Shown piece after piece: positions 1-64,000 of a stretch of 64,000 nt of DNA. Under the pieces are notes generated by a model. It saw only the letters and a list, made by a program, of their open reading frames with translations, had not been told where the DNA came from and did not search any database. How positions within the stretch are numbered: the stretch's first letter is position 1; each line of letters starts with the position of its first letter. A program made the position numbers and the translations under genes. The DNA comes from Streptomyces sulphureus DSM 40104 (GTDB taxonomy: Bacteria; Actinomycetota; Actinomycetes; Streptomycetales; Streptomycetaceae), in assembly GCF_000381025.1 (NCBI RefSeq), contig NZ_KB905813.1:354716-418715 (forward strand). Direction: 5' to 3'.

Positions 1-57
1 TTGAACCAGTGACCTCTTCCGTGTCAGGGAAGCGCTCTCCCGCTGAGCTAATCGTCC
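1..57 (-). tRNA. tRNA-Val (GAC), truncated by window edge
   Basis: Read on the minus strand the sequence begins GGACGATTAGCTCAG, with a D-loop, a five-pair anticodon stem CTTCC/GGAAG around loop CTGACAC (anticodon GAC), and the start of a T-arm GGTTCAA. The T-arm 3' side and acceptor 3' strand lie beyond base 1. It is the third member of a Gly-Cys-Val tRNA cluster, one base from tRNA-Cys, so the three are probably cut from one precursor. Confidence 0.93.
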
Positions 58-58
58 G

Positions 59-129
59 AGGTGGAGACGGGATTTGAACCCGTGTAGACGGCTTTGCAGG
101 CCGTTGCCTCGCCTCTCGGCCACTCCACC
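59..129 (-). tRNA. tRNA-Cys (GCA)
   Basis: On the minus strand a complete 71-nt cloverleaf: acceptor GGTGGAG pairs with CTCCACC, the anticodon stem ACGGC/GCCGT encloses CTGCAAA (anticodon GCA), and the T-arm carries GGTTCAAATCC. No CCA is encoded. It sits between tRNA-Gly and tRNA-Val. Confidence 0.96.
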
Positions 130-155
130 AGGGTGGGAGCCCAAGACCCCCTCCG

Positions 156-228
156 AGCGGACGACGAGATTCGAACTCGCGACCCCCACCTTGGCAAGGT
201 GGTGCTCTACCAGCTGAGCTACGTCCGC
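156..228 (-). tRNA. tRNA-Gly (GCC)
   Basis: On the minus strand a complete 73-nt cloverleaf: acceptor GCGGACG pairs with CGTCCGC, D-arm AGCTCAGCTGGTAGAGC, anticodon stem CCACC/GGTGG around TTGCCAA (anticodon GCC), T-loop GTTCGAATC. It is the promoter-proximal gene of the Gly-Cys-Val cluster. Confidence 0.96.
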
Positions 229-299
229 ACTGCCGCTCCCGGAATCCACCGTGAGCCGCGTTGCCGCCGAGCTGCTTGCGCGTCCCGGCGACGTGTTGA

Positions 300-327
300 A
301 CTTTAGCGGATTCCCGCCCCAGCTCAA
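300..327 (-). promoter_or_regulatory. Candidate promoter of the Gly-Cys-Val tRNA cluster
   Basis: On the minus strand TTGAGC (322-327) is followed after 16 nt by TAAAGT (300-305), a reasonable match to -35/-10 elements of the principal sigma factor. It lies about 70 nt upstream of tRNA-Gly. Position and consensus match are the only evidence. Confidence 0.4.
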
Positions 328-395
328 ATTCCGTTTGCCCAGCCAGGGTCCACAGCAGGACAGATCGGGCACAGCACTGGCCATAGACTCGGCTG

Positions 396-1505
396 ATGCC
401 CGACTCCGCGCCCATGGCCTGCTTCGACGGCCTGCTCGCAACCGACCTCCGCGACGTCACGACCGACCCGGCGGCGCTCGACTCGAAGGGCTGGTGGGCG
501 GTGGTCGCCTCCTTCGAAGGAGCGGTGGTCTGCGCGCGCTTCGGCGATGTGCGCCCCGCACCGCTGCGGCGCCCGGCGAGGTGGCGGGGGCCCGCCCCCG
601 AAGCATGGCGCAGCTCCCTCGACCGCGCCGCCTACACCTCGGCGGTCCGCCGCGTACGCGCCGCCATCGCCGCGGGCGACGTCTACCAGGCCAACCTCTG
701 CCGCACGGTGACCGCGCCGCTGCCCGACCCGGACGCCGCCGACGTCGAGGCGCTCGCGTCCCTCCTCGTTCGCGGCAACCCGGCCCCGTACGCCGGGGCC
801 GTGCGCCTCCCCGCGCACGGCGTCGAGGTCGCGACGGCCTCGCCCGAGCTGTACCTCTCCCGTAGCCGCCGCACCGTCCGCTCCGGTCCGATCAAGGGCA
901 CGGCGCCGGAGCGCGCGCTGCTCCTGGAGAAGGACCGCACGGAGAACGTGATGATCGTCGACCTCGTCCGCAACGACCTCGGCCGACTCTGCCTCCCCGG
1001 TTCGGTCTCCGTGCCCGCACTCTGCTCGGTCGAGTCGCATCCGGGCCTCGTCCACCTCGTCTCCACCGTCGAGGGCGAACTTCCGCGCGACGCCGGCTGG
1101 CCCGAACTGCTCGCCGCCACCTTCCCGCCCGGCTCGGTGACGGGGGCGCCGAAGAGCTCGGCGCTGCGCCTCATACGGGAGTTGGAGACGGTGCCGCGCG
1201 GCCCGTACTGCGGCGGCGTCGGCTGGGTCGACGCGGACCACGGCACCGGCTCCCTCGCCGTCGGCATCCGCACGTTCTGGGTGGAGCGCGCGGGCCGCGC
1301 CGGCCGGCTCCGGTTCGGCACCGGCGCGGGCATCACCTGGGGCTCGGACCCGGACGGCGAGTGGCAGGAGACCGAACTGAAGGCACGCCGCCTGCTCGCG
1401 ATAGCGTCGGGCGTGGACGTACAGGCACACGGTGCCGCACGCGACGGCGACGCCGCAGTGCACGCACCAGCGGTCCCCGCGGACCGCCCCGGCACCCCAC
1501 GGTGA
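396..1505 (+). CDS. pabB: Aminodeoxychorismate synthase component I (chorismate-binding enzyme)
   Basis: 369 aa. PabB converts chorismate with ammonia to 4-amino-4-deoxychorismate for p-aminobenzoate and folate. The C-terminal two thirds is the chorismate-binding fold of the PabB/TrpE family: PIKGTAPE, ENVMIVDLVRNDLGR, the GSVTGAPK segment, and the Mg/chorismate-binding tail ending GAGITWGSDPDGEWQE. It is shorter than TrpE or E. coli PabB (about 450-520 aa), mostly at the N-terminus. A -10-like TAGACT (384-389) lies six bases before the ATG and there is no Shine-Dalgarno, so the mRNA may be leaderless; ATG 414 is the alternative start. The 3' end abuts a class IV aminotransferase that fits as PabC. 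The partner glutaminase PabA is not in the window. TrpE-like function is unlikely given the PabC neighbour. Confidence 0.9.
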   Translation: MPDSAPMACFDGLLATDLRDVTTDPAALDSKGWWAVVASFEGAVVCARFGDVRPAPLRRPARWRGPAPEAWRSSLDRAAYTSAVRRVRAAIAAGDVYQANLCRTVTAPLPDPDAADVEALASLLVRGNPAPYAGAVRLPAHGVEVATASPELYLSRSRRTVRSGPIKGTAPERALLLEKDRTENVMIVDLVRNDLGRLCLPGSVSVPALCSVESHPGLVHLVSTVEGELPRDAGWPELLAATFPPGSVTGAPKSSALRLIRELETVPRGPYCGGVGWVDADHGTGSLAVGIRTFWVERAGRAGRLRFGTGAGITWGSDPDGEWQETELKARRLLAIASGVDVQAHGAARDGDAAVHAPAVPADRPGTPR

Positions 1506-1516
1506 GGATGGTTCAC

Positions 1517-2341
1517 GTGAAGATCTGGCTCGACGGCCGACTGCGCGACCCCGACAGCGCCTACGTCTCCGTGCTCGACCACGGACTCACCGTCGGCGAC
1601 GGCGTCTTCGAGACGCTCCAGGTCGCCGACGGCACCGCCTTCGCACTCACCCGCCACCTGCGACGGCTCAGCCGCTCCGCGACCGGACTCGGCCTGCCGG
1701 AGCCCGACTTGGACGAGGTGCGCCGTGCCTGCGAGGCCGTGGTGGCGGCGAACCCGATGGAGTACGGCCGGCTGCGCATCACCTATACGGGCGGCGTCTC
1801 GCCGCTAGGCTCGGCGCGGGGCGAGGAGCGCCCCACGCTCGTCGTCGCGGCCGGGGAGACCACCCGCCGCCCCGACACCACCACCGTGATCACCGTGCCC
1901 TGGACGCGGAACGAGCGCGGCGCGCTGACCGGCCTGAAGACCACCTCGTACGCCGAGAACGTCGTGGCCCTCGCCAGGGCACGTCAACAGGCCGCCACCG
2001 AGGCGCTCTTCGCCAATACCGCGGGGGCGCTCTGCGAGGGGACCGGTTCCAACGTCTTCGTCGTCCTCGACGGTACGCTCCACACCCCGCCGCTCTCCTC
2101 CGGGTGCCTCGCCGGCATCACCCGTGAGCTCGTCCTGGAGTGGACGGGCGCCCACGAGACCGACCTCCCCCTCGACGCCCTCGACCGCGCCGAGGAAATC
2201 TTCCTCACCTCGACCCTCCGCGACGTCCAGGCGATCGCCCGCGTCGACGAGCGCGCCCTCACCCCGTCCCCGGGGCCGGTCACGGCCAAGGCGATGCGCA
2301 CCTTCACCGAACGCGCCGCCGCCGACCGCGACCCGTGCTGA
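1517..2341 (+). CDS. pabC: Class IV PLP aminotransferase, likely aminodeoxychorismate lyase
   Basis: About 274 aa. Class IV PLP enzyme of the BCAT/D-amino-acid aminotransferase/PabC fold: an opening like KIWLDG, LDHGLTVGDGVFET near residue 20, the catalytic lysine in GLKTTSYAENV, and TAGALCEGTGSNVF. As PabC it would release pyruvate and p-aminobenzoate from aminodeoxychorismate, which fits the gene directly upstream. The sequence alone does not exclude D-amino-acid or branched-chain aminotransferase activity. Start choice: GTG 1517 has GGTGAGG at a good distance (9 nt), while the in-frame ATG 1508 sits on top of that motif; both are possible. Translation is probably coupled to pabB, whose stop ends at 1505. 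Confidence 0.83.
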   Translation: MKIWLDGRLRDPDSAYVSVLDHGLTVGDGVFETLQVADGTAFALTRHLRRLSRSATGLGLPEPDLDEVRRACEAVVAANPMEYGRLRITYTGGVSPLGSARGEERPTLVVAAGETTRRPDTTTVITVPWTRNERGALTGLKTTSYAENVVALARARQQAATEALFANTAGALCEGTGSNVFVVLDGTLHTPPLSSGCLAGITRELVLEWTGAHETDLPLDALDRAEEIFLTSTLRDVQAIARVDERALTPSPGPVTAKAMRTFTERAAADRDPC

Positions 2342-2358
2342 AGCACCGAGGGGGACCG

Positions 2359-3186
2359 ATGACGACGACACTCCGGCCGAGCGGCCCCGAGGAACCCTCG
2401 GGGCAGGACGGCACCTCGCGTGCGTACGAAATCCTCGACAACGGGCGCGAGATCGGCGGCCTGCGGCTCACCGCGTACGCACGCGGCGCAGGCGCCGTCT
2501 CCGAGCTGTACGTCGCCCCCGAGGAGCGGCTGCGCGGCCGCGCGACGATCGCGCTCCTCGCCGCCGAGGAGGTGCTGCGGGACAGGGGCTGCCGGCGGAT
2601 CGAGTGCGGCGTGCCCGCGGAAGGAGCCGAAGCGCTCCACCTCGCCGCGGCGCTCGGCTACCGCGAGACCGGCAGGCACCTCGTCAAACCGCTCGCCGCC
2701 GCACCGCAGTTGCCGCCCGGCTCCCGCGTGCGCCCGATGACGCGCGACGAGTACCCGCGCTGGGTCGAGAACGGCCGCGTCGTCCACGTCGAACTCACCC
2801 GCGCCTCGGGGCTCTCCGAGTCGGAGGCGGACGAGAAGTACCACGCGGCGCTCGCACGGCAACTCCCGGACGGGCCGGCCACCGAGGGCGCGCGGCTGCT
2901 CGTGCTGGAGCACGGGGAAGAGGCGGTGGGAACCCTCTGGGTCGGGATGCGCGGCTCACCGCGGCCCGGGCTGGCGTGCTGGGTCTGGGACGTCCTCGTC
3001 GAGCCCGAGCACCGGGGGAGCGGGCACGGGCGCTCGCTGATGCTCGCCGCCGAGGCCGAGTGCTTCGAAGCGGGCGCCGACCGCCTCGGCCTCAACGTCC
3101 ACGCGGGCAACATCCCCGCACTCCACCTCTACTACTCGCTCGGCTACGAGCTCGCGGAGGTCTTCCACGCCAAGCACCTCGCGTAG
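2359..3186 (+). CDS. Tandem GNAT-domain N-acetyltransferase
   Basis: 275 aa with two GNAT-like halves. The N-terminal half (about 20-115) has VSELYVAPEERLRGRATI, a degenerate acetyl-CoA loop. The C-terminal half (about 120-275) has the canonical motif VEPEHRGSGHGRSLM followed by NVHAGNIPALHLYYSLGYE, so it should bind acetyl-CoA. The substrate is unknown. A GAGGGGGA ribosome-binding site fixes ATG 2359, 17 nt after pabC, so it is probably the third gene of that unit. Mycothiol synthase MshD is also a double GNAT protein, but this one is slightly shorter and I see no specific MshD signature, so I do not assign that name. Confidence 0.82.
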   Translation: MTTTLRPSGPEEPSGQDGTSRAYEILDNGREIGGLRLTAYARGAGAVSELYVAPEERLRGRATIALLAAEEVLRDRGCRRIECGVPAEGAEALHLAAALGYRETGRHLVKPLAAAPQLPPGSRVRPMTRDEYPRWVENGRVVHVELTRASGLSESEADEKYHAALARQLPDGPATEGARLLVLEHGEEAVGTLWVGMRGSPRPGLACWVWDVLVEPEHRGSGHGRSLMLAAEAECFEAGADRLGLNVHAGNIPALHLYYSLGYELAEVFHAKHLA

Positions 3187-3189
3187 CGG

Positions 3190-3681
3190 CTAGCCGCCGG
3201 CCCCGTCCACCAGCCCCTCGATCCGCTCCCGCAGCCCCTTCTGGCTCTTCCCGCCGTCCAGCCTCTCCCCGGCCACGACGTACGTCGGTGTCCCCTGCAC
3301 GCCGAGCGCCTTCCCCTCGGCCTGGTCCGCGTCGACGATCAGCAGATGCCGCCCGTCGATCAGTGCCGTCTCGAACTCCTCGACGTCCAGGCCGAGTTCT
3401 CCGGCGACGCGGACGAGCAGCGCCTCGCCCTCCCGCCCCAGCTCCTCCGTGCGCGCGAGCACCGCGGCGGCGTACGCGTCGCCGCTGCCCTGCGCGTACG
3501 CCTCCTCGGCGGCCTGTGCCGCCGCGTAGGCGTGCTTGTGCTTCTCCAGCGGGAAGTGGCGCAGCCGGATCTCCAACTCGGCGCCGTAGCGCGCCCGGAG
3601 CGCCTCCACGTCGGCGAGGGCCCGGTGGCAGTCGGGGCACTGGAGGTCGCACCAGAAGTCGAGTACAGGGGTGTCGTCCAT
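3190..3681 (-). CDS. DsbA-family thioredoxin-fold protein
   Basis: 163 aa. Thioredoxin-fold protein with a CPDC redox motif near residue 15 after FWCDLQ, a helical insertion (about 45-120), and GVQGTPTYVVAG containing the cis-proline (GTPTY) typical of DsbA/FrnE-like proteins. There is no signal peptide or transmembrane segment, so it is probably a cytoplasmic dithiol oxidoreductase, unlike the secreted DsbA that partners VKOR. It is convergent with the GNAT gene, with three bases between the stop codons. The substrate is unknown. Confidence 0.85.
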   Translation of the reverse strand: MDDTPVLDFWCDLQCPDCHRALADVEALRARYGAELEIRLRHFPLEKHKHAYAAAQAAEEAYAQGSGDAYAAAVLARTEELGREGEALLVRVAGELGLDVEEFETALIDGRHLLIVDADQAEGKALGVQGTPTYVVAGERLDGGKSQKGLRERIEGLVDGAGG

Positions 3682-3775
3682 GCCGCCATCTTCTCAGCCG
3701 CGGCGACCCGGAGATCTCCCCGAGGTCGGGCAGGGGGCATGGCTTCGCCGTGGGGCGACAAGGCAGGATGGAGCC

Positions 3776-4216
3776 ATGCTCACCACGACCGTCTGTGCCG
3801 CGCTCTCGGCAGCGGGCCTCGCCGTCGCCTTCCTCACGGCCTGGCGCCGCAGGTTCGTCGTCGCCACCCGCATCGCCGCCGTCTCGCTGCTGCCGGTCGG
3901 GCTCGCGATGGCCGGCCTCGTCGGGCTCGGCGGCAAGATCGTCCGAGCCGTCGGCTCATGGGCGGCCGACCTGGTGCTGAAGCCCACGGTCTGGGCGGGT
4001 TTCGCGGTCCTCGCCGCCGCCGTCGTCCTTTACGTCGTCGCGAGCTTCGCCTCCCGCCGCTCCTCCGGCGCCCCCGCCGGACGTCAGCCCGCAGCCCCCG
4101 AGGCCGGGGCGCCGCAGCAGGTCGGTTCGGGCGCCAAGGAGAAGGGCAAGCCAAGCGCGGCGGGCGGCGAGGACTTCTCCGACATCGAGGAGATCCTCAA
4201 GAAGCACGGCATCTGA
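3776..4216 (+). CDS. Small two-helix membrane protein with basic/acidic tail
   Basis: 146 aa. Predicted membrane segments lie at about residues 2-20 and 35-50, with another at 68-88 (FAVLAAAVVLYVVASF). A Pro/Ala/Lys-rich linker follows, and the C-terminus ends EDFSDIEEILKKHGI, a charged helix. A GGATGGAG ribosome-binding site precedes ATG 3776; an upstream in-frame extension lacks one. I do not recognise the function. The protein is probably membrane anchored with a cytoplasmic C-terminal helix. Confidence 0.72.
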   Translation: MLTTTVCAALSAAGLAVAFLTAWRRRFVVATRIAAVSLLPVGLAMAGLVGLGGKIVRAVGSWAADLVLKPTVWAGFAVLAAAVVLYVVASFASRRSSGAPAGRQPAAPEAGAPQQVGSGAKEKGKPSAAGGEDFSDIEEILKKHGI

Positions 4217-4330
4217 CGGACCCCCTCTACACGACGGACGGCCTCCGCCGCGACCCAAAGGCGAACTCCGTACCCACAAGAGCGTGTTGAGCGGCTTCGC
4301 CCCGTTCCGCTGCGACATGATCGCGGCGAG

Positions 4331-4507
4331 ATGGAGACCACGCCCGATCCCGACCTCGGCTTCGACGAGCCGGGGCCACCGAACCCCGCGAACCCCGGCG
4401 AGCCACGAGGCTGCCTCTACGCACTCTCGCAACCCCCACTGATGCTCTTCCTAGCCGTGATCGCCACGCTTCTGGCGCTCACCGGGGCCCACGACCTTCT
4501 GTTCTGA
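4331..4507 (+). CDS. Predicted 58-aa single-span membrane protein
   Basis: A 58-aa reading frame from ATG 4331 to TGA 4507. The first half is acidic and rich in Pro, Gly and Asn (METTPDPDLGFDEPGPP), followed by a hydrophobic span PLMLFLAVIATLLALTGAH at the C-terminus. That tail-anchored layout is coherent and stops three bases before the convergent CGNR gene. The ribosome-binding site is weak (GGCGAG next to the start). The composition is that of a real small membrane protein rather than a shadow frame, but no family is recognised. Confidence 0.6.
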   Translation: METTPDPDLGFDEPGPPNPANPGEPRGCLYALSQPPLMLFLAVIATLLALTGAHDLLF

Positions 4508-4509
4508 CC

Positions 4510-5088
4510 TCAGTCGCGGACGCCGGCCCCGGTCGTGCGCGAGTCGCGCTGCCGCGCGCGGTAGGCGGCGACGTGGAGGCGGTTGCCGCACGTGCGGCTG
4601 GAGCAGTAGCGGCGCGAGCGGTTGCGGGAGAGGTCGACGAAGGCGCGTCCGCAGCCCGGCGCCTCGCACCGACGCAGCCGGTCGCGCTCGCCCGAGACGA
4701 CGAGGAAGGCGAGCGCCATCCCGCCGTCCGCCGCCAGGTGGTCGGCGAGGGAGGCGCCCGGCGCGAAGAAGTGCACGTGCCAGTCGTACCCGTCGTGGTC
4801 GGTGAGCTGCGGTGTCGTCCCGGCCTGCGCGACGAGGGAGTTGATCGGCTCCGCCGCGGCGCGTGCGTCCTCGGCCGCGAAGATCTCGACGAACCGGTCC
4901 CGCACCCCGCGCACCGCGGCCAGGTCGGCCGCCCCGAGCTCACCGACCCCGCTGACGCCGTTCCGCTCCACGTACGCGCGCAGCGACGCGACGCTCTGGA
5001 GCGTGTCGGGAACGTCTTCCTCCGCCGCGGTGTTCAGCAGGTCGACTACGTAGTCGAGCGCGCACCGGGTGTCGTGGTTGATCTGCAC
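4510..5088 (-). CDS. CGNR zinc-finger / ABATE-domain protein, putative regulator
   Basis: 192 aa. The N-terminal part (about 5-135) resembles the stress-response-associated ABATE domain, beginning with ALDYVVDLLNT. The C-terminus (about 145-185) is a CGNR zinc finger: CEAPGCGRAFVDLSRN, then RRYCSSRTCGNR, providing four cysteines. Proteins of this architecture are usually treated as putative DNA-binding regulators, but the ligand and targets are not known. GTG 5088 is chosen because GGAGCGAGAG lies just upstream and residues before it are not protein-like. It lies downstream of ssgB on the same strand, separated by a strong hairpin. Confidence 0.85.
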   Translation of the reverse strand: MQINHDTRCALDYVVDLLNTAAEEDVPDTLQSVASLRAYVERNGVSGVGELGAADLAAVRGVRDRFVEIFAAEDARAAAEPINSLVAQAGTTPQLTDHDGYDWHVHFFAPGASLADHLAADGGMALAFLVVSGERDRLRRCEAPGCGRAFVDLSRNRSRRYCSSRTCGNRLHVAAYRARQRDSRTTGAGVRD

Positions 5089-5195
5089 GTCTCTCGCTCC
5101 TGCTCGGCAGCGGATCGGCGGGCGGCACCCCGCGGCCCGCACGGGCCGCGCCGGGCGCCGAGCCCGGTGCGCACAGAGCCTAGCCGCTGCCTGCG

Positions 5196-5242
5196 CCGAG
5201 GCGCCGCCCTCGCGTGTGGGATACGCGAGGACGGCGCCTCGG
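5196..5242 (-). terminator. Strong hairpin downstream of ssgB
   Basis: CCGAGGCGCCG... (5196-5215) pairs with ...CGGCGCCTCGG (5223-5242): a 20-bp stem with one mismatch and a 7-nt loop, 60 nt after the ssgB stop and before the CGNR gene. There is no T-run, as is common for Streptomyces terminators. Confidence 0.7.
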
Positions 5243-5303
5243 TTGTGCGTTTGTGCCGGGCCCCAGCCGTCGCCCCGAGTCGGACGGCTGGGTACCGGCG
5301 GTC

Positions 5304-5717
5304 TCAGCTCTCGGCGAGGATGTGCGAGAGCTCCGTGTCGAGGTCGAAGTGTCGGTGCTCGGTGCCGGGGGGTACGGCGGCATCCGTCCGCTTGAGGAAC
5401 GATTCCAGCGCGCGTGCCGGTGCTTCGAGGAGTGCCTCGCCCTCGGGGGAGCTGAGGGCGATGCAGGCGACTCCCTGTCCGTGACTGCGGGACGGCCACA
5501 CCCGGACGTCGCCGGTGCCCGTGGGGCGGTGGAGACCCTCGGCGAGGAGGTCGCGGGCGAAGACCCATTCGACCGTCTCCTCGGCTCCGGTGTGGAAGGT
5601 GGCATGCACGGCGTAGGGGTCCGCCGTGTCGTACCGCAGGCCCGCGGGTACAGGCAGTGATGACTCGCTCGAAACAACGAGGCGCAGGTGCAGCTCGCAG
5701 CTGACCGTAGTGTTCAT
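5304..5717 (-). CDS. ssgB: Sporulation-specific cell division protein SsgB
   Basis: 137 aa, the expected length of SsgB, beginning MNTTVSCELHLRLVVSS and ending ELSHILAES. The body carries the SsgA-like protein signature LRYDTADPYAVHATF, VEWVFARDLLAEGL and VWPSRSHGQG. From memory it is almost identical to the SsgB of other streptomycetes, one of the most conserved members of the family. In sporulating aerial hyphae SsgA positions SsgB, which recruits FtsZ to future septa. ATG 5717 has GAAAGG about 10 nt upstream and gives the exact family N-terminus. Stress sigma factor SigH and BldD are reported regulators in S. coelicolor; a partial BldD-like site lies just upstream here. Confidence 0.97.
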   Translation of the reverse strand: MNTTVSCELHLRLVVSSESSLPVPAGLRYDTADPYAVHATFHTGAEETVEWVFARDLLAEGLHRPTGTGDVRVWPSRSHGQGVACIALSSPEGEALLEAPARALESFLKRTDAAVPPGTEHRHFDLDTELSHILAES

Positions 5718-5731
5718 AAGCGCCAGGGCCT

Positions 5732-5746
5732 TTCGCTCAGTGTGCG
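5732..5746 (+). promoter_or_regulatory. Partial BldD-box-like sequence upstream of ssgB
   Basis: TTCGCTCAGTGTGCG keeps seven of the nine fixed positions of the BldD consensus nTnACnCWGnGTnAn (mismatches at the first A and the last A). It ends 14 nt upstream of the ssgB start codon. BldD control of ssgB has been reported in other streptomycetes, which is why this weak match is recorded. Confidence 0.3.
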
Positions 5747-5906
5747 CTCGGGGGTTCGCACGTCGGCGACATCGACATGCCACTTACGGGCCGGTTGTAA
5801 ACCCCTCTGAGTGTTTTGTCGGAAATCGGCGGCTTTATATGGCTCTCGACTGGTTTTCGGCGTGCATCCATTCCGGTGAAGGACGGAGTCCGGTAGCTTT
5901 CCCAAC

Positions 5907-6278
5907 GTGAACGCGGAGAGTGACGGGACGCCCCGGGGGTCGCAAGCGCCCGGTTTCGTCCGTAGTTCCAGGCTCCTGCGCCTCTGCTGGAGGGCCGGGG
6001 TTTTCGTGGTCGGTCTCGCCGTGGTCGCTGCCGGGGTGGTGATGCTCGTGCTGCCCGGCCCGGGCTGGTTGGTGATCCTCGCCGGGTTGGCGCTCTGGGC
6101 CACCGAGTTCGTGTGGGCACAGCGTGTGACCGACTGGACGAAACGGCAGTTGCGGTGCTGGGCGAACCGTGCGAGGCGCCGTGTGCGGGAGCGCCGTCGT
6201 GCGAGGAGCGGACGGAAGGCCGCGTCGGAGGAGGCGCGGGACGAGGGCCCGGTGCCGGCCTCGCGGTCGGGCGTCTGA
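5907..6278 (+). CDS. PGPGW-motif membrane protein (TIGR02611-like)
   Basis: 123 aa. Two closely spaced hydrophobic helices (about 30-50 and 55-72) flank the signature VLPGPGW, typical of the small PGPGW transmembrane family; the C-terminus is very basic (RARRRVRERRRARSGRK) and presumably cytoplasmic. The function of the family is unknown. GTG 5907 is preceded at 7 nt by TAGCTT (5894-5899) and no ribosome-binding site, so a leaderless transcript is likely. The gene is divergent from ssgB and lies just upstream of a tRNA-Val gene. Confidence 0.83.
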   Translation: MNAESDGTPRGSQAPGFVRSSRLLRLCWRAGVFVVGLAVVAAGVVMLVLPGPGWLVILAGLALWATEFVWAQRVTDWTKRQLRCWANRARRRVRERRRARSGRKAASEEARDEGPVPASRSGV

Positions 6279-6327
6279 GGCGGTGCGGAGCACCCGCTGA
6301 CATGGGGTAACGTTGTCCGCGCAGCCC

Positions 6328-6399
6328 GGGCGATTAGCTCAGCGGAAGAGCGCTTCGTTCACACCGAAGAGGTCACTGGTTCGAACCCAGTATCGCCCA
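6328..6399 (+). tRNA. tRNA-Val (CAC), copy 1
   Basis: 72-nt cloverleaf: acceptor GGGCGAT/ATCGCCC with discriminator A, D-arm TAGCTCAGCGGAAGAGC, anticodon stem CTTCG/CGAAG around TTCACAC (anticodon CAC), T-loop GGTTCGAACCC. No encoded CCA. Identical in sequence to the tRNA at 6635-6706. Confidence 0.96.
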
Positions 6400-6406
6400 C
6401 TCTTGT

Positions 6407-6439
6407 GCCGGGGCCGGGGAGTCTTTCCTCGGCCCCGGC
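6407..6439 (+). terminator. Hairpin after tRNA-Val copy 1
   Basis: GCCGGGGCCG (6407-6416) pairs perfectly with CGGCCCCGGC (6430-6439), extended by GGGA/TCCT towards the loop, 8 nt after the tRNA. Likely rho-independent terminator without a long T-run. Confidence 0.72.
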
Positions 6440-6555
6440 GTCTGTGCGGGCTCGGTGAAATCGCGGGCCGTGCTGCGTAGTTGGGGGCCTCCGAGGGGTC
6501 GTCGGGAGGCAACGCCCCATGTAGCGGGCGGTGTTGGTGCGGTTCGGCCGATGGT

Positions 6556-6585
6556 TTGGTCGATGGCTCCGCGGCACGGTAAGGT
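6556..6585 (+). promoter_or_regulatory. Candidate promoter of tRNA-Val copy 2
   Basis: TTGGTC (6556-6561), an 18-nt spacer and TAAGGT (6580-6585), about 50 nt upstream of the second tRNA-Val. Since a hairpin separates the two tRNAs, a separate promoter is expected. Weak consensus match. Confidence 0.3.
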
Positions 6586-6634
6586 TCCGGTCGTGCCACA
6601 GCGCGGGAAGCGGCGTCGAAAGCCGTACGCGCAG

Positions 6635-6706
6635 GGGCGATTAGCTCAGCGGAAGAGCGCTTCGTTCACACCGAAGAGGTCACTGGTTCGAACCCAGTAT
6701 CGCCCA
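6635..6706 (+). tRNA. tRNA-Val (CAC), copy 2
   Basis: 72 nt identical to copy 1, with the same anticodon CAC and acceptor GGGCGAT/ATCGCCC. The flanks differ completely, so the two genes have separate processing contexts and terminators. Confidence 0.96.
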
Positions 6707-6714
6707 CGTTCCAT

Positions 6715-6748
6715 AGGCCGGTCCGTCGTCAGACGGGTCGGCTTTTTT
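6715..6748 (+). terminator. Rho-independent terminator after tRNA-Val copy 2
   Basis: AGGCCGGTCCGTC pairs with GACGGGTCGGCTT (13 pairs including three G-T wobbles) around loop GTCA, followed by a T-run. This is one of the few classical hairpin plus T-tract terminators in the window. Confidence 0.85.
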
Positions 6749-6845
6749 GTGTGCGCTGCCAACCCGTGCGCGTGCGGCCGTGTTTCGCAGGGTGGCCCCG
6801 CGGTCAGGTGGGTGGGGGAGCGACAGCCACCGGGGCGGAGGCCGG

Positions 6846-7817
6846 ATGCCGATCGGCGGCCAGCGAGAGGACGAGGTGCACTGGCATCGCGAATTGCCGC
6901 AGGGCAACCGTGCCGCCGGCGTGCGCGCCCGGCAGCGGCTCGACGCGGGGGCGCGATCCCTTGTGCGGGCGGCGGCGCTCGCCTCCCGGGCGCCCGCCGG
7001 CTACTTCGGCGCACGTCACGAGCGTTGGGCGGCGGCCCGCCTGGAGCGCGCCCGCTTCGAGGAACCGCAGGCGGCGTACCAGGCCGGTGCCGCTCCGCCC
7101 GGCCGCCGGTACGCAGCGGCCGTGCCGGCGCTGCCCACCGGCGGCCGCGCCGAGGCCGCCTCGGCCGTCCTTGCCCGCGCGCTGCCCGCCGCGGAGGAGG
7201 CGACCCGCCACTTCCGTGCCACCGGCGGACTCTCGGGGTTCGAAGCGGCGGTGGCCCACGGCGTGAGCAAGGAGTTGGTCGACGCGCTCCACCAACTCCT
7301 GCGCGGCGCCGAAACGGTGCGCATATCGGTCGCCTGGTCGCCGACGGCGGGCCCGCCGCCCGGGCTGCCCGACCGTCCCGCTGCCGCCGTCTTCACTGCG
7401 GCCGATCTGACGGCGCTCGAGCGGGCCGCCCGGCGCTACGTCGAGCTGGAGCCCTCGGTCCCGGTGCGGGTGACGGGGACCGTGGTGCGCCTGCGCCGGT
7501 GGGAGCCGGCGGGGGAGGGGACGGCGCGTCTGCGGGTGCTCGCAGGGGCCGACGTCGCGCAGGTGCGTGCGCGGCTCGGCGAGGAGGCGTACCGCTCGGC
7601 GGTCCATGCGCACCTCGCCGGCGTCCCCGTGGTGGTGGAGGGGCGTCTGGAGAGCAGGACCGGCTTTCGCAGGCTGGCGGGGGCGCGCGGGCTCTCGCTG
7701 GTGGAGCCCGGCGCGGAGCGCAGGCGTGCGCTCCTTGCCCGGCTCCGGGAGGGACTGGACGACTTCGCGGCGCTGCTCGACTCCGACGCCGACGGCCGTG
7801 CGCGCGGCGAGGGGTGA
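6846..7817 (+). CDS. Hypothetical protein, Ala/Arg-rich
   Basis: 323 aa, soluble, rich in Ala and Arg, with no membrane span or signal peptide. GGAGG 3-7 nt before ATG 6846 fixes the start. The central part (about 85-160) looks helical; the rest (about 165-300) includes [16 protein letters not shown] and [22 protein letters not shown], which resembles a small beta-barrel of repeated strands, perhaps OB-like, but I cannot name a family. Codon bias is normal, so it is a real gene. It lies about 100 nt upstream of thrS on the same strand. Confidence 0.72.
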
Positions 7818-7915
7818 GGACGGAATCCGTTTCGCGCGCGCGGTGTTCTCCTCGGTACGATTCCTCGCGCGTACGACGCTCGTCCTACGCTTCGTACAAG
7901 AGTCAGGAGAGACCG

Positions 7916-9898
7916 GTGTCAGATGTCCGTGTGACCGTCCTACGCGATTCCGAGCGGGAAGAGCGCGTGGTGACGACGGGCACGACGGCCGGCGAGCTCT
8001 TCGAGGGCGAGCGTGCGATCGTCGCGGCGCGGATCGGCGGCGAGCTGCGGGACCTCGCCCACCCGCTGGCGGAGGGCGAGGAGGTCGAGCCCGTCGAGCT
8101 CGCGAGCGAGGACGGCCTCGCCATCCTGCGCCACTCCACCGCACACGTCCTGGCCCAGGCCGTGCAGGAACTCTTCCCCGACGCGAAGCTCGGCATCGGC
8201 CCGCCGGTCAAGGACGGCTTCTACTACGACTTCGACGTCGCCGAGCCGTTCACCCCCGAGGACCTCAAGCGCATCGAGAAGCGGATGCAGCAGATCCAGA
8301 AGCAGGGGCAGCTCTTCGCGCGCCGTGTCACCACCGACGAGGACGCCCGCGAGGAACTGGCGGCCGAACCGTACAAGTTGGAGCTCATCGGCTTGAAGGG
8401 CTCGGCCGCGGACGCGGCGGAGGGCGCCTCGGCCGAGGTCGGCGGCGGCGAGCTGACCATCTACGACAACCTCGACGCGAAGACCGGCGAACTGTGCTGG
8501 AAGGACCTCTGCCGCGGCCCGCACCTGCCGAGCACCCGCCTCATTCCGGCGTTCAAGCTGATGCGCTCGGCCGCCGCCTACTGGCGGGGCAGCGAGAAGA
8601 ACCCGCAGCTCCAGCGGATCTACGGGACGGCGTGGCCGAGCAAGGAAGAGCTCAAGGGATACCTCGAGTTCCTCGCCGAGGCCGAGAAGCGGGACCACCG
8701 CAAGCTCGGCGCCGAGCTCGACCTCTTCTCCGTCCCTGAGGAGCTCGGCCCGGGGCTCGCGATCTTCCACCCGAAGGGCGGCATCGTCCGCAGGGTCATG
8801 GAGGACTACTCGCGGCGCCGTCACGAGGAGGCGGGGTACGACTTCGTCAACACACCGCACATCAGCAAGGAGCGGCTCTTCGAGATCTCCGGGCACCTGC
8901 CCAACTACGACGAGTCGATGTTCCCGCCGCTGGAGTTCGACGGGCAGAACTACCGCCTGAAGGCGATGAACTGCCCGATGCACAACCTCGTCTACCGCGC
9001 GCGCGGTCGCTCCTACCGTGAACTGCCGCTCAGGCTCTTCGAGTTCGGCACCGTCTACCGGTACGAGAAGTCCGGCGTCGTGCACGGGCTCACCCGCTCC
9101 CGCGGCTTCACCCAGGACGACTCCCACATCTACACCACCAGGGAGCAGATGCCGGAGGAGCTCGACAGCCTCCTCACGTTCGTCCTCGGCCTCCTGAGGG
9201 ACTTCGGGCTCGAGGACTTCTACCTGGAACTCTCCACCCGTGACCCGGAGTCGGAGAAGTTCATCGGCGAGGACTCCGAGTGGGAGGAGGCGACGGAGAC
9301 CCTCCGCCAGGCGGCCGAGAAGCAGGGGCTCGAGCTGGTGATGGACCCCGGCGGCGCCGCGTACTACGGCCCGAAGATCTCCGTGCAGGCGAAGGACGCG
9401 ATCGGCCGTAGCTGGCAGATGTCGACGATCCAGGTCGACTTCCAGCAGCCGAAGCGGTTCGAACTCGCCTACACGGCGGCCGACGGCTCGCGCCAGCAGC
9501 CGGTCATGATCCACCGTGCGCTCTTCGGCTCCATCGAGCGGTTCTTCGCCGTCCTGCTGGAGCACTACGCGGGCGCCTTCCCCGCCTGGCTCGCGCCCGT
9601 GCAGGCCGTCGGCATCCCGATCGGCGACGACCACGTCGCGTACCTCGACGAGTTCGCCGCAGCGGCGAAGGCGCAGGGGCTGCGGATGGAGGTCGACTCC
9701 TCGGCCGACCGCATGCAGAAGAAGATCCGGAACGCGCAGAAGGCGAAGGTGCCGTTCATGGTGATCGCCGGAGACGAGGACGTCGCGGCCGGCGCGGTCA
9801 GCTTCCGTTACCGGGACGGCTCGCAGAAGAACGGCATCCCGCAGGACGAGGCGATCGCGGAGATCGTCGACGTGGTGGGGCGCCGCGTCCAGAACTGA
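7916..9898 (+). CDS. thrS: Threonyl-tRNA synthetase
   Basis: 660 aa, class II aminoacyl-tRNA synthetase charging tRNA-Thr. Domains in order: N-terminal TGS (about 1-62), editing domain (about 65-230) with [10 protein letters not shown] and the FYYDF segment, catalytic core (about 245-540) with KAMNCPMHN (zinc-binding Cys), class II motif 2 around [11 protein letters not shown] and motif 3 ending [10 protein letters not shown], and a C-terminal anticodon-binding domain (about 545-660). Start GTG 7916 follows AGGAGAGA at a good distance and gives the usual N-terminus [11 protein letters not shown]. No T-box leader is visible in the 98-nt gap upstream. A hairpin follows the stop codon. Confidence 0.97.
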
Positions 9899-9906
9899 GC
9901 AACTCC

Positions 9907-9935
9907 GAGGGGCGGTCCGGGCCGGGCCGCCCCTC
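9907..9935 (+). terminator. Hairpin after thrS
   Basis: GAGGGGCGG (9907-9915) pairs with CCGCCCCTC (9927-9935) around an 11-nt GC-rich loop, 9 nt past the thrS stop. It would separate thrS from the HIT gene, which has its own -10-like element. Confidence 0.65.
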
Positions 9936-9973
9936 GTCGTGTCCGGGCTCGCGCGCCGAATATGCTGGCCGGC

Positions 9974-10522
9974 ATGACGAGCGAGCCGGAGCAGCAGATC
10001 GGGGTGGGGACGCCCGACGCGTTCCAGCGCCTGTGGACACCGCACCGCATGGCGTACATCCAGGGCGAGGACAAGCCGACGGGACCCGGCCCCGACGACG
10101 GCTGCCCTTTCTGCTCGATCCCGGCCAAGTCCGACGAGGACGGCTTGGTGATCGCCAGGGGTGCCCAGGTCTACGCCGTGCTCAACCTCTATCCGTACAA
10201 CGGCGGCCACCTGATGGCCGTCCCCTACCGCCACGTCGCCGACTACACGGAGTTGACGTCCCCGGAGACGACGGAGCTCGCCGAGTTCACCAAGCGGGCG
10301 ATGACGGTGCTGCGCAAGGTCTCGGGGGCGCACGGGTTCAACATCGGTATGAACCAGGGCAAGGAGGCGGGCGCCGGGATCGCCGCCCATCTCCACCAGC
10401 ACGTGGTGCCGCGCTGGGGCGGCGACACCAACTTCATGCCGGTGGTCGGCCACACCAAGGTGCTGCCCCAACTCCTCGCCGACACCAGGACGATGCTCGC
10501 CGAGGGCTGGCGCAAGGTCTGA
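9974..10522 (+). CDS. HIT-family nucleotide hydrolase/phosphorylase
   Basis: 182 aa. Histidine triad protein: the active site AAHLHQHVVPRW carries His-x-His-x-His, and CPFC near residue 46 is a likely zinc-binding pair as in AP4A-phosphorylase-like HIT proteins. Such enzymes hydrolyse or phosphorolyse dinucleoside polyphosphates or nucleoside phosphoramidates; the natural substrate here is unknown. ATG 9974 is preferred over ATG 9962 because TATGCT (9961-9966) forms a -10 element 7 nt before it, implying a leaderless mRNA. A HIT gene between thrS and pgsA is conserved in mycobacteria as well. Confidence 0.9.
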   Translation: MTSEPEQQIGVGTPDAFQRLWTPHRMAYIQGEDKPTGPGPDDGCPFCSIPAKSDEDGLVIARGAQVYAVLNLYPYNGGHLMAVPYRHVADYTELTSPETTELAEFTKRAMTVLRKVSGAHGFNIGMNQGKEAGAGIAAHLHQHVVPRWGGDTNFMPVVGHTKVLPQLLADTRTMLAEGWRKV

Positions 10523-10551
10523 CGACGCGGCAGGGGGCCCTGCCGCGTCGT
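10522..10551. terminator. Bidirectional hairpin between convergent genes
   Basis: ACGACGCGGCAGGG (10522-10535) and CCCTGCCGCGTCGT (10538-10551) form a perfect palindrome overlapping the last base of the HIT stop codon and ending 6 nt from the stop of the opposing gene. It can terminate transcription from both sides. Confidence 0.8.
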
Positions 10552-10557
10552 GGTGGC

Positions 10558-12231
10558 TCAGGCGTCGTACGCGTCGGCCTTCTTCGGCTCCGCCGCCTGC
10601 ACCTGCCCGCCGAGGCTCAGCGACCTGGCGCCGAAGCTGCTGGTGTCGCAGCCGTGCTCGGCGAGGACCTTGAGCGCGGCGGAGTGCACGACGCGGAGCA
10701 CCGGGGTGGCGGCACGCAGGGCGTCGTCGGCCATGAACCGGTGGCGCCAGGGCTTGTCGGCCCAGGCGTGCCGCAGACCGAACGGCTCGGGGAGGGAGAG
10801 CTTTCCGCCGAGGAAGTCGAGCACCGGCGGGAACCAGGTGAGCGGGGCGCGGGCGGTGAGCCGCACCACCTCCTTCGCCTCCACCAGCGGCAGGCTGACG
10901 CTCTTCGTCTCCCAGAACTTGATGCTCTTGGAGACCTCCTTGCTGGGCGCCGAGGGCTTGGTGGTGAAGAGCGGGTGGACGGGGCCGAGCGCGTGGCCCG
11001 TCACCTCGATCCGCAGCGTGTGGTGGAGGACGGTGACCGTGATCAGCATCGTGATCACCAACTGGCCGTCCCAGAGCACGAACTGCACGCCGAGGTAGTG
11101 GCGGTCGCCCGCGCCGAACTGCTGCTCGTTGCAGATGCGTTCTATCTCGAACTGCTTGATCCGGTACCCCTCGACCTCCTGCCCCTCCGGCCTGCTCACC
11201 GCCTTGGCGCCTTCGCCGATCGGCGAGACGATCCAGTGGCGTATGGAGGGCTTGGGGAAGCCGCCGGTGTGGAGCGGGCCGCGCTCCAGCATCCGCAGTT
11301 GGTCGTAGACGGCCTTGGCGATGTCCCAACTGCGGAAGGGGTAGATCTCGCCGTCCGCCTTGGCGGGCGCCAGCTCCTCGGCGAGCTGCCAGCTCCCCCA
11401 GCGGGTGCCCATCCCGAGTATCCCCTTGGGGCCCGCGTAGAAGACGACGTTGCTCGCCTGCTCGGCCGAGACCTTGGCGAGGCCGAGGCGGATGCTCTCG
11501 GCGCCCGCGTCGTTCGGGTCCTGCGGGACGGCCTCCGGGATCTTCGCGCCCACCCCGACGCCCCCGCCGAGGAGCCCCGACCATCTGCCGCGCAGGTCCT
11601 GTGCGTACCGCTCGCAGATCCGCTTCGCCCAGAACCAGCCGACCACAGGCGCGACCAGCATCAGCCGCAGGTACCAGGACCAGAAACCGTCGAACGGCAG
11701 GCTGATCACGAGGAGCACGGCGCCCACCCCGACGACACCGAGCACCAGCTTCCCCAGCGCGCCGGCCCGCTTGTTCTGCGCGCCCGCGAGCGTGCGCCGC
11801 AGTTGGAAGGCGCCGAGCCACAGCAGCACCCCCGGGAGGAAGAGCAGCCCGAAGAGGACCATGACGAAGGTGAGTTGGGTGTCCCGCTGCTTGCGGACGC
11901 GGGTGGCGGCGAGGCAGTGCTCGACGACGGTCTGCGGTTCGAGGCCGAAGGACTGGATGAGCGGAGCCCGCGCTCCGCCGAGGAGGCGGGTCTGCACCGC
12001 CCGGGAGAACGCCTCGCCGAGGTTGGGCTCGAAGAGCGAGATGCGGGCCTTTTTCACGCTCGCCTCGCTGTTGGCCTCCACCAGCGCGTCGACGGGGCCG
12101 TCGCGGTACGCGGCCGAGGCGAGCGCCTGCGTCGCCGCCGTCTGCCCGCTGGCACCGGAGAGCGGGACCTGCGCGCCGGGGGAGAAGTCCGACGCGATGT
12201 CGTGCTCGCTGAGATCGTCGAAACCGGCCAC
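10558..12231 (-). CDS. Large membrane-anchored protein of unknown function
   Basis: 557 aa. Three or four hydrophobic segments fall at about residues 116-137 (LTFVMVLFGLLFLPGVLLWLG), 155-175 (LGKLVLGVVGVGAVLLVI) and 185-200. The long C-terminal half (about 240-557) is soluble and includes IYPFRSWDIAKAVYDQL, RHYLGVQFVLWDGQLVITML and WRHRFMADDALRAATPVL. I do not recognise a domain. GTG 12231 is chosen because GGGGGTCAA lies immediately upstream and the preceding residues are Arg/Pro noise. It is transcribed with the EF-G-like gene, 135 nt downstream of it, and the pair interrupts the HIT-pgsA neighbourhood seen in mycobacteria. Confidence 0.82.
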   Translation of the reverse strand: MAGFDDLSEHDIASDFSPGAQVPLSGASGQTAATQALASAAYRDGPVDALVEANSEASVKKARISLFEPNLGEAFSRAVQTRLLGGARAPLIQSFGLEPQTVVEHCLAATRVRKQRDTQLTFVMVLFGLLFLPGVLLWLGAFQLRRTLAGAQNKRAGALGKLVLGVVGVGAVLLVISLPFDGFWSWYLRLMLVAPVVGWFWAKRICERYAQDLRGRWSGLLGGGVGVGAKIPEAVPQDPNDAGAESIRLGLAKVSAEQASNVVFYAGPKGILGMGTRWGSWQLAEELAPAKADGEIYPFRSWDIAKAVYDQLRMLERGPLHTGGFPKPSIRHWIVSPIGEGAKAVSRPEGQEVEGYRIKQFEIERICNEQQFGAGDRHYLGVQFVLWDGQLVITMLITVTVLHHTLRIEVTGHALGPVHPLFTTKPSAPSKEVSKSIKFWETKSVSLPLVEAKEVVRLTARAPLTWFPPVLDFLGGKLSLPEPFGLRHAWADKPWRHRFMADDALRAATPVLRVVHSAALKVLAEHGCDTSSFGARSLSLGGQVQAAEPKKADAYDA

Positions 12232-12366
12232 TTGACCCCCACCACTCGCGCGTTCGCTCGCGTGCGGCCCCGGAGCCGGCCGCAGCCGCGGAGCCCGTCG
12301 CGGCTGTCCCTTCCACTGCCCAACTGCCGTACACCGCACACGTAAGGGAACCGAGCCTACCGGTCG

Positions 12367-14547
12367 TCAACCCTCGTCCAGGTCGGCTTCGAGTATCTTC
12401 GCAGCCTGCTGCTGCGGCATCGGTTCGTGCCCCGCGTGGCTGCGCGAGAAGCGCCCGGTGCCGTGGGAGAGGGCGCGCAGGTCGACGGCGTACCGGCCGA
12501 GCTCCCTCTCCGGTACGAGAGCGCTGACGGCGGCGCCGGAACCGTCGGTCGCCTGCCGGGTCCCCAGGACCCGCCCCCGCCGCGCCGACAGGTCGCTCAT
12601 GACGGCGCCGACGTACTCCTCCCCGACGTGGACCGTGAGCTCCGCGACGGGCTCCAGGAGCCGGACCCGGGCGCGTCCGGCGCACTCCCGCAGCGCGAGG
12701 GCGCCAGCGGTCTGGAACGCGGCGTCGCTGGAGTCGACCGGGTGGGCCTTGCCATCGGTGAGCCGCACCCGGAGGTCGACGAGTGGGCGGCCGGCGGTCA
12801 CGCCGCGCTCCGCCTGCGCGCGGACGCCCTTCTCCACGGACGGGATGAACTGCCGCGGTACGGCGCCGCCCACGACCTCGTCGACGAACTCGATGCCCGC
12901 CCCCTCGGCGAGCGGCTCCACGGTGATCTCGCAGACGGCGTACTGCCCGTGCCCGCCCGATTGCTTCACGAGGCGTCCGCGGGCCGACGTGGCCGAGGCG
13001 AAGGTCTCACGCAGCGGTACCCGGTAGGGGACGGTGTCGACGTGCACGCCGTACCGCCGGCCGAGCCGCTCCAGCGCGACGTCGAGGTGGGCCTCGCCGA
13101 GGCACCAGAGCACCAACTGGCCCGTCTCCGAGTTCTGTTCCAGCCGCATCGTCGGGTCCTCGGCGACGAGTCGGGCGAGCCCGTGCGAGAGCTTGTCCTC
13201 GTCGGACCTGCCGTGCGCCTCTACGGCGGTCGGCAGCAGCGGCTCGGGCGGCGGCCACGTCTCCAGCAGCAGCGGCGCGCCCCCTGCGGAGAGGGTGTCG
13301 CCCGTCTCGGCCGAGGAGAGCTTGGCGACGCTGACGACGTCGCCGGCGACGGCACCGGCGGCGGGGGACTGGCGCGTCCCGAACGGAGCGGAGAGGCCGC
13401 CGATCCGCTCCTCGCAGGTGCGCGCCCCCGGTTCTTCGCCGTGCGTCGGCCCGGTGACGTGGACGGCGTCGTCGGGGCGCAGCGTCCCGGAGAAGACGCG
13501 GACGAGCGAGACGCGGCCGACGTACGGGTCGGTCGAGGTCTGCACGACGCTCGCCGCGAGCGGGCCCTGCGGGTCGCACGCGAGCTGAGCCTCGCCGCCG
13601 CCCGCGTACGCCCGCGCGCGCACCGGCCTCCGGCGCTGCGGTCCGGGGAGCGCCGCGACCGCGAACTCGAGCAACTCCCGTGCACCGAGCCCGAGTCCGC
13701 CACCCTCGGGTGCGGGGCCCGCGGCGAGGACGGGGAAGAAGCTCCCGCGGGCGATCGCCGCCGCCAGGTCGGCGACGAGGGTGGACGCGTCGCACTCCTC
13801 GCCCGCGAGGTACCGCTCCATGAGCGCCTCGTCCTCGCTCTGCGCGATGAGCGACTCGATGAGCCGTCCCCGCGCCTCGTCGATCCGGGGCAACTGCCCG
13901 GTCGCGGGCGTGCGTTCCACGTGGGAGCCGTCGGCGTAGTCGCCGACGCGGCGGGAGAGCAGCCAGGCGAGCGCCGTGGGGGCGCCGTCCGCGGCGAGCG
14001 GCAGGTGGAGCGGCGCGACGGCGTCGGGGTCGCCGTCGGAGGGAAGGCTCCGGCACGCCTCCGCCGTCGCCTCGAAGTCGGCCTGCGGGGCGTCGAGATG
14101 GGTGACGACGAGGGCGCGGGGGATCGCCGTGCGCTCGCACTCGCGCCAGAGCATCCGCGCCGTGCCGTCTAGCGGGCTCGCGGCGGAGACGACGAAGAGC
14201 GCGGCGTCGGCGGCGTGGAGCCCCGCGTGCAACTCGCCTGCGAAGTCGGCGTATCCGGGGGTGTCGAGGAGGTTGAGGCGGCAGCCCTGCCACCTCAGCG
14301 GCGTCAGCGAGAGCCGCACCGAGCGGTGCTGCCGGTGCTCGGACTCGTCGTGGTCGGAGAGGGTGGTCCCGTCGGCGACGCGGCCCGCGCGCTCGACCGC
14401 GCCCGCCGCGAGCGCGAGGGACTCCACGAGGCTGGTCTTGCCGGCACCGCTCGGGCCGATCAGCGCCACGTTCCGAACGGAAGCGGGCCCCTCCGCCTCC
14501 GCTTCCCTGCCGGCGGCTCCGGGATGTGCGCTCCGCTTCTCGCCCAT
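12367..14547 (-). CDS. Elongation factor G-like protein (EF-G2 type)
   Basis: 726 aa with the full EF-G layout: GTPase domain (about 20-290), domain II, and domains III-V ending near residue 720. The P-loop is IGPSGAGKTSL and G3 is DTPGYADF, but the G4 motif reads THLD instead of NKxD, and the switch I region around SEHRQHRSVRLS lacks the usual RGITI. It therefore belongs to the divergent EF-G2/FusB-like group found in actinobacteria rather than the essential translocase fusA, and may have altered nucleotide preference. ATG 14547 follows GGAGG by 4-5 nt. Its role in translation is unproven. Confidence 0.85.
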   Translation of the reverse strand: MGEKRSAHPGAAGREAEAEGPASVRNVALIGPSGAGKTSLVESLALAAGAVERAGRVADGTTLSDHDESEHRQHRSVRLSLTPLRWQGCRLNLLDTPGYADFAGELHAGLHAADAALFVVSAASPLDGTARMLWRECERTAIPRALVVTHLDAPQADFEATAEACRSLPSDGDPDAVAPLHLPLAADGAPTALAWLLSRRVGDYADGSHVERTPATGQLPRIDEARGRLIESLIAQSEDEALMERYLAGEECDASTLVADLAAAIARGSFFPVLAAGPAPEGGGLGLGARELLEFAVAALPGPQRRRPVRARAYAGGGEAQLACDPQGPLAASVVQTSTDPYVGRVSLVRVFSGTLRPDDAVHVTGPTHGEEPGARTCEERIGGLSAPFGTRQSPAAGAVAGDVVSVAKLSSAETGDTLSAGGAPLLLETWPPPEPLLPTAVEAHGRSDEDKLSHGLARLVAEDPTMRLEQNSETGQLVLWCLGEAHLDVALERLGRRYGVHVDTVPYRVPLRETFASATSARGRLVKQSGGHGQYAVCEITVEPLAEGAGIEFVDEVVGGAVPRQFIPSVEKGVRAQAERGVTAGRPLVDLRVRLTDGKAHPVDSSDAAFQTAGALALRECAGRARVRLLEPVAELTVHVGEEYVGAVMSDLSARRGRVLGTRQATDGSGAAVSALVPERELGRYAVDLRALSHGTGRFSRSHAGHEPMPQQQAAKILEADLDEG

Positions 14548-14905
14548 GGGCCTCCGCCTTCCGGTCTTCGCCTGCCGGACCGCGCCACGCAGCGGCCGGG
14601 CCTGCGTGGACGCCTCGTGCGCGGCGCGCGGCGGTGCGCGGACGCGGAGGGGGCGCACCACGTCGTGGCCATCTCCGCGTGGCTGCGCTGGAGTTCGAGC
14701 TTTCCACCGCGGTGCGGGGCCGTCCATACGTCGCGCACCACCGCCGTGCAGCCCGTGCGCGAGGTGCAGTTCACGGCGGTCGCGCCGACGGGGAGAGCGG
14801 TCCCTTCGCCCGAGTGCGCAACGGCGTGACTACCATGGGCGCGCCGGTGGCGCCCGCGCCCCGCCAGCCTCCACACGACGTTCGATACGACCACCCGGGA
14901 CCGTC
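14548..14905. other. Divergent intergenic region, EF-G2-like / pgsA
   Basis: 358 nt with no convincing gene. It must hold the promoters of both divergent units. The only clear structure is a 9-bp inverted repeat, ACCGCCGTG (14740-14748) and CACGGCGGT (14772-14780), with GTGCAG repeated directly at an 18-nt period between the arms. No strong -35/-10 pair stands out. Confidence 0.5.
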
Positions 14906-15595
14906 ATGCTGAACAAGTACGCGCGTGCCTTCTTCACGCGTGTCCTCACCCCCTTCGCCGCCTTGCTGCTGCGCCTGGGGGTGAGCCCGGACGCCGTCAC
15001 GCTCGTCGGCACGGGCGGCGTGCTCGCGGGTGCGCTGGTCTTCTTCCCGCTCGGGGAGTTCTTCTGGGGCACCGTGGTGATCACGGTCTTCGTCTTCTCG
15101 GACCTCGTCGACGGCAACATGGCGCGGCAGTTGGGCCGCAGCAGCCGCTGGGGCGCGTTCCTCGACTCCACCCTCGACCGGGTCGCCGACGCGGCGATCT
15201 TCGGCGGTATCGCGCTCTGGTACGCAGGACGCGGCGACAGCCTGCTCCTCTGTGCCGTGACGCTCTTCTGCCTCGCCAGCGGGCAGGTCGTCTCCTACAC
15301 CAAGGCGCGCGGCGAGAGCATCGGGCTCCCGGTGAACGTCAACGGCCTGGTGGAGCGCGCCGAGCGGCTCGTCATCACGCTCGTCCTCGCCGGCCTGGCA
15401 GGCTTCCACACCACTTTCGGCGTCCCCTACATCGAGGTGCTGCTGCCGATCGCGCTGTGGGTCGTCGCGGTGGGCAGCGCGGTGACGCTCGGCCAGCGGG
15501 TCGTCACCGTGCACCGTGAGGCCGCCGAGGCGGAAGCGGCCGTCGAGACACCCGGTGCCGGCGGGTCCGGCCCGTCCGAGGGGAGGACCGCGTGA
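14906..15595 (+). CDS. pgsA: CDP-alcohol phosphatidyltransferase, phosphatidylinositol phosphate synthase
   Basis: 229 aa integral membrane enzyme. The CDP-alcohol phosphotransferase signature D-x2-D-G-x2-A-R-x8-G-x3-D-x3-D is intact in DLVDGNMARQLGRSSRWGAF and the following LDSTLD (about residues 71-96). Six hydrophobic segments are spread over the protein. In actinobacteria this gene, placed beside patA and pimA, makes phosphatidylinositol phosphate from CDP-diacylglycerol and inositol phosphate, the entry to phosphatidylinositol and its mannosides. The location argues for that substrate rather than glycerol-3-phosphate. The stop overlaps the start of the next gene (GTGA). Confidence 0.92.
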   Translation: MLNKYARAFFTRVLTPFAALLLRLGVSPDAVTLVGTGGVLAGALVFFPLGEFFWGTVVITVFVFSDLVDGNMARQLGRSSRWGAFLDSTLDRVADAAIFGGIALWYAGRGDSLLLCAVTLFCLASGQVVSYTKARGESIGLPVNVNGLVERAERLVITLVLAGLAGFHTTFGVPYIEVLLPIALWVVAVGSAVTLGQRVVTVHREAAEAEAAVETPGAGGSGPSEGRTA

Positions 15596-16533
15596 GCGGA
15601 TGGCAGGACCGGCTCACCTCCGGCCTGTACGGGGCCGGTTGGGCAGGGGTGCGGAAGCTGCCCGAGCCCACGGCGAGACGGCTGGGGCAACGGATCGCCG
15701 ACACCGCGTGGAAGCGGCGCGGCAAGAGGGTGCTCCGCTTGGAGTCGAACCTCGCACGAGTGGTGCCCGACGCGGACGCCGAGGAGCTCGCCCGCCTCTC
15801 CAAGGCGGGCATGCGCTCCTACCTCCGGTACTGGATGGAGTCCTTCCGGCTGCCGGTCTACAGCCGCGAGCAGATGGCCGCCGCCGTCGACGCCGACGGG
15901 CTCGACGTGCTCAACGAGGGCCTGGAGCGCGGCCGCGGCGTCGTCATAGCGCTGCCGCACATGGCCAACTGGGACCTGGCGGGCGCCTGGGCCGTGAGCC
16001 GGCTCGGCATCCCGCTCAGCACCGTCGCGGAACGGCTCAAGCCCGAGACGCTCTACGACAAGTTCGTCGGCTTCCGCGAGGGACTCGGCATGGAGGTGCT
16101 GCCGCACACCGGCGGCTCGGCGTTCGGCACGCTCGCGCGGCGGCTGCGCGCGGGCGGCCTCGTCTGCCTCGTCGCCGACCGCGACCTCTCCGCTTCGGGC
16201 GTCCCCGTCACCTTCTTCGGCGCCGAGGCCCGGATGCCGGGCGGCCCCGCGATGCTCGCGCTGCAGACCGGCGCGGTCCTCCTGCCCGTGACGCTCTGGT
16301 ACGACGGCACCCCGGTGATGAAGGCGAAGGTGCACCAGGCGGTCGAGGCGCCCGAGGAGGGCGACCGCAAGGCGAAGGCGGCGGCGATGACGCAGTCGGT
16401 CGCCGACGTCTTCGCCGCCGGCATCGCCGAACACCCGGAGGACTGGCACATGTTGCAACGGTTCTGGGTCTCCGACCTGGAGCCCGGGAAGCAGCCGTCG
16501 CACGCCTCGGGCGAGCCCGAGGGGGCGTCGTGA
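15592..16533 (+). CDS. patA: Phosphatidylinositol mannoside acyltransferase (LpxL/HtrB-like)
   Basis: 313 aa. Lysophospholipid/lauroyl acyltransferase family with the catalytic HxxxxD motif in LPHMANWDLAG (about residue 122), followed by LVADRDLSASGVPVTFFG. It would transfer an acyl chain to the mannose of phosphatidylinositol mannoside, acting at the inner face of the cytoplasmic membrane. Start GTG 15592 overlaps the pgsA stop by four bases, and its own stop overlaps the pimA start, so the three genes are translationally coupled. The symbol follows the mycobacterial homologue. Confidence 0.9.
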   Translation: MSGWQDRLTSGLYGAGWAGVRKLPEPTARRLGQRIADTAWKRRGKRVLRLESNLARVVPDADAEELARLSKAGMRSYLRYWMESFRLPVYSREQMAAAVDADGLDVLNEGLERGRGVVIALPHMANWDLAGAWAVSRLGIPLSTVAERLKPETLYDKFVGFREGLGMEVLPHTGGSAFGTLARRLRAGGLVCLVADRDLSASGVPVTFFGAEARMPGGPAMLALQTGAVLLPVTLWYDGTPVMKAKVHQAVEAPEEGDRKAKAAAMTQSVADVFAAGIAEHPEDWHMLQRFWVSDLEPGKQPSHASGEPEGAS

Positions 16534-17702
16534 GGATCGGCATCGTCTGCCCGTACTCCTGGGACGTCCCCGGGGGCGTGCAGTTCCACATCAGGGACCT
16601 CGCCGAGCACCTCGGCGGTCTCGGGCACGAGGTCTCCGTCCTGGCGCCCTCGGACGACGAGACGGTGCTCCCGCCGTACGTCGTCTCCGCCGGCCGTGCC
16701 GTGCCCGTCCCGTACAACGGTTCCGTCGCGCGGCTCAACTTCGGGCTGCTCTCCGCCGCGAGGGTCCGCCGCTGGGTGCACGACGGCGACTTCGACGTGC
16801 TCCACATCCACGAGCCGGCCGCCCCCTCGCTCGCCCTGCTCACCTGCTGGGCGGCGCGGGGCCCCATCGTGGCCACCTTCCACACCTCCAACCCCCGCTC
16901 CCGCGCCATGATCGCGGCGTACCCGATCCTCCAGTCGGCGCTGGAGAAGATCAGCGCGCGGATCGCGGTGAGCGAGTACGCGCGGCGCACGCTCGTCGAG
17001 CACCTCGGAGGGGACGCGGTCGTCATCCCCAACGGCGTCGACGTCGGCTTCTTCGCGCGGGCCGAGCCGAAGCCCGAGTGGCAGGGCACCCCCGACGCCC
17101 CGACGATCGGCTTCATCGGGCGGATCGACGAGCCGCGCAAGGGCCTCCCCGTCCTCATGGAGGCGCTGCCGAAGATCCTCGACGAGCAACCGGGGACGCG
17201 GCTCCTCGTCGCCGGCAGAGGGGACGAGGAGGAGGCGGTCGCCGCCCTTCCCGCGGGGATGCGGGAGCGCGTGGAGTTCCTCGGAATGGTGAGCGACGAG
17301 GACAAGGCACGGCTGCTGCGGAGCGTCGACCTCTACGTCGCGCCGAACACGGGCGGCGAGTCCTTCGGCATCATCCTCGTCGAGGCGATGTCGGCGGGTG
17401 CGCCCGTCCTCGCCAGCGACCTCGACGCCTTCGCGCAGGTGCTCGACGCCGGATCGGCGGGTGAGCTCTTCGCCAACGAGGACCCGGGAGCGCTCGCGTC
17501 GGCAGCCGTGCGCCTCCTCCGATCCCCCGCGGCGCGGGAGGAGTTGACCGCGCGAGGCGGCCGCCACGTGCGCCGGTTCGACTGGCAGACGGTCGGCGCC
17601 GACATCCTCGCCGTCTATGAGACCGTGACCGACGGCGCGGCCTCCGTCGCACCCGACGAGCGCACCGGCCTGCGCGCCAGGCTGGGCCTGGCGCGGGACT
17701 GA
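16530..17702 (+). CDS. pimA: GDP-mannose-dependent phosphatidylinositol mannosyltransferase
   Basis: 390 aa GT4-family GT-B glycosyltransferase. The N-terminal Rossmann half opens RIGIVCPYSWDVPGGVQFHI with the glycine loop; the C-terminal half has IGFIGRIDEPRKGLPVLMEA and the nucleotide-sugar-binding GGESFGIILVEAMSAG (E-x7-E). PimA adds the first mannose to phosphatidylinositol at the membrane surface. Start GTG 16530 overlaps the patA stop. The gene order pgsA-patA-pimA matches that of mycobacteria and supports the assignment. Confidence 0.93.
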   Translation: MRIGIVCPYSWDVPGGVQFHIRDLAEHLGGLGHEVSVLAPSDDETVLPPYVVSAGRAVPVPYNGSVARLNFGLLSAARVRRWVHDGDFDVLHIHEPAAPSLALLTCWAARGPIVATFHTSNPRSRAMIAAYPILQSALEKISARIAVSEYARRTLVEHLGGDAVVIPNGVDVGFFARAEPKPEWQGTPDAPTIGFIGRIDEPRKGLPVLMEALPKILDEQPGTRLLVAGRGDEEEAVAALPAGMRERVEFLGMVSDEDKARLLRSVDLYVAPNTGGESFGIILVEAMSAGAPVLASDLDAFAQVLDAGSAGELFANEDPGALASAAVRLLRSPAAREELTARGGRHVRRFDWQTVGADILAVYETVTDGAASVAPDERTGLRARLGLARD

Positions 17703-17711
17703 ACGGGCGGC

Positions 17712-17737
17712 CGGACCCCGGGAACCGCGGGGCCGGT
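17712..17737 (+). terminator. Weak hairpin after pimA
   Basis: CCGG-A-CCCCG (17712-17721) pairs with CGGGGCCGG (17729-17737) with one bulged A and a 7-nt loop. It is GC-rich and lacks a T-run; it may only reduce read-through into the next gene. Confidence 0.35.
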
Positions 17738-17757
17738 CGGGAGAGGACCCGAGACCC

Positions 17758-18330
17758 ATGCCCACCATCACCACGCTGATCTGGATCGCCGTCGTGCTCC
17801 TGCTCGTCGGCGTCTACCTGAGCTGGACCGCCGGCCGCCTCGACCGGCTGCACGCCCGCATCGACGCCGCCCGTGCCGCACTCGACGCGCAACTGCTCCG
17901 CCGCGCCTCGATCGCCCAGGAACTCGCCACCGCCGGCGTCCTCGATCCCGCCTCCTCGATGGTGCTCTACCAGGCCGCACACGACGCACGCTCCGCGGAG
18001 GAGGAGCAGCGCGAGGTCGCGGAGAGCGAGCTGAGCCAGGCGCTGCGTGCCGTGTTCGAGGAGGACGAGCAGGTCGCGGCGGTCCGCGCGGCACCGGGCG
18101 GCGAGGAGGCGACGGGTGAACTCGCCGCCTCCGTACGGCGTGTGCCGATGGCCCGCCGCTTCCACAACGACGCGGTGCGCGCCGCGCGCGCCCTGCGCAG
18201 GCACCGCAAGGTGCGCTGGTTCCGCCTCGCCGGGCACGCACCCTTCCCGCTCGCCTTCGAGATGGACGACGAGCCGCCGGCCCCGCTCGCCGAGCGCGAC
18301 GGCAACGGCGGCCGGACGACGCACGGTTGA
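17758..18330 (+). CDS. Membrane-anchored protein, LemA-like
   Basis: 190 aa. One N-terminal transmembrane helix (about 5-23, LIWIAVVLLLVGVYLSW) is followed by a helical region RLDRLHARIDAARAALDAQL and LRRASIAQELA, which resembles the LemA fold in which long helices follow a signal anchor. The C-terminal part is rich in basic residues and ends MDDEPPAPLAERDGNGG. The function of LemA-like proteins is poorly known. It lies 55 nt after pimA and 127 nt before pdxS and could be cotranscribed with the former. The family call is tentative. Confidence 0.75.
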   Translation: MPTITTLIWIAVVLLLVGVYLSWTAGRLDRLHARIDAARAALDAQLLRRASIAQELATAGVLDPASSMVLYQAAHDARSAEEEQREVAESELSQALRAVFEEDEQVAAVRAAPGGEEATGELAASVRRVPMARRFHNDAVRAARALRRHRKVRWFRLAGHAPFPLAFEMDDEPPAPLAERDGNGGRTTHG

Positions 18331-18390
18331 CACCGGGCGGTCCACGCCCTGCCGATTGGCTCTTTCCGCCACCGGGACGCGACGGCGAAG

Positions 18391-18425
18391 GTGCGGCTGA
18401 GGGCCGGTTCTTCGCCGGTCCGCAC
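18391..18425 (+). other. Stem-loop in the pdxS 5' region
   Basis: GTGCGG (18391-18396) pairs with CCGCAC (18420-18425), with an inner CCGG/CCGG stem around TTCTTCG. It ends about 32 nt before the pdxS start codon. It could be an RNA leader structure or the end of the preceding transcript. Confidence 0.3.
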
Positions 18426-18457
18426 AGCTTCCCAGCGAGTCCGAGCGAGGTTCAGCC

Positions 18458-19372
18458 ATGTCCACTCCGTCCACCGCGGCACCTTCGGCCCACGAGACAG
18501 GCACGCCCCGCGTCAAGCGCGGCATGGCCGAGCAGCTCAAGGGCGGCGTGATCATGGACGTCGTCACTCCGGAGGAGGCGAAGATCGCCGAGGACGCCGG
18601 GGCCGTCGCCGTGATGGCGTTGGAGCGGGTGCCCGCCGACATCCGTGCACACGGCGGCGTCGCGCGGATGTCGGACCCCGACATGATCGACGGCATCGTC
18701 AACGCGGTCTCGATCCCGGTGATGGCGAAGTCCCGCATCGGCCACTTCGCCGAGGCGCAGGTGCTCCAGGCGCTCGGCGTCGACTACATCGACGAGTCCG
18801 AGGTGCTCACGCCGGCCGACGAGGCGCACCACAGCGACAAGTTCGCTTTCACCACTCCGTTCGTCTGCGGCGCCACCGACCTCGGCGAGGCGCTCCGGCG
18901 GATCTCCGAGGGCGCCGCGATGATCCGCTCCAAGGGCGAGGCGGGCACGGGCAACGTCGTGGAGGCGGTACGCCACCTCCGCCGGATCAACGGCGAGATC
19001 GCACGCCTCACCGTCTGCGACCGCAACGAGCTCCACACCGCGGCGAAGGACCTGCGCGCCCCGTACGAACTCGTCCGCGAGGTCGCGGAGGCGGGCAGGC
19101 TGCCCGTCGTGCTCTTCTCCGCCGGCGGCGTGGCGACGCCCGCCGATGCTGCGCTGATGCGGCAGTTGGGCGCCGAGGGGGTCTTCGTCGGCTCCGGGAT
19201 CTTCAAGTCGGGCGATCCGGCGAAGCGCGCCGCCGCCATCGTCAAGGCGACGACGTTCCACGACGATCCGAAGGTCGTCGCCGACGTCTCGCGGGGCCTC
19301 GGCGAGGCGATGGTCGGCATCGACTGCGACACCCTGCCGGAGGGCGAGCGGTACGCGGAGCGGGGCTGGTGA
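18458..19372 (+). CDS. pdxS: Pyridoxal 5'-phosphate synthase, synthase subunit
   Basis: 304 aa. PdxS (Pdx1) builds pyridoxal phosphate from ribose 5-phosphate, glyceraldehyde 3-phosphate and ammonia. The (beta/alpha)8 barrel shows the family landmarks [45 protein letters not shown] with an active-site lysine, and [16 protein letters not shown] 18458 follows GCGAGG. The stop codon overlaps the start of pdxT, whose glutaminase activity supplies the ammonia; the two form a 12+12 complex in other bacteria. Confidence 0.97.
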
Positions 19373-20076
19373 CGCGGGGGATGGAAGCCGGCGGGGATCG
19401 TCCCCCGATCGGGGTCCTCGCGCTCCAGGGGGACGTGCGCGAGCACCTCGCGGCGCTCGCCGCGTGCGGCGCCGAGGCGCGTACGGTGCGCACCGCGGCC
19501 GAACTCGCCGACGTCGAAGGGCTGGTGGTGCCCGGCGGCGAGTCCACGACGATCGCGGGACTGGCCGGTTCCTTCGGACTGCTGGAGCCGTTGCGCGCGC
19601 GGATCGCCGCCGGGATGCCGGCGTACGGCTCGTGCGCCGGGATGGTCCTGCTCGCAGAGAAGGTCCTCGCGCCCGACGGGCACGAGGTCGGGCAGCAGAC
19701 GTTCGGCGGCATCGGGATGGCGGTCCGCAGGAACGCCTTCGGCAGGCAGAACGAGTCCTTCGAGGCGGAGATCGAGGTGGCGGGGGTGGACGGGGGGCCC
19801 GTCACCGGTGTCTTCATTCGTGCACCATGGGTGGAGTCCACGGGTGAGCGGACCGTGGTGCTCGCCGAGTACCGCGGGCACCCAGTGGCGGTCACGCAGG
19901 GCAACCTGCTGGCCACGTCCTTCCATCCGGAGCTGACGGGAGACCCGCGGGTGCACGCGCTCTTCGTCGGCCTCGTGCGGCGCGCGGTCCTGCGGGAGGA
20001 GCCGGCGCTGCCCTGGGGGTACGGACCGCCGGGCGGTCGGCACGCTGAGTGGCGGACGGTAGGATCTCCGCGTTGA
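19369..20076 (+). CDS. pdxT: Pyridoxal 5'-phosphate synthase, glutaminase subunit
   Basis: About 235 aa. Class I glutamine amidotransferase of the Pdx2 family: [20 protein letters not shown] (oxyanion region), the nucleophile in [21 protein letters not shown], and the His-Glu pair in FHPELTGD. It generates ammonia for PdxS. GTG 19369 overlaps the pdxS stop (GTGA) and GGAG lies 8 nt before it; ATG 19381 is an alternative but has its G-run directly adjacent. The C-terminus extends about 25 residues past the usual end ([16 protein letters not shown]), which is unusual. Confidence 0.95.
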
Positions 20077-20106
20077 TTCTGTTGGTGACTTTGAAGGAGC
20101 GAGGCT

Positions 20107-20859
20107 GTGTCCGGCCACTCGAAGTGGGCTACCACGAAGCACAAGAAGGCCGTGATCGATGCCAAGCGCGGCAAGCTCTTCGCGAAGCTGATCAAGAACA
20201 TCGAGGTCGCGGCGCGCACCGGAGGAGCTGACCCGGAGGGCAATCCCACCCTCTTCGACGCCATCCAGAAGGCGAAGAAGCAGTCGGTCCCCAACAAGAA
20301 CATCGACAGCGCCGTCAAGCGCGGCGCCGGCCTCGAGGCCGGCGGCGCCGACTACGAGACGATCATGTACGAGGGGTACGGTCCCAACGGCGTCGCCGTC
20401 CTCATCGAGTGCCTCACCGACAACCGCAACCGCGCGGCCTCCGACGTCCGCGTCGCCATGACGCGCAACGGCGGCTCGATGGCCGACCCGGGCTCCGTCT
20501 CGTACCTCTTCAACCGCAAGGGCGTCGTGACGCTCCCGAAAAACGGCCTCACCGAGGACGACATCCTCGCCGCCGTGCTGGAGGCCGGTGTCGAGGACGT
20601 CAACGACTACGGCGAGACCTTCGAGGTGATCAGCGAGGCGACCGACCTCGTCGCGGTCCGTACCGCCCTCGTCGACGCCGGTATCGACTACGACTCGGCG
20701 GAGGCGAGCTTCGTCCCCAGCATGCAGGTCCAACTGGAGGAGGAGGGCGCCCGCAAGATCTTCAAGCTGATCGACGTGCTTGAGGACAGCGACGACGTCC
20801 AGAACGTCTACGCCAACTTCGACGTCTCCGACGACGTCATGGCGAAGGTCGACGCCTGA
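20107..20859 (+). CDS. yebC: YebC/PmpR-family protein
   Basis: 250 aa, full length for the TACO1/YebC family: [22 protein letters not shown] at the start, then [34 protein letters not shown] and [13 protein letters not shown]. Members have been described as transcription regulators and, more recently, as factors helping ribosomes through difficult (proline-rich) sequences; the role here is open. AAGGAG lies 6 nt before GTG 20107. It stands between pdxT and ruvC as in mycobacteria. Confidence 0.94.
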
Positions 20860-21063
20860 TCCTCCGTCCCCCTCGCTTCTCGCGGGGGAGCCGCCCGGCG
20901 TGCGGGCTGCCGCCCGTGCGGTCAACGGGGCCGCCGGTTGCGGGCGTTGTCGGTGCCCGGCACTAGGCTGCTCGTCGACGGTCGCACCTGCGGTGATCGC
21001 CGTGAAGGACGCGGCGGGAGGGCGGCCACGGTGCGCGGGAGCGCGTAGAAGGGGCGGTGGCGT

Positions 21064-21612
21064 GTGCGCGTGCTGGGGGTCGATCCGGGGCTCACCCGCT
21101 GCGGCATCGGTGTCGTCGAGGGCGTCGCGGGGAGGCCGTTGGCGATGGTCGGGGTCGGAGTGGTCCGCACCCCCGCCGAGAGCAGCGTGCCCGAGCGGCT
21201 GCTCGGGATAGAGCGCGGCCTGGAGGAGTGGCTCGAGGAGCACCGCCCCGAAGCGGTCGCCGTGGAGCGGGTGTTCAGCCAGCACAACGTACGCACCGTC
21301 ATGGGTACGGCGCAGGCGAGCGCCGTCGCGATGCTCTGCGCCGCACGTCGGGGACTGCCCGTCGCGCTGCACACCCCGAGCGAGGTCAAGGCCGCGGTCA
21401 CCGGCTCGGGCAGGGCCGAGAAGGCCCAGGTCGGCGCGATGGTCGCCAGGCTGCTGCGGCTCGACTCGCCGCCGCGGCCCGCGGACGCGGCGGACGCCCT
21501 CGCTCTCGCGATCTGCCACATCTGGCGTGCCCCCGCGCACAACCGCCTCCAGCAGGCGAAGGCCGCGCACGCCGCCCGGTACGCAGCCACCCCGAAAGGC
21601 GTCCAGCGATGA
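21064..21612 (+). CDS. ruvC: Crossover junction endodeoxyribonuclease RuvC
   Basis: 182 aa. Holliday junction resolvase that cuts symmetric junctions moved by RuvAB. The RNase H-like fold shows the acidic catalytic residues: Asp in [12 protein letters not shown], Glu in [11 protein letters not shown], and the Asp pair in [18 protein letters not shown] 21064 gives the usual N-terminus. The start of ruvA overlaps its stop (ATGA), so ruvC-ruvA are coupled. The 204-nt gap upstream carries a weak GC hairpin after yebC; no SOS box is evident. Confidence 0.96.
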
Positions 21613-22241
21613 TTGCTTTCCTCTCCGGCACCGTCGCCGCGGTGGGGCCCGACACGGCCGTCGTCGAGGTTTCGGGCGTCGGCATGGCCGTCCAGTGCGC
21701 CCCCGGCACACTCGCCGCACTCCGCGTGGGCGAACAGGCGCGCCTCGCCACCTCGTTGGTGGTCCGCGAGGACTCCCTCACCCTCTACGGCTTCGCCGAC
21801 GACGACGAGCGCCAGGTCTTCGAACTCCTCCAGACGGCGAGCGGCGTCGGCCCCCGCCTGGCACAGGCGATGCTGGCCGTGCACACCCCGGACGCGCTGC
21901 GTACCGCCGTCGCCGGCGGTGACGAGAAGGCCCTCACAGCCGTCCCCGGGATCGGCAAGAAGGGCGCACAGAAGCTGCTGCTGGAGCTGCGCGACCGGCT
22001 CGGCGAGCCGATCGGCTCGGCACCCGCGCAGAGCGCGGCGCGCGGTACGGCGGTGCCTGTGTCCGGGTGGCGGGAGCAGCTCAACTCCGCGCTTATCGGC
22101 CTCGGTTACGCCAACCGCGAGGCCGAGGAGGCGGTTGCGGCGGTTGCGCCGCAGGCGGAGGAGCTCGCGGCGGCAGGCGCCGAGCCGCCGGTGCCGCAGC
22201 TACTCCGCGCCGCGCTCCAGACCCTCAACAGGGCGCGCTGA
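21609..22241 (+). CDS. ruvA: Holliday junction DNA helicase subunit RuvA
   Basis: 210 aa. RuvA tetramers bind the four-way junction and load RuvB. Domain I (OB fold, 1-62), helix-hairpin-helix domain II (about 65-140, with [13 protein letters not shown] and [17 protein letters not shown]), acidic linker, and domain III (about 155-210, [15 protein letters not shown]) are all present. The ATG overlaps the ruvC stop. Length is normal. Confidence 0.96.
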
Positions 22242-22300
22242 GATGGCGCTCGGGAGCACCCCCGCCCCCCGTACGGACAAGGCACAGCGCGAGGCAGCCG

Positions 22301-23374
22301 ATGCAGAGTGACGACGGAACCGAGACGGCCCAGGACGCCGAGCGACTCGTCGGCGCCGAGGCCGACGGCGACGACCAGGCCGTCGAAGCGGCCCTGCGCC
22401 CCAGGGAGTTGGGCGATTTCATCGGCCAGCCCCGCGTGCGCGAGCAGCTCGATCTGGTGCTGCGGGCGGCGCGTGCCCGCGGCGCCAGCGCCGACCACGT
22501 GCTGCTCTCGGGGGCCCCGGGGCTCGGCAAGACCACCCTCTCGATGATCATCGCCGCGGAGATGGGCGCCCCCCTCCGCGTCACCTCGGGCCCGGCCATC
22601 CAACACCAGGGCGACCTCGCCGCGATCCTCTCCTCCCTCCAGGACGGAGAGGTCCTCTTCCTCGACGAGATCCACCGCATGTCCCGTCCCGCCGAGGAGA
22701 TGCTGTACATGGCGATGGAGGACTTCCGCGTCGACGTCATCGTCGGCAAGGGCCCGGGTGCCACCGCGATCCCCCTCGAACTCCCCCCGTTCACCCTCGT
22801 CGGCGCCACGACGAGGGCGGGCCTCCTTCCGCCACCGCTCCGCGACAGGTTCGGGTTCACCGCGCACATGGAGTTCTACGAGCCGACCGAGCTGGAGCAG
22901 GTGGTCCACCGCTCGGCCCGCCTTCTCGACGTCCGCATCGACGGCAAGGGCGCCGTGGAGATCGCCGGCCGCTCGCGCGGCACCCCGCGGATCGCCAACC
23001 GGCTGCTGCGCCGCGTGCGCGACTACGCACAGGTGAAGGCCGACGGCGCGATCACCAGGGACGTCGCCGCCCGCGCTCTCGACGTCTACGAGGTCGACGA
23101 GCGCGGCCTCGACCGGCTCGACCGCGCGGTGCTCCACTCGCTGCTGAAGCTCTTCGGCGGCGGCCCCGTCGGCCTCTCCACCCTCGCCGTCGCCGTGGGG
23201 GAGGAGCGCGAGACGGTCGAGGAGGTGGCCGAGCCCTTCCTCGTCCGCGAGGGTCTGCTCGCCCGCACACCGCGTGGCCGGGTGGCGACTCCGGCGGCAT
23301 GGGCCCACCTCGACCTCGTCCCGCCGCAGCAACCCAGGGACAAACCAGGACAAGAGGGGCTGTTCCCCGGGTGA
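22301..23374 (+). CDS. ruvB: Holliday junction DNA helicase subunit RuvB
   Basis: 357 aa AAA+ motor for branch migration. Walker [10 protein letters not shown], Walker [10 protein letters not shown], sensor 1 [18 protein letters not shown], and the C-terminal winged helix ([16 protein letters not shown]). The N-terminus is extended by about 30 acidic residues compared with E. coli. ATG 22301 is preceded by GCGAGG. It lies 59 nt after ruvA. Confidence 0.97.
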
Positions 23375-23539
23375 CGGCGCGGAGGTTCGCCGCCCCAGGA
23401 ACCCCGGTGCCATGCTGGACGTTGTTCCATCGGCGAGGGCTCCCTTAGACTCCGCCGACGCCGCCCCTTTTGCGGGTGGTACCCACACCCCCGAATACCA
23501 GGCCGCCGTGAGGCGTCCGTGTAAGGAAAATCTTCCGCC

Positions 23540-24064
23540 GTGGATCCTATTGCTCTGCTCCCGTTCATCGTGCTCATCGGGGCCATGTACCTGATGACCC
23601 GCTCGGCCAAGAAGAAGCAGCGTCAGGCCACGCAGATGCGTGACCAGATGCAGCCCGGCACCGGCGTCCGGACCATCGGGGGCATGTACGCCACCGTCAA
23701 GGAGATCCGCGACGACACCGTCCTCCTTGAGATGGACTCGGGCCAGCATGCTCTCTTCGCCAAGAACGCCATCGGCGCCGTTCTGGAGGACGCGGAGTAC
23801 GAGCGCATCGTCAACGGTGTCTCCCAGTCCGAACTCGACGTCGACACCGTCGTCCCGGACGACGCCTCCTCGCTCACCGAGGACTCGGACCGCATCGACC
23901 TGCACAAGTCCGAGGAAAAGTCGGAGGAGTCGGAGGAGAAGGCCGAGTCCGGGGAGGGCGAGGACGCCGCTTCCGAGACCGAGAGCGAGACGGCGGACGC
24001 CGCCACCGCAGAGGACGCGAAGCCCGAGGACGCGAAGCGGGACGGTGACACCGACTCCAAGTAA
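23540..24064 (+). CDS. yajC: Preprotein translocase accessory subunit YajC
   Basis: 174 aa. One N-terminal membrane helix (about 4-20, ALLPFIVLIGAMYLM) followed by the YajC core TRSAKKKQRQATQMRDQM, GVRTIGGMYATVKEI and LEMDSGQHALFAKNAIGAV. YajC associates with SecDF and YidC. The C-terminal 60 residues are a very acidic Glu/Ser/Asp/Ala-rich tail absent from E. coli YajC (110 aa). GTG 23540 follows AAGGAAAA. It is the first gene of a yajC-secD-secF run. Confidence 0.92.
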   Translation: MDPIALLPFIVLIGAMYLMTRSAKKKQRQATQMRDQMQPGTGVRTIGGMYATVKEIRDDTVLLEMDSGQHALFAKNAIGAVLEDAEYERIVNGVSQSELDVDTVVPDDASSLTEDSDRIDLHKSEEKSEESEEKAESGEGEDAASETESETADAATAEDAKPEDAKRDGDTDSK

Positions 24065-24196
24065 AGTCGGGCCGCCGGGCCGGAAGGTCAGGTCCGGCGG
24101 CTGAGTTACGTCCGCGCACACCTACTTCGCGTGCCGCGCCGCCGCCTGGCCTGACTTCCGGGCGGCGTTGGCGGTTGGACAGGGAGAGACGACAAG

Positions 24197-26011
24197 GTGG
24201 CAGCACCGAAGAGGGGCCGCAAGTCCCCCAGCGGACAAGGGAAGCCATGGCGCTCCCTGGCGCTGATGATTTTGGTCATCGCCGGCCTGGTGGGAGGGAT
24301 GTTCGCCTCCGGGACCGAGACGCCGCGTCTGGGCATCGACCTCGCAGGCGGCACGAGCATCACGCTTGAGGCGAAGAACCAGCCGGGCAAGCCGGATGCG
24401 ATCAACCAGGCCAACATGGACACCGCCGTGGGCATCATCGAGCGGCGCGTCAACGGTCTCGGTGTGCAGGAAGCCGAGGTGCAGACCCAGGGCGACCGGC
24501 ACATCGTCGTCAACATTCCCAAAGGGACCAACTCGCAGCAGGCGCGCGAACAGGTCGGCACCACCGCGCAGTTGGCCTTCCGCCCGGTCATCACCCTCGC
24601 CCAGGTCGAGCAGGGCAAGCAGCAGTCGCCGAACCCGTCGAACTCGCCCGGCTCCTCGGAGAGCGGTTCGGACGGCGCGTCCCAGAGCGGCAAAGGCGAG
24701 CAGCAGAACGACGGCGGAAAGCAGGACGACGGGCAGAAGGGCGACTCCGCCGACGCCGGCGGCCAGGGCCGCGCCGTCACGGACGGGCTCCGCGCCAAGA
24801 CCGCCGACGAGACCCCGACACCCGGCGAGAGCGCCGAGCCCACGGGCAAGCCGTCGGAGCAGCCCTCGGCGCCGCCCCAGCAGCAACAGCCCCAGCAGCA
24901 GGGCGTTCCGCCCGCCGTCGCCAAGCAGTTGGAGCAGCTCGACTGCAGCACCAACGAGGCGAAGGCGAAGGCGAGTGAGAAGGCGGCCGCCGCGAAGAAC
25001 GGCGACACGATCGTCGCCTGCGACCAGCAGCAGCCGATCAAGTACGCGCTCGGCCCGGTCGGCGTCGAGGGCAAGAACGTGAAGGACGCGGACGCTGTCT
25101 TCGACCAGGAGCAGGGTCAGTGGATCGTCCAGATGTCGTTCAACAGCAAGGGGTCCGACGACTTCGGCGACATCACAGGCAAGCTCTCCCAGCAGCCCCA
25201 GCCGCAGAACCAGTTCGCCATCGCACTCGACGGCGAGGTTGTCTCGGCGCCCACCGTCCAGCAGCGCCTGACGAACAACGCGCAGATCACCGGCAGCTTC
25301 ACCCAGGAGTCGGCCGAGGAGCTCGGCAACATCCTTTCCTACGGCGCGCTTCCGCTGACCTTCCACGAGTCCGACGTCACCACGGTGACCCCGGCGCTCG
25401 GCAGCGACCAGTTGGAGGCCGGACTCTTCGCCGGCGCCGTGGGGCTGTTCCTCGTGGTGATCTACCTCGTCGCCTACTACCGGGGGCTCTCGCTCATCGC
25501 GCTCGTCTCCCTGGTCGTCTCCGGCGTCCTGACGTACACGATCATGACCCTCCTCGGTCCTGCGATCGGGTTCGCCCTCAACCTCCCCGCGGTGTGCGGT
25601 GCGATCGTTGCGATCGGTATCACCGCGGACTCCTTCATCGTCTACTTCGAGCGCATCCGCGACGAAGTGCGCGAAGGACGCACGCTGCGCCCCGCCGTCG
25701 AGAGAGCGTGGCCGCGGGCCCGACGCACCATTCTCGTCTCGGACTTCGTGTCGTTCCTCGCCGCCGCGGTCCTCTTCATCACGACCGTCGGCAAGGTCCA
25801 GGGCTTCGCGTTCACGCTGGGTCTGACGACCGCGCTCGACGTCGTCGTCGTCTGGTTGTTCACCAAGCCGGTCATGACGCTCCTCGCCAGAAAGAAGTTC
25901 TTCTCCAGCGGTCACCCGTGGTCCGGCCTCGATCCGAAACGGCTCGGTGCCAAGCCACCCCTGCGCAGCGGTCGTCGTCGGTCGACCCTCAGCGAACCGA
26001 AGGAGGCCTGA
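24197..26011 (+). CDS. secD: Protein translocase subunit SecD
   Basis: 604 aa. SecD with SecF uses the proton gradient to pull exported proteins through SecYEG. An N-terminal membrane helix (about 20-36) is followed by the conserved LGIDLAGGT (46-54), the periplasmic P1 domain, then a cluster of five membrane helices (about 410-580) with PAVCGAIVAIGITADSFIVY and ERIRDEVREG. A low-complexity Ser/Gln/Pro/Asp-rich insertion of about 95 residues (140-236) splits the P1 domain. GTG 24197 is preceded by GGGAGAG. Only one base separates its stop from the secF start. Confidence 0.96.
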   Translation: MAAPKRGRKSPSGQGKPWRSLALMILVIAGLVGGMFASGTETPRLGIDLAGGTSITLEAKNQPGKPDAINQANMDTAVGIIERRVNGLGVQEAEVQTQGDRHIVVNIPKGTNSQQAREQVGTTAQLAFRPVITLAQVEQGKQQSPNPSNSPGSSESGSDGASQSGKGEQQNDGGKQDDGQKGDSADAGGQGRAVTDGLRAKTADETPTPGESAEPTGKPSEQPSAPPQQQQPQQQGVPPAVAKQLEQLDCSTNEAKAKASEKAAAAKNGDTIVACDQQQPIKYALGPVGVEGKNVKDADAVFDQEQGQWIVQMSFNSKGSDDFGDITGKLSQQPQPQNQFAIALDGEVVSAPTVQQRLTNNAQITGSFTQESAEELGNILSYGALPLTFHESDVTTVTPALGSDQLEAGLFAGAVGLFLVVIYLVAYYRGLSLIALVSLVVSGVLTYTIMTLLGPAIGFALNLPAVCGAIVAIGITADSFIVYFERIRDEVREGRTLRPAVERAWPRARRTILVSDFVSFLAAAVLFITTVGKVQGFAFTLGLTTALDVVVVWLFTKPVMTLLARKKFFSSGHPWSGLDPKRLGAKPPLRSGRRRSTLSEPKEA

Positions 26012-26012
26012 G

Positions 26013-27188
26013 GTGTCACGACTCGGCAATATCGGTGCCAAGCTCTACCGCGGTGAGATCGGCTACGACTTCATCAAGCACCGGAAGCTCTGGTACGGCG
26101 TCTCCATCCTGATCACCATCACGGCGATCGTGGGCCTCGCGGTCCGCGGCCTCCACATGGGCATCGAGTTCGAGGGCGGCGCCGTCCTCGCCACGCCGAA
26201 GACCTCGGCGACCGTGCAGCAGACCACGCACTCGGCCGAGCAGGTCTCCGGTCACCAGGCGATCGTCCAGCAACTCGGCGACGGCGGCATGCGCGTGCAG
26301 ATCGCCGGTGTCGACACCAGCACCTCGACCGACGTCAAGAACAAGCTCGCCGAAGAGCTCGACGTCAGCGCCGAGAGGATCGACGCGCAGCTCGTCGGCC
26401 CGAGTTGGGGCGAGCAGATCGCCAACAAGGCGTGGCAGGGGCTGGGGATCTTCATGGTCCTCGTGGTGGTCTACCTTGCGCTCGCCTTCCAGTGGCGCAT
26501 GGCGGTGGCCGCCCTGATCGCCCTCATCCACGACATCACCATCACCGTCGGCGTCTACTCGCTCGTCGGCTTCGAGGTCACGCCGGGCACCGTCATCGGT
26601 CTGCTCACGATCCTCGGGTATTCGCTCTACGACACCGTCGTCGTCTTCGACGGCCTACGGGAGTCGAGTAAGAACGTCACCAAGCAGACCCGCTACACCT
26701 ACAGCGAGATCGCGAACCAGTCGATCAACGCCACACTGGTGCGTTCGATCAACACCACCGTGGTCGCGCTGCTGCCGGTCGCCGGTCTGCTCTTCATCGG
26801 TGGCGGACTGCTCGGCGGCGGCATGCTCAACGACATCGCCCTCTCGATCTTCGTCGGGCTCGCCGCCGGCGCGTACTCCTCGATCTTCATCGCGACACCG
26901 CTCGTCGCGGACTTGAAGGAACGCCAGCCGCAGATGAAGGCGCTCGCCAAGCGGGTGCACGCAAAGCGGCTCAAGCAGGAGGCCCGCGAGGACGGCGACG
27001 ACCCGGAGGGCCCCGACGACGACGACGGCGACGACTCCGGCCCGTCGGACGACGACCCGAGCAGCCGCCCGACCGTCACGGTGCAGGACGCCCGCGGTAA
27101 CGGCGCGGCAGGCGTCCAGAAGCAGCGCGCACAGCAGTCGGCACGGAACAAGGGCGGTCGCGGCCGCCCGTCGGGGAAGCGGAGGTGA
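26013..27188 (+). CDS. secF: Protein translocase subunit SecF
   Basis: 391 aa. Membrane helix at about 28-47, extracytoplasmic domain with GIEFEGGAV, then five helices including LVGFEVTPGTVIGLLTILGY and SLYDTVVVFD. The C-terminal 80 residues are cytoplasmic, first basic (KALAKRVHAKRLKQEA), then a run of aspartates (PDDDDGDD) and a final basic patch RGRPSGKRR. GTG 26013 has GGAGG 6 nt upstream, inside the end of secD. Works with SecD and YajC. Confidence 0.96.
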   Translation: MSRLGNIGAKLYRGEIGYDFIKHRKLWYGVSILITITAIVGLAVRGLHMGIEFEGGAVLATPKTSATVQQTTHSAEQVSGHQAIVQQLGDGGMRVQIAGVDTSTSTDVKNKLAEELDVSAERIDAQLVGPSWGEQIANKAWQGLGIFMVLVVVYLALAFQWRMAVAALIALIHDITITVGVYSLVGFEVTPGTVIGLLTILGYSLYDTVVVFDGLRESSKNVTKQTRYTYSEIANQSINATLVRSINTTVVALLPVAGLLFIGGGLLGGGMLNDIALSIFVGLAAGAYSSIFIATPLVADLKERQPQMKALAKRVHAKRLKQEAREDGDDPEGPDDDDGDDSGPSDDDPSSRPTVTVQDARGNGAAGVQKQRAQQSARNKGGRGRPSGKRR

Positions 27189-27193
27189 GTGCC

Positions 27194-27790
27194 GTGAGCG
27201 CAGCGGCAGGAACGGAGAGCGCGGGCGTGGAGAACGACGCGCCCCCGCTCCCGCCCCACGTCCGCGAGCTGCTCGCCGCGCGCATCCACGACGTCCCCGA
27301 CTACCCGCAGCCCGGCGTCGTCTTCAAGGACATCACGCCGCTCCTCGCCGACCCGGAAGCGTTCGGCGCCCTCACCGAGGCGCTCGCCGAGCTGTGCGCC
27401 GCACACGGCGCCACCAAGGTGGCCGGCCTGGAGGCGCGCGGTTTCATCCTCGCGGCGCCCGCCGCGGTTCGGGCCGGGATCGGCTTCCTCCCGGTGCGCA
27501 AGGCGGGCAAGCTGCCGGGCGCCACCCTGCGGGAGTCCTACGAGCTGGAGTACGGCACGGCCGAGATCGAGATACACGCCGAGGACCTCGAGCCGGACGA
27601 CCGCGTGCTCGTCATCGACGACGTCCTTGCCACCGGCGGGACAGCAGAGGCCGGTGCCCGCCTCATCGCGAGCACGGGCGCCGAGGTCGTGGGCGTCGCC
27701 GTCCTCCTCGAGCTCGGTTTCCTCCGGGGCCGCGCGAGGCTGGAGCCGGCGCTGGACGGGGCACCGATCCACGCCCTCGTCACCGCTTGA
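27194..27790 (+). CDS. apt: Adenine phosphoribosyltransferase
   Basis: 198 aa. Converts adenine and PRPP to AMP in purine salvage. PRPP-binding motif [16 protein letters not shown] (about residues 136-151), [23 protein letters not shown] and [10 protein letters not shown] are all typical. GTG 27194 lies 8 nt after GGAGG, inside the end of secF; GTG 27185, overlapping the secF stop, is the alternative and adds three residues. A strong terminator follows. Its place between secF and relA is conserved in actinobacteria. Confidence 0.96.
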
Positions 27791-27832
27791 CCTGGCGCAC
27801 GGTCGGCGCACCTGTACAGAACGGGGCATAAC

Positions 27833-27869
27833 GGCGGCCCTTCGGAGCGTTCTCCGAAGGGCCGCCTTT
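27833..27869 (+). terminator. Rho-independent terminator after apt
   Basis: GGCGGCCCTTCGGAG (27833-27847) and CTCCGAAGGGCCGCC (27852-27866) form a perfect 15-bp stem with loop CGTT, followed by TTTC. It ends the secF-apt transcript before relA. Confidence 0.92.
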
Positions 27870-27956
27870 CCTGTGCGTCCCGCGTGCCGCAGCGGGCGCG
27901 TGGCAGCGACGGGCGGATGGCTACCATGGCAGTCCCGAGTCCAACGAGGAGTGCTC

Positions 27957-30494
27957 TTGCCAGACGAGGCCAGGCAGCTCGCCGCACAGCACCAGGACGA
28001 GAAGAACCGACCGGGTGCCGAGGAGCAGGCTGCACCGGGGAAGGCCGAATCGGCGGGACGCGAGCGCTCCGAGCCCAAGCCCAGAGGCGGCCGGCAGTCC
28101 AAGGGATCGCGTCTCGGGAAGGGCACCCCGCAGCCGGAACCCGAGCCCGCGCCGGCCGACCGCGTCGCGCCGTCGCGCGCCGTCTCCGGTGTCTCGGGCC
28201 GCTCCGGCTCCTCCAATCGCGTGCGGGCCCGGCTCGCCCGCCTCGGAGTGCAGCGTTCCAGCCCGTTCAACCCGGTGCTCGAGCCGCTGCTGCGGACAGT
28301 CCGGGCCAACGACCCGAAGATCGAGTCCTCCACGCTCCGCCAGATCGAGCGCGCCTACCAGGTCGCCGAGCGGTGGCACCGCGGTCAGAAGCGCAAGAGC
28401 GGCGACCCGTACATCACCCATCCCCTCGCGGTGACGACGATCCTCGCCGAGCTCGGTATGGACCCGGCGACCCTCATGGCCGGCCTGCTCCACGACACGG
28501 TCGAGGACACCGAGTACGGCCTCGACACCCTCCGCCGCGACTTCGGCGATCAGGTGGCCCTCCTCGTCGACGGCGTCACCAAGCTCGACAAGGTCAAGTT
28601 CGGCGAGGCGGCACAGGCCGAGACGGTCCGCAAGATGGTCGTCGCGATGGCCAAGGACCCCCGCGTCCTCGTGATCAAGCTCGCCGACCGGCTCCACAAC
28701 ATGCGCACGATGCGGTACCTCAAGCGTGAGAAGCAGGAGCAGAAGGCCCGCGAGACGCTGGAGATCTTCGCCCCGCTCGCGCACCGCCTCGGCATGAACA
28801 CCATCAAGTGGGAGCTGGAGGACCTCGCCTTCGCGATCCTCTATCCCAAGATGTACGACGAGATCGTGCGCCTCGTCGCCGAGCGCGCCCCCAAGCGCGA
28901 CGAGTACCTGGCGCTCGTCACCGACGAGGTCCAGGCGGACCTGCGTGCCGCGCGCATCAAGGCGACGGTGACGGGCCGCCCGAAGCACTACTACAGCGTC
29001 TACCAGAAGATGATCGTCCGCGGCCGTGACTTCGCGGAGATCTACGACCTCGTCGGTATCCGCGTCCTCGTCGACACCGTCCGCGACTGCTACGCGGCCC
29101 TCGGCACCGTCCACGCGCGCTGGAACCCCGTTCCCGGGCGCTTCAAGGACTACATCGCGATGCCGAAGTTCAACATGTACCAGTCGCTGCACACCACGGT
29201 GATCGGCCCGGAGGGCAAGCCCGTCGAGCTGCAGATCCGCACCTTCGACATGCACCGCCGCGCGGAGTACGGCATCGCGGCGCACTGGAAGTACAAGCAG
29301 CAGGCTGTCGCGGGCGCGTCCAAGGTGCGTACGGAGGGCGAGAAGGCCGACAAGGACCACGTCAACGACATGTCCTGGCTCCGCCAACTCCTCGACTGGC
29401 AGAAGGAGACGGAGGACCCGGGCGAGTTCCTGGAGTCCCTCCGCTTCGACCTCTCCCGCAACGAGGTCTTCGTCTTCACGCCGAAAGGCGACGTCATAGC
29501 GCTCCCGGCCGGCGCCACCCCCGTCGACTTCGCATACGCCGTCCACACCGAGGTCGGCCACCGCACCATAGGAGCGCGGGTCAACGGCCGGCTCGTCTCC
29601 CTGGAGTCGACCCTCGACCACGGCGACACCGTGGAGGTCTTCACCTCGAAGGCGTCCACGGCCGGACCCTCGCGCGACTGGCTCGGCTTCGTGAAGTCGC
29701 CGCGCGCGCGGAACAAGATCCGCGCCTGGTTCACGCGGGAGCGCAGGGACGAGGCGATCGAGCAGGGCAAGGACTCGATCGCCCGCACGATGCGCAAGCA
29801 GAACCTCCCGATCCAGCGCATCCTCACGGGCGACTCCCTCGTGACCCTCGCCCACGAGCTTCGCTACCCCGACATCTCAGCGCTCTACGCCGCCATCGGC
29901 GAGGGCCACGTCTCCGCGCAGAACATCGTGCAGAAGCTGGTGGAGGCGGTCGGCGGCGAGGACGCCGCCAACGAGGACCTCGCCGAGACGGCACCACCGA
30001 TGCCGGCGACGCGGAACAAGCGCCGCTCCAACTCCGACCCCGGCGTCGTCGTGAAAGGCGTCGAGGACGTCTGGGTCAAGCTCGCGCGGTGCTGCACGCC
30101 GGTTCCCGGCGATCCCATCATCGGCTTCGTCACCCGCGGCAACGGCGTCTCGGTCCACCGTGCCGACTGCGTCAACGTCGACTCCCTCTCGCGGGAGCCG
30201 GAGCGGATTCTCGAGGTCGAGTGGGCGCCGACGCAGTCCTCCGTCTTCCTCGTCGCGCTCCAGGTGGAGGCGCTCGACCGGTCGCGACTCCTCTCGGACG
30301 TGACGCGGGTGCTCTCCGACCAGCACGTCAACATCCTCTCGGCCGCGGTGCAGACGTCCAGGGACCGCGTCGCCACCTCCCGGTTCACCTTCGAGATGGG
30401 CGACCCGAAACACCTCGGCCACGTCCTCAAGGCCGTCCGCCGCGTCGAGGGCGTCTACGACGTCTACCGCGTCACCTCGGCCCGCCGCTCCTGA
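27957..30494 (+). CDS. relA: Bifunctional (p)ppGpp synthetase/hydrolase, Rel family
   Basis: 845 aa. Long RelA/SpoT homologue. N-terminal low-complexity region (1-110), HD hydrolase domain (about 150-300) with [11 protein letters not shown] and [12 protein letters not shown], synthetase domain (about 350-480) with [13 protein letters not shown] and [22 protein letters not shown] domain (about 520-590), a conserved-cysteine region [12 protein letters not shown], and a C-terminal ACT domain. The RFKD (RxKD) motif is that of bifunctional enzymes. It makes (p)ppGpp when uncharged tRNA enters the ribosome, and in Streptomyces this links to antibiotic production and growth arrest. TTG 27957 has GAGGA 6 nt upstream and gives the usual N-terminus (M)PDEA. 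Confidence 0.97.
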
Positions 30495-30502
30495 ACCACG
30501 AC

Positions 30503-30552
30503 CGACGGCGGGGCCCCGGCCGGAAGCAACTCCCGGCCGGGCCCCGCCGTCG
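30503..30552. terminator. Bidirectional terminator, relA / DUF349 gene
   Basis: A very long inverted repeat: arms 30503-30523 and 30532-30552 pair over about 20 bp with a single bulge, loop AAGCAACT. It lies between two convergent stop codons and should end transcription from both sides. Confidence 0.88.
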
Positions 30553-30567
30553 GACGACCGGCCGCAG

Positions 30568-31797
30568 TCAGCCCCCGAACTCCTCCAGGCCCTTGAGTGC
30601 CTGGTCGAGCAGGGCCTGACGCCCCTGGAGCTCCTGCTCCAGCTTCTCCGCCTTCGCCGTGTTGCCGTCCGCGCGCGCCTTGTCGGCCTGCGCCCGCAGC
30701 TTGTCGACGGCGTCCTGCAGCTGCCCCGTCAGCCCCGCGGCGCGCGCCCGCGCCTCGGGGTTGCTACGGCGCCACTCGGCCTCCTCGCCCTCCTGAATCG
30801 CCTGCTCGACGGCGCGCATCCGGCTTTCGACCTTGGGACGCGCGTCACGCGGGACGTGGCCGATCGCGTCCCACCGCTCGTTGAGCGAACGGAAGGCGGC
30901 ACGGGCCGACTTGAGGTCGCCGATCGGGAGCAGCTTCTCGGCCTCGGTCGCCAGCTCCTCCTTGCGCGCGAGGTTCTCCCGCTGTTCGACGTCGCGCTCG
31001 GCGAAGACCTCGTTGCGGGCCGAGAAGAAGACGTCCTGTGCGGCCCGGAAGCGGCTCCAGAGGTCCTCCTCCTGCTCCCGCTGCGCCCGGCCCGCCGCCT
31101 TCCACTCCTGCATCAGGTCGCGATACTTGGCCGCCGTCGGGCCCCACTCCCGCGAGGGCGAGAGCGCCTCGGCCTCGGCCACGAGCTTCTCCTTGCGCTT
31201 GCGCGCCTCCTCGCGCTGCGCGTCGAGCTGAGCGAAGTGCGCCTTGCGGCGCTTGGAGAAGGCGGAGCGTGCGTGCGAGAAGCGGTGCCAGAACTCGTCG
31301 TCGGTCTTGCGGTCGAGGCGGGGGAGGCGCTTCCACTCGTCGACGAGCGCGCGGAGCCGTTCTCCCGCCGCCCGCCACTGCTCGCTCCCGGCCAACTCCT
31401 CGGCCTCGGCGACGAGTCGCTCCTTGGCCTGCTTCGCCTCCTCGCTCTGCTGCGCCTTGCGTGCACGGCGCTCCTCGCGACGCTTCTCGACCGTCCCGGT
31501 GAGCGCGTCGAGCCGGCGCGCGAGCGCGTCGAGGTCGCCGACGGCGTGCGCGGCTTCGACCTGCTCGCGCAGGTGATCGATGGCCGCCGTCGCCTCCTTC
31601 GCGGAGAGGTCGGTGGTCTTCACCCGCCGCTCCAGCAGCTCGATCTCCACAACCAGGCCGTCGTACTTGCGTGTGAAGTAGGCGAGGGCCTCCTCAGGAG
31701 AGCCCGCCTGCCAGGAGCCGACGACCTTCTCGCCCTCGGCAGTACGCACGTATACCGTCCCCGCGTCGTCGACGCGCCCCCACGGGTCGCTGCTCAC
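30568..31797 (-). CDS. DUF349 coiled-coil protein
   Basis: 409 aa, highly charged and almost entirely helical. Several DUF349-type repeats with the pattern W-x-RF-x-A-x-D/S (EEDLWSRFRAAQDVFF, DDEFWHRFSHARSAFSKRR, LNERWDAIGHVPRD) lie between about residues 100 and 340. The C-terminus is a coiled coil (ADGNTAKAEKLEQELQ). No enzymatic motif is visible. GTG 31797 is preceded by GGAGGAGG. DUF349 proteins are widespread in actinobacteria next to relA; the function is not established. Confidence 0.88.
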   Translation of the reverse strand: MSSDPWGRVDDAGTVYVRTAEGEKVVGSWQAGSPEEALAYFTRKYDGLVVEIELLERRVKTTDLSAKEATAAIDHLREQVEAAHAVGDLDALARRLDALTGTVEKRREERRARKAQQSEEAKQAKERLVAEAEELAGSEQWRAAGERLRALVDEWKRLPRLDRKTDDEFWHRFSHARSAFSKRRKAHFAQLDAQREEARKRKEKLVAEAEALSPSREWGPTAAKYRDLMQEWKAAGRAQREQEEDLWSRFRAAQDVFFSARNEVFAERDVEQRENLARKEELATEAEKLLPIGDLKSARAAFRSLNERWDAIGHVPRDARPKVESRMRAVEQAIQEGEEAEWRRSNPEARARAAGLTGQLQDAVDKLRAQADKARADGNTAKAEKLEQELQGRQALLDQALKGLEEFGG

Positions 31798-32059
31798 AGC
31801 GCCTCCTCCACATGATGCCTGCTGCGGTGCGCTCGCTGCGCCCTGGGCATCGTCCACATATGTTCACGGTGTCGCCGGCGTTCGTCCCGCCGACGGTGCC
31901 GGGCGCGCGAAGCGGAGGCCGGCGGCCGGCCGCTGCCGCCGGCTGCGCCCCGACTGGGAGCGGCCGCCGGTGTGGGCACCCTGCACCCCGCCAACATAGG
32001 CGAGAGGGGGCTGCGCTGTCCGCAATCCGACGTCGCGAACTTTGCCGATCAGCGGCGGT

Positions 32060-32887
32060 TCAGCCCTTCCTGACCTCGGCCTTGTCGATCACCACCGTCG
32101 CGTTGGGCGCGGTGTTGCCCGTCTGGGGGTCGGGGACGGAGCCGGCCTTCGCGATCTTCTTCAGCACGTCCATACCGCCGGTGATCTTGCCGAACGGCGT
32201 GTAGTCCGGCGGGAGTTGGGTGTCCTCGAAGACGAGGAAGAACTGACTGCCGCCGGAGTCGCGCCCCTTGTCCGCCTGCGCGTCGTACCGGTTCGCCATC
32301 GCGACGGTGCCCGCGGGGTACGTGTTCCCCTTCAGGCGGGGGTCCTTGAGGTTCTCGTCCGGGATCGTGTAGCCGGGGTCGCCCTCGCCTGTGCCCTTCG
32401 GATCGCCGCACTGGAGGAGGCGGTCGTCGAGGAGGCGGTGGCAGGGGGTGTGGTCGAAATAGCCTTCGCCGGTGAGGAAGTCGAAGGAGTTCACCGTGTG
32501 CGGTGCCTTCTCGGCGTCGAGATCCAGGGTGATGTCACCGCAGGTGGTGGCGAGTTCCATCGTGTAGTCGGCGGAGGTGTCGATCTTCATCGCCGGCTCC
32601 TTCTCCCACGTCTTGCCGTTCGGCTTGCCCTTCGCCGGCTTCCCGCACGGGTCGGGGGCCTTGGAGCTCGGGCTCGGCGACGGCGCCTCCTCCGCCTTGT
32701 TCTCCTCCTCGGAGGCGAAGCCGCCGGTGGCCGCGTAGGCACCGAACGCCGAGAGGACGACCACCGCGCCGGCGGCGATCCCGATGTTGCGCATCCTCGC
32801 GCGCCGCCTGCGCTGGGCCCGCCGCTCCAGTTGGCGCCTGTGCTTGTCGCGGGCGAGCTGCTTCCTGCGCTGCTCACTGCTGACCAC
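32060..32887 (-). CDS. Membrane-anchored cyclophilin-type peptidyl-prolyl isomerase
   Basis: 275 aa. A basic N-terminus (QRRKQLARDKHRRQLERRAQ) and one membrane helix (about 33-52) place a cyclophilin domain (about 100-275) outside the membrane. The domain shows SGGSQFFLVFEDTQLPP, YTPFGKITGGMDVL and a catalytic arginine in CHRLLDDRLLQCGDP. That segment is three residues shorter than the usual CHRLTTEGIYVLQCGDP, though arginine and glutamine remain. A Ser/Pro linker separates helix and domain. GTG 32887 has GGAG upstream. Likely assists folding of exported proteins. Two cysteines in the active-site loop could form a disulfide. Confidence 0.9.
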   Translation of the reverse strand: MVSSEQRRKQLARDKHRRQLERRAQRRRRARMRNIGIAAGAVVVLSAFGAYAATGGFASEEENKAEEAPSPSPSSKAPDPCGKPAKGKPNGKTWEKEPAMKIDTSADYTMELATTCGDITLDLDAEKAPHTVNSFDFLTGEGYFDHTPCHRLLDDRLLQCGDPKGTGEGDPGYTIPDENLKDPRLKGNTYPAGTVAMANRYDAQADKGRDSGGSQFFLVFEDTQLPPDYTPFGKITGGMDVLKKIAKAGSVPDPQTGNTAPNATVVIDKAEVRKG

Positions 32888-33063
32888 GGTCGTCTCCTTC
32901 GGGCGTGCGCGTGCCAGGGTTCGGCCACGTACGGTATACGGGTTTCCGCCGTGCGCCAGGGCGCCGGTAAGGTGTCCGTGCTGCCACGGAGCGCGGACGT
33001 CGGAAACGACCGCTCGCGGCGCCGTCGCAGCGACTCCCCACCGTCGACGATTGAAGGACGATC

Positions 33064-33792
33064 GTGCTCGTTGCCGGGTTCCCAGCAGGGGCTTGGGGCA
33101 CCAACTGCTACCTTCTCGCGCCCGGAGCGGGCGAGGAGTGCGTCATCATCGACCCGGGCCACCAGGCCGCGGAGGGCGTCGCGGAGGCCGTGGCGAAGCA
33201 CCGCCTGAAGCCGGTCGCCGTCATCCTCACCCACGGCCACATCGACCACACCGCCTCCGTCGTGCCCGTCTGCGGCGCGCACGGTGTTCCCGCCTGGATC
33301 CATCCGGCCGACCGCTACATGATGAGCGATCCGGAGAAGGGCATCGGGCAGGTCATTGGGCAGCCACTGATGGGCGAGTTGACGATCGGGGAGCCGGACG
33401 ACCTCGTCGAGCTCTCCGACGGTGCCTCCCTCGAGCTCGCGGGGCTCGAACTGTCCGTCGCGCACGCCCCCGGCCACACCAAGGGCTCCGTGGCGTTCCG
33501 CCTCCCGGGCCAGGCCGCCTCCCCGGCGGGCGAGGAGTTTCCCTCCGTCCTGTTCTCGGGCGACCTGCTCTTCGCCGGTTCCGTGGGCCGTACCGACCTG
33601 CCCGGTGGCGATCAGGCCGAGCTCCTCCAGTCGCTCGCCCGCGTCTGCCTGCCGCTGGAGGACGAGACCGTGGTCCTCTCCGGGCACGGCCCCCAGACCA
33701 CCATCGGCCGTGAACGCGCCACCAACCCCTTCCTTCGGGAGGTGGCCACCGGCGGCGGCGCCGAGGGCGTACCACCGCGACGAGGAATGTGA
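33064..33792 (+). CDS. Metallo-beta-lactamase-fold hydrolase (glyoxalase II-like)
   Basis: 242 aa. Binuclear zinc signature [10 protein letters not shown] (HxHxDH), a third metal histidine in HAPGHTKGS, an aspartate in [20 protein letters not shown] and a final histidine in LSGHGPQT. The set is complete, so it is probably an active thioester or related hydrolase of the glyoxalase II type; the substrate is unknown. GTG 33064 follows AAGGA. Its stop is close to the hisS start. Confidence 0.9.
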
Positions 33793-33803
33793 CGAGAGAA
33801 CCA

Positions 33804-35081
33804 GTGAGCACCTTCAAGGCCCCCAAGGGCACCTACGACCTGATCCCGCCCCGCTCCGCCGAGTACCTCGCGGTGCGCGAGGCGTTCGCCGCTCCGCTGC
33901 GCCGCGCCGGGTACGGCTACGTCGAGACTCCGGGCTTCGAGAACGTCGAGCTCTTCGCGCGAGGAGTCGGCGAGTCGACCGACATCGTGACCAAGGAGAT
34001 GTACACCCTCACCACCAAGGGCGGGGACGAACTCGCCCTGCGCCCAGAGGGGACCGCCTCCGTGCTGCGCGGCGCGCTGGAGAACAATCTCCACAAGGCG
34101 GGCAACTTGCCCGTCAAGCTCTGGTATTCGGGCTCGTACTACCGCTACGAGCGCCCGCAGAAGGGCCGCTACCGGCACTTCTCGCAGGTGGGGGCCGAGG
34201 CGATCGGCACCGAAGACCCTTACCTCGACGCCGAGTTGATCATCCTGGCGCGCGACTCCTACCGCTCGCTCGGCCTGCGCAACTTCCGCATCCTGCTCAA
34301 CTCGCTCGGCGACGCCAACTGCCGCCCCGCCTACCGCGCGCTGCTCCAGGAACACCTCCGCGGCCTCGACCTCGACGAGGACACCCGCAGGCGGATCGAC
34401 ATCAACCCGCTCCGTGTGCTCGACGACAAGCGTGAGGCGGTGCAGCGCCAACTCACCGGCGCACCGCTGATGGCCGACCACCTGTGCGCCGAGTGCAAGG
34501 CGTACCACGAGCGCGTGCGGGAGCTGCTCACGGCGGCGGGCGTCGACTTCGAGGACGACCCGAAGCTCGTGCGCGGCCTCGACTACTACACCCGCACCAC
34601 CTTCGAGTTCGTCCACGACGGGCTGGGCTCCCAGTCGGCCGTCGGCGGCGGCGGACGGTACGACGGCCTCTCCGAGATGATCGGCGGCCCCGCGCTGCCC
34701 TCGGTCGGCTGGGCCCTCGGCGTCGACCGCACGGTGCTGGCGCTGGAGGCAGAGGGCGTCGACCTCCAACTCCCCGCCGTGACGCAGGTCTTCGGGGTGC
34801 CGCTCGGCGAGGAGGCGACCGGGGCGCTCTTCGGGGTCGTCACCCGGCTGCGGAGGGACGGCGTCGCAGCGGACCTCGCCTTCGGCGGCAAGGGCCTGAA
34901 GAACGCGATGAAGTCGGCCAACCGCTCGGGCGCGCGCTACGCGCTGATCCTCGGCGAGCGGGACCTCGCCGAGGGCGTCGTGCAGCTCAAGGAGTTGGAG
35001 ACGGGCGAGCAGGAGGCCGTCGCACTCGATCGTGTGGTGGCCGAAGTCCAGGCGAAGCTCGGGTCGCTTCCGGCCCGTTGA
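33804..35081 (+). CDS. hisS: Histidyl-tRNA synthetase
   Basis: 425 aa, the usual length. Class II synthetase: N-terminal catalytic core with [10 protein letters not shown], motif 2 ([23 protein letters not shown]), the histidine-specific [14 protein letters not shown], motif 3 GGRYDGL and GWALGVDR, then the C-terminal anticodon domain. GTG 33804 gives the family N-terminus (M)[11 protein letters not shown] 33789, overlapping the preceding gene, adds five residues. A MBL-fold gene upstream and a VKOR gene downstream are consistent with streptomycete order. Confidence 0.97.
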
Positions 35082-35178
35082 GGCACAATGAGCGCTACCG
35101 GCGGCGTGACATCCGCTCACCCCGGTTGTCACCGCCGGTCACGCGTCAGACGGACCGACCGACGGGACCAACACCGCT

Positions 35179-35814
35179 ATGACCACCACCGCACCACACG
35201 AGAACGCGCACACCACCGGCGGGAGTTCGCCCGGAAGCGCGGTCGGCGGTGGCCGGGTCTTCGCGTGGATGCTCATCCTCACCGGCGCCGCGGGCCTCCT
35301 CGCCTCCTGGGTGATCACGCTCGACAAGTTCAAGCTCCTCGAGGACCCGGACTTCACCCCGGGATGCAGCCTCAACCCGGTCGTCTCCTGCGGCAGCGTG
35401 ATGGAGAGCGATCAGGCGTCGGCGTTCGGTGCGCCCAACCCCATGATCGGCCTCGTCGCCTACGGCATCGTGATCGCCGTCGGCGCCTCGCTGCTCGCGG
35501 GCGCCCGCTTCCCCCGCTGGTACTGGCTGACGTTCAACGCCGGCACCCTCTTCGGCGTGGTCTTCTGCACCTGGCTGATGTACCAGTCGCTGTACAACAT
35601 CGCAGCGCTCTGCCTCTGGTGCTGCCTCGCCTGGACGGCGACGATCATCATGTTCTGGTTCGTCACCGCCCACAACGTGCGGCACGGCTTCCTCCCGGCG
35701 CCCGCTGCCGTGCGCTCCTTCGCCGAGGAGTTCGCCTGGGTCCTGCCGGTGCTCCACCTCGGCGTCATCGGCATCCTGGTCCTGACGCGCTGGTGGGAGT
35801 TCTGGACGAGCTGA
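35179..35814 (+). CDS. Vitamin K epoxide reductase (VKOR) family membrane protein
   Basis: 211 aa. Four to five membrane helices (about 28-48, 80-100, 108-135, 138-160, 183-203). VKOR landmarks: the loop cysteine pair CSLNPVVSCGSVM and the active-site CLWC near residue 151. VKOR proteins reoxidise a DsbA-like thiol oxidase using quinones, driving disulfide formation in exported proteins. The DsbA-like protein at 3190-3681 lacks a signal peptide, so it is not an obvious partner. ATG 35179 is in frame with a weak GACGGGA site. Confidence 0.92.
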   Translation: MTTTAPHENAHTTGGSSPGSAVGGGRVFAWMLILTGAAGLLASWVITLDKFKLLEDPDFTPGCSLNPVVSCGSVMESDQASAFGAPNPMIGLVAYGIVIAVGASLLAGARFPRWYWLTFNAGTLFGVVFCTWLMYQSLYNIAALCLWCCLAWTATIIMFWFVTAHNVRHGFLPAPAAVRSFAEEFAWVLPVLHLGVIGILVLTRWWEFWTS

Positions 35815-35856
35815 CCGAGGGGCCGGCTGTCGGCGGGGTCCTTTAGGGTTTCCGTC

Positions 35857-37227
35857 GTGGAGCCCGATCTGTTCACCGCCGCCGCGGAGGAGCGCCAGTC
35901 CAAGGACCCCTCCGCGAGCCCCTTGGCCGTAAGGATGCGCCCGCGCACGCTCGACGACGTCGTGGGCCAGCAGCACCTGTTGCGGCCGGGGTCGCCCCTG
36001 CGCCGCCTCGTCGGCGAGGGCGGCTCCGGCCCCGCCGGAACCTCGTCGGTCATGCTCTGGGGCCCTCCCGGCACCGGCAAGACCACCCTCGCCTACGTCG
36101 TGAGCCAGGCGACGGAGAAGCGCTTCGTCGAGCTCTCGGCGATCACCGCGGGGGTCAAGGAGGTCCGCGCGGTGATCGACGGAGCCCGCCGCTCCTCCGG
36201 CGCGTACGGCAAGGAGACCGTCCTCTTCCTCGACGAGATCCACCGCTTCAGCAAGGCGCAGCAGGACTCCCTCCTCCCGGCCGTGGAGAACCGCTGGGTC
36301 ACCCTGATCGCCGCCACCACGGAGAACCCGTACTTCTCCGTCATCTCCCCGCTGCTCTCGCGCTCGCTGCTGCTCACCCTGGAGCCGCTCACCGACGACG
36401 ATCTGCGCGACCTGCTCCGCCGCGCCGTCGCGGACGAGCGCGGGCTCTCCGGCCAGGTCGTGCTGCCGCAGGACGCCGAGGACCATCTGCTGCGGGTCGC
36501 AGGGGGAGACGCCCGCCGCGCGCTCACCGCGCTGGAGGCGGGCGCCGGCGCGGCGCTCGCCAAGGGTGAGAGCGAGGTCCGCCTGGAGATCCTCGAGGAG
36601 GCGGTCGACCGTGCAGCCGTCACCTACGACCGGGACGGCGACGCGCATTACGACGTCGCCAGCGCCCTGATCAAGTCGATCCGCGGGTCCGACGTCGACG
36701 CCGCGCTCCACTACCTCGCGCGCATGATCGAGGCCGGCGAGGACCCGAGGTTCATCGCCCGCCGCCTGATGATCTCCGCCAGCGAGGACATCGGCCTCGC
36801 CGACCCGACCGCGCTCCAGACGGCGGTCGCCGCTGCCCAGGCCGTGGCGATGATCGGCTTCCCCGAGGCGCGCATCACCCTCGGCCACGCCACCGTTGCG
36901 CTCGCCCTCGCACCGAAGTCCAACGCGGCCTACCTGGCGACGGACGCCGCCCTCGCCGACGTCCGCGCGGGCGTCGCGGGCCCCGTCCCGCCGCACCTGC
37001 GCGACAGCCACTACAAGGGCTCGCAGAAGCTCGGCCACGGCAAGGGCTACCAGTACCCGCACGACCTCCCCGGCGGCATCGCCTCCCAGCAGTACGCCCC
37101 CGACGAACTGCACGGCAAGGAGTACTACCACCCCACCCGCCACGGCGCCGAAGCCCGCTACGCGGACGTCGCAGCCCGAGTCCGCGCACACCTGCGGGGC
37201 AAGGCGGGCGACGAGGACCGGGGCTGA
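35857..37227 (+). CDS. rarA: Replication-associated recombination ATPase RarA/MgsA
   Basis: 456 aa AAA+ ATPase. Walker [12 protein letters not shown], Walker [16 protein letters not shown], sensor segment [19 protein letters not shown], and the MgsA C-terminal region with [14 protein letters not shown] and [15 protein letters not shown]. It acts at stalled replication forks, together with clamp-loader-like proteins. GTG 35857 is preceded at 7 nt by TAGGGT (35844-35849) without a ribosome-binding site, so it is probably leaderless. The stop is convergent with the DUF2470 gene inside a hairpin. Confidence 0.94.
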
Positions 37228-37248
37228 CCCTCCGGGTTCTCAGCCCCG
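37219..37248. terminator. Bidirectional terminator formed by two stop codons
   Basis: CGGGGCTGA (37219-37227) and TCAGCCCCG (37240-37248) form a 9-bp stem with a 12-nt loop. The TGA of rarA is in one arm and the TGA of the convergent DUF2470 gene in the other, so coding ends and hairpin coincide. Confidence 0.7.
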
Positions 37249-38076
37249 CGCCGCGCGCAGCAGTTCGTGCATCGCCGTACGCAACTCCCGCACGCTGGCC
37301 ACGGGTTCGGGGAACTCGAACCGCGCGTCGAAGCACCGCCCCGTCCGGCAGAACCGCACCCGCAGCCCGTGCCGGTCCAGGGCGAGCGGGACGGCCGACG
37401 CCTGGAGGTCCGCCGGTTCGCAGTCGCTGCCCTCGGTGCACACCAGCGAGGCGAGCGACCCGATCTGCTCGGGGTGGGAGGCGGCGAGGTGCTGGAGCAG
37501 CTCGGCCTCGTGCCGTACGAGGGGGTCGGGCGCTGCTTCGGCGAGCTCGTCGGGCTCCACCTGCTCCGCGCCCCACAGGTCGTCGACGGCGGCCTCGCCC
37601 ACCTCCAGGCGCAGCAGCTCGTGGTCGCTCCCGGACGGCGCCCCCCAGGGGTTCTCTGCGGCGAGCAGCCGGGTCGCCTCCTCGCGCTCCTCCTCCGGTA
37701 CGGCGGTGAGCCAGCCGACGATCCACGCCCGTCCGCGGATGCGCTGCGGGACGGAGACGGGCGCCACATCCGTGATCTCCATCACGGCGGTCAACTCGTC
37801 CCCCCGCGCCAAGCGCGCGGCCCGAACTGCCGCCGCACGTGCGGAAACGAGCATCAGCACGCTGCCGTCGGGGGTGATGGTGCGTAGCTGCGGGGAGGCG
37901 TCGCCGCCCCCGGGGGCGCTCTCCTCGGGTCCGGGGACGGTGAGTACCGCAGATACGCTGGAATGCACGAGGGTTCGTACGCGCTCGGCGGCTTCAGGTC
38001 GCCGGGCCTCCGGCGCGGGACGCGGCTGACCTCCCTCGGCATCGGTGCCGGGCAGGGGACTCCCAGGTCGGAACAT
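37240..38076 (-). CDS. DUF2470 / HugZ-like flavin-reductase-fold protein
   Basis: 278 aa. N-terminal region (about 30-150) resembles the split-barrel pyridoxamine-phosphate-oxidase fold, and the C-terminus (about 185-275) is a DUF2470 domain (LLQHLAASHPEQIGSLASLV and ALDRHGLRVRF). This domain pair occurs in HugZ-like heme-utilisation proteins. There are four cysteines in the C-terminal domain (LVCTEGSDCEP, FCRTGRCFD). ATG 38076 has GAGGAG 5 nt upstream. The -10 of its probable promoter overlaps an iron-box-like palindrome, so expression is probably iron-controlled. An actual heme role is an inference from the family and the box. Confidence 0.78.
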   Translation of the reverse strand: MFRPGSPLPGTDAEGGQPRPAPEARRPEAAERVRTLVHSSVSAVLTVPGPEESAPGGGDASPQLRTITPDGSVLMLVSARAAAVRAARLARGDELTAVMEITDVAPVSVPQRIRGRAWIVGWLTAVPEEEREEATRLLAAENPWGAPSGSDHELLRLEVGEAAVDDLWGAEQVEPDELAEAAPDPLVRHEAELLQHLAASHPEQIGSLASLVCTEGSDCEPADLQASAVPLALDRHGLRVRFCRTGRCFDARFEFPEPVASVRELRTAMHELLRAARG

Positions 38077-38090
38077 GCGATCTCCTCAGC

Positions 38091-38109
38091 TAAGGTAAGG
38101 CTCACCTAA
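38091..38109. promoter_or_regulatory. Iron-box-like operator (DmdR/IdeR type)
   Basis: TAAGGTAAGGCTCACCTAA (38091-38109) agrees at 17 of 19 positions with the Streptomyces DmdR1 iron-box consensus TTAGGTTAGGCTCACCTAA. On the minus strand TTGAAC (38126-38131) and TTAGGT (38104-38109), spaced 16 nt, make a promoter for the HugZ-like gene whose -10 overlaps the box. The box centre is also 33 nt upstream of the rpsD start codon. DmdR1/IdeR represses with iron in actinobacteria. Confidence 0.78.
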
Positions 38110-38132
38110 CTTACAACGGAGGTCCGTTCAAC

Positions 38133-38744
38133 GTGAACCAGTCGCGTCCCAAGATCAAGAAGTCGCGCGCGCTCGGCATCCCCCTGACGCCGAAGGCCGT
38201 CAAGTACTTCGAGCAGCGCCCCTACCCGCCGGGCGAGCACGGCCGCGGGCGCAAGCAGAACAGCGACTACAAGGTCCGGCTGCTGGAGAAGCAGCGGCTG
38301 CGTGCGCAGTACGACATCAGCGAGCGGCAGATGGTCCGCGCGTACGACCGCGCGCAGAAGGTCGACGGCAAGACGGGCGAGGCGCTCATCATCGAGCTGG
38401 AGCGCCGTCTCGACGCCCTCGTCCTCCGCTCCGGGCTGGCGCGCACCATCTACCAGGCCCGTCAGATGGTCGTCCACGGTCACATCGCGGTGAACGACCG
38501 GAAGGTCGACAAGCCTTCCTTCCGCGTCCGCCCCGACGACGTCGTGACCGTCCGCGAGCGCAGCAAGCAGAAGCACCCCTTCCTGGTGGCCCGCGAAGGC
38601 GGCTACGCAGGCGAGGGGGAGACGCCGCGCTATCTCCAGGTCAACCTGCCGGCCCTCGCCTTCCGGCTCGACCGTGACCCGAACCGCAAAGAGATTCCGA
38701 TCGTCTGCGACGAGCAGCTCGTCGTCGAGTACTACGCACGCTGA
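38133..38744 (+). CDS. rpsD: 30S ribosomal protein S4
   Basis: 203 aa. S4 initiates assembly of the 30S body and binds 16S rRNA. It is the cysteine-free form, opening [21 protein letters not shown], with the S4 RNA-binding domain at about 90-150 ([36 protein letters not shown]). GGAGG 10-14 nt before GTG 38133 supports the start. The gene stands alone rather than in the alpha operon as in E. coli. The leader contains the iron-box-like site of the divergent gene. Confidence 0.97.
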
Positions 38745-38754
38745 CGTCGGCGAC

Positions 38755-38813
38755 CCCCGCAGGCAACCGGCACCGTCCGGCGGGACGCGCCCGGTCGGCC
38801 CGGGCCTGCGGGG
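38755..38813. terminator. Hairpin between convergent rpsD and NB-ARC gene
   Basis: CCCCGCAGGC (38755-38764) pairs with GCCTGCGGGG (38804-38813) across a 39-nt GC-rich interior that can itself fold. It lies 10 nt after rpsD and 12 nt before the opposing stop. Probable bidirectional terminator. Confidence 0.6.
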
Positions 38814-38825
38814 AGTGCCGGGGGC

Positions 38826-41015
38826 TCAGCCCGGCGCCGTGCCCCGGCCCGTTGCCGTGCTGTCGCGTTCAGCGGCAGCACCGGCGGCGGGCCTTGGCCG
38901 TTCCGGGGCGATCCCGGCCTGCGGCTGCTCGGGGCTCGGCACCGTGCCCGCACGCTCGACCTCGTGCGCGAGCGTCGCCGAGAGGCCCAGGCGTACACCC
39001 CTCGCTCGCGCGGCTTCGAACTCCTCGGGGCCGAGGGCGGTGACGAGCCGCGTGCGGCAGGTTTGGCCGAGGTGGGCGCAGTGCGCCGAGCCGAAGTGCC
39101 TCGCGCCCACCGCGTCCCAACCGGCATCCGCGGCGCCGAGCAGCTCGGCCGCATGCTGCGGCTCCTCGTCGCAGGCGAGCGCCGAGAGGAACTCCGCGGC
39201 GACGGCCATGCCGGGGAGGTCGCCGAAGCGGAGCTTGACCGCGGCCGAACCGAGGACGGCGCGGAGCGCGCGCGGCGCGTCGCCACGTACGAGATGGACG
39301 TAGCCGAGGGTGTGCTGCGCGCAGGCCCAGGCCCAGTGGTCGTGGCTGTCCCCTGCGACCTCGGCCGCCTCCTGGGCGAGTCCCCTGGCGGTCTCCCACT
39401 CCCCGTGCGCGGCGTGGGCCTGGGCGAGTTCCACCTGGGTGAGGATCACCCAGGTGTCGAACTCGCCGAGCCGGCGGTAGCGATCCATCGCCTCGGCGAG
39501 GGCGGCTTCCGCGGCGTGCGGGTCGCCCTGGGCGAGGCGGAGGCAGCCGAGCCCGTGTGCCGCGTGGGCGATGGTGGCGCCGTGCCCCGACTGCCGTGCC
39601 AGGCACCGGCATTCGTCGAGGAAACGCTCCGCCGCGTCGCCCTCTCCCTGGGCCAGCGCGAGCAGGGCGCGGACCCACAGCGCCTTGGCGCGCACCGCAG
39701 CGCGCGTACCGGGGGCGGCGAGTGCGCGGTCCAGCCAGTGCGCGCCCTCGCGCTGCCGTCCGCACCCGATCCAGAGGAACCAGAGCGCACCGGCGAGGAA
39801 CTGCGCGAGGTCGGCGTCCTCGGGCTCACCGGTGCCGCACTCCAGGGCGGCGCGCAGGTTGCGCAGTTCGTGCGCGGCACGGGTCACCGTCTCCTGCTGT
39901 CGCGGACCGAACCAGTCCAGCTCGGACCGGGCCGCGACGCCGACGTACCAGTCCCGGTGCCGGCGTCGACGTAGATCCCCCTCGCCCAGCCGCTCCAGCC
40001 ACTCGGCGCCGTACGCGCGCACCGTCTCCAACAGGTGGTAGCGGGCCTGCCCCCGGGTCCCGAGCCCGGGGGAGCGGACGACGACGGACTGGGCCACCAG
40101 GCCGTCGAGGGTGTCGAGCACCCGCCGGCTCGGGAGGTCCTCGTCGGAGCAGAGGTACTCCGCTGCCTCCAGGTCGAACTCGCCTGCGAAGACGGAGAGT
40201 CGGGCCCACAGCAGCCGCTCCTGCGGTGAGCAGAGTTGGTGGCTGAGGCCCACCGCGGTACGCAGGCTCCTGTGGTGTTCCGGGCCCGCTCTCGTGCCGC
40301 ACTCCAGCACGTCGAACCGGTCGGTGAGGCGCTCGTGGAGCTGCCCGGGGGAGAGCGCCCGCAGCCGGTGGGCGGCGAGTTCGATCGCGAGCGGGAGGCC
40401 GTCGAGGTCTCGGCAGACGTCGGCGAGCACTCCCGGCGGTGCCGCGTCGGCCTCGTCGGAGGGGACGCCTGCGGCGCGCTCGGCGAGGAGGGAGACGGCC
40501 TCGTCCTCGGGGAGCGGCGGCACCATGCAGACGTACTCGCCCGGTGCGTCGAGCGGGCGTCTGCTCGTGGCGAGGATGCGCACCGTGCCGCTGTGCTCGA
40601 GGAGGCGGACGAGGAGCGCGGTGCACTCCGCGTCGAGGCGCTCGCACCCGTCGAGCACCAGCAGCGAAGCGGGGCTCTGCGGCGCCGTGCCGGTGCCGGA
40701 CGCCGTGAAGTCCCGGAGACGGGAGCGGAGTTGGGGCGCCGTCGCCGTGTGCGAGACGTCGAGGCGCCAGACGCCGCCGGTGAACCGATCCTGCGCGGCG
40801 GTGGCCGCGTGCTGGGCGAGGCGGGACTTGCCGACTCCCGCGGGGCCCGTGAGCGTGACGAGGCGGGCACGCTCCACGAGGCCGCTGAGCAGCCGGAGTT
40901 CGGCGTCGCGTCCCACGAACGCGTCGAGCGGGAGGGGCAGGTTGCCGCGTGCGCCCGGCGGCCGGTCCTGCGGCCGCGGTGCCGAGTCCTCGAAGAGTCG
41001 CAACGGGGTGCCCAT
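38826..41015 (-). CDS. NB-ARC/AfsR-like ATPase with TPR-like region
   Basis: 729 aa. STAND-type ATPase: P-loop GPAGVGKSRLA (about 57), Walker B ASLLVLDGCERLD, sensor LATSRRPL, and GLPLAIELAAHRLRAL, the motif typical of AfsR/NB-ARC modules. A TPR-like helical region (about 380-660) includes AALAEAMDRYRRL and AQAHAAHGEWETARGLAQEA. No SARP or LuxR DNA-binding domain is present at either end, unlike AfsR or LAL regulators, so it is a stand-alone sensor/scaffold of unknown partner. ATG 41015 lacks a ribosome-binding site; a promoter with TACTCT nine bases upstream suggests a near-leaderless mRNA. Confidence 0.85.
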   Translation of the reverse strand: MGTPLRLFEDSAPRPQDRPPGARGNLPLPLDAFVGRDAELRLLSGLVERARLVTLTGPAGVGKSRLAQHAATAAQDRFTGGVWRLDVSHTATAPQLRSRLRDFTASGTGTAPQSPASLLVLDGCERLDAECTALLVRLLEHSGTVRILATSRRPLDAPGEYVCMVPPLPEDEAVSLLAERAAGVPSDEADAAPPGVLADVCRDLDGLPLAIELAAHRLRALSPGQLHERLTDRFDVLECGTRAGPEHHRSLRTAVGLSHQLCSPQERLLWARLSVFAGEFDLEAAEYLCSDEDLPSRRVLDTLDGLVAQSVVVRSPGLGTRGQARYHLLETVRAYGAEWLERLGEGDLRRRRHRDWYVGVAARSELDWFGPRQQETVTRAAHELRNLRAALECGTGEPEDADLAQFLAGALWFLWIGCGRQREGAHWLDRALAAPGTRAAVRAKALWVRALLALAQGEGDAAERFLDECRCLARQSGHGATIAHAAHGLGCLRLAQGDPHAAEAALAEAMDRYRRLGEFDTWVILTQVELAQAHAAHGEWETARGLAQEAAEVAGDSHDHWAWACAQHTLGYVHLVRGDAPRALRAVLGSAAVKLRFGDLPGMAVAAEFLSALACDEEPQHAAELLGAADAGWDAVGARHFGSAHCAHLGQTCRTRLVTALGPEEFEAARARGVRLGLSATLAHEVERAGTVPSPEQPQAGIAPERPRPAAGAAAERDSTATGRGTAPG

Positions 41016-41024
41016 GGGAGACGG

Positions 41025-41054
41025 AGAGTATCGGCCAGGTAGCCGACCGTACAA
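41025..41054 (-). promoter_or_regulatory. Candidate promoter of the NB-ARC gene
   Basis: On the minus strand TTGTAC (41049-41054), an 18-nt spacer, and TACTCT (41025-41030). The -10 is 9 nt upstream of ATG 41015, so the transcript would start within a few bases of the start codon. Confidence 0.5.
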
Positions 41055-41234
41055 TCGCCCCGAAAGACCAGCTTCAATATGGCGATCGCGTCGGCGGGGC
41101 TCGCCCTGCGGCGGGCCGGCATCCGGTGGGGGAGTGTCGGTCGGGCGCGATAGGGTCGGCACTCCGGCGCCGTGGCGGGGAGTTCGGGCGGCGACCGTGG
41201 TGAGAAGGTCGAGATCCTAGGGAAGCGGTGCGGC

Positions 41235-41690
41235 GTGTCCGGTGGAGAAGTAGCCGGCCTGCTGGTCGCGGTCTTCTGGGCGATCCTGGTGTCGTTCCTC
41301 GCAGTCGTGCTGGTGAGGCTCGCGCAGACGCTCAGGGCGGCGACGAAGTTGGTCAACGGCGTGACGGAGCAGGCAGTTCCGCTGCTCGGCGAGGCGTCCG
41401 CGACGGTCCGCTCCGCGCAGACCCAGCTCGACCGCGTCGACGCCATCGCGACCGACGTCCAAGAGGTCACCTCCAACGCCTCCGCGCTCTCCTCGACCGT
41501 CTCCACCACTTTCGGGGGACCCCTCGTCAAGGTCGCGTCCTTCGGGTACGGCGTGCGCAGGGCGCTCGGCCGCAAGAAGGCCGAGCCGCCGCAGCGCCGC
41601 GTCGTACTGGGCCGTACGCTGCCCCAGCCGAGGCGCGGGCGGCCGCGCAAGGACCGCAACGAGCGCCGCAGCGGGCGCGACAAGGGGTGA
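41235..41690 (+). CDS. DUF948-type membrane protein
   Basis: 151 aa. One N-terminal membrane helix (about 6-28, AGLLVAVFWAILVSFLAVVLV) followed by a long amphipathic helix with AQTLRAATKLVNGVTEQAVPLL and TVRSAQTQLDRVDAI, and a very basic tail (RRGRPRKDRNERRSGRDKG). The pattern fits DUF948 proteins with unknown function. GTG 41235 matches the family N-terminus (M)SGGEVAGLL. It begins a unit with the next two genes, upstream of alaS. Confidence 0.85.
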   Translation: MSGGEVAGLLVAVFWAILVSFLAVVLVRLAQTLRAATKLVNGVTEQAVPLLGEASATVRSAQTQLDRVDAIATDVQEVTSNASALSSTVSTTFGGPLVKVASFGYGVRRALGRKKAEPPQRRVVLGRTLPQPRRGRPRKDRNERRSGRDKG

Positions 41691-41696
41691 ACAGCC

Positions 41697-42014
41697 GTGT
41701 TCCGAAGAGCCTTCTGGTTCACCACCGGCGCCGCGGCCGGCGTCTGGGCCACCACCAAGGTCCAGCGCAAGCTGCGTGAACTCGCCCCCGACGCGCTCGC
41801 GGTGCGTGCCGCGGACAAGGCCGTCGAAGGCGGTGAGCGCTTGCGCGTCTTCGCGCTCGACGTCCGGGCCGGAATGGCCCGCCGCGAGGAGGAGTTGAAC
41901 GAGGCGCTGGGACTCAACGCCCCCGTCGACGCCGCGCCCCCGCCCAGGATTCTGCCCGCCCTCGGGCAGCACGCCCCCACCACCAACCCGCACGACCGGA
42001 ATGAGGACCACTGA
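41697..42014 (+). CDS. DUF6167-like small protein upstream of alaS
   Basis: 105 aa. A short hydrophobic stretch at the N-terminus ([19 protein letters not shown]) is followed by an alpha-helical middle ([31 protein letters not shown]) and a Pro-rich C-terminus. The order DUF948 protein, this protein, alaS is typical of streptomycetes. The function is unknown. GTG 41697 lies 6 nt after the upstream stop, and its own stop shares a base with the alaS start. Confidence 0.8.
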
Positions 42015-44683
42015 TGGAGTCGGCTGAAATCCGCCGCCGCTGGCTGCGCTTCTTCGAGGAGCGGGGGCACGCAGTCGTGCCGTCGGCGTCGCTGATCGCG
42101 GACGACCCGACGCTGCTCCTGGTCCCCGCCGGCATGGTCCCCTTCAAGCCGTACTTCCTCGGCGAGGTCGCAGCGCCGTGGCCCCGCGCCACCAGCGTGC
42201 AGAAGTGCGTCCGCACGCCGGACATCGAGGAGGTGGGCAAGACCACGAGGCACGGCACCTTCTTCCAGATGTGCGGCAACTTCTCCTTCGGCGACTACTT
42301 CAAGGAAGGCGCCATCAAGCTCGCCTGGGAGCTGATGACGACGCCGCAGGAGGACGGCGGCTACGGCCTGGACCCGGAGCGCCTCTGGATCACCGTCTAC
42401 CTGGAGGACGAGGAGGCCGAACGGATCTGGCGGGACGTCGTGGGCGTCCCCGAGGAGCGCATCCAGCACCTCGGCATGGAGGAGAACTACTGGTCGATGG
42501 GCGTGCCGGGACCGTGCGGCCCGTGCTCGGAGATCAGCTACGACCGCGGTCCGGAGTTCGGCGAGGCCGGCGGCCCCGCCATCAACGACGAGCGGTACAT
42601 CGAGCTGTGGAACCTCGTCTTCATGCAGTACGAGCGGGGCGAGGGCAGCGGCAAGACCGACTTCGAGATCCTCGGGGACCTCCCCAAGCAGAACATCGAC
42701 ACGGGGCTGGGCCTCGAGCGCCTCGCGATGATCCTGCAGGGCGTGCAGAACATGTTCGAGGTGGACACCACCCGCCTCATCATCGACCACGCCGGCGAAC
42801 TCGCAGGCGTGCGCTACGGCGAGGACGAGCAGCAGGACGTCTCGCTGCGCGTCGTGGCCGACCACATCCGCACCTCGATCATGCTCATCGGGGACGGCGT
42901 CACTCCGGGCAACGAGGGCCGCGGGTACGTCCTGCGCCGCATCATGCGCCGCGCGATCCGCAACATGCGCCTGCTCGGCGCCAAGGGGCCCACCGTCGCC
43001 GAGCTCACCGACGCCGTCATCCGCGCGATGGGCCCGCAGTACCCGGAGCTCGTCGAGGACCGCAGGCGGATCGAGACGGTCGCCCTCGCCGAGGAGGCCG
43101 CCTTCCTCAAGACACTCAAAGCCGGCACCAACATCCTCGACGCGGCCGTCACCGAGACGAGGAAGAGCGGCTCGAACGTCCTCCCGGGCGACCAGGCGTT
43201 CCTGCTCCACGACACCTGGGGCTTCCCGATCGACCTCACCCTGGAGATGGCGGCCGAGCAGGGCCTCAGCGTCGACGAGCAGGGCTTCCGCCGCCTGATG
43301 AAGGAGCAGCGGGAGCGCGCCAAGGCCGACGCGCAGGCGAAGAAGCAGGGCCACGCCGACCTCAGCGCCTACCGCGAGATCGCCGACGCCGCCGGCGGGA
43401 CCGACTTCACCGGCTACACGGACACGGCCGACGAGGCGACCGTCGTCGGCCTCCTCGTCGACGGCCTCCCCTCGCCCGCGGCGCACGAGGGGGACGAGGT
43501 CGAGGTCGTCCTCGACCGCACCCCGTTCTACGCCGAGGGCGGCGGCCAGCTCGCCGACACCGGGCGCATCAGGCTCCACAACGGCGCCCAGGTCGAGGTG
43601 CGCGACGTCCAGCAGCCCGTCCCCGGTGTCAGCGTGCACAAGGGCGTCGTCACCGTCGGCGAGATCACGGTCGACGCACCCGCCTACGCGGAGATCGACG
43701 CCACCCGCCGCCGCTTCATCGCCCGCGCGCACAGCGCCACCCACCTCACCCACCAGGCGCTGCGCGATGCGCTCGGCCCGACGGCGGCGCAGGCCGGCTC
43801 GGAGAACGCCCCCGGCAGGTTCCGGTTCGACTTCGGTTCGCCGACGGCCGTCCCGGGCTCCGTGCTCACCGACGTCGAGCAGCAGATCAACACCGTCCTC
43901 GCCCGTGAACTCGACGTCCAGGCCGAGTACATGGGCATCGACGAGGCGAGGAAGCAGGGCGCGCTCGCCGAGTTCGGGGAGAAGTACGGGCAGACGGTCC
44001 GCGTCGTCACGATCGGCGACTTCTCCAAGGAGCTCTGCGGCGGCACCCACGTCCACAACACGGCGCAGCTCGGTCTCGTGAAGCTCCTCGGGGAGTCTTC
44101 GATCGGGTCGGGGGTGCGCCGCGTCGAGGCGCTCGTGGGCGTCGACGCCTATCAGTACCTCGCGCGGGAGCACACCGTCGTCTCGCAGCTCACCGAGCTC
44201 CTCAAGGGGCGGCCAGAGGAGCTCCCCGAGCGGGTCTCCGGCATGCTCGGTCGGCTGCGGGAGGCCGAGAAGGAGATCGAGCGCTTCCGTGCCGAGAAGG
44301 TGCTCCAGGCGGCCGGGGGCCTCGCCGAGGGCGCGAAGGACGTGCGCGGCACCGCGCTCGTCGCGGCCCGCGTCCCCGACGGCACGGCCGCCGACGACCT
44401 GCGCACCCTCGTCCTCGACGTGCGTCAGCGCCTCGGCAGCCGCCCGGGCGTCGTGGCGCTCTTCGCGGTGACGGGCGGGCGGCCGCTCACGGTCGTCGCC
44501 ACCAACGAGGCGGCGCGCGAACTCGGCCTCAAGGCGGGCGACCTGGTGCGCACCGCGGCGAAGACGCTCGGCGGCGGTGGCGGCGGCAAGCCCGACGTCG
44601 CGCAGGGCGGCGGCCAGAACCCGGAGGCGGTCGACGAGGCGGTCGGCGCCGTCGAGCGGCTCGTCGCGGAGGCCGGCTCCTGA
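42014..44683 (+). CDS. alaS: Alanyl-tRNA synthetase
   Basis: 889 aa. Class II synthetase with all domains: catalytic core (1-~240) with [17 protein letters not shown] and [17 protein letters not shown], tRNA-recognition region, editing domain with [11 protein letters not shown] and the zinc motif [13 protein letters not shown], and the C-Ala oligomerisation domain ending [14 protein letters not shown]. It aminoacylates tRNA-Ala and clears mischarged Ser/Gly. ATG 42014 shares a base with the upstream stop (ATGA-type), and its stop overlaps the ruvX start, so the region is one operon. Confidence 0.97.
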
Positions 44684-45147
44684 TGCGACGCGGCAGGCGC
44701 CTCGGCGTCGACGTGGGGGACGCCCGGATCGGGGTCGCCAGCAGCGACCCCGACGGACTGCTGGCAACCCCCGTGGAGACGGTGTCGGGCAGGGACGTCC
44801 CCGCTGCCCGGCGCCGGCTCGTCGCGCTCGTGGAGGAGTACGAGCCGCTCGAGGTGGTCGTCGGCCTGCCCCGTTCGCTGAACGGGGGAGAGGGGCCGGC
44901 CGCTGCCAAGGTGCGGGCCTTCGTCGAGGAGTTGGCGAAAGCGGTCGCGCCGGTGGCGGTGCGCCTCGTCGACGAGCGGATGACGACGGTGAGTGCGGCG
45001 CAGTCGATGCGCGCCTCCGGAGTCAGTGCGAAGAAGGGCCGCTCGCGCATCGACCAGGCCGCCGCCGTGGTCATCCTCCAGACCGCGCTGGAGACGGAGC
45101 GCACCTCGGGCGAGGCCCCGGGGGAGTGCGTCGAAGTGGTTGTCTGA
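44683..45147 (+). CDS. ruvX: Putative pre-16S rRNA nuclease / RuvX (YqgF)
   Basis: 154 aa. YqgF-type RNase H fold: RRLGVDVGDARIGVA, VVGLPRSLNGGEGPAAAKV, and DERMTTVSAAQSMRASG. YqgF family members process 16S rRNA 5' ends and/or resolve junctions. Acidic residues Asp, Glu and Asp in these motifs are present. The ATG shares a base with the alaS TGA, and mltG follows after 125 nt. Confidence 0.93.
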   Translation: MRRGRRLGVDVGDARIGVASSDPDGLLATPVETVSGRDVPAARRRLVALVEEYEPLEVVVGLPRSLNGGEGPAAAKVRAFVEELAKAVAPVAVRLVDERMTTVSAAQSMRASGVSAKKGRSRIDQAAAVVILQTALETERTSGEAPGECVEVVV

Positions 45148-45272
45148 TCGCGGTACGGTAACGTTCCGCCGGAACAACGGCAGCCTCCCGAACAGCACTT
45201 GCCCAGCGCGGGGTGAGGAACCCCGCGCAGATCGCGCACACCGTCGGCTGCCGTGTCGGCGCAAGGGGATCG

Positions 45273-46895
45273 ATGACTGAGTATGGCCGGGGGCCCGAAT
45301 CACAGCCGTGGGACCCCGACGACCCGCTCTACGGAGACGGGCAGTTCGGCGCCGGATACCCCGGCGACTACCGGCAGGGATGGCAGCAGGCGCCGTACGG
45401 CACCGAGGGCCACTACTCCGGCTACCCCTCGTACCAGCCGCAGCACCCCTACCAGCCGCAGCACCCTTACCCGCCGCAGTACCAGGTAGCGCAACAGTAC
45501 GACCCCTACTCGACCGATCCGGCCAATTCCGGCCAGTACCAGGGCGGTTGGTCCCAGGACGCCCCGTACGACCAGCAGTACGGCGCCCAGTATCCGGGCC
45601 AGTACCCCGGGGACCCGTACGGCACGGGTGAGCACCCTGCGTACTACCCCGAGCAGCAGCAATACCAGCACCAGCAGTACCCACACCAGCACCAGTACCA
45701 GCAGCCGGAGCCCGGCTATCCGCAGCCGGACCCGGACACCGGCTGGGACCCGGGCCCCGACCAGGGCGAGAGCGCGTTCTTCGGCGGACGCGACGAGGAG
45801 GCGGAACCCGAGGACGAAGGCGAGGTGGCGCGCGGCGGCAAGAAGCGCAAGCGGCGCGGAGGGTGTGCCTGTTTCGTCGTCTCGTTGCTCGTCGTCGGGG
45901 GAATCGGCACCGTCGGTTACTTCGGTTGGGACTTCTACCAGGCCCGCTTCGGATCGGCCCCCGACTACGAGGGCGACGGCTCGGGCGAGGTCCAGATCGA
46001 GATCCCGGACGGCGCCGTCCTCGCCGACATGGGCAAACTCCTCGCCGACGAGGGCGTGGTGAAGAGTCCGGGGGCCTTCATCGAGGCCGCGGACGGCAAC
46101 CAGAAGGCGCAGGCGATCCAGCCGGGCACGTACACGCTGCGTAAGCGGATGTCCGGCGAGGCGGCCGTGGCGATGATGCTCGATCCGCAGAGCCAGAACG
46201 GTCTGATCGTCGCCGAGGGGCTGCGCGCCAGCAAGATCTACCAACTCGTCGACGACAAGCTGCAGGTGCCGGAGGGCACGACCAGGAAGGTCGCCAACTC
46301 CGGCGATATCGGTCTGCCTTCGTGGGCGGAGGGCAAGCCGGAGGGCTTCCTCTTCCCGTCCAAGTACAGCGTCGGCAGGAACGCCGAACCCGAGGACCTG
46401 CTGCGGGAGATGGTCAAGCGCGCCGAGGCGGAGTACGAGAAGGTCGGCCTCACCAAGGAGGCGAAGAGGGTCGACCGGTCGCCGCGGGAGGTGATCACGA
46501 TCGCCTCTCTCGTCCAGGCGGAGGCGCAGCAGGACCACGAGTTCGGCAAGGTCTCCCGGGTGATCTACAACCGCCTCGACGAGCCGATGGCGCTCGGCTT
46601 CGACTCCACGATCAACTACGCGCTGGGTCGCTCCACTCTCAACACCTCGGTCGAGGACACGCGTTACCCCTCGCCGTACAACACCTACCTCCACCAGGGG
46701 CTGCCGCCCGGGCCGATCGGCAACCCCGGCCACCAGGCGATAGAGGCGGCGCTGAAGCCGACGAAGGGCGACTGGCTCTACTTCGTCACGGTCAAGGCCG
46801 GCGACACCCGCTTCACCGACAGCAAGTCCGAACACGACCGCAACGTGCAGGACTTCAACGAGGAACAGCGCAAGGACAGGGAGAACGGCGACTGA
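45273..46895 (+). CDS. mltG: Endolytic murein transglycosylase MltG
   Basis: 540 aa. MltG (YceG) cuts nascent glycan strands next to the synthetic machinery. The C-terminal domain has IASLVQAEAQQDHEFGKVS, in which the conserved glutamate lies, and LGFDSTINYALG plus GLPPGPIGNPG. A membrane helix lies at about 205-225 (GCACFVVSLLVVGGIGTVGYF). The cytoplasmic N-terminus (about 1-160) is a Tyr/Gln/Pro-rich low-complexity stretch (QYQGGWSQDAPYDQQYG, YQHQQYPHQHQYQQ), a streptomycete addition. ATG 45273 follows AAGGGGAT; its stop shares a base with the aroE start. Confidence 0.94.
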   Translation: MTEYGRGPESQPWDPDDPLYGDGQFGAGYPGDYRQGWQQAPYGTEGHYSGYPSYQPQHPYQPQHPYPPQYQVAQQYDPYSTDPANSGQYQGGWSQDAPYDQQYGAQYPGQYPGDPYGTGEHPAYYPEQQQYQHQQYPHQHQYQQPEPGYPQPDPDTGWDPGPDQGESAFFGGRDEEAEPEDEGEVARGGKKRKRRGGCACFVVSLLVVGGIGTVGYFGWDFYQARFGSAPDYEGDGSGEVQIEIPDGAVLADMGKLLADEGVVKSPGAFIEAADGNQKAQAIQPGTYTLRKRMSGEAAVAMMLDPQSQNGLIVAEGLRASKIYQLVDDKLQVPEGTTRKVANSGDIGLPSWAEGKPEGFLFPSKYSVGRNAEPEDLLREMVKRAEAEYEKVGLTKEAKRVDRSPREVITIASLVQAEAQQDHEFGKVSRVIYNRLDEPMALGFDSTINYALGRSTLNTSVEDTRYPSPYNTYLHQGLPPGPIGNPGHQAIEAALKPTKGDWLYFVTVKAGDTRFTDSKSEHDRNVQDFNEEQRKDRENGD

Positions 46896-47740
46896 TGTCC
46901 GACCGACGCCACACCGCCCACCGTCGCCACCGTGCAGCCGTTCTCGGCTCCCCGATCGCGCACAGCCTCTCACCCGTCCTGCACCGCGCCGCGTACGAGG
47001 CGATGGGCCTCGCCGACTTCCGCTACGAACGCCACCGGGTGGAGGAGGACGCACTCGCGGGCTTCCTGGAGGGGCTAGGTCCCGAGTGGGCAGGGCTGTC
47101 GCTGACGATGCCGCTCAAGCGTGCTGTGATTCCGCTTCTCGACGAGGTGAGCGCGACGGCGGCCTCCGTGGAGGCCGTCAACACCGTGGTCTTCACCGAG
47201 GACGGGCGCCGGGGCGACAACACCGACATCCCCGGTCTGGTCGCCGCGCTCGCCGAGCGCGGCGTCGGCGCGGTGGAGGAGGCGTCGGTGCTGGGCGCGG
47301 GCGCCACGGCCTCCTCGGCCGTCGCCGCGCTGGGGCGGATGGGGGTGCCCCGGGTGACGGCGTACGTGCGCGGACCCGAGCGGGCGCGGGAGATGCGCGG
47401 CTGGGGCGAGCGGCTCGGCGTCGAGGTGCGGGCCGAGGAGTGGGCGCGCGCCGCGTCCGGGCTCACCGCGCCCCTGGTCGTCTCGACGACGCCGGCGGGC
47501 CCGACCGCCGAACTTGCCGGTTCCGTACCGCGCACCCCCGGCGTCCTCTTCGACGTCCTCTACGAGCCCTGGCCGACGCCGCTCGCCGCCGCCTGGTCCG
47601 CCGCCGGCGGCCCCGTCCTCGGCGGCCTCGACCTCCTCGTCCACCAGGCCGTGTTGCAGGTGGAGCAGATGACGGGGAAGGGCCCTGCACCTGTGGAGGC
47701 GATGCGCAAAGCCGGCGAAGAGGCGCTGCGCGCCGGGTAG
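46895..47740 (+). CDS. aroE: Shikimate dehydrogenase-like protein
   Basis: 281 aa. Reduces 3-dehydroshikimate to shikimate with NADPH. Substrate domain: AHSLSPVLHRAAYEAMG, LTMPLKRAVIPLL with the catalytic lysine, and DNTDIPGLV with the catalytic aspartate. The nucleotide-binding loop reads LGAGATASSA rather than the common GAGGA, and the NRT-type segment is YVRGPERAR, so cofactor binding may differ. ATG 46895 overlaps the mltG stop. The last codons and stop are part of a tandem repeat that continues downstream. Confidence 0.88.
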   Translation: MSDRRHTAHRRHRAAVLGSPIAHSLSPVLHRAAYEAMGLADFRYERHRVEEDALAGFLEGLGPEWAGLSLTMPLKRAVIPLLDEVSATAASVEAVNTVVFTEDGRRGDNTDIPGLVAALAERGVGAVEEASVLGAGATASSAVAALGRMGVPRVTAYVRGPERAREMRGWGERLGVEVRAEEWARAASGLTAPLVVSTTPAGPTAELAGSVPRTPGVLFDVLYEPWPTPLAAAWSAAGGPVLGGLDLLVHQAVLQVEQMTGKGPAPVEAMRKAGEEALRAG

Positions 47741-47810
47741 CTGAGAGCTGCGCGCCGGGTAGCTGAGGGCTGCGCGCCGGGTAGCTGGGCTGCGGGCCGA
47801 GTAGCTGAGC
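47725..47810 (+). repeat. 22-bp tandem repeat at the aroE 3' end
   Basis: Four consecutive copies of GCTGCGCGCCGGGTAGCTGAGA-like units: 47725-47746, 47747-47768, 47769-47788 (two bases shorter) and 47789-47810 (diverged). The first copy contains the last codons of aroE and its stop; each copy repeats a TAG. A fifth unit begins GTTGCG and breaks down. This looks like local duplication by replication slippage of the gene end. Confidence 0.9.
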
Positions 47811-48078
47811 GTTGCGTTCCCTAGCAGTTACGACTGCACTACGGTCAACTCCGTTCACCCACCGTCACCGTATGCCCCCACCCCCACCGGTCGGCCCGCC
47901 AACCCCTCACCTCACCCGCCCAGTTGACCTCTCCACCTCGCCCGGCCCCACCCCGCAGGCCCCCGGCTTCGTCCGGCTGCCGGACCGTGCCCTCGCCACG
48001 TCCGCGGGCGTGAAAGGATCGGGGCGAGTATCCGGCGGAGTAGGACGCGCCGTCGAAGGCGCGGGAGCAGGAGTGGCG
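47811..48078. other. Intergenic region aroE / aroC
   Basis: About 270 nt following the repeat, C-rich in the middle with no convincing gene. It must contain the aroC promoter, but no clear -35/-10 pair is visible. A GGAGCAGGAG stretch just before the TTG at 48079 is the ribosome-binding site. Confidence 0.5.
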
Positions 48079-51369
<3,291 letters not shown>

Positions 51370-51543
51370 CGGCGGCTGGGGGCGTGCGGTGGGCGTGAGG
51401 CGTCAACTGCGCGCCGCCTGCGGGCACTCGGAGCCGGAGCCGTGCGTTCACACTGGGGTACCCAGGAGCGGTACCGTTCGCTGTCGGCGTTCACACGGCG
51501 TTGCGGAGGCGGCGTCCGCACAACCGAGACGGAGTGGGTCCTG

Positions 51544-52401
51544 ATGCACTACTACGGGGCGCGGCACCCCTCTCCGTACGGCTCCCCGCTCCCGCCGCCG
51601 GCGGCCTTCCCCTCCGCCCCCTCGGCGAGCGGTCCGGTCCCTCCGGCCCGACCGGGCCCACCTCCGGCTCCCGCGCAGCCCCCGGCTCCCGCGCAGCCCC
51701 CGGCTCCCGCGCAGCCCCCGGCTGCCGTCCCGCACCAGGTCCCGCCCGCGACCCCGCTGGAGACGACGGGCCACATCGCCCTGCCCACGGGCGCCCCGGT
51801 GGAGATACCCGACCCGGCCGCCACCGCCCCGCTCGACGCCACCAGGGCGGCCGTCGCCGTGCTGCTCATCGGCCCGGCCGGCGCCGGAAAGACCTCCGTC
51901 GCCCGGCACTGGGCCGACCGCCGCGCCGTCCCCACCGCGCACATCAGCCTCGACGACGTCCGCGAATGGGTCCGCTCGGGCTTCGCCGACCCGCGCACCG
52001 GTTGGAACGACCACTCCGAGGCCCAGTACCGCCTCGCGCGGCGCACCTGCGGCTTCGCCGCCCGCAACTTCCTCGCCAACGGCATCTCCTGCGTCCTCGA
52101 CGACGCCGTCTTCCCCGACCGCCCCGTCGTCGGGCTCGGCGGCTGGAAGCGCCACGTCGGCCCCGGGCTCCTCCCGGTCGTCCTCCTCCCCGGGCTCGAC
52201 GTCGTCCTGGAGCGCAACGCCGGCCGCACCGGCAACCGCCGCCTCACCGAGGAGGAGGTCGCCCGCATCCACGGCCGCATGGCCGGCTGGTACGGCTCGG
52301 GTCTGCCGATCATCGACAACTCCCGCCAGGACGTCGCCAGTACGGCCCGGATGCTCGACGACGTCGTCGCCCGCAGCCTCGCCAGTCCGCCCGCCTGGTA
52401 G
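51544..52401 (+). CDS. P-loop ATP-binding protein with proline-rich N-terminus
   Basis: 285 aa. N-terminal 100 residues are Pro/Ala-rich with a repeat (PAPAQP three times). The rest is a P-loop kinase-like domain: Walker A GPAGAGKTSVARHWADR, HISLDDVREWVRSGFADP (similar to AAA/zeta-toxin or nucleotide-kinase folds), and VLDDAVFPDR. It resembles polynucleotide/small-molecule kinases, but the substrate is unknown. ATG 51544 has GGAG about 10 nt upstream. It lies between aroQ and the PepQ-like gene, a conserved position in streptomycetes. Confidence 0.82.
   Translation: MHYYGARHPSPYGSPLPPPAAFPSAPSASGPVPPARPGPPPAPAQPPAPAQPPAPAQPPAAVPHQVPPATPLETTGHIALPTGAPVEIPDPAATAPLDATRAAVAVLLIGPAGAGKTSVARHWADRRAVPTAHISLDDVREWVRSGFADPRTGWNDHSEAQYRLARRTCGFAARNFLANGISCVLDDAVFPDRPVVGLGGWKRHVGPGLLPVVLLPGLDVVLERNAGRTGNRRLTEEEVARIHGRMAGWYGSGLPIIDNSRQDVASTARMLDDVVARSLASPPAW
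51664..51723 (+). repeat. 18-bp in-frame tandem repeat encoding PAPAQP
   Basis: Three exact copies of CCGGCTCCCGCGCAGCCC at 51664-51681, 51682-51699 and 51700-51717 plus a partial unit to 51723. It encodes the PAPAQP repeat in the proline-rich N-terminus of the P-loop protein and can vary by slippage without frameshift. Confidence 0.9.
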
Positions 52402-52484
52402 CGCGGACGCGGCCCCGCCCGTCCGGTCGCCCGCACGGCCCCGCCCGAGCGGTGGTACCCGCGGCACGCCCCTACGCTCGGCGT

Positions 52485-53603
52485 ATGTCCGAGGTGCATG
52501 TCTCCCGCCGCGCGCGCTTGCGTGAGAGCTGCGCTGCCGAGGGCGGCCGGAACCCGGCGGACGCCGTGCTGGTCTCCCTGCCGTCCAACATCCGCTACCT
52601 CACCGGCCAGGCCGCCCCGGGCGCGGCCCTCCTCCTCGGCGCCGACGGCGAGGACACCCTCATCACGGCCCGCACCGAGGATTCGGAGCCCGGCCGCCCG
52701 CCGGTCGACGGTCTGCGCACCGCCGTCCTCGCGGCGAGCGAGGGCGATCCCGTCCTCGTCGCCGCGCAGTTCGCAGTGGAGTCGGGCGCCGGCTCGCTCG
52801 CCGTCGAGGAGCACCACCTCACCGTCGCGAGGCACCGCAGCCTCGGCCGCACTGCTCCCGGCGTCCGTCTCGCCGACCTCGGATGCGCGGTGGAGCAGCA
52901 GCGCGTCGTCAAGGACGACGAGGAGATCTCGGCGCTCCGGGTCGCCGCGGAGATCACCGATCAGGCGCTCGGCGAGCTGCTCGAGTCGATCCTCGTCGGC
53001 CGTACCGAGCGGCATCTCGCGCTGGAGCTGGAGCGCCGGCTCATCGACCACGGAGCCGAGGGCCCGGCGTTCCCCACCTCGGTCGCGACGGGCGCCAACG
53101 CGGGCCTCGCCACGCACCGTCCGACCGACCGCAGGGTCGAGGAGGGCGACTTCCTCTCCGTACGCCTCGGCGCCAACTACCACGGCTACCGCTGCCAGGT
53201 GGGCCGTACCTTCGTCATCGGAACGGCCCCCGACGACTGGCAGATCGAGCTCTACGACCTCGTCTTCGCCGCTCAGCGCGCCGCCCGCGAGGCGCTGCTG
53301 CCCGGCGCCAGTTGCCGCGAGGTCGACGGTGCGGCCCGTCGGGTCCTCGGGGATGCGGGGCACTCGGCGGCGCTCGGCCCGTCCACGGGCCACGGAGTGG
53401 GTCTGGAAATCGGTGAGGACCCTCGGCTCACTCCGGAGGCCATGAGTAGACTGGACGCTTGTGTGCCGGTCACTGTCGAGCCGGGGGTCCATCTCCCGGG
53501 CAGGGGCGGTGTCCGGATCGATGACACTCTCGTCGTTCGCCCGCAGGCGGACGGCGGACCCGAGCTACTCACCATCACGACCAAAGAGCTGCTCGCACTC
53601 TGA
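52485..53603 (+). CDS. M24-family PepQ-like protein with altered metal site
   Basis: 372 aa. M24 peptidase fold (creatinase N-domain, then pita-bread domain about 145-372). Family segments: VKDDEEISALRVAA, STGHGVGLEIGEDP, TVEPGVHLPGRGGVRIDDTLVV. The metal ligands are degenerate: DFG-A is RLGANY, the second Asp (normally HSD-TRT) is CQVGRTF, and the last Glu is Asp (RIDD). Only one His and one Glu remain, so catalysis as a dimetal aminopeptidase is doubtful. TACGCT (52473-52478) lies six bases before ATG 52485, so the mRNA may be leaderless. Precedes efp, as in many actinobacteria. Confidence 0.85.
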   Translation: MSEVHVSRRARLRESCAAEGGRNPADAVLVSLPSNIRYLTGQAAPGAALLLGADGEDTLITARTEDSEPGRPPVDGLRTAVLAASEGDPVLVAAQFAVESGAGSLAVEEHHLTVARHRSLGRTAPGVRLADLGCAVEQQRVVKDDEEISALRVAAEITDQALGELLESILVGRTERHLALELERRLIDHGAEGPAFPTSVATGANAGLATHRPTDRRVEEGDFLSVRLGANYHGYRCQVGRTFVIGTAPDDWQIELYDLVFAAQRAAREALLPGASCREVDGAARRVLGDAGHSAALGPSTGHGVGLEIGEDPRLTPEAMSRLDACVPVTVEPGVHLPGRGGVRIDDTLVVRPQADGGPELLTITTKELLAL

Positions 53604-53684
53604 GCCGGCGGGGCCACCGCGGGCTCGGAGGCGCCGGCGGCTCTTCGGTCTTCCGCAGCAGCAGTCTCAGGAGATTCCTCGACC

Positions 53685-54251
53685 GTGGCATCCACGAACG
53701 ACCTCAAGAACGGCATGGTGCTCAAGCTCGACGCCGACCAGCTCTGGTCCGTCGTCGAGTTCCAGCACGTCAAGCCCGGCAAGGGCCCGGCCTTCGTCCG
53801 CACCAAGCTCAAGAACGTGCTCTCCGGCAAGATCGTCGACAAGACCTTCAACGCCGGCACCAAGGTCGAGACGGCCACCGTGGACCGACGGAACATGCAG
53901 TACTCGTACAGGGACGGCGAGCACTTCGTCTTCATGGACATGGAGACGTACGACCAGATCCACGTCACCCCCGAGGTCGCGGGCGACGCCGCCAACTACC
54001 TTCTCGAAGGCTTCGAGGCGACGGTCGCGATGTACCAGGGCAACCCGCTCTCGGTGGAGCTCCCGGCCGCGGTCGAGCTCGTCATCGCGCACACCGAGCC
54101 CGGCGTGCAGGGCGACCGCTCCACCGGCGGCTCCAAGCCCGCGGAGCTGGAGACCGGCTACGAGGTCCAGGTCCCGCTCTTCATCACCACGGGCGAGAAG
54201 ATCAAGGTCGACACCCGCACCGGTGAGTACCTCGGCCGGGTGAACGGCTAA
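53685..54251 (+). CDS. efp: Elongation factor P
   Basis: 188 aa. EF-P relieves ribosome stalling at polyproline. KOW domain with the loop [10 protein letters not shown] (Lys33 at the tip) and two C-terminal OB domains including [19 protein letters not shown] and [16 protein letters not shown]. Actinobacterial EF-Ps with the PGKGP loop are thought not to need lysine modification; that is from the literature on relatives. GTG 53685 is preceded by AGGAGATT 9-12 nt upstream. Cotranscribed with nusB after 2 nt. Confidence 0.96.
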
Positions 54252-54253
54252 CC

Positions 54254-54679
54254 GTGGCAGCTCGCAACAGGGCCCGAAAGCGCGCCTTCCAGATCCTCTT
54301 CGAGGCGGACCACCGCGGCGCCGACGTCCAGACCGTCCTCGCCGACTGGCTGCGGCACGCGCGGAACGACCCGCGCCAGCCGCCGGTCACGGAGTTCGCG
54401 ATGGACCTCGTCGAGGGGTACGCGCGGCACGCCGCCCGGATCGACGAGCTCCTCTCTACGTACGCGGTGGATTGGACCCTCGACCGGATGCCGGACGTCG
54501 ACCGCAGCATCCTGCGGCTGGGCGCCTACGAGCTGCTCTGGGTCGACGGCACCCCGGACGCGGTCGCGATCGACGAGGCGGTCCAGCTCGCCAAGGAGTT
54601 CTCGACGGACGACTCCCCGAGCTTCGTCAACGGCCTGCTCGGCCGGCTCCTGGAGCTGAAGCCGAGCCTGCACCGCTGA
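54254..54679 (+). CDS. nusB: Transcription antitermination protein NusB
   Basis: 141 aa. Binds boxA RNA with NusE (S10) in rRNA antitermination. All-helical fold with RNRARKRAFQILFEADHRGA at the N-terminus, DRMPDVDRSILRLGAYELLW in the middle and AIDEAVQLAKEFSTDDSPSFVNGLLGRLL at the end. GTG 54254 comes 2 nt after the efp stop. Confidence 0.95.
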   Translation: MAARNRARKRAFQILFEADHRGADVQTVLADWLRHARNDPRQPPVTEFAMDLVEGYARHAARIDELLSTYAVDWTLDRMPDVDRSILRLGAYELLWVDGTPDAVAIDEAVQLAKEFSTDDSPSFVNGLLGRLLELKPSLHR

Positions 54680-54704
54680 GCCGCGAGGCGCCGGGCACCT
54701 CACG

Positions 54705-54742
54705 ACGCTGCCCGCCGGACCACGGGGTCCGGCGGGCAGCGT
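54705..54742. terminator. Bidirectional terminator nusB / bldD
   Basis: ACGCTGCCCGCCGGACC (54705-54721) pairs perfectly with GGTCCGGCGGGCAGCGT (54726-54742), loop ACGG. It lies 26 nt after nusB and about 100 nt beyond the bldD stop on the other strand. Confidence 0.88.
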
Positions 54743-54839
54743 TGTGTGCGGTACGACTTCTTCCGGGCGGTGCCTGCCGTCGCGGCCGTCACCGCCCGGC
54801 CCGCCGGCCGAGCCGACGGGCGGGGTGGGGCGGGAGCGC

Positions 54840-55343
54840 TCAGAGGTCCTCGGCGTGCGAGACGGCGCGGCGCGCGTCGGCGTCGAGCACGCCCCAGCTG
54901 ATCAGTTGCTCGGTGAGGACCGACGGCGACTGGTCGTAGATGACTGCGAGGGTGCGCAGGTCGTCCTGGCGGATGGAGAGGACCTTGCCGTTGTAGTCCC
55001 CGCGCTGGGACTGGATGGTGGCGGCGTACCGCTGGAGCGGTCCGGCCTTCTCGGCCGGCACGTGCGCCAGCCGCTCCAGGTCGAGGACGAGCTTCGGCGG
55101 CGGCTCGGCGGCGCCTCCCGGAGTGGTGCCGGGCAGGAGCTCCTGCACCGGGACCCCGTAGAAGTCGGCGAGCTCCGCGAGGCGCTGCACGGTGACCGCG
55201 CGGTCCCCGCGCTCGTACGAGCCGACGACGACCGCCTTCCAGCGGCCCTGCGACTTCTCCTCGACCCCGTGGAGGGAGAGGCCCTGCTGAGTGCGGATGG
55301 CTCGGAGCTTCGCACCGAGCTGCTTGGCGTATTCGCTGGACAT
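54840..55343 (-). CDS. bldD: Developmental repressor BldD
   Basis: 167 aa. N-terminal xenobiotic-response-type HTH (about 1-75: YAKQLGAKLRAIRTQQGLSL, ERGDRAVTVQRLAEL) and a C-terminal c-di-GMP-binding domain. The signature RGD-x8-RQDD is intact (Arg114-Gly-Asp116 and Arg125-Gln-Asp-Asp128), matching the residues of S. coelicolor BldD that bind a tetrameric c-di-GMP. With the dinucleotide it dimerises and represses sporulation genes, including itself. ATG 55343 is preceded by GGGGAG. The promoter region carries a perfect BldD box. It separates nusB from the pyr operon. Confidence 0.98.
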   Translation of the reverse strand: MSSEYAKQLGAKLRAIRTQQGLSLHGVEEKSQGRWKAVVVGSYERGDRAVTVQRLAELADFYGVPVQELLPGTTPGGAAEPPPKLVLDLERLAHVPAEKAGPLQRYAATIQSQRGDYNGKVLSIRQDDLRTLAVIYDQSPSVLTEQLISWGVLDADARRAVSHAEDL

Positions 55344-55379
55344 AAGGCTCCCCGGACGAAGTCTTCGTAACTCATTGTG

Positions 55380-55408
55380 AGGTTACGCAGCGTAATGTGC
55401 CGCGTCAA
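55380..55408 (-). promoter_or_regulatory. bldD promoter with perfect BldD operator
   Basis: On the minus strand -35 TTGACG (55403-55408) and -10 TAACCT (55380-55385) are spaced by 17 nt. Across the spacer and into the -10 lies ATTACGCTGCGTAAC (55382-55396), matching the BldD consensus nTnACnCWGnGTnAn at every fixed position. This explains autorepression, known in S. coelicolor. Confidence 0.9.
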
Positions 55409-55500
55409 GCCGAGAGGCACAGCACACCGCCGACCAGGGGGTCAAGTCCGACGCGCCGAGGCTGCTAATGTGGTGCGGCGAAAGGCCAGACGTCCTTTAA

Positions 55501-55528
55501 CGCCCGTCCCGTGAGGCGGGGAAGGAGG
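55501..55528 (+). promoter_or_regulatory. pyrR: PyrR-binding-loop-like RNA element before pyrR
   Basis: The leader contains GCCCGTCCCGTGAGGCGGG: stem CCCG/CGGG closing TCCCGTGAGG, which fits the PyrR-binding consensus core UCCnGnGAGGY. The hairpin ends 1-2 nt before the AAGGAGG Shine-Dalgarno (55522-55528). A PyrR-UMP complex stabilising it would block ribosome access, as shown in mycobacteria. TAATGT (55466-55471) is a possible -10 about 70 nt upstream of the start. Confidence 0.65.
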
Positions 55529-55536
55529 TCCCTCGA

Positions 55537-56148
55537 ATGGACGACAGCAGTACCCAGGCGCCCCCCGAGCCCGCGCGGCCCGTGCTGGAGGCCCCTGACA
55601 TCGCGCGGGTCCTGACCCGCATCGCGCACGAGATCGTCGAGCGCGCCAAAGGCGCCGACGACGTGGTGCTTCTCGGCATCCCCACCCGTGGTGTGCACCT
55701 CGCCGAGCGGCTCGCTGCGAAGCTCCGCGAGATCACCGAACGCTCGATTCCGGTGGGCTCCCTCGACATCACCATGTACCGGGACGATCTCCGTCTCCGC
55801 CCCGCGCGCACCCTCGCCCGTACCGAGATCCCCGAGGGCGGGGTCGACGGACGCTTGGTAGTCCTCGTCGACGACGTCCTCTTCTCCGGGCGCACCATCC
55901 GTGCCGCATTGGATGCGCTGGGTGACATCGGGCGCCCCCGCGCCGTCCAACTGGCGGTACTCGTCGACCGCGGACACCGAGAGCTTCCGATCCGCGCCGA
56001 CTACGTCGGCAAGAACCTCCCCACCTCGCTGCGCGAGACGGTGAAGGTGCAGCTCGCAGAGGAGGACGGCCGCGACGGCGTGCTCCTCGGGCAGCTCGCA
56101 GCAACCGGTGAGGCGCAGGCGCCCGCACGCGCCTCCGAGGCCGGCTGA
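55537..56148 (+). CDS. pyrR: Bifunctional pyrimidine regulatory protein / uracil phosphoribosyltransferase PyrR
   Basis: 203 aa. PRTase-fold RNA-binding regulator of pyrimidine genes and weak uracil phosphoribosyltransferase. PRPP motif [18 protein letters not shown] (about 107-124), [10 protein letters not shown], and [27 protein letters not shown] lies 8 nt upstream of ATG 55537. First gene of the pyr operon. It binds its RNA target when UMP is high. Confidence 0.95.
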
Positions 56149-56262
56149 CCCACCCGACACCGCTCGCGCCACGGGAGCCGTGCGCCGGCGCGCCCGCGCC
56201 TCACCGCCGCCTGCCCGTACGCCGGTGTGCCCGACTGCCCGTACATACACGGAAGGCAACAG

Positions 56263-57261
56263 ATGCAGCGCCATCTCACCTCGGCCGCCGAGCTGAGCCG
56301 TGACGACGCCGTGCTCATCCTCGACACCGCCGAGGAGCTCGCCCGGCTCGCCGACAGGCCGATCAAGAAGCTGCCGACCCTGCGCGCCCGCACCGTCGTC
56401 AACCTCTTCTTCGAGGACTCGACCCGCACCCGGATCTCGTTCGAGGCAGCGGCGAAGCGCCTCTCGGCCGACGTCATCAACTTCTCCGCGAAGGGCTCCT
56501 CCGTCTCGAAAGGGGAGTCGCTCAAGGACACGGCGCTGACGCTGGAGGCGATGGGCGCCGACGCCGTCGTCATCCGCCACCCCGATTCCGGGGCCCCGCA
56601 CCGGCTCGCCACCTCCGGATGGATCGGCGGCTCCGTGATCAACGCGGGGGACGGGACGCACGAGCACCCGACGCAGGCGCTCCTCGACGCGTTCACCTTG
56701 CGAAGGCGGCTCGTCGGCGCCGAGGGGCAGGACCTCGCGGGAAAGCGCGTCACGGTCGTCGGGGACATCCTGCACAGCCGGGTCGCGCGCTCCAACGTGC
56801 GGTTGCTCAGCACTCTCGGCGCCGAGGTCACGCTCGTCGCGCCGCCGACGCTGGTGCCTGTGGGGGTGGAGGAGTGGCCGTGCGAGGTGAGTTACGCGCT
56901 CGACCCGGTGCTGGCCAAGTCGGACGCGGTGATGATGCTCCGCGTCCAGCGCGAGCGGATGCGGGACGCGTTCTTCCCCACCGAGCGGGAGTACGCGCGG
57001 CGCTACGGGCTCGACGGGGAGCGGATGGCCCGGATGCCCGAGCACGCCGTGGTGATGCATCCCGGCCCGATGAACCGCGGCATGGAGATCACCGCGCAGG
57101 TCGCCGACTCCCCGCGGTGCACCGCCGTCGAGCAGGTCACCGCAGGCGTGAGCGTGCGGATGGCCGTGCTGTACCTGCTGCTTGGCGGCGCCGAGCCCGC
57201 CGGCAGCCCCACGCCCGCCGGAACGGCAGGGCGCCCCGCCGACGCCGAGGAGAGCGCCTGA
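56263..57261 (+). CDS. pyrB: Aspartate carbamoyltransferase, catalytic chain
   Basis: 332 aa. Joins carbamoyl phosphate and aspartate. Carbamoyl-phosphate motif [15 protein letters not shown] (about 45-59), [48 protein letters not shown]. The C-terminus has an extra Pro/Ala tail. No pyrI regulatory chain is present. ATG 56263 follows GGAAGG; an upstream in-frame extension from 56227 is not conserved. The stop overlaps the pyrC start. Confidence 0.96.
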
Positions 57262-58550
57262 TGGCAACGAAGACCCTGATCACCTCCGCACGCGTCCTCG
57301 GCGGCGAGGAGCAGGACGTACTGCTCGACGGGGAGACGATCGCCGAGGTCGGCACCGGGCTCGATGCCCCGGGCGCCGAGGTGGTCGACGCGGCGGGCGC
57401 CGTGCTCCTCCCCGGTCTCGTCGACCTCCACACGCACCTGCGGGAGCCGGGCCGCGAGGACTCGGAGACGGTCCTCACCGGCACCCGGGCCGCGGCGCGC
57501 GGCGGGTACACGGCCGTCCACGCGATGGCGAACACCTTCCCCGTCGCGGACTCGGCGGGCGTCGTGGAGCAGGTGTGGCGGCTCGGCAGGGAGTCCGGGT
57601 ACTGCGACGTGCAGCCGGTGGGCGCCGTCACCGTCGGCCTGGAGGGCAGGCAGCTCGCGGAGCTCGGCGCGATGCACGACTCCGCGGCGGGGGTGCGGGT
57701 CTTCTCAGACGACGGCAAGTGCGTCGACGACGCGGTGATCATGCGGCGGGCCCTGGAGTACGTCAAGGCGTTCGACGGGGTGGTGGCGCAGCACGCGCAG
57801 GAACCGAGGCTCACTGAGGGCGCGCAGATGAACGAGGGCGCCGTCTCCGCCGAACTCGGGCTCGGGGGCTGGCCCGCGGTGGCCGAGGAGTCGATCGTCG
57901 CCCGCGACGTCCTCCTCGCCGCCCACGTCGGCTCCCGGCTGCACGTCTGCCACCTCTCGACGGCGGGCTCCGTGGAGATCGTGCGGTGGGCGAAGTCGAA
58001 GGGCTGGGACGTCACGGCCGAGGTCACGCCGCACCATCTGCTCCTCACCGACGACTCGGTGCGCACCTTCGACCCCGTCTACAAGGTGAACCCGCCGCTG
58101 CGCACCGAGGCCGACGTCATGGCGCTCCGCGAGGCGCTCGCCGACGGCACGATCGACTGCGTCGCCACCGACCACGCCCCGCACCCCGGCGAGGACAAGG
58201 ACTGCGAGTGGGGAGCAGCCGCCATGGGGATGCTCGGCCTGGAGACGGCCCTCTCGGTGGTGCAGCACACCATGGTCGAGACGGGGCTGCTCGACTGGCG
58301 GCAGGTCGCCGAGCGGATGTCGCACCGGCCGGCGGAGATCGGGCGGCTCGACGGCCAGGGCCGGCCGATCGCCGCAGGCGAGCCCGCGAACCTGGTTCTG
58401 CTCGACGCCGCATACCGTGGAGAGGTGAACCCGAACGGGTTCGCCTCCCGCAGCCGGAACACGCCCTACCGGAGCCTTGAGCTGCCCGGCCGCGTCACCC
58501 ACTGCTGGCTGCGGGGACGTACGACTGTCGTGGACGGGAAGCTCGCGTGA
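57261..58550 (+). CDS. pyrC: Dihydroorotase
   Basis: 429 aa, class I-type dihydroorotase of the amidohydrolase fold. DLHTHLREPG gives the first metal histidines, HDSAAGVRVFSDDGKCV, HAQEPRLTEGAQMNEG and CHLSTAGSVEIV continue the metal site, and TDHAPHPGEDK provides the catalytic aspartate. Cyclises N-carbamoyl aspartate. The ATG overlaps the pyrB stop. Confidence 0.96.
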   Translation: MATKTLITSARVLGGEEQDVLLDGETIAEVGTGLDAPGAEVVDAAGAVLLPGLVDLHTHLREPGREDSETVLTGTRAAARGGYTAVHAMANTFPVADSAGVVEQVWRLGRESGYCDVQPVGAVTVGLEGRQLAELGAMHDSAAGVRVFSDDGKCVDDAVIMRRALEYVKAFDGVVAQHAQEPRLTEGAQMNEGAVSAELGLGGWPAVAEESIVARDVLLAAHVGSRLHVCHLSTAGSVEIVRWAKSKGWDVTAEVTPHHLLLTDDSVRTFDPVYKVNPPLRTEADVMALREALADGTIDCVATDHAPHPGEDKDCEWGAAAMGMLGLETALSVVQHTMVETGLLDWRQVAERMSHRPAEIGRLDGQGRPIAAGEPANLVLLDAAYRGEVNPNGFASRSRNTPYRSLELPGRVTHCWLRGRTTVVDGKLA

Positions 58551-59182
58551 ACGCATCGACCACCCTCGCCGTGCCGCACTGGCTCGCCGCGGAACAGAAG
58601 TCCCAGGAGGTCACCGACTGGGCGGCCCGGATCGGCTGGGTCGTGGGTCTGGTGCTCTTCATCGCGCTGCTGTACTGGCTGATGCGCCAGGGTTGGAAGT
58701 GGCGCGGCACCCTCCAGGGGGACCTTCCCGAGCTGCCCTCGACGCCGGCAGAGCGCGGTGAGGTGCTGCGCACCGCGTCGGGCCGCTACCACGGGTCGAC
58801 GACGGCGGGGCAGTGGCTCGACCGGATCGTCGCGCACGGCCTGGGCGTCCGCAGCCGGGCCGAACTGACGCTCACCGCCGAGGGGTTGGACGTCAGGCGA
58901 CCCGGAGCACAGGACTTCTTCATCCCCCTCGCCCAGCTCCGGGACGCCCGGCTCGACAAGGGCATCGCCGGCAAGGTGCTCACCGAGGGCGGGCTCCTCG
59001 TCGTCGTCTGGCAGCACGGCGAGAGGCTCCTCGACTCGGGCTTCCGCGCCGACCGCGCGGCGGAGCACCCGGCGTGGGTCGAGGAGCTGCACACCCTCCT
59101 CACCGAGCGCGGCGGAGCAGGCACACCCGAGCAGGACACCGCCGGCACCGAGCCGGCGGCCACCGAGAAAGGCGCACGATGA
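58547..59182 (+). CDS. Membrane protein of the pyr operon
   Basis: 211 aa. One membrane helix at about 26-48 ([18 protein letters not shown]) and a soluble domain at about 80-185 with [35 protein letters not shown] and [15 protein letters not shown], which looks like a PH-like beta fold. It sits between pyrC and carA, as a homologous gene does in Mycobacterium. The function is unknown; location suggests a link to pyrimidine or carbamoyl-phosphate metabolism. GTG 58547 overlaps the pyrC stop. Confidence 0.85.
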
Positions 59183-60313
59183 CCACCTCCACCAGGGGAG
59201 CCGGAAAGGCTCCCGCCGTACTCGTCCTGGAGGACGGGCGCAGCTTCAGGGGCCGCGCCTACGGGGCCCTGGGGGAGACGTTCGGCGAGGCCGTCTTCTC
59301 CACCGGCATGACCGGCTACCAGGAGACGCTCACCGACCCGTCGTACCACCGGCAGGTGGTCGTGATGACGGCCCCGCACGTGGGGAACACGGGCGTCAAC
59401 GACGAGGACCGCGAGTCGGACCGGATCTGGGTCTCCGGCTACGTGGTCCGCGACCCGGCGCGCACCCCGTCGAGCTGGCGGGCGACCCGTTCGCTCGACG
59501 AGGAGCTCTGCGCGCAGGGCGTCGTCGGGATCAGCGGGGTCGACACCCGCGCGCTCACCCGGCACCTGCGGGAGCGCGGCGCGATGCGGGTCGGGATCTT
59601 CTCGGGACCGGCCGTCGCCGACGTCGAGCTGCTGCTGGCGCGGGTGCGCGAGGAGCCGGCGATGTCGGGACGTGCGCTCGCCGACGAGGTGGCGACCACG
59701 GAGGCGTACACCGTTCCGGCGCAGGGGACGAAGCGGTTCACCGTCGCCGCCGTCGACCTCGGGATCAAGGGCATGACGCCGCAGCGCATGGCGGAGCGGG
59801 GGATCGAGGTGCACGTGCTGCCGGCGGACGCCTCGCTGGAGGAGGTCTACGCCGTCGATCCGGACGGCGTCTTCTTCTCCAACGGCCCGGGCGACCCGTC
59901 GGCGACCGACCACCCGGTGGAGCTGATGCGCGGCGTACTGGAGCGGGGCACCCCGCTCTTCGGGATCTGCCTCGGCAACCAGATGCTCGGACGGGCGCTC
60001 GGGTTCGGCACCTTCAAGCTCAAGTACGGCCACCGCGGCATCAACCAGCCGGTGCAGGACAGGGCCACGGGCAAGGTCGAGGTCACCGCGCACAACCACG
60101 GCTTCGCCGTCGACGCACCGCTCGGAGCGCCGAGCGACACCCCCTACGGCCGCGCCGAGGTCTCCCACGTCTGCCTCAACGACGACGTCGTCGAGGGGCT
60201 GCGGCTCCTCGACCGGCCTGCGTTCAGCGTCCAGTACCACCCCGAAGCGGCAGCGGGTCCGCACGACGCCGCCTACCTCTTCGACCGCTTCGTGAGCCTG
60301 ATGGAGGGCCAGC

Positions 60314-60321
<8 letters not shown>
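59179..60321 (+). CDS. carA: Carbamoyl phosphate synthase small subunit
   Basis: 380 aa. Glutaminase subunit supplying ammonia to CarB. N-terminal domain (about 1-160) and class I amidotransferase domain with nucleophile Cys in [11 protein letters not shown] (about 268), and His-Glu pair [17 protein letters not shown] and HRGINQPV are typical CPSase segments. ATG 59179 overlaps the previous stop and the last 8 bases overlap the carB start, so carAB are coupled. Confidence 0.96.
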
Positions 60322-63635
<3,314 letters not shown>

Positions 63636-63637
<2 letters not shown>

Positions 63638-63678
63638 CGGCGGGGGCGGGCCGCTCTCCACGGCCCGCCCCCGCCGTC
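63636..63678 (+). terminator. Perfect 18-bp hairpin between carB and pyrD
   Basis: Arms 63636-63653 (GACGGCGGGGGCGGGCCG) and 63661-63678 (CGGCCCGCCCCCGCCGTC) match fully, loop CTCTCCA. The left arm overlaps the carB stop and the right arm ends 37 nt before the pyrD start. No T-run; probably a terminator or a read-through attenuator. Confidence 0.75.
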
Positions 63679-63715
63679 GGCGCCGGCCCCATCCACCGCA
63701 GAAGGCGGCACCGTC

Positions 63716-64000
63716 TTGTACCATCTCCTCTTCCGGCTCCTCTTCGCGCGTATGGACCCCGAGCGCGCGCACCGTGCGGCCTTCGCCTGGATTCGGCTCG
63801 CCGCGCGCGTCCCGGTGCTCCGCACCTTCGCCGCCGCCGTCCTCGCGCCGCGCCACCGCGAGTTGCGCACCGAGGCGTTCGGGCTGCGTATGCACGGGCC
63901 CTTCGGACTCGCCGCCGGCTTCGACAAGAACGCGGTCGGCATCGACGGCCTCGCGCTGCTCGGCTTCGACCACGTCGAGGTCGGAACCGTCACGGGCGAG
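63716..64000 (+). CDS. pyrD: Dihydroorotate dehydrogenase (quinone), 5' part
   Basis: First 95 codons, cut by the window end. The start MYHLLFRLLFARMDPERAH is a membrane-associated class 2 DHODH N-terminus, followed by FGLRMHGPFGLAAGFDKNAVGIDGLALLGFDHVEVGTVTGE, typical FMN-site segments of class 2 (quinone-linked) enzymes. TTG 63716 has GAAGG about 9 nt upstream and matches the family start. It oxidises dihydroorotate to orotate. Confidence 0.93.
   Translation, partial: MYHLLFRLLFARMDPERAHRAAFAWIRLAARVPVLRTFAAAVLAPRHRELRTEAFGLRMHGPFGLAAGFDKNAVGIDGLALLGFDHVEVGTVTGE

Follow-up and report, generated by a model that had tools for sequence, protein, structure and literature searches.

A probable, clade-wide pseudo-prolidase encoded beside efp in Streptomyces, with a P-loop protein as candidate partner

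The gene at 52485..53603 on the forward strand of the window (the whole stretch of DNA analysed, 64,000 nucleotides long) encodes a degenerate M24B protein, a pseudo-prolidase of 372 residues, with the stop codon completing an open reading frame whose bounds are exact. Judged by its sequence, this protein is very probably a pseudoenzyme in which Xaa-Pro cleavage has been lost. Comparison with its orthologues shows the gene to be the in-place descendant of an actinobacterial EF-P-linked prolidase, the metal site having been dismantled on one branch within the Streptomyces family. A gene for a P-loop (AAA_33) protein was gained on that same branch. The best explanation of the locus as a whole, to which we give a probability of about 0.5, is that the pseudo-prolidase has been turned into a binding partner, most likely of the P-loop protein.

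Membership of the M24 superfamily is clear. A profile search gave two domains, Peptidase_M24 (PF00557; 177.7 bits against a cut-off of 23) and Creatinase_N (47.8 bits), and the closest solved structures by sequence were archaeal prolidases and E. coli YpdF (HMMER). An AlphaFold2 model built from 44 sequences had a pLDDT of 74.3, falling below 50 at residues 299-325, 353-362 and 366-372. The predicted structure is a pita-bread fold that matches prolidases from end to end, the best match being B. anthracis 3q6d (Z 33.2, rmsd 4.8 Å, 341 aligned residues). The best NCBIfam PepQ equivalog score was 169.2 bits against a cut-off of 630, which says little by itself. An antisense open reading frame at 51552-53492 was considered as a gene; the frame is open, yet nothing found speaks for it, and long open antisense frames are usual in high-GC DNA. 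Six further M24 genes lie in the same genome, one of which (L002) appears intact by a pattern script that read part of them.

The first-pass annotation of this DNA had claimed that most M24 metal ligands were lost, and this was borne out by a HMMER alignment to solved prolidases. The ligand set D-D-H-E-E is replaced in the window protein by R227-Q238-H303-E332-D346, and the segments quoted in that annotation are present, SVRLGANYHGYRCQVGRTF at residues 225-243 and VRIDD at 343-347. The first ligand Asp is gone at codon 227 (R; 53163..53165, + strand, as for all codons given here) and the second at codon 238 (53196..53198), which is Q here and E in most relatives. The ligand His at codon 303 (53391..53393) and the ligand Glu at codon 332 (53478..53480) are retained, and the last ligand Glu has become Asp at codon 346 (53520..53522). 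The claim was in fact an understatement, three further losses having been overlooked, all at His columns: codon 210 is T (53112..53114), codon 299 is P (53379..53381) and codon 310 is G (53412..53414), whereas His occupies these columns in 70, 68 and 70 of 70 intact rows, respectively. Column 210 aligns in the HMMER alignments with the His of the prolidase PHG motif, which we take to be the catalytic His. Columns 299 and 310 lie 4 and 7 residues from H303, the same spacing as His350 and His361 from His354 in E. coli aminopeptidase P, for which alanine mutants are named in structure titles; from the roles of His350 and His361 there, these two columns are presumably active-site histidines too. 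In total, six of the eight catalytic positions are changed, and the protein lacks both the D-D-H-E-E set and the three active-site histidines of M24B Xaa-Pro peptidases. Since it matches the M24 peptidase profile, automatic annotation is likely to call this gene a Xaa-Pro peptidase throughout Streptomyces, a label that is probably wrong.

The first-pass annotation had also held that the change is not a recent mutation, pointing to similar changes in other efp-linked streptomycete proteins, and had proposed aligning efp-adjacent orthologues across actinobacteria. This alignment gave a sharp division. None of the 149 orthologues read from the window's clade has D-D-H-E-E, pointing to one old loss, while among efp-linked orthologues from other families it is present in all 65 with five readable columns. 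A recent mutation or a strain oddity was thus rejected. The 149 rows comprise the best-scoring 80 of 450 relatives, 48 other Streptomyces loci (the window included; these two sets may have species in common) and 21 sister-genus loci from 13 genera, part of the sequences from a search of 394 family genomes. They leave out a second copy of the window (L001), two paralogues (L152 and L153), four broken copies (L234-L237), which have no D-D-H-E-E in their readable part, and G095, G103 and G134, where the matches start late. The 65 rows are part of the other-family orthologues listed and include seven that belong to two further families within the order, as well as L191, which is without its N-terminus; L151, which ends before the last three columns and has both Asp, was left out. 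By its own standard, the first-pass reading of a conserved non-peptidase would have been refuted by an intact orthologue within the genus, and none occurs in 128 Streptomyces-group loci (two filed under Streptantibioticus; the window included). Within the Streptomyces family, an intact site was found in the early-branching genera g108 and g111 (7 loci), five of these loci being included in the 117-row tree described below and in the 70 intact rows used for statistics on conservation and loss.

The degenerate rows retain between one and four of the eight catalytic residues. In the Streptomyces type (n = 136), any of C, R, G, S, N and A may stand at column 227, while column 238 is E in 109 rows, Q in 25 and R in 2, H303 is present in 134 and E332 in 131, and column 346 is D. 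The remaining degenerate rows (n = 13) were picked by E346, and one of them is a Streptomyces row (L127). The 12 others, from five sister genera, are variable at columns 227 and 238 and retain E346, with Gly replacing E332 in 12/12. In the sister genera g109, g110 and g116, H303 has become Ala, Tyr or Gly. Thus, the lineages differ in the ligands they have lost and no ligand column is common to all members of the clade, which argues against a chemistry that needs the site in all of them. Cys at column 227 in 80/136 Streptomyces-type rows stands beside C237 (135/136), the window protein having R227 (codons 53163-53165 and 53193-53195, respectively); a disulfide, or a new metal or cofactor site, is possible for this pair.

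These patterns bear on whether the protein might still be an enzyme. Acid 238, H303, acid 332 and acid 346 occur together in 109/136 Streptomyces-type rows, and with four possible ligands surviving, one metal could still bind there; we take E238, H303, E332 and D346 to be the ligands of the tighter metal site, with Asp and Glu swapped. Such a site could serve a hydrolase that uses a single metal and acts on a new substrate. We consider it improbable, as the window protein itself has Q238 and so falls outside the 109, the His columns 210, 299 and 310 are gone in nearly all rows, and the gene has been kept in five sister genera despite the change of E332 to Gly, so that a metal at this site must be dispensable in those genera. 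A metal-free hydrolase resembling creatinase was also considered, and creatinase folds are indeed near (Z 30.2-31.0). However, column 210, which by its spacing may correspond to the creatinase base, is His in only 3/136 Streptomyces-type and 0/13 other rows, and we regard this reading as most improbable.

In a tree of 117 rows, the degenerate rows grouped as a single clade with an SH-aLRT of 100, and the stem leading to that clade measured 0.49 changes per column. Its sister is the set of intact rows from the same family (support 88), followed by the intact rows of the same order. Since shared odd residues in the cleft might by themselves have drawn the degenerate rows together, a second tree was made with the cleft columns omitted (residues 196-215, 223-244, 295-315 and 326-351). 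The same single origin was recovered, with bootstrap 100 and SH-aLRT 99, and the clade was therefore rejected as an artefact of those columns. Replacement of the enzyme by a distant paralogue was also rejected: the degenerate rows nest within the efp-linked orthologues and the order of the locus is retained. The Streptomyces M24 paralogues L152 and L153 have D-D-H-E-E and are remote on the tree.

The degenerate gene is under purifying selection. Median dN/dS was 0.14 in 30 close Streptomyces-type pairs, and in the same pairs efp gave 0.125 and nusB 0.087. Intact orthologues had a median of 0.166 (11 pairs), and the other degenerate type gave 0.28 in 5 pairs, with efp at 0.25 in the same pairs. 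With ligands lost and selection purifying, the gene resembles that of an M24 pseudoenzyme such as Ebp1. Constraint extends across the genus and the 13 sister genera read, in keeping with the first-pass suggestion of a conserved non-peptidase, and we regard non-peptidase status as well supported. A pseudogene is disfavoured, dN/dS being similar to that of efp. A gene that is dying, and kept merely by its position between operon genes, might be expected to leave broken copies, and four are present among the family genomes (G582, G384, G432 and G439). These are in assemblies of 2-4 contigs. In two of them, L234 (G582) and L237 (G439), from assemblies of 2-3 contigs, the frame breaks close to codon 249, next to a run of C, and in a third copy efp is broken too, which suggests sequencing error, though this falls short of proof. 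In three genomes (G112, G401 and G503) the gene is apparently absent; efp is absent from them too, so the locus is probably missing from those assemblies. Given these points and a dN/dS of ∼0.14, a dying gene is very improbable.

Of the 70 columns conserved at ≥95% in intact rows, 18 have been lost by one degenerate type or by both, and these 18 include 7/8 of the catalytic columns (Fisher p = 1.8e-4). Comparing 10 intact with 25 degenerate rows, sets of unlike depth, the mean pairwise difference in the outer helices (145-192) was 0.134 in degenerate rows versus 0.199 in the nearest intact ones, while in the loop at 295-315 it was 0.415 versus 0.110. In intact rows, conservation of the cleft strands greatly exceeds that of the core (0.67 versus 1.61 bits), and in the Streptomyces type the two are only about equal (0.39 versus 0.40 bits), which indicates that the old constraint is gone. 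At the same time, new residues have become fixed in the Streptomyces-type cleft: R236 in 126 of 136 rows, C237 in 135, and G240 and H336 in 134 each; E/Q238 and D346 also belong to this new cleft. The pseudo-prolidase thus seems to have been re-used rather than abandoned.

Downstream, the gene is followed after 82 bases by efp (53685..54251, +), then by nusB (54254..54679, +; TIGR01951, 138.4 bits against a cut-off of 88.35) and, on the opposite strand, by bldD (54840..55343, −; NF050110, 308.4 bits against a cut-off of 250). A scan of 51300-55400 found no promoters or terminators, which says little in Streptomyces. All 149 degenerate rows have efp within 300 bases after the gene. So do 64/65 of the other-family orthologues, the exception being L140 at 604 bases. 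In four genomes of two sister-family genera (L204-L207; G007, G015, G017 and G021), where efp and nusB are present, the ∼1.5 kb beside efp yielded no M24 relative. The order M24-efp is ancestral and the EF-P linkage is inherited, and because intact orthologues are efp-linked as well, adjacency is uninformative about a new role. The first-pass interpretation therefore holds as regards an old, conserved non-peptidase. Its suggestion of a partnership with EF-P gains nothing from gene order, its sole argument, that order being older than the loss. In EF-P itself, columns 73, 74, 86, 110 and 173 differ between the groups with degenerate and intact sites, and these five clade-typical residues may be ordinary stem changes. 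Within the EF-P loop, PGKGP and PGKGG are the commonest forms in both groups, with no obvious matching change.

The main rival to a P-loop partner is nonetheless a role at the ribosome or with EF-P. By analogy with Ebp1, the pseudo-prolidase might work close to either of them as a binder of nascent chains or of peptides rich in proline, the cleft serving as a peptide site without chemistry. The unbroken proximity of efp in degenerate rows, the new residues fixed in the Streptomyces-type cleft and the Ebp1 precedent (passages of PMC11266112) would all suit such a role. However, proximity holds for the intact enzyme too, and against proline-peptide binding, also put forward in the first-pass annotation, stand the loss of conserved active-site and N-domain residues (S45, Y73, H210, H299 and H310) and a cleft that is no more conserved than the core and variable in sister lineages. 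We consider this role unlikely, while ranking it above the readings that retain catalysis.

The upstream neighbour, overlooked in the first-pass annotation, lies at 51544..52401 on the forward strand and encodes a P-loop (AAA_33) protein that carries a proline-rich tail at its N-terminus. The start ATG at 51544 was chosen by the purine-rich stretch that precedes it and by relatives beginning MQHAVG. Of 129 Streptomyces-group loci, among which the window appears twice, 127 have the gene, and the remaining two end 113 and 304 bases upstream. It is also present in 9/9 genomes of five further degenerate genera and in 9/9 Streptomyces of a class-wide sample. In seven problem genomes of the degenerate clade, it is full in four, cut off in G112 and missing in G401 and G503. 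At E < 1e-20 it was found in 0/10 intact genomes of the order searched and in 0/119 genomes of other families, where the best match was 5.6e-10. Within the genomes searched, it is thus restricted to the degenerate clade, where it occurs at every assembled locus. In genus g120 the gene lies 3-14 kb upstream and is not adjacent. Across 154 loci there is almost no variation in the P-loop GPAGAGKT or in several other stretches, and dN/dS is 0.034 (29 pairs).

The branch that gained this gene is also the one that lost the metal site. Since gain and loss form a single joint event, a link between them lies beyond statistics. No co-loss of the P-loop and pseudo-prolidase genes was found in the degenerate clade; G401 and G503, which are without the P-loop gene, are also without efp, so the locus is missing there. 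We infer that the P-loop protein is a better candidate partner than EF-P, because a partnership with it explains both the timing of the change and the retention of both genes. That the pseudo-prolidase acts specifically as a binding subunit of the adjacent upstream protein we put forward tentatively, at somewhat less than even odds.

Under this proposed partnership, the pita-bread fold would hold the P-loop protein through the nearly invariant outer helices (145-192), the rebuilt cleft, or both, perhaps by way of the proline-rich tail, and would thereby control the NTP-driven activity of the P-loop protein. PPP occurs in 122/143 stop-bounded tails, which may extend beyond the true start, and is lacking from the tails of g109, g110, the g113 row and one of the four g120 rows. 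Smooth translation of PPP requires EF-P. The tail so often containing PPP, and the three genes adjoining, EF-P could be tied in as well. In a bolder version, which we regard as improbable, the three genes would form a proline-linked control unit that arose on a single branch of the Streptomyces family and lies next to bldD, a gene for a developmental regulator: synthesis of the PPP-rich tail would report EF-P activity, and the pseudo-prolidase would capture the tail and so gate the P-loop protein.

The locus offers a conversion of enzyme to pseudoenzyme in bacteria that has a single origin. It can be compared with intact relatives in the same genomic position, and a candidate partner was gained on the same branch. 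Moreover, genera with and without an intact site make the association of efp with a proline peptidase testable. A search by title and start of abstract in the open-access literature and a few subscription journals found no paper on the pseudo-prolidase, and one may still have been published. Searches with SCO1491 and the presumed locus numbers SCO1492 and SCO1493 gave matches for SCO1491 only, which is EF-P. The bldD-nusB-efp neighbourhood is named in PMC13118837, in passages that do not mention the pseudo-prolidase.

Several known systems resemble this protein in part. With the PepQ/YpdF-type M24B enzymes (E. coli YpdF 5cnx, P. furiosus prolidase 1pv9 and B. anthracis 3q6d) it has the full-length, two-domain pita-bread fold in common at ∼26-30% identity; unlike them, it has lost three of the ligands, the two Asp and the final Glu, along with the three active-site His. 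Creatinase has the fold in common too (7yto, 1kp0 and 1chm), and also lacks most metal ligands. However, the His of column 210, which may correspond to the creatinase base, is not retained in the pseudo-prolidase, and there is no sign of a shared substrate. The N-terminal domain of Spt16 (FACT) is a non-enzymatic histone chaperone domain of eukaryotes; it has the same fold (5ce6, Z 27.4) in an unrelated gene context. As to the locus, passages of PMC7327921 describe a Xaa-Pro aminopeptidase gene co-localised with efp in Firmicutes; that enzyme is presumed active, whereas the site is gone in Streptomyces. The main text of a review (PMC11266112) makes no mention of Streptomyces, prolidase or Spt16. 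It does describe Ebp1/PA2G4, a eukaryotic M24 pseudoenzyme that sits at the ribosomal tunnel exit, has two of the five ligands left and keeps the M24 fold for non-catalytic work. Ebp1 belongs to the MetAP branch and has lost other residues, whereas the protein described here is bacterial and prolidase-like, carries a Creatinase_N domain and is encoded at an efp locus. M24 pseudoenzymes are thus already known from eukaryotes, and the Streptomyces protein is a real, clade-wide bacterial pseudo-prolidase.
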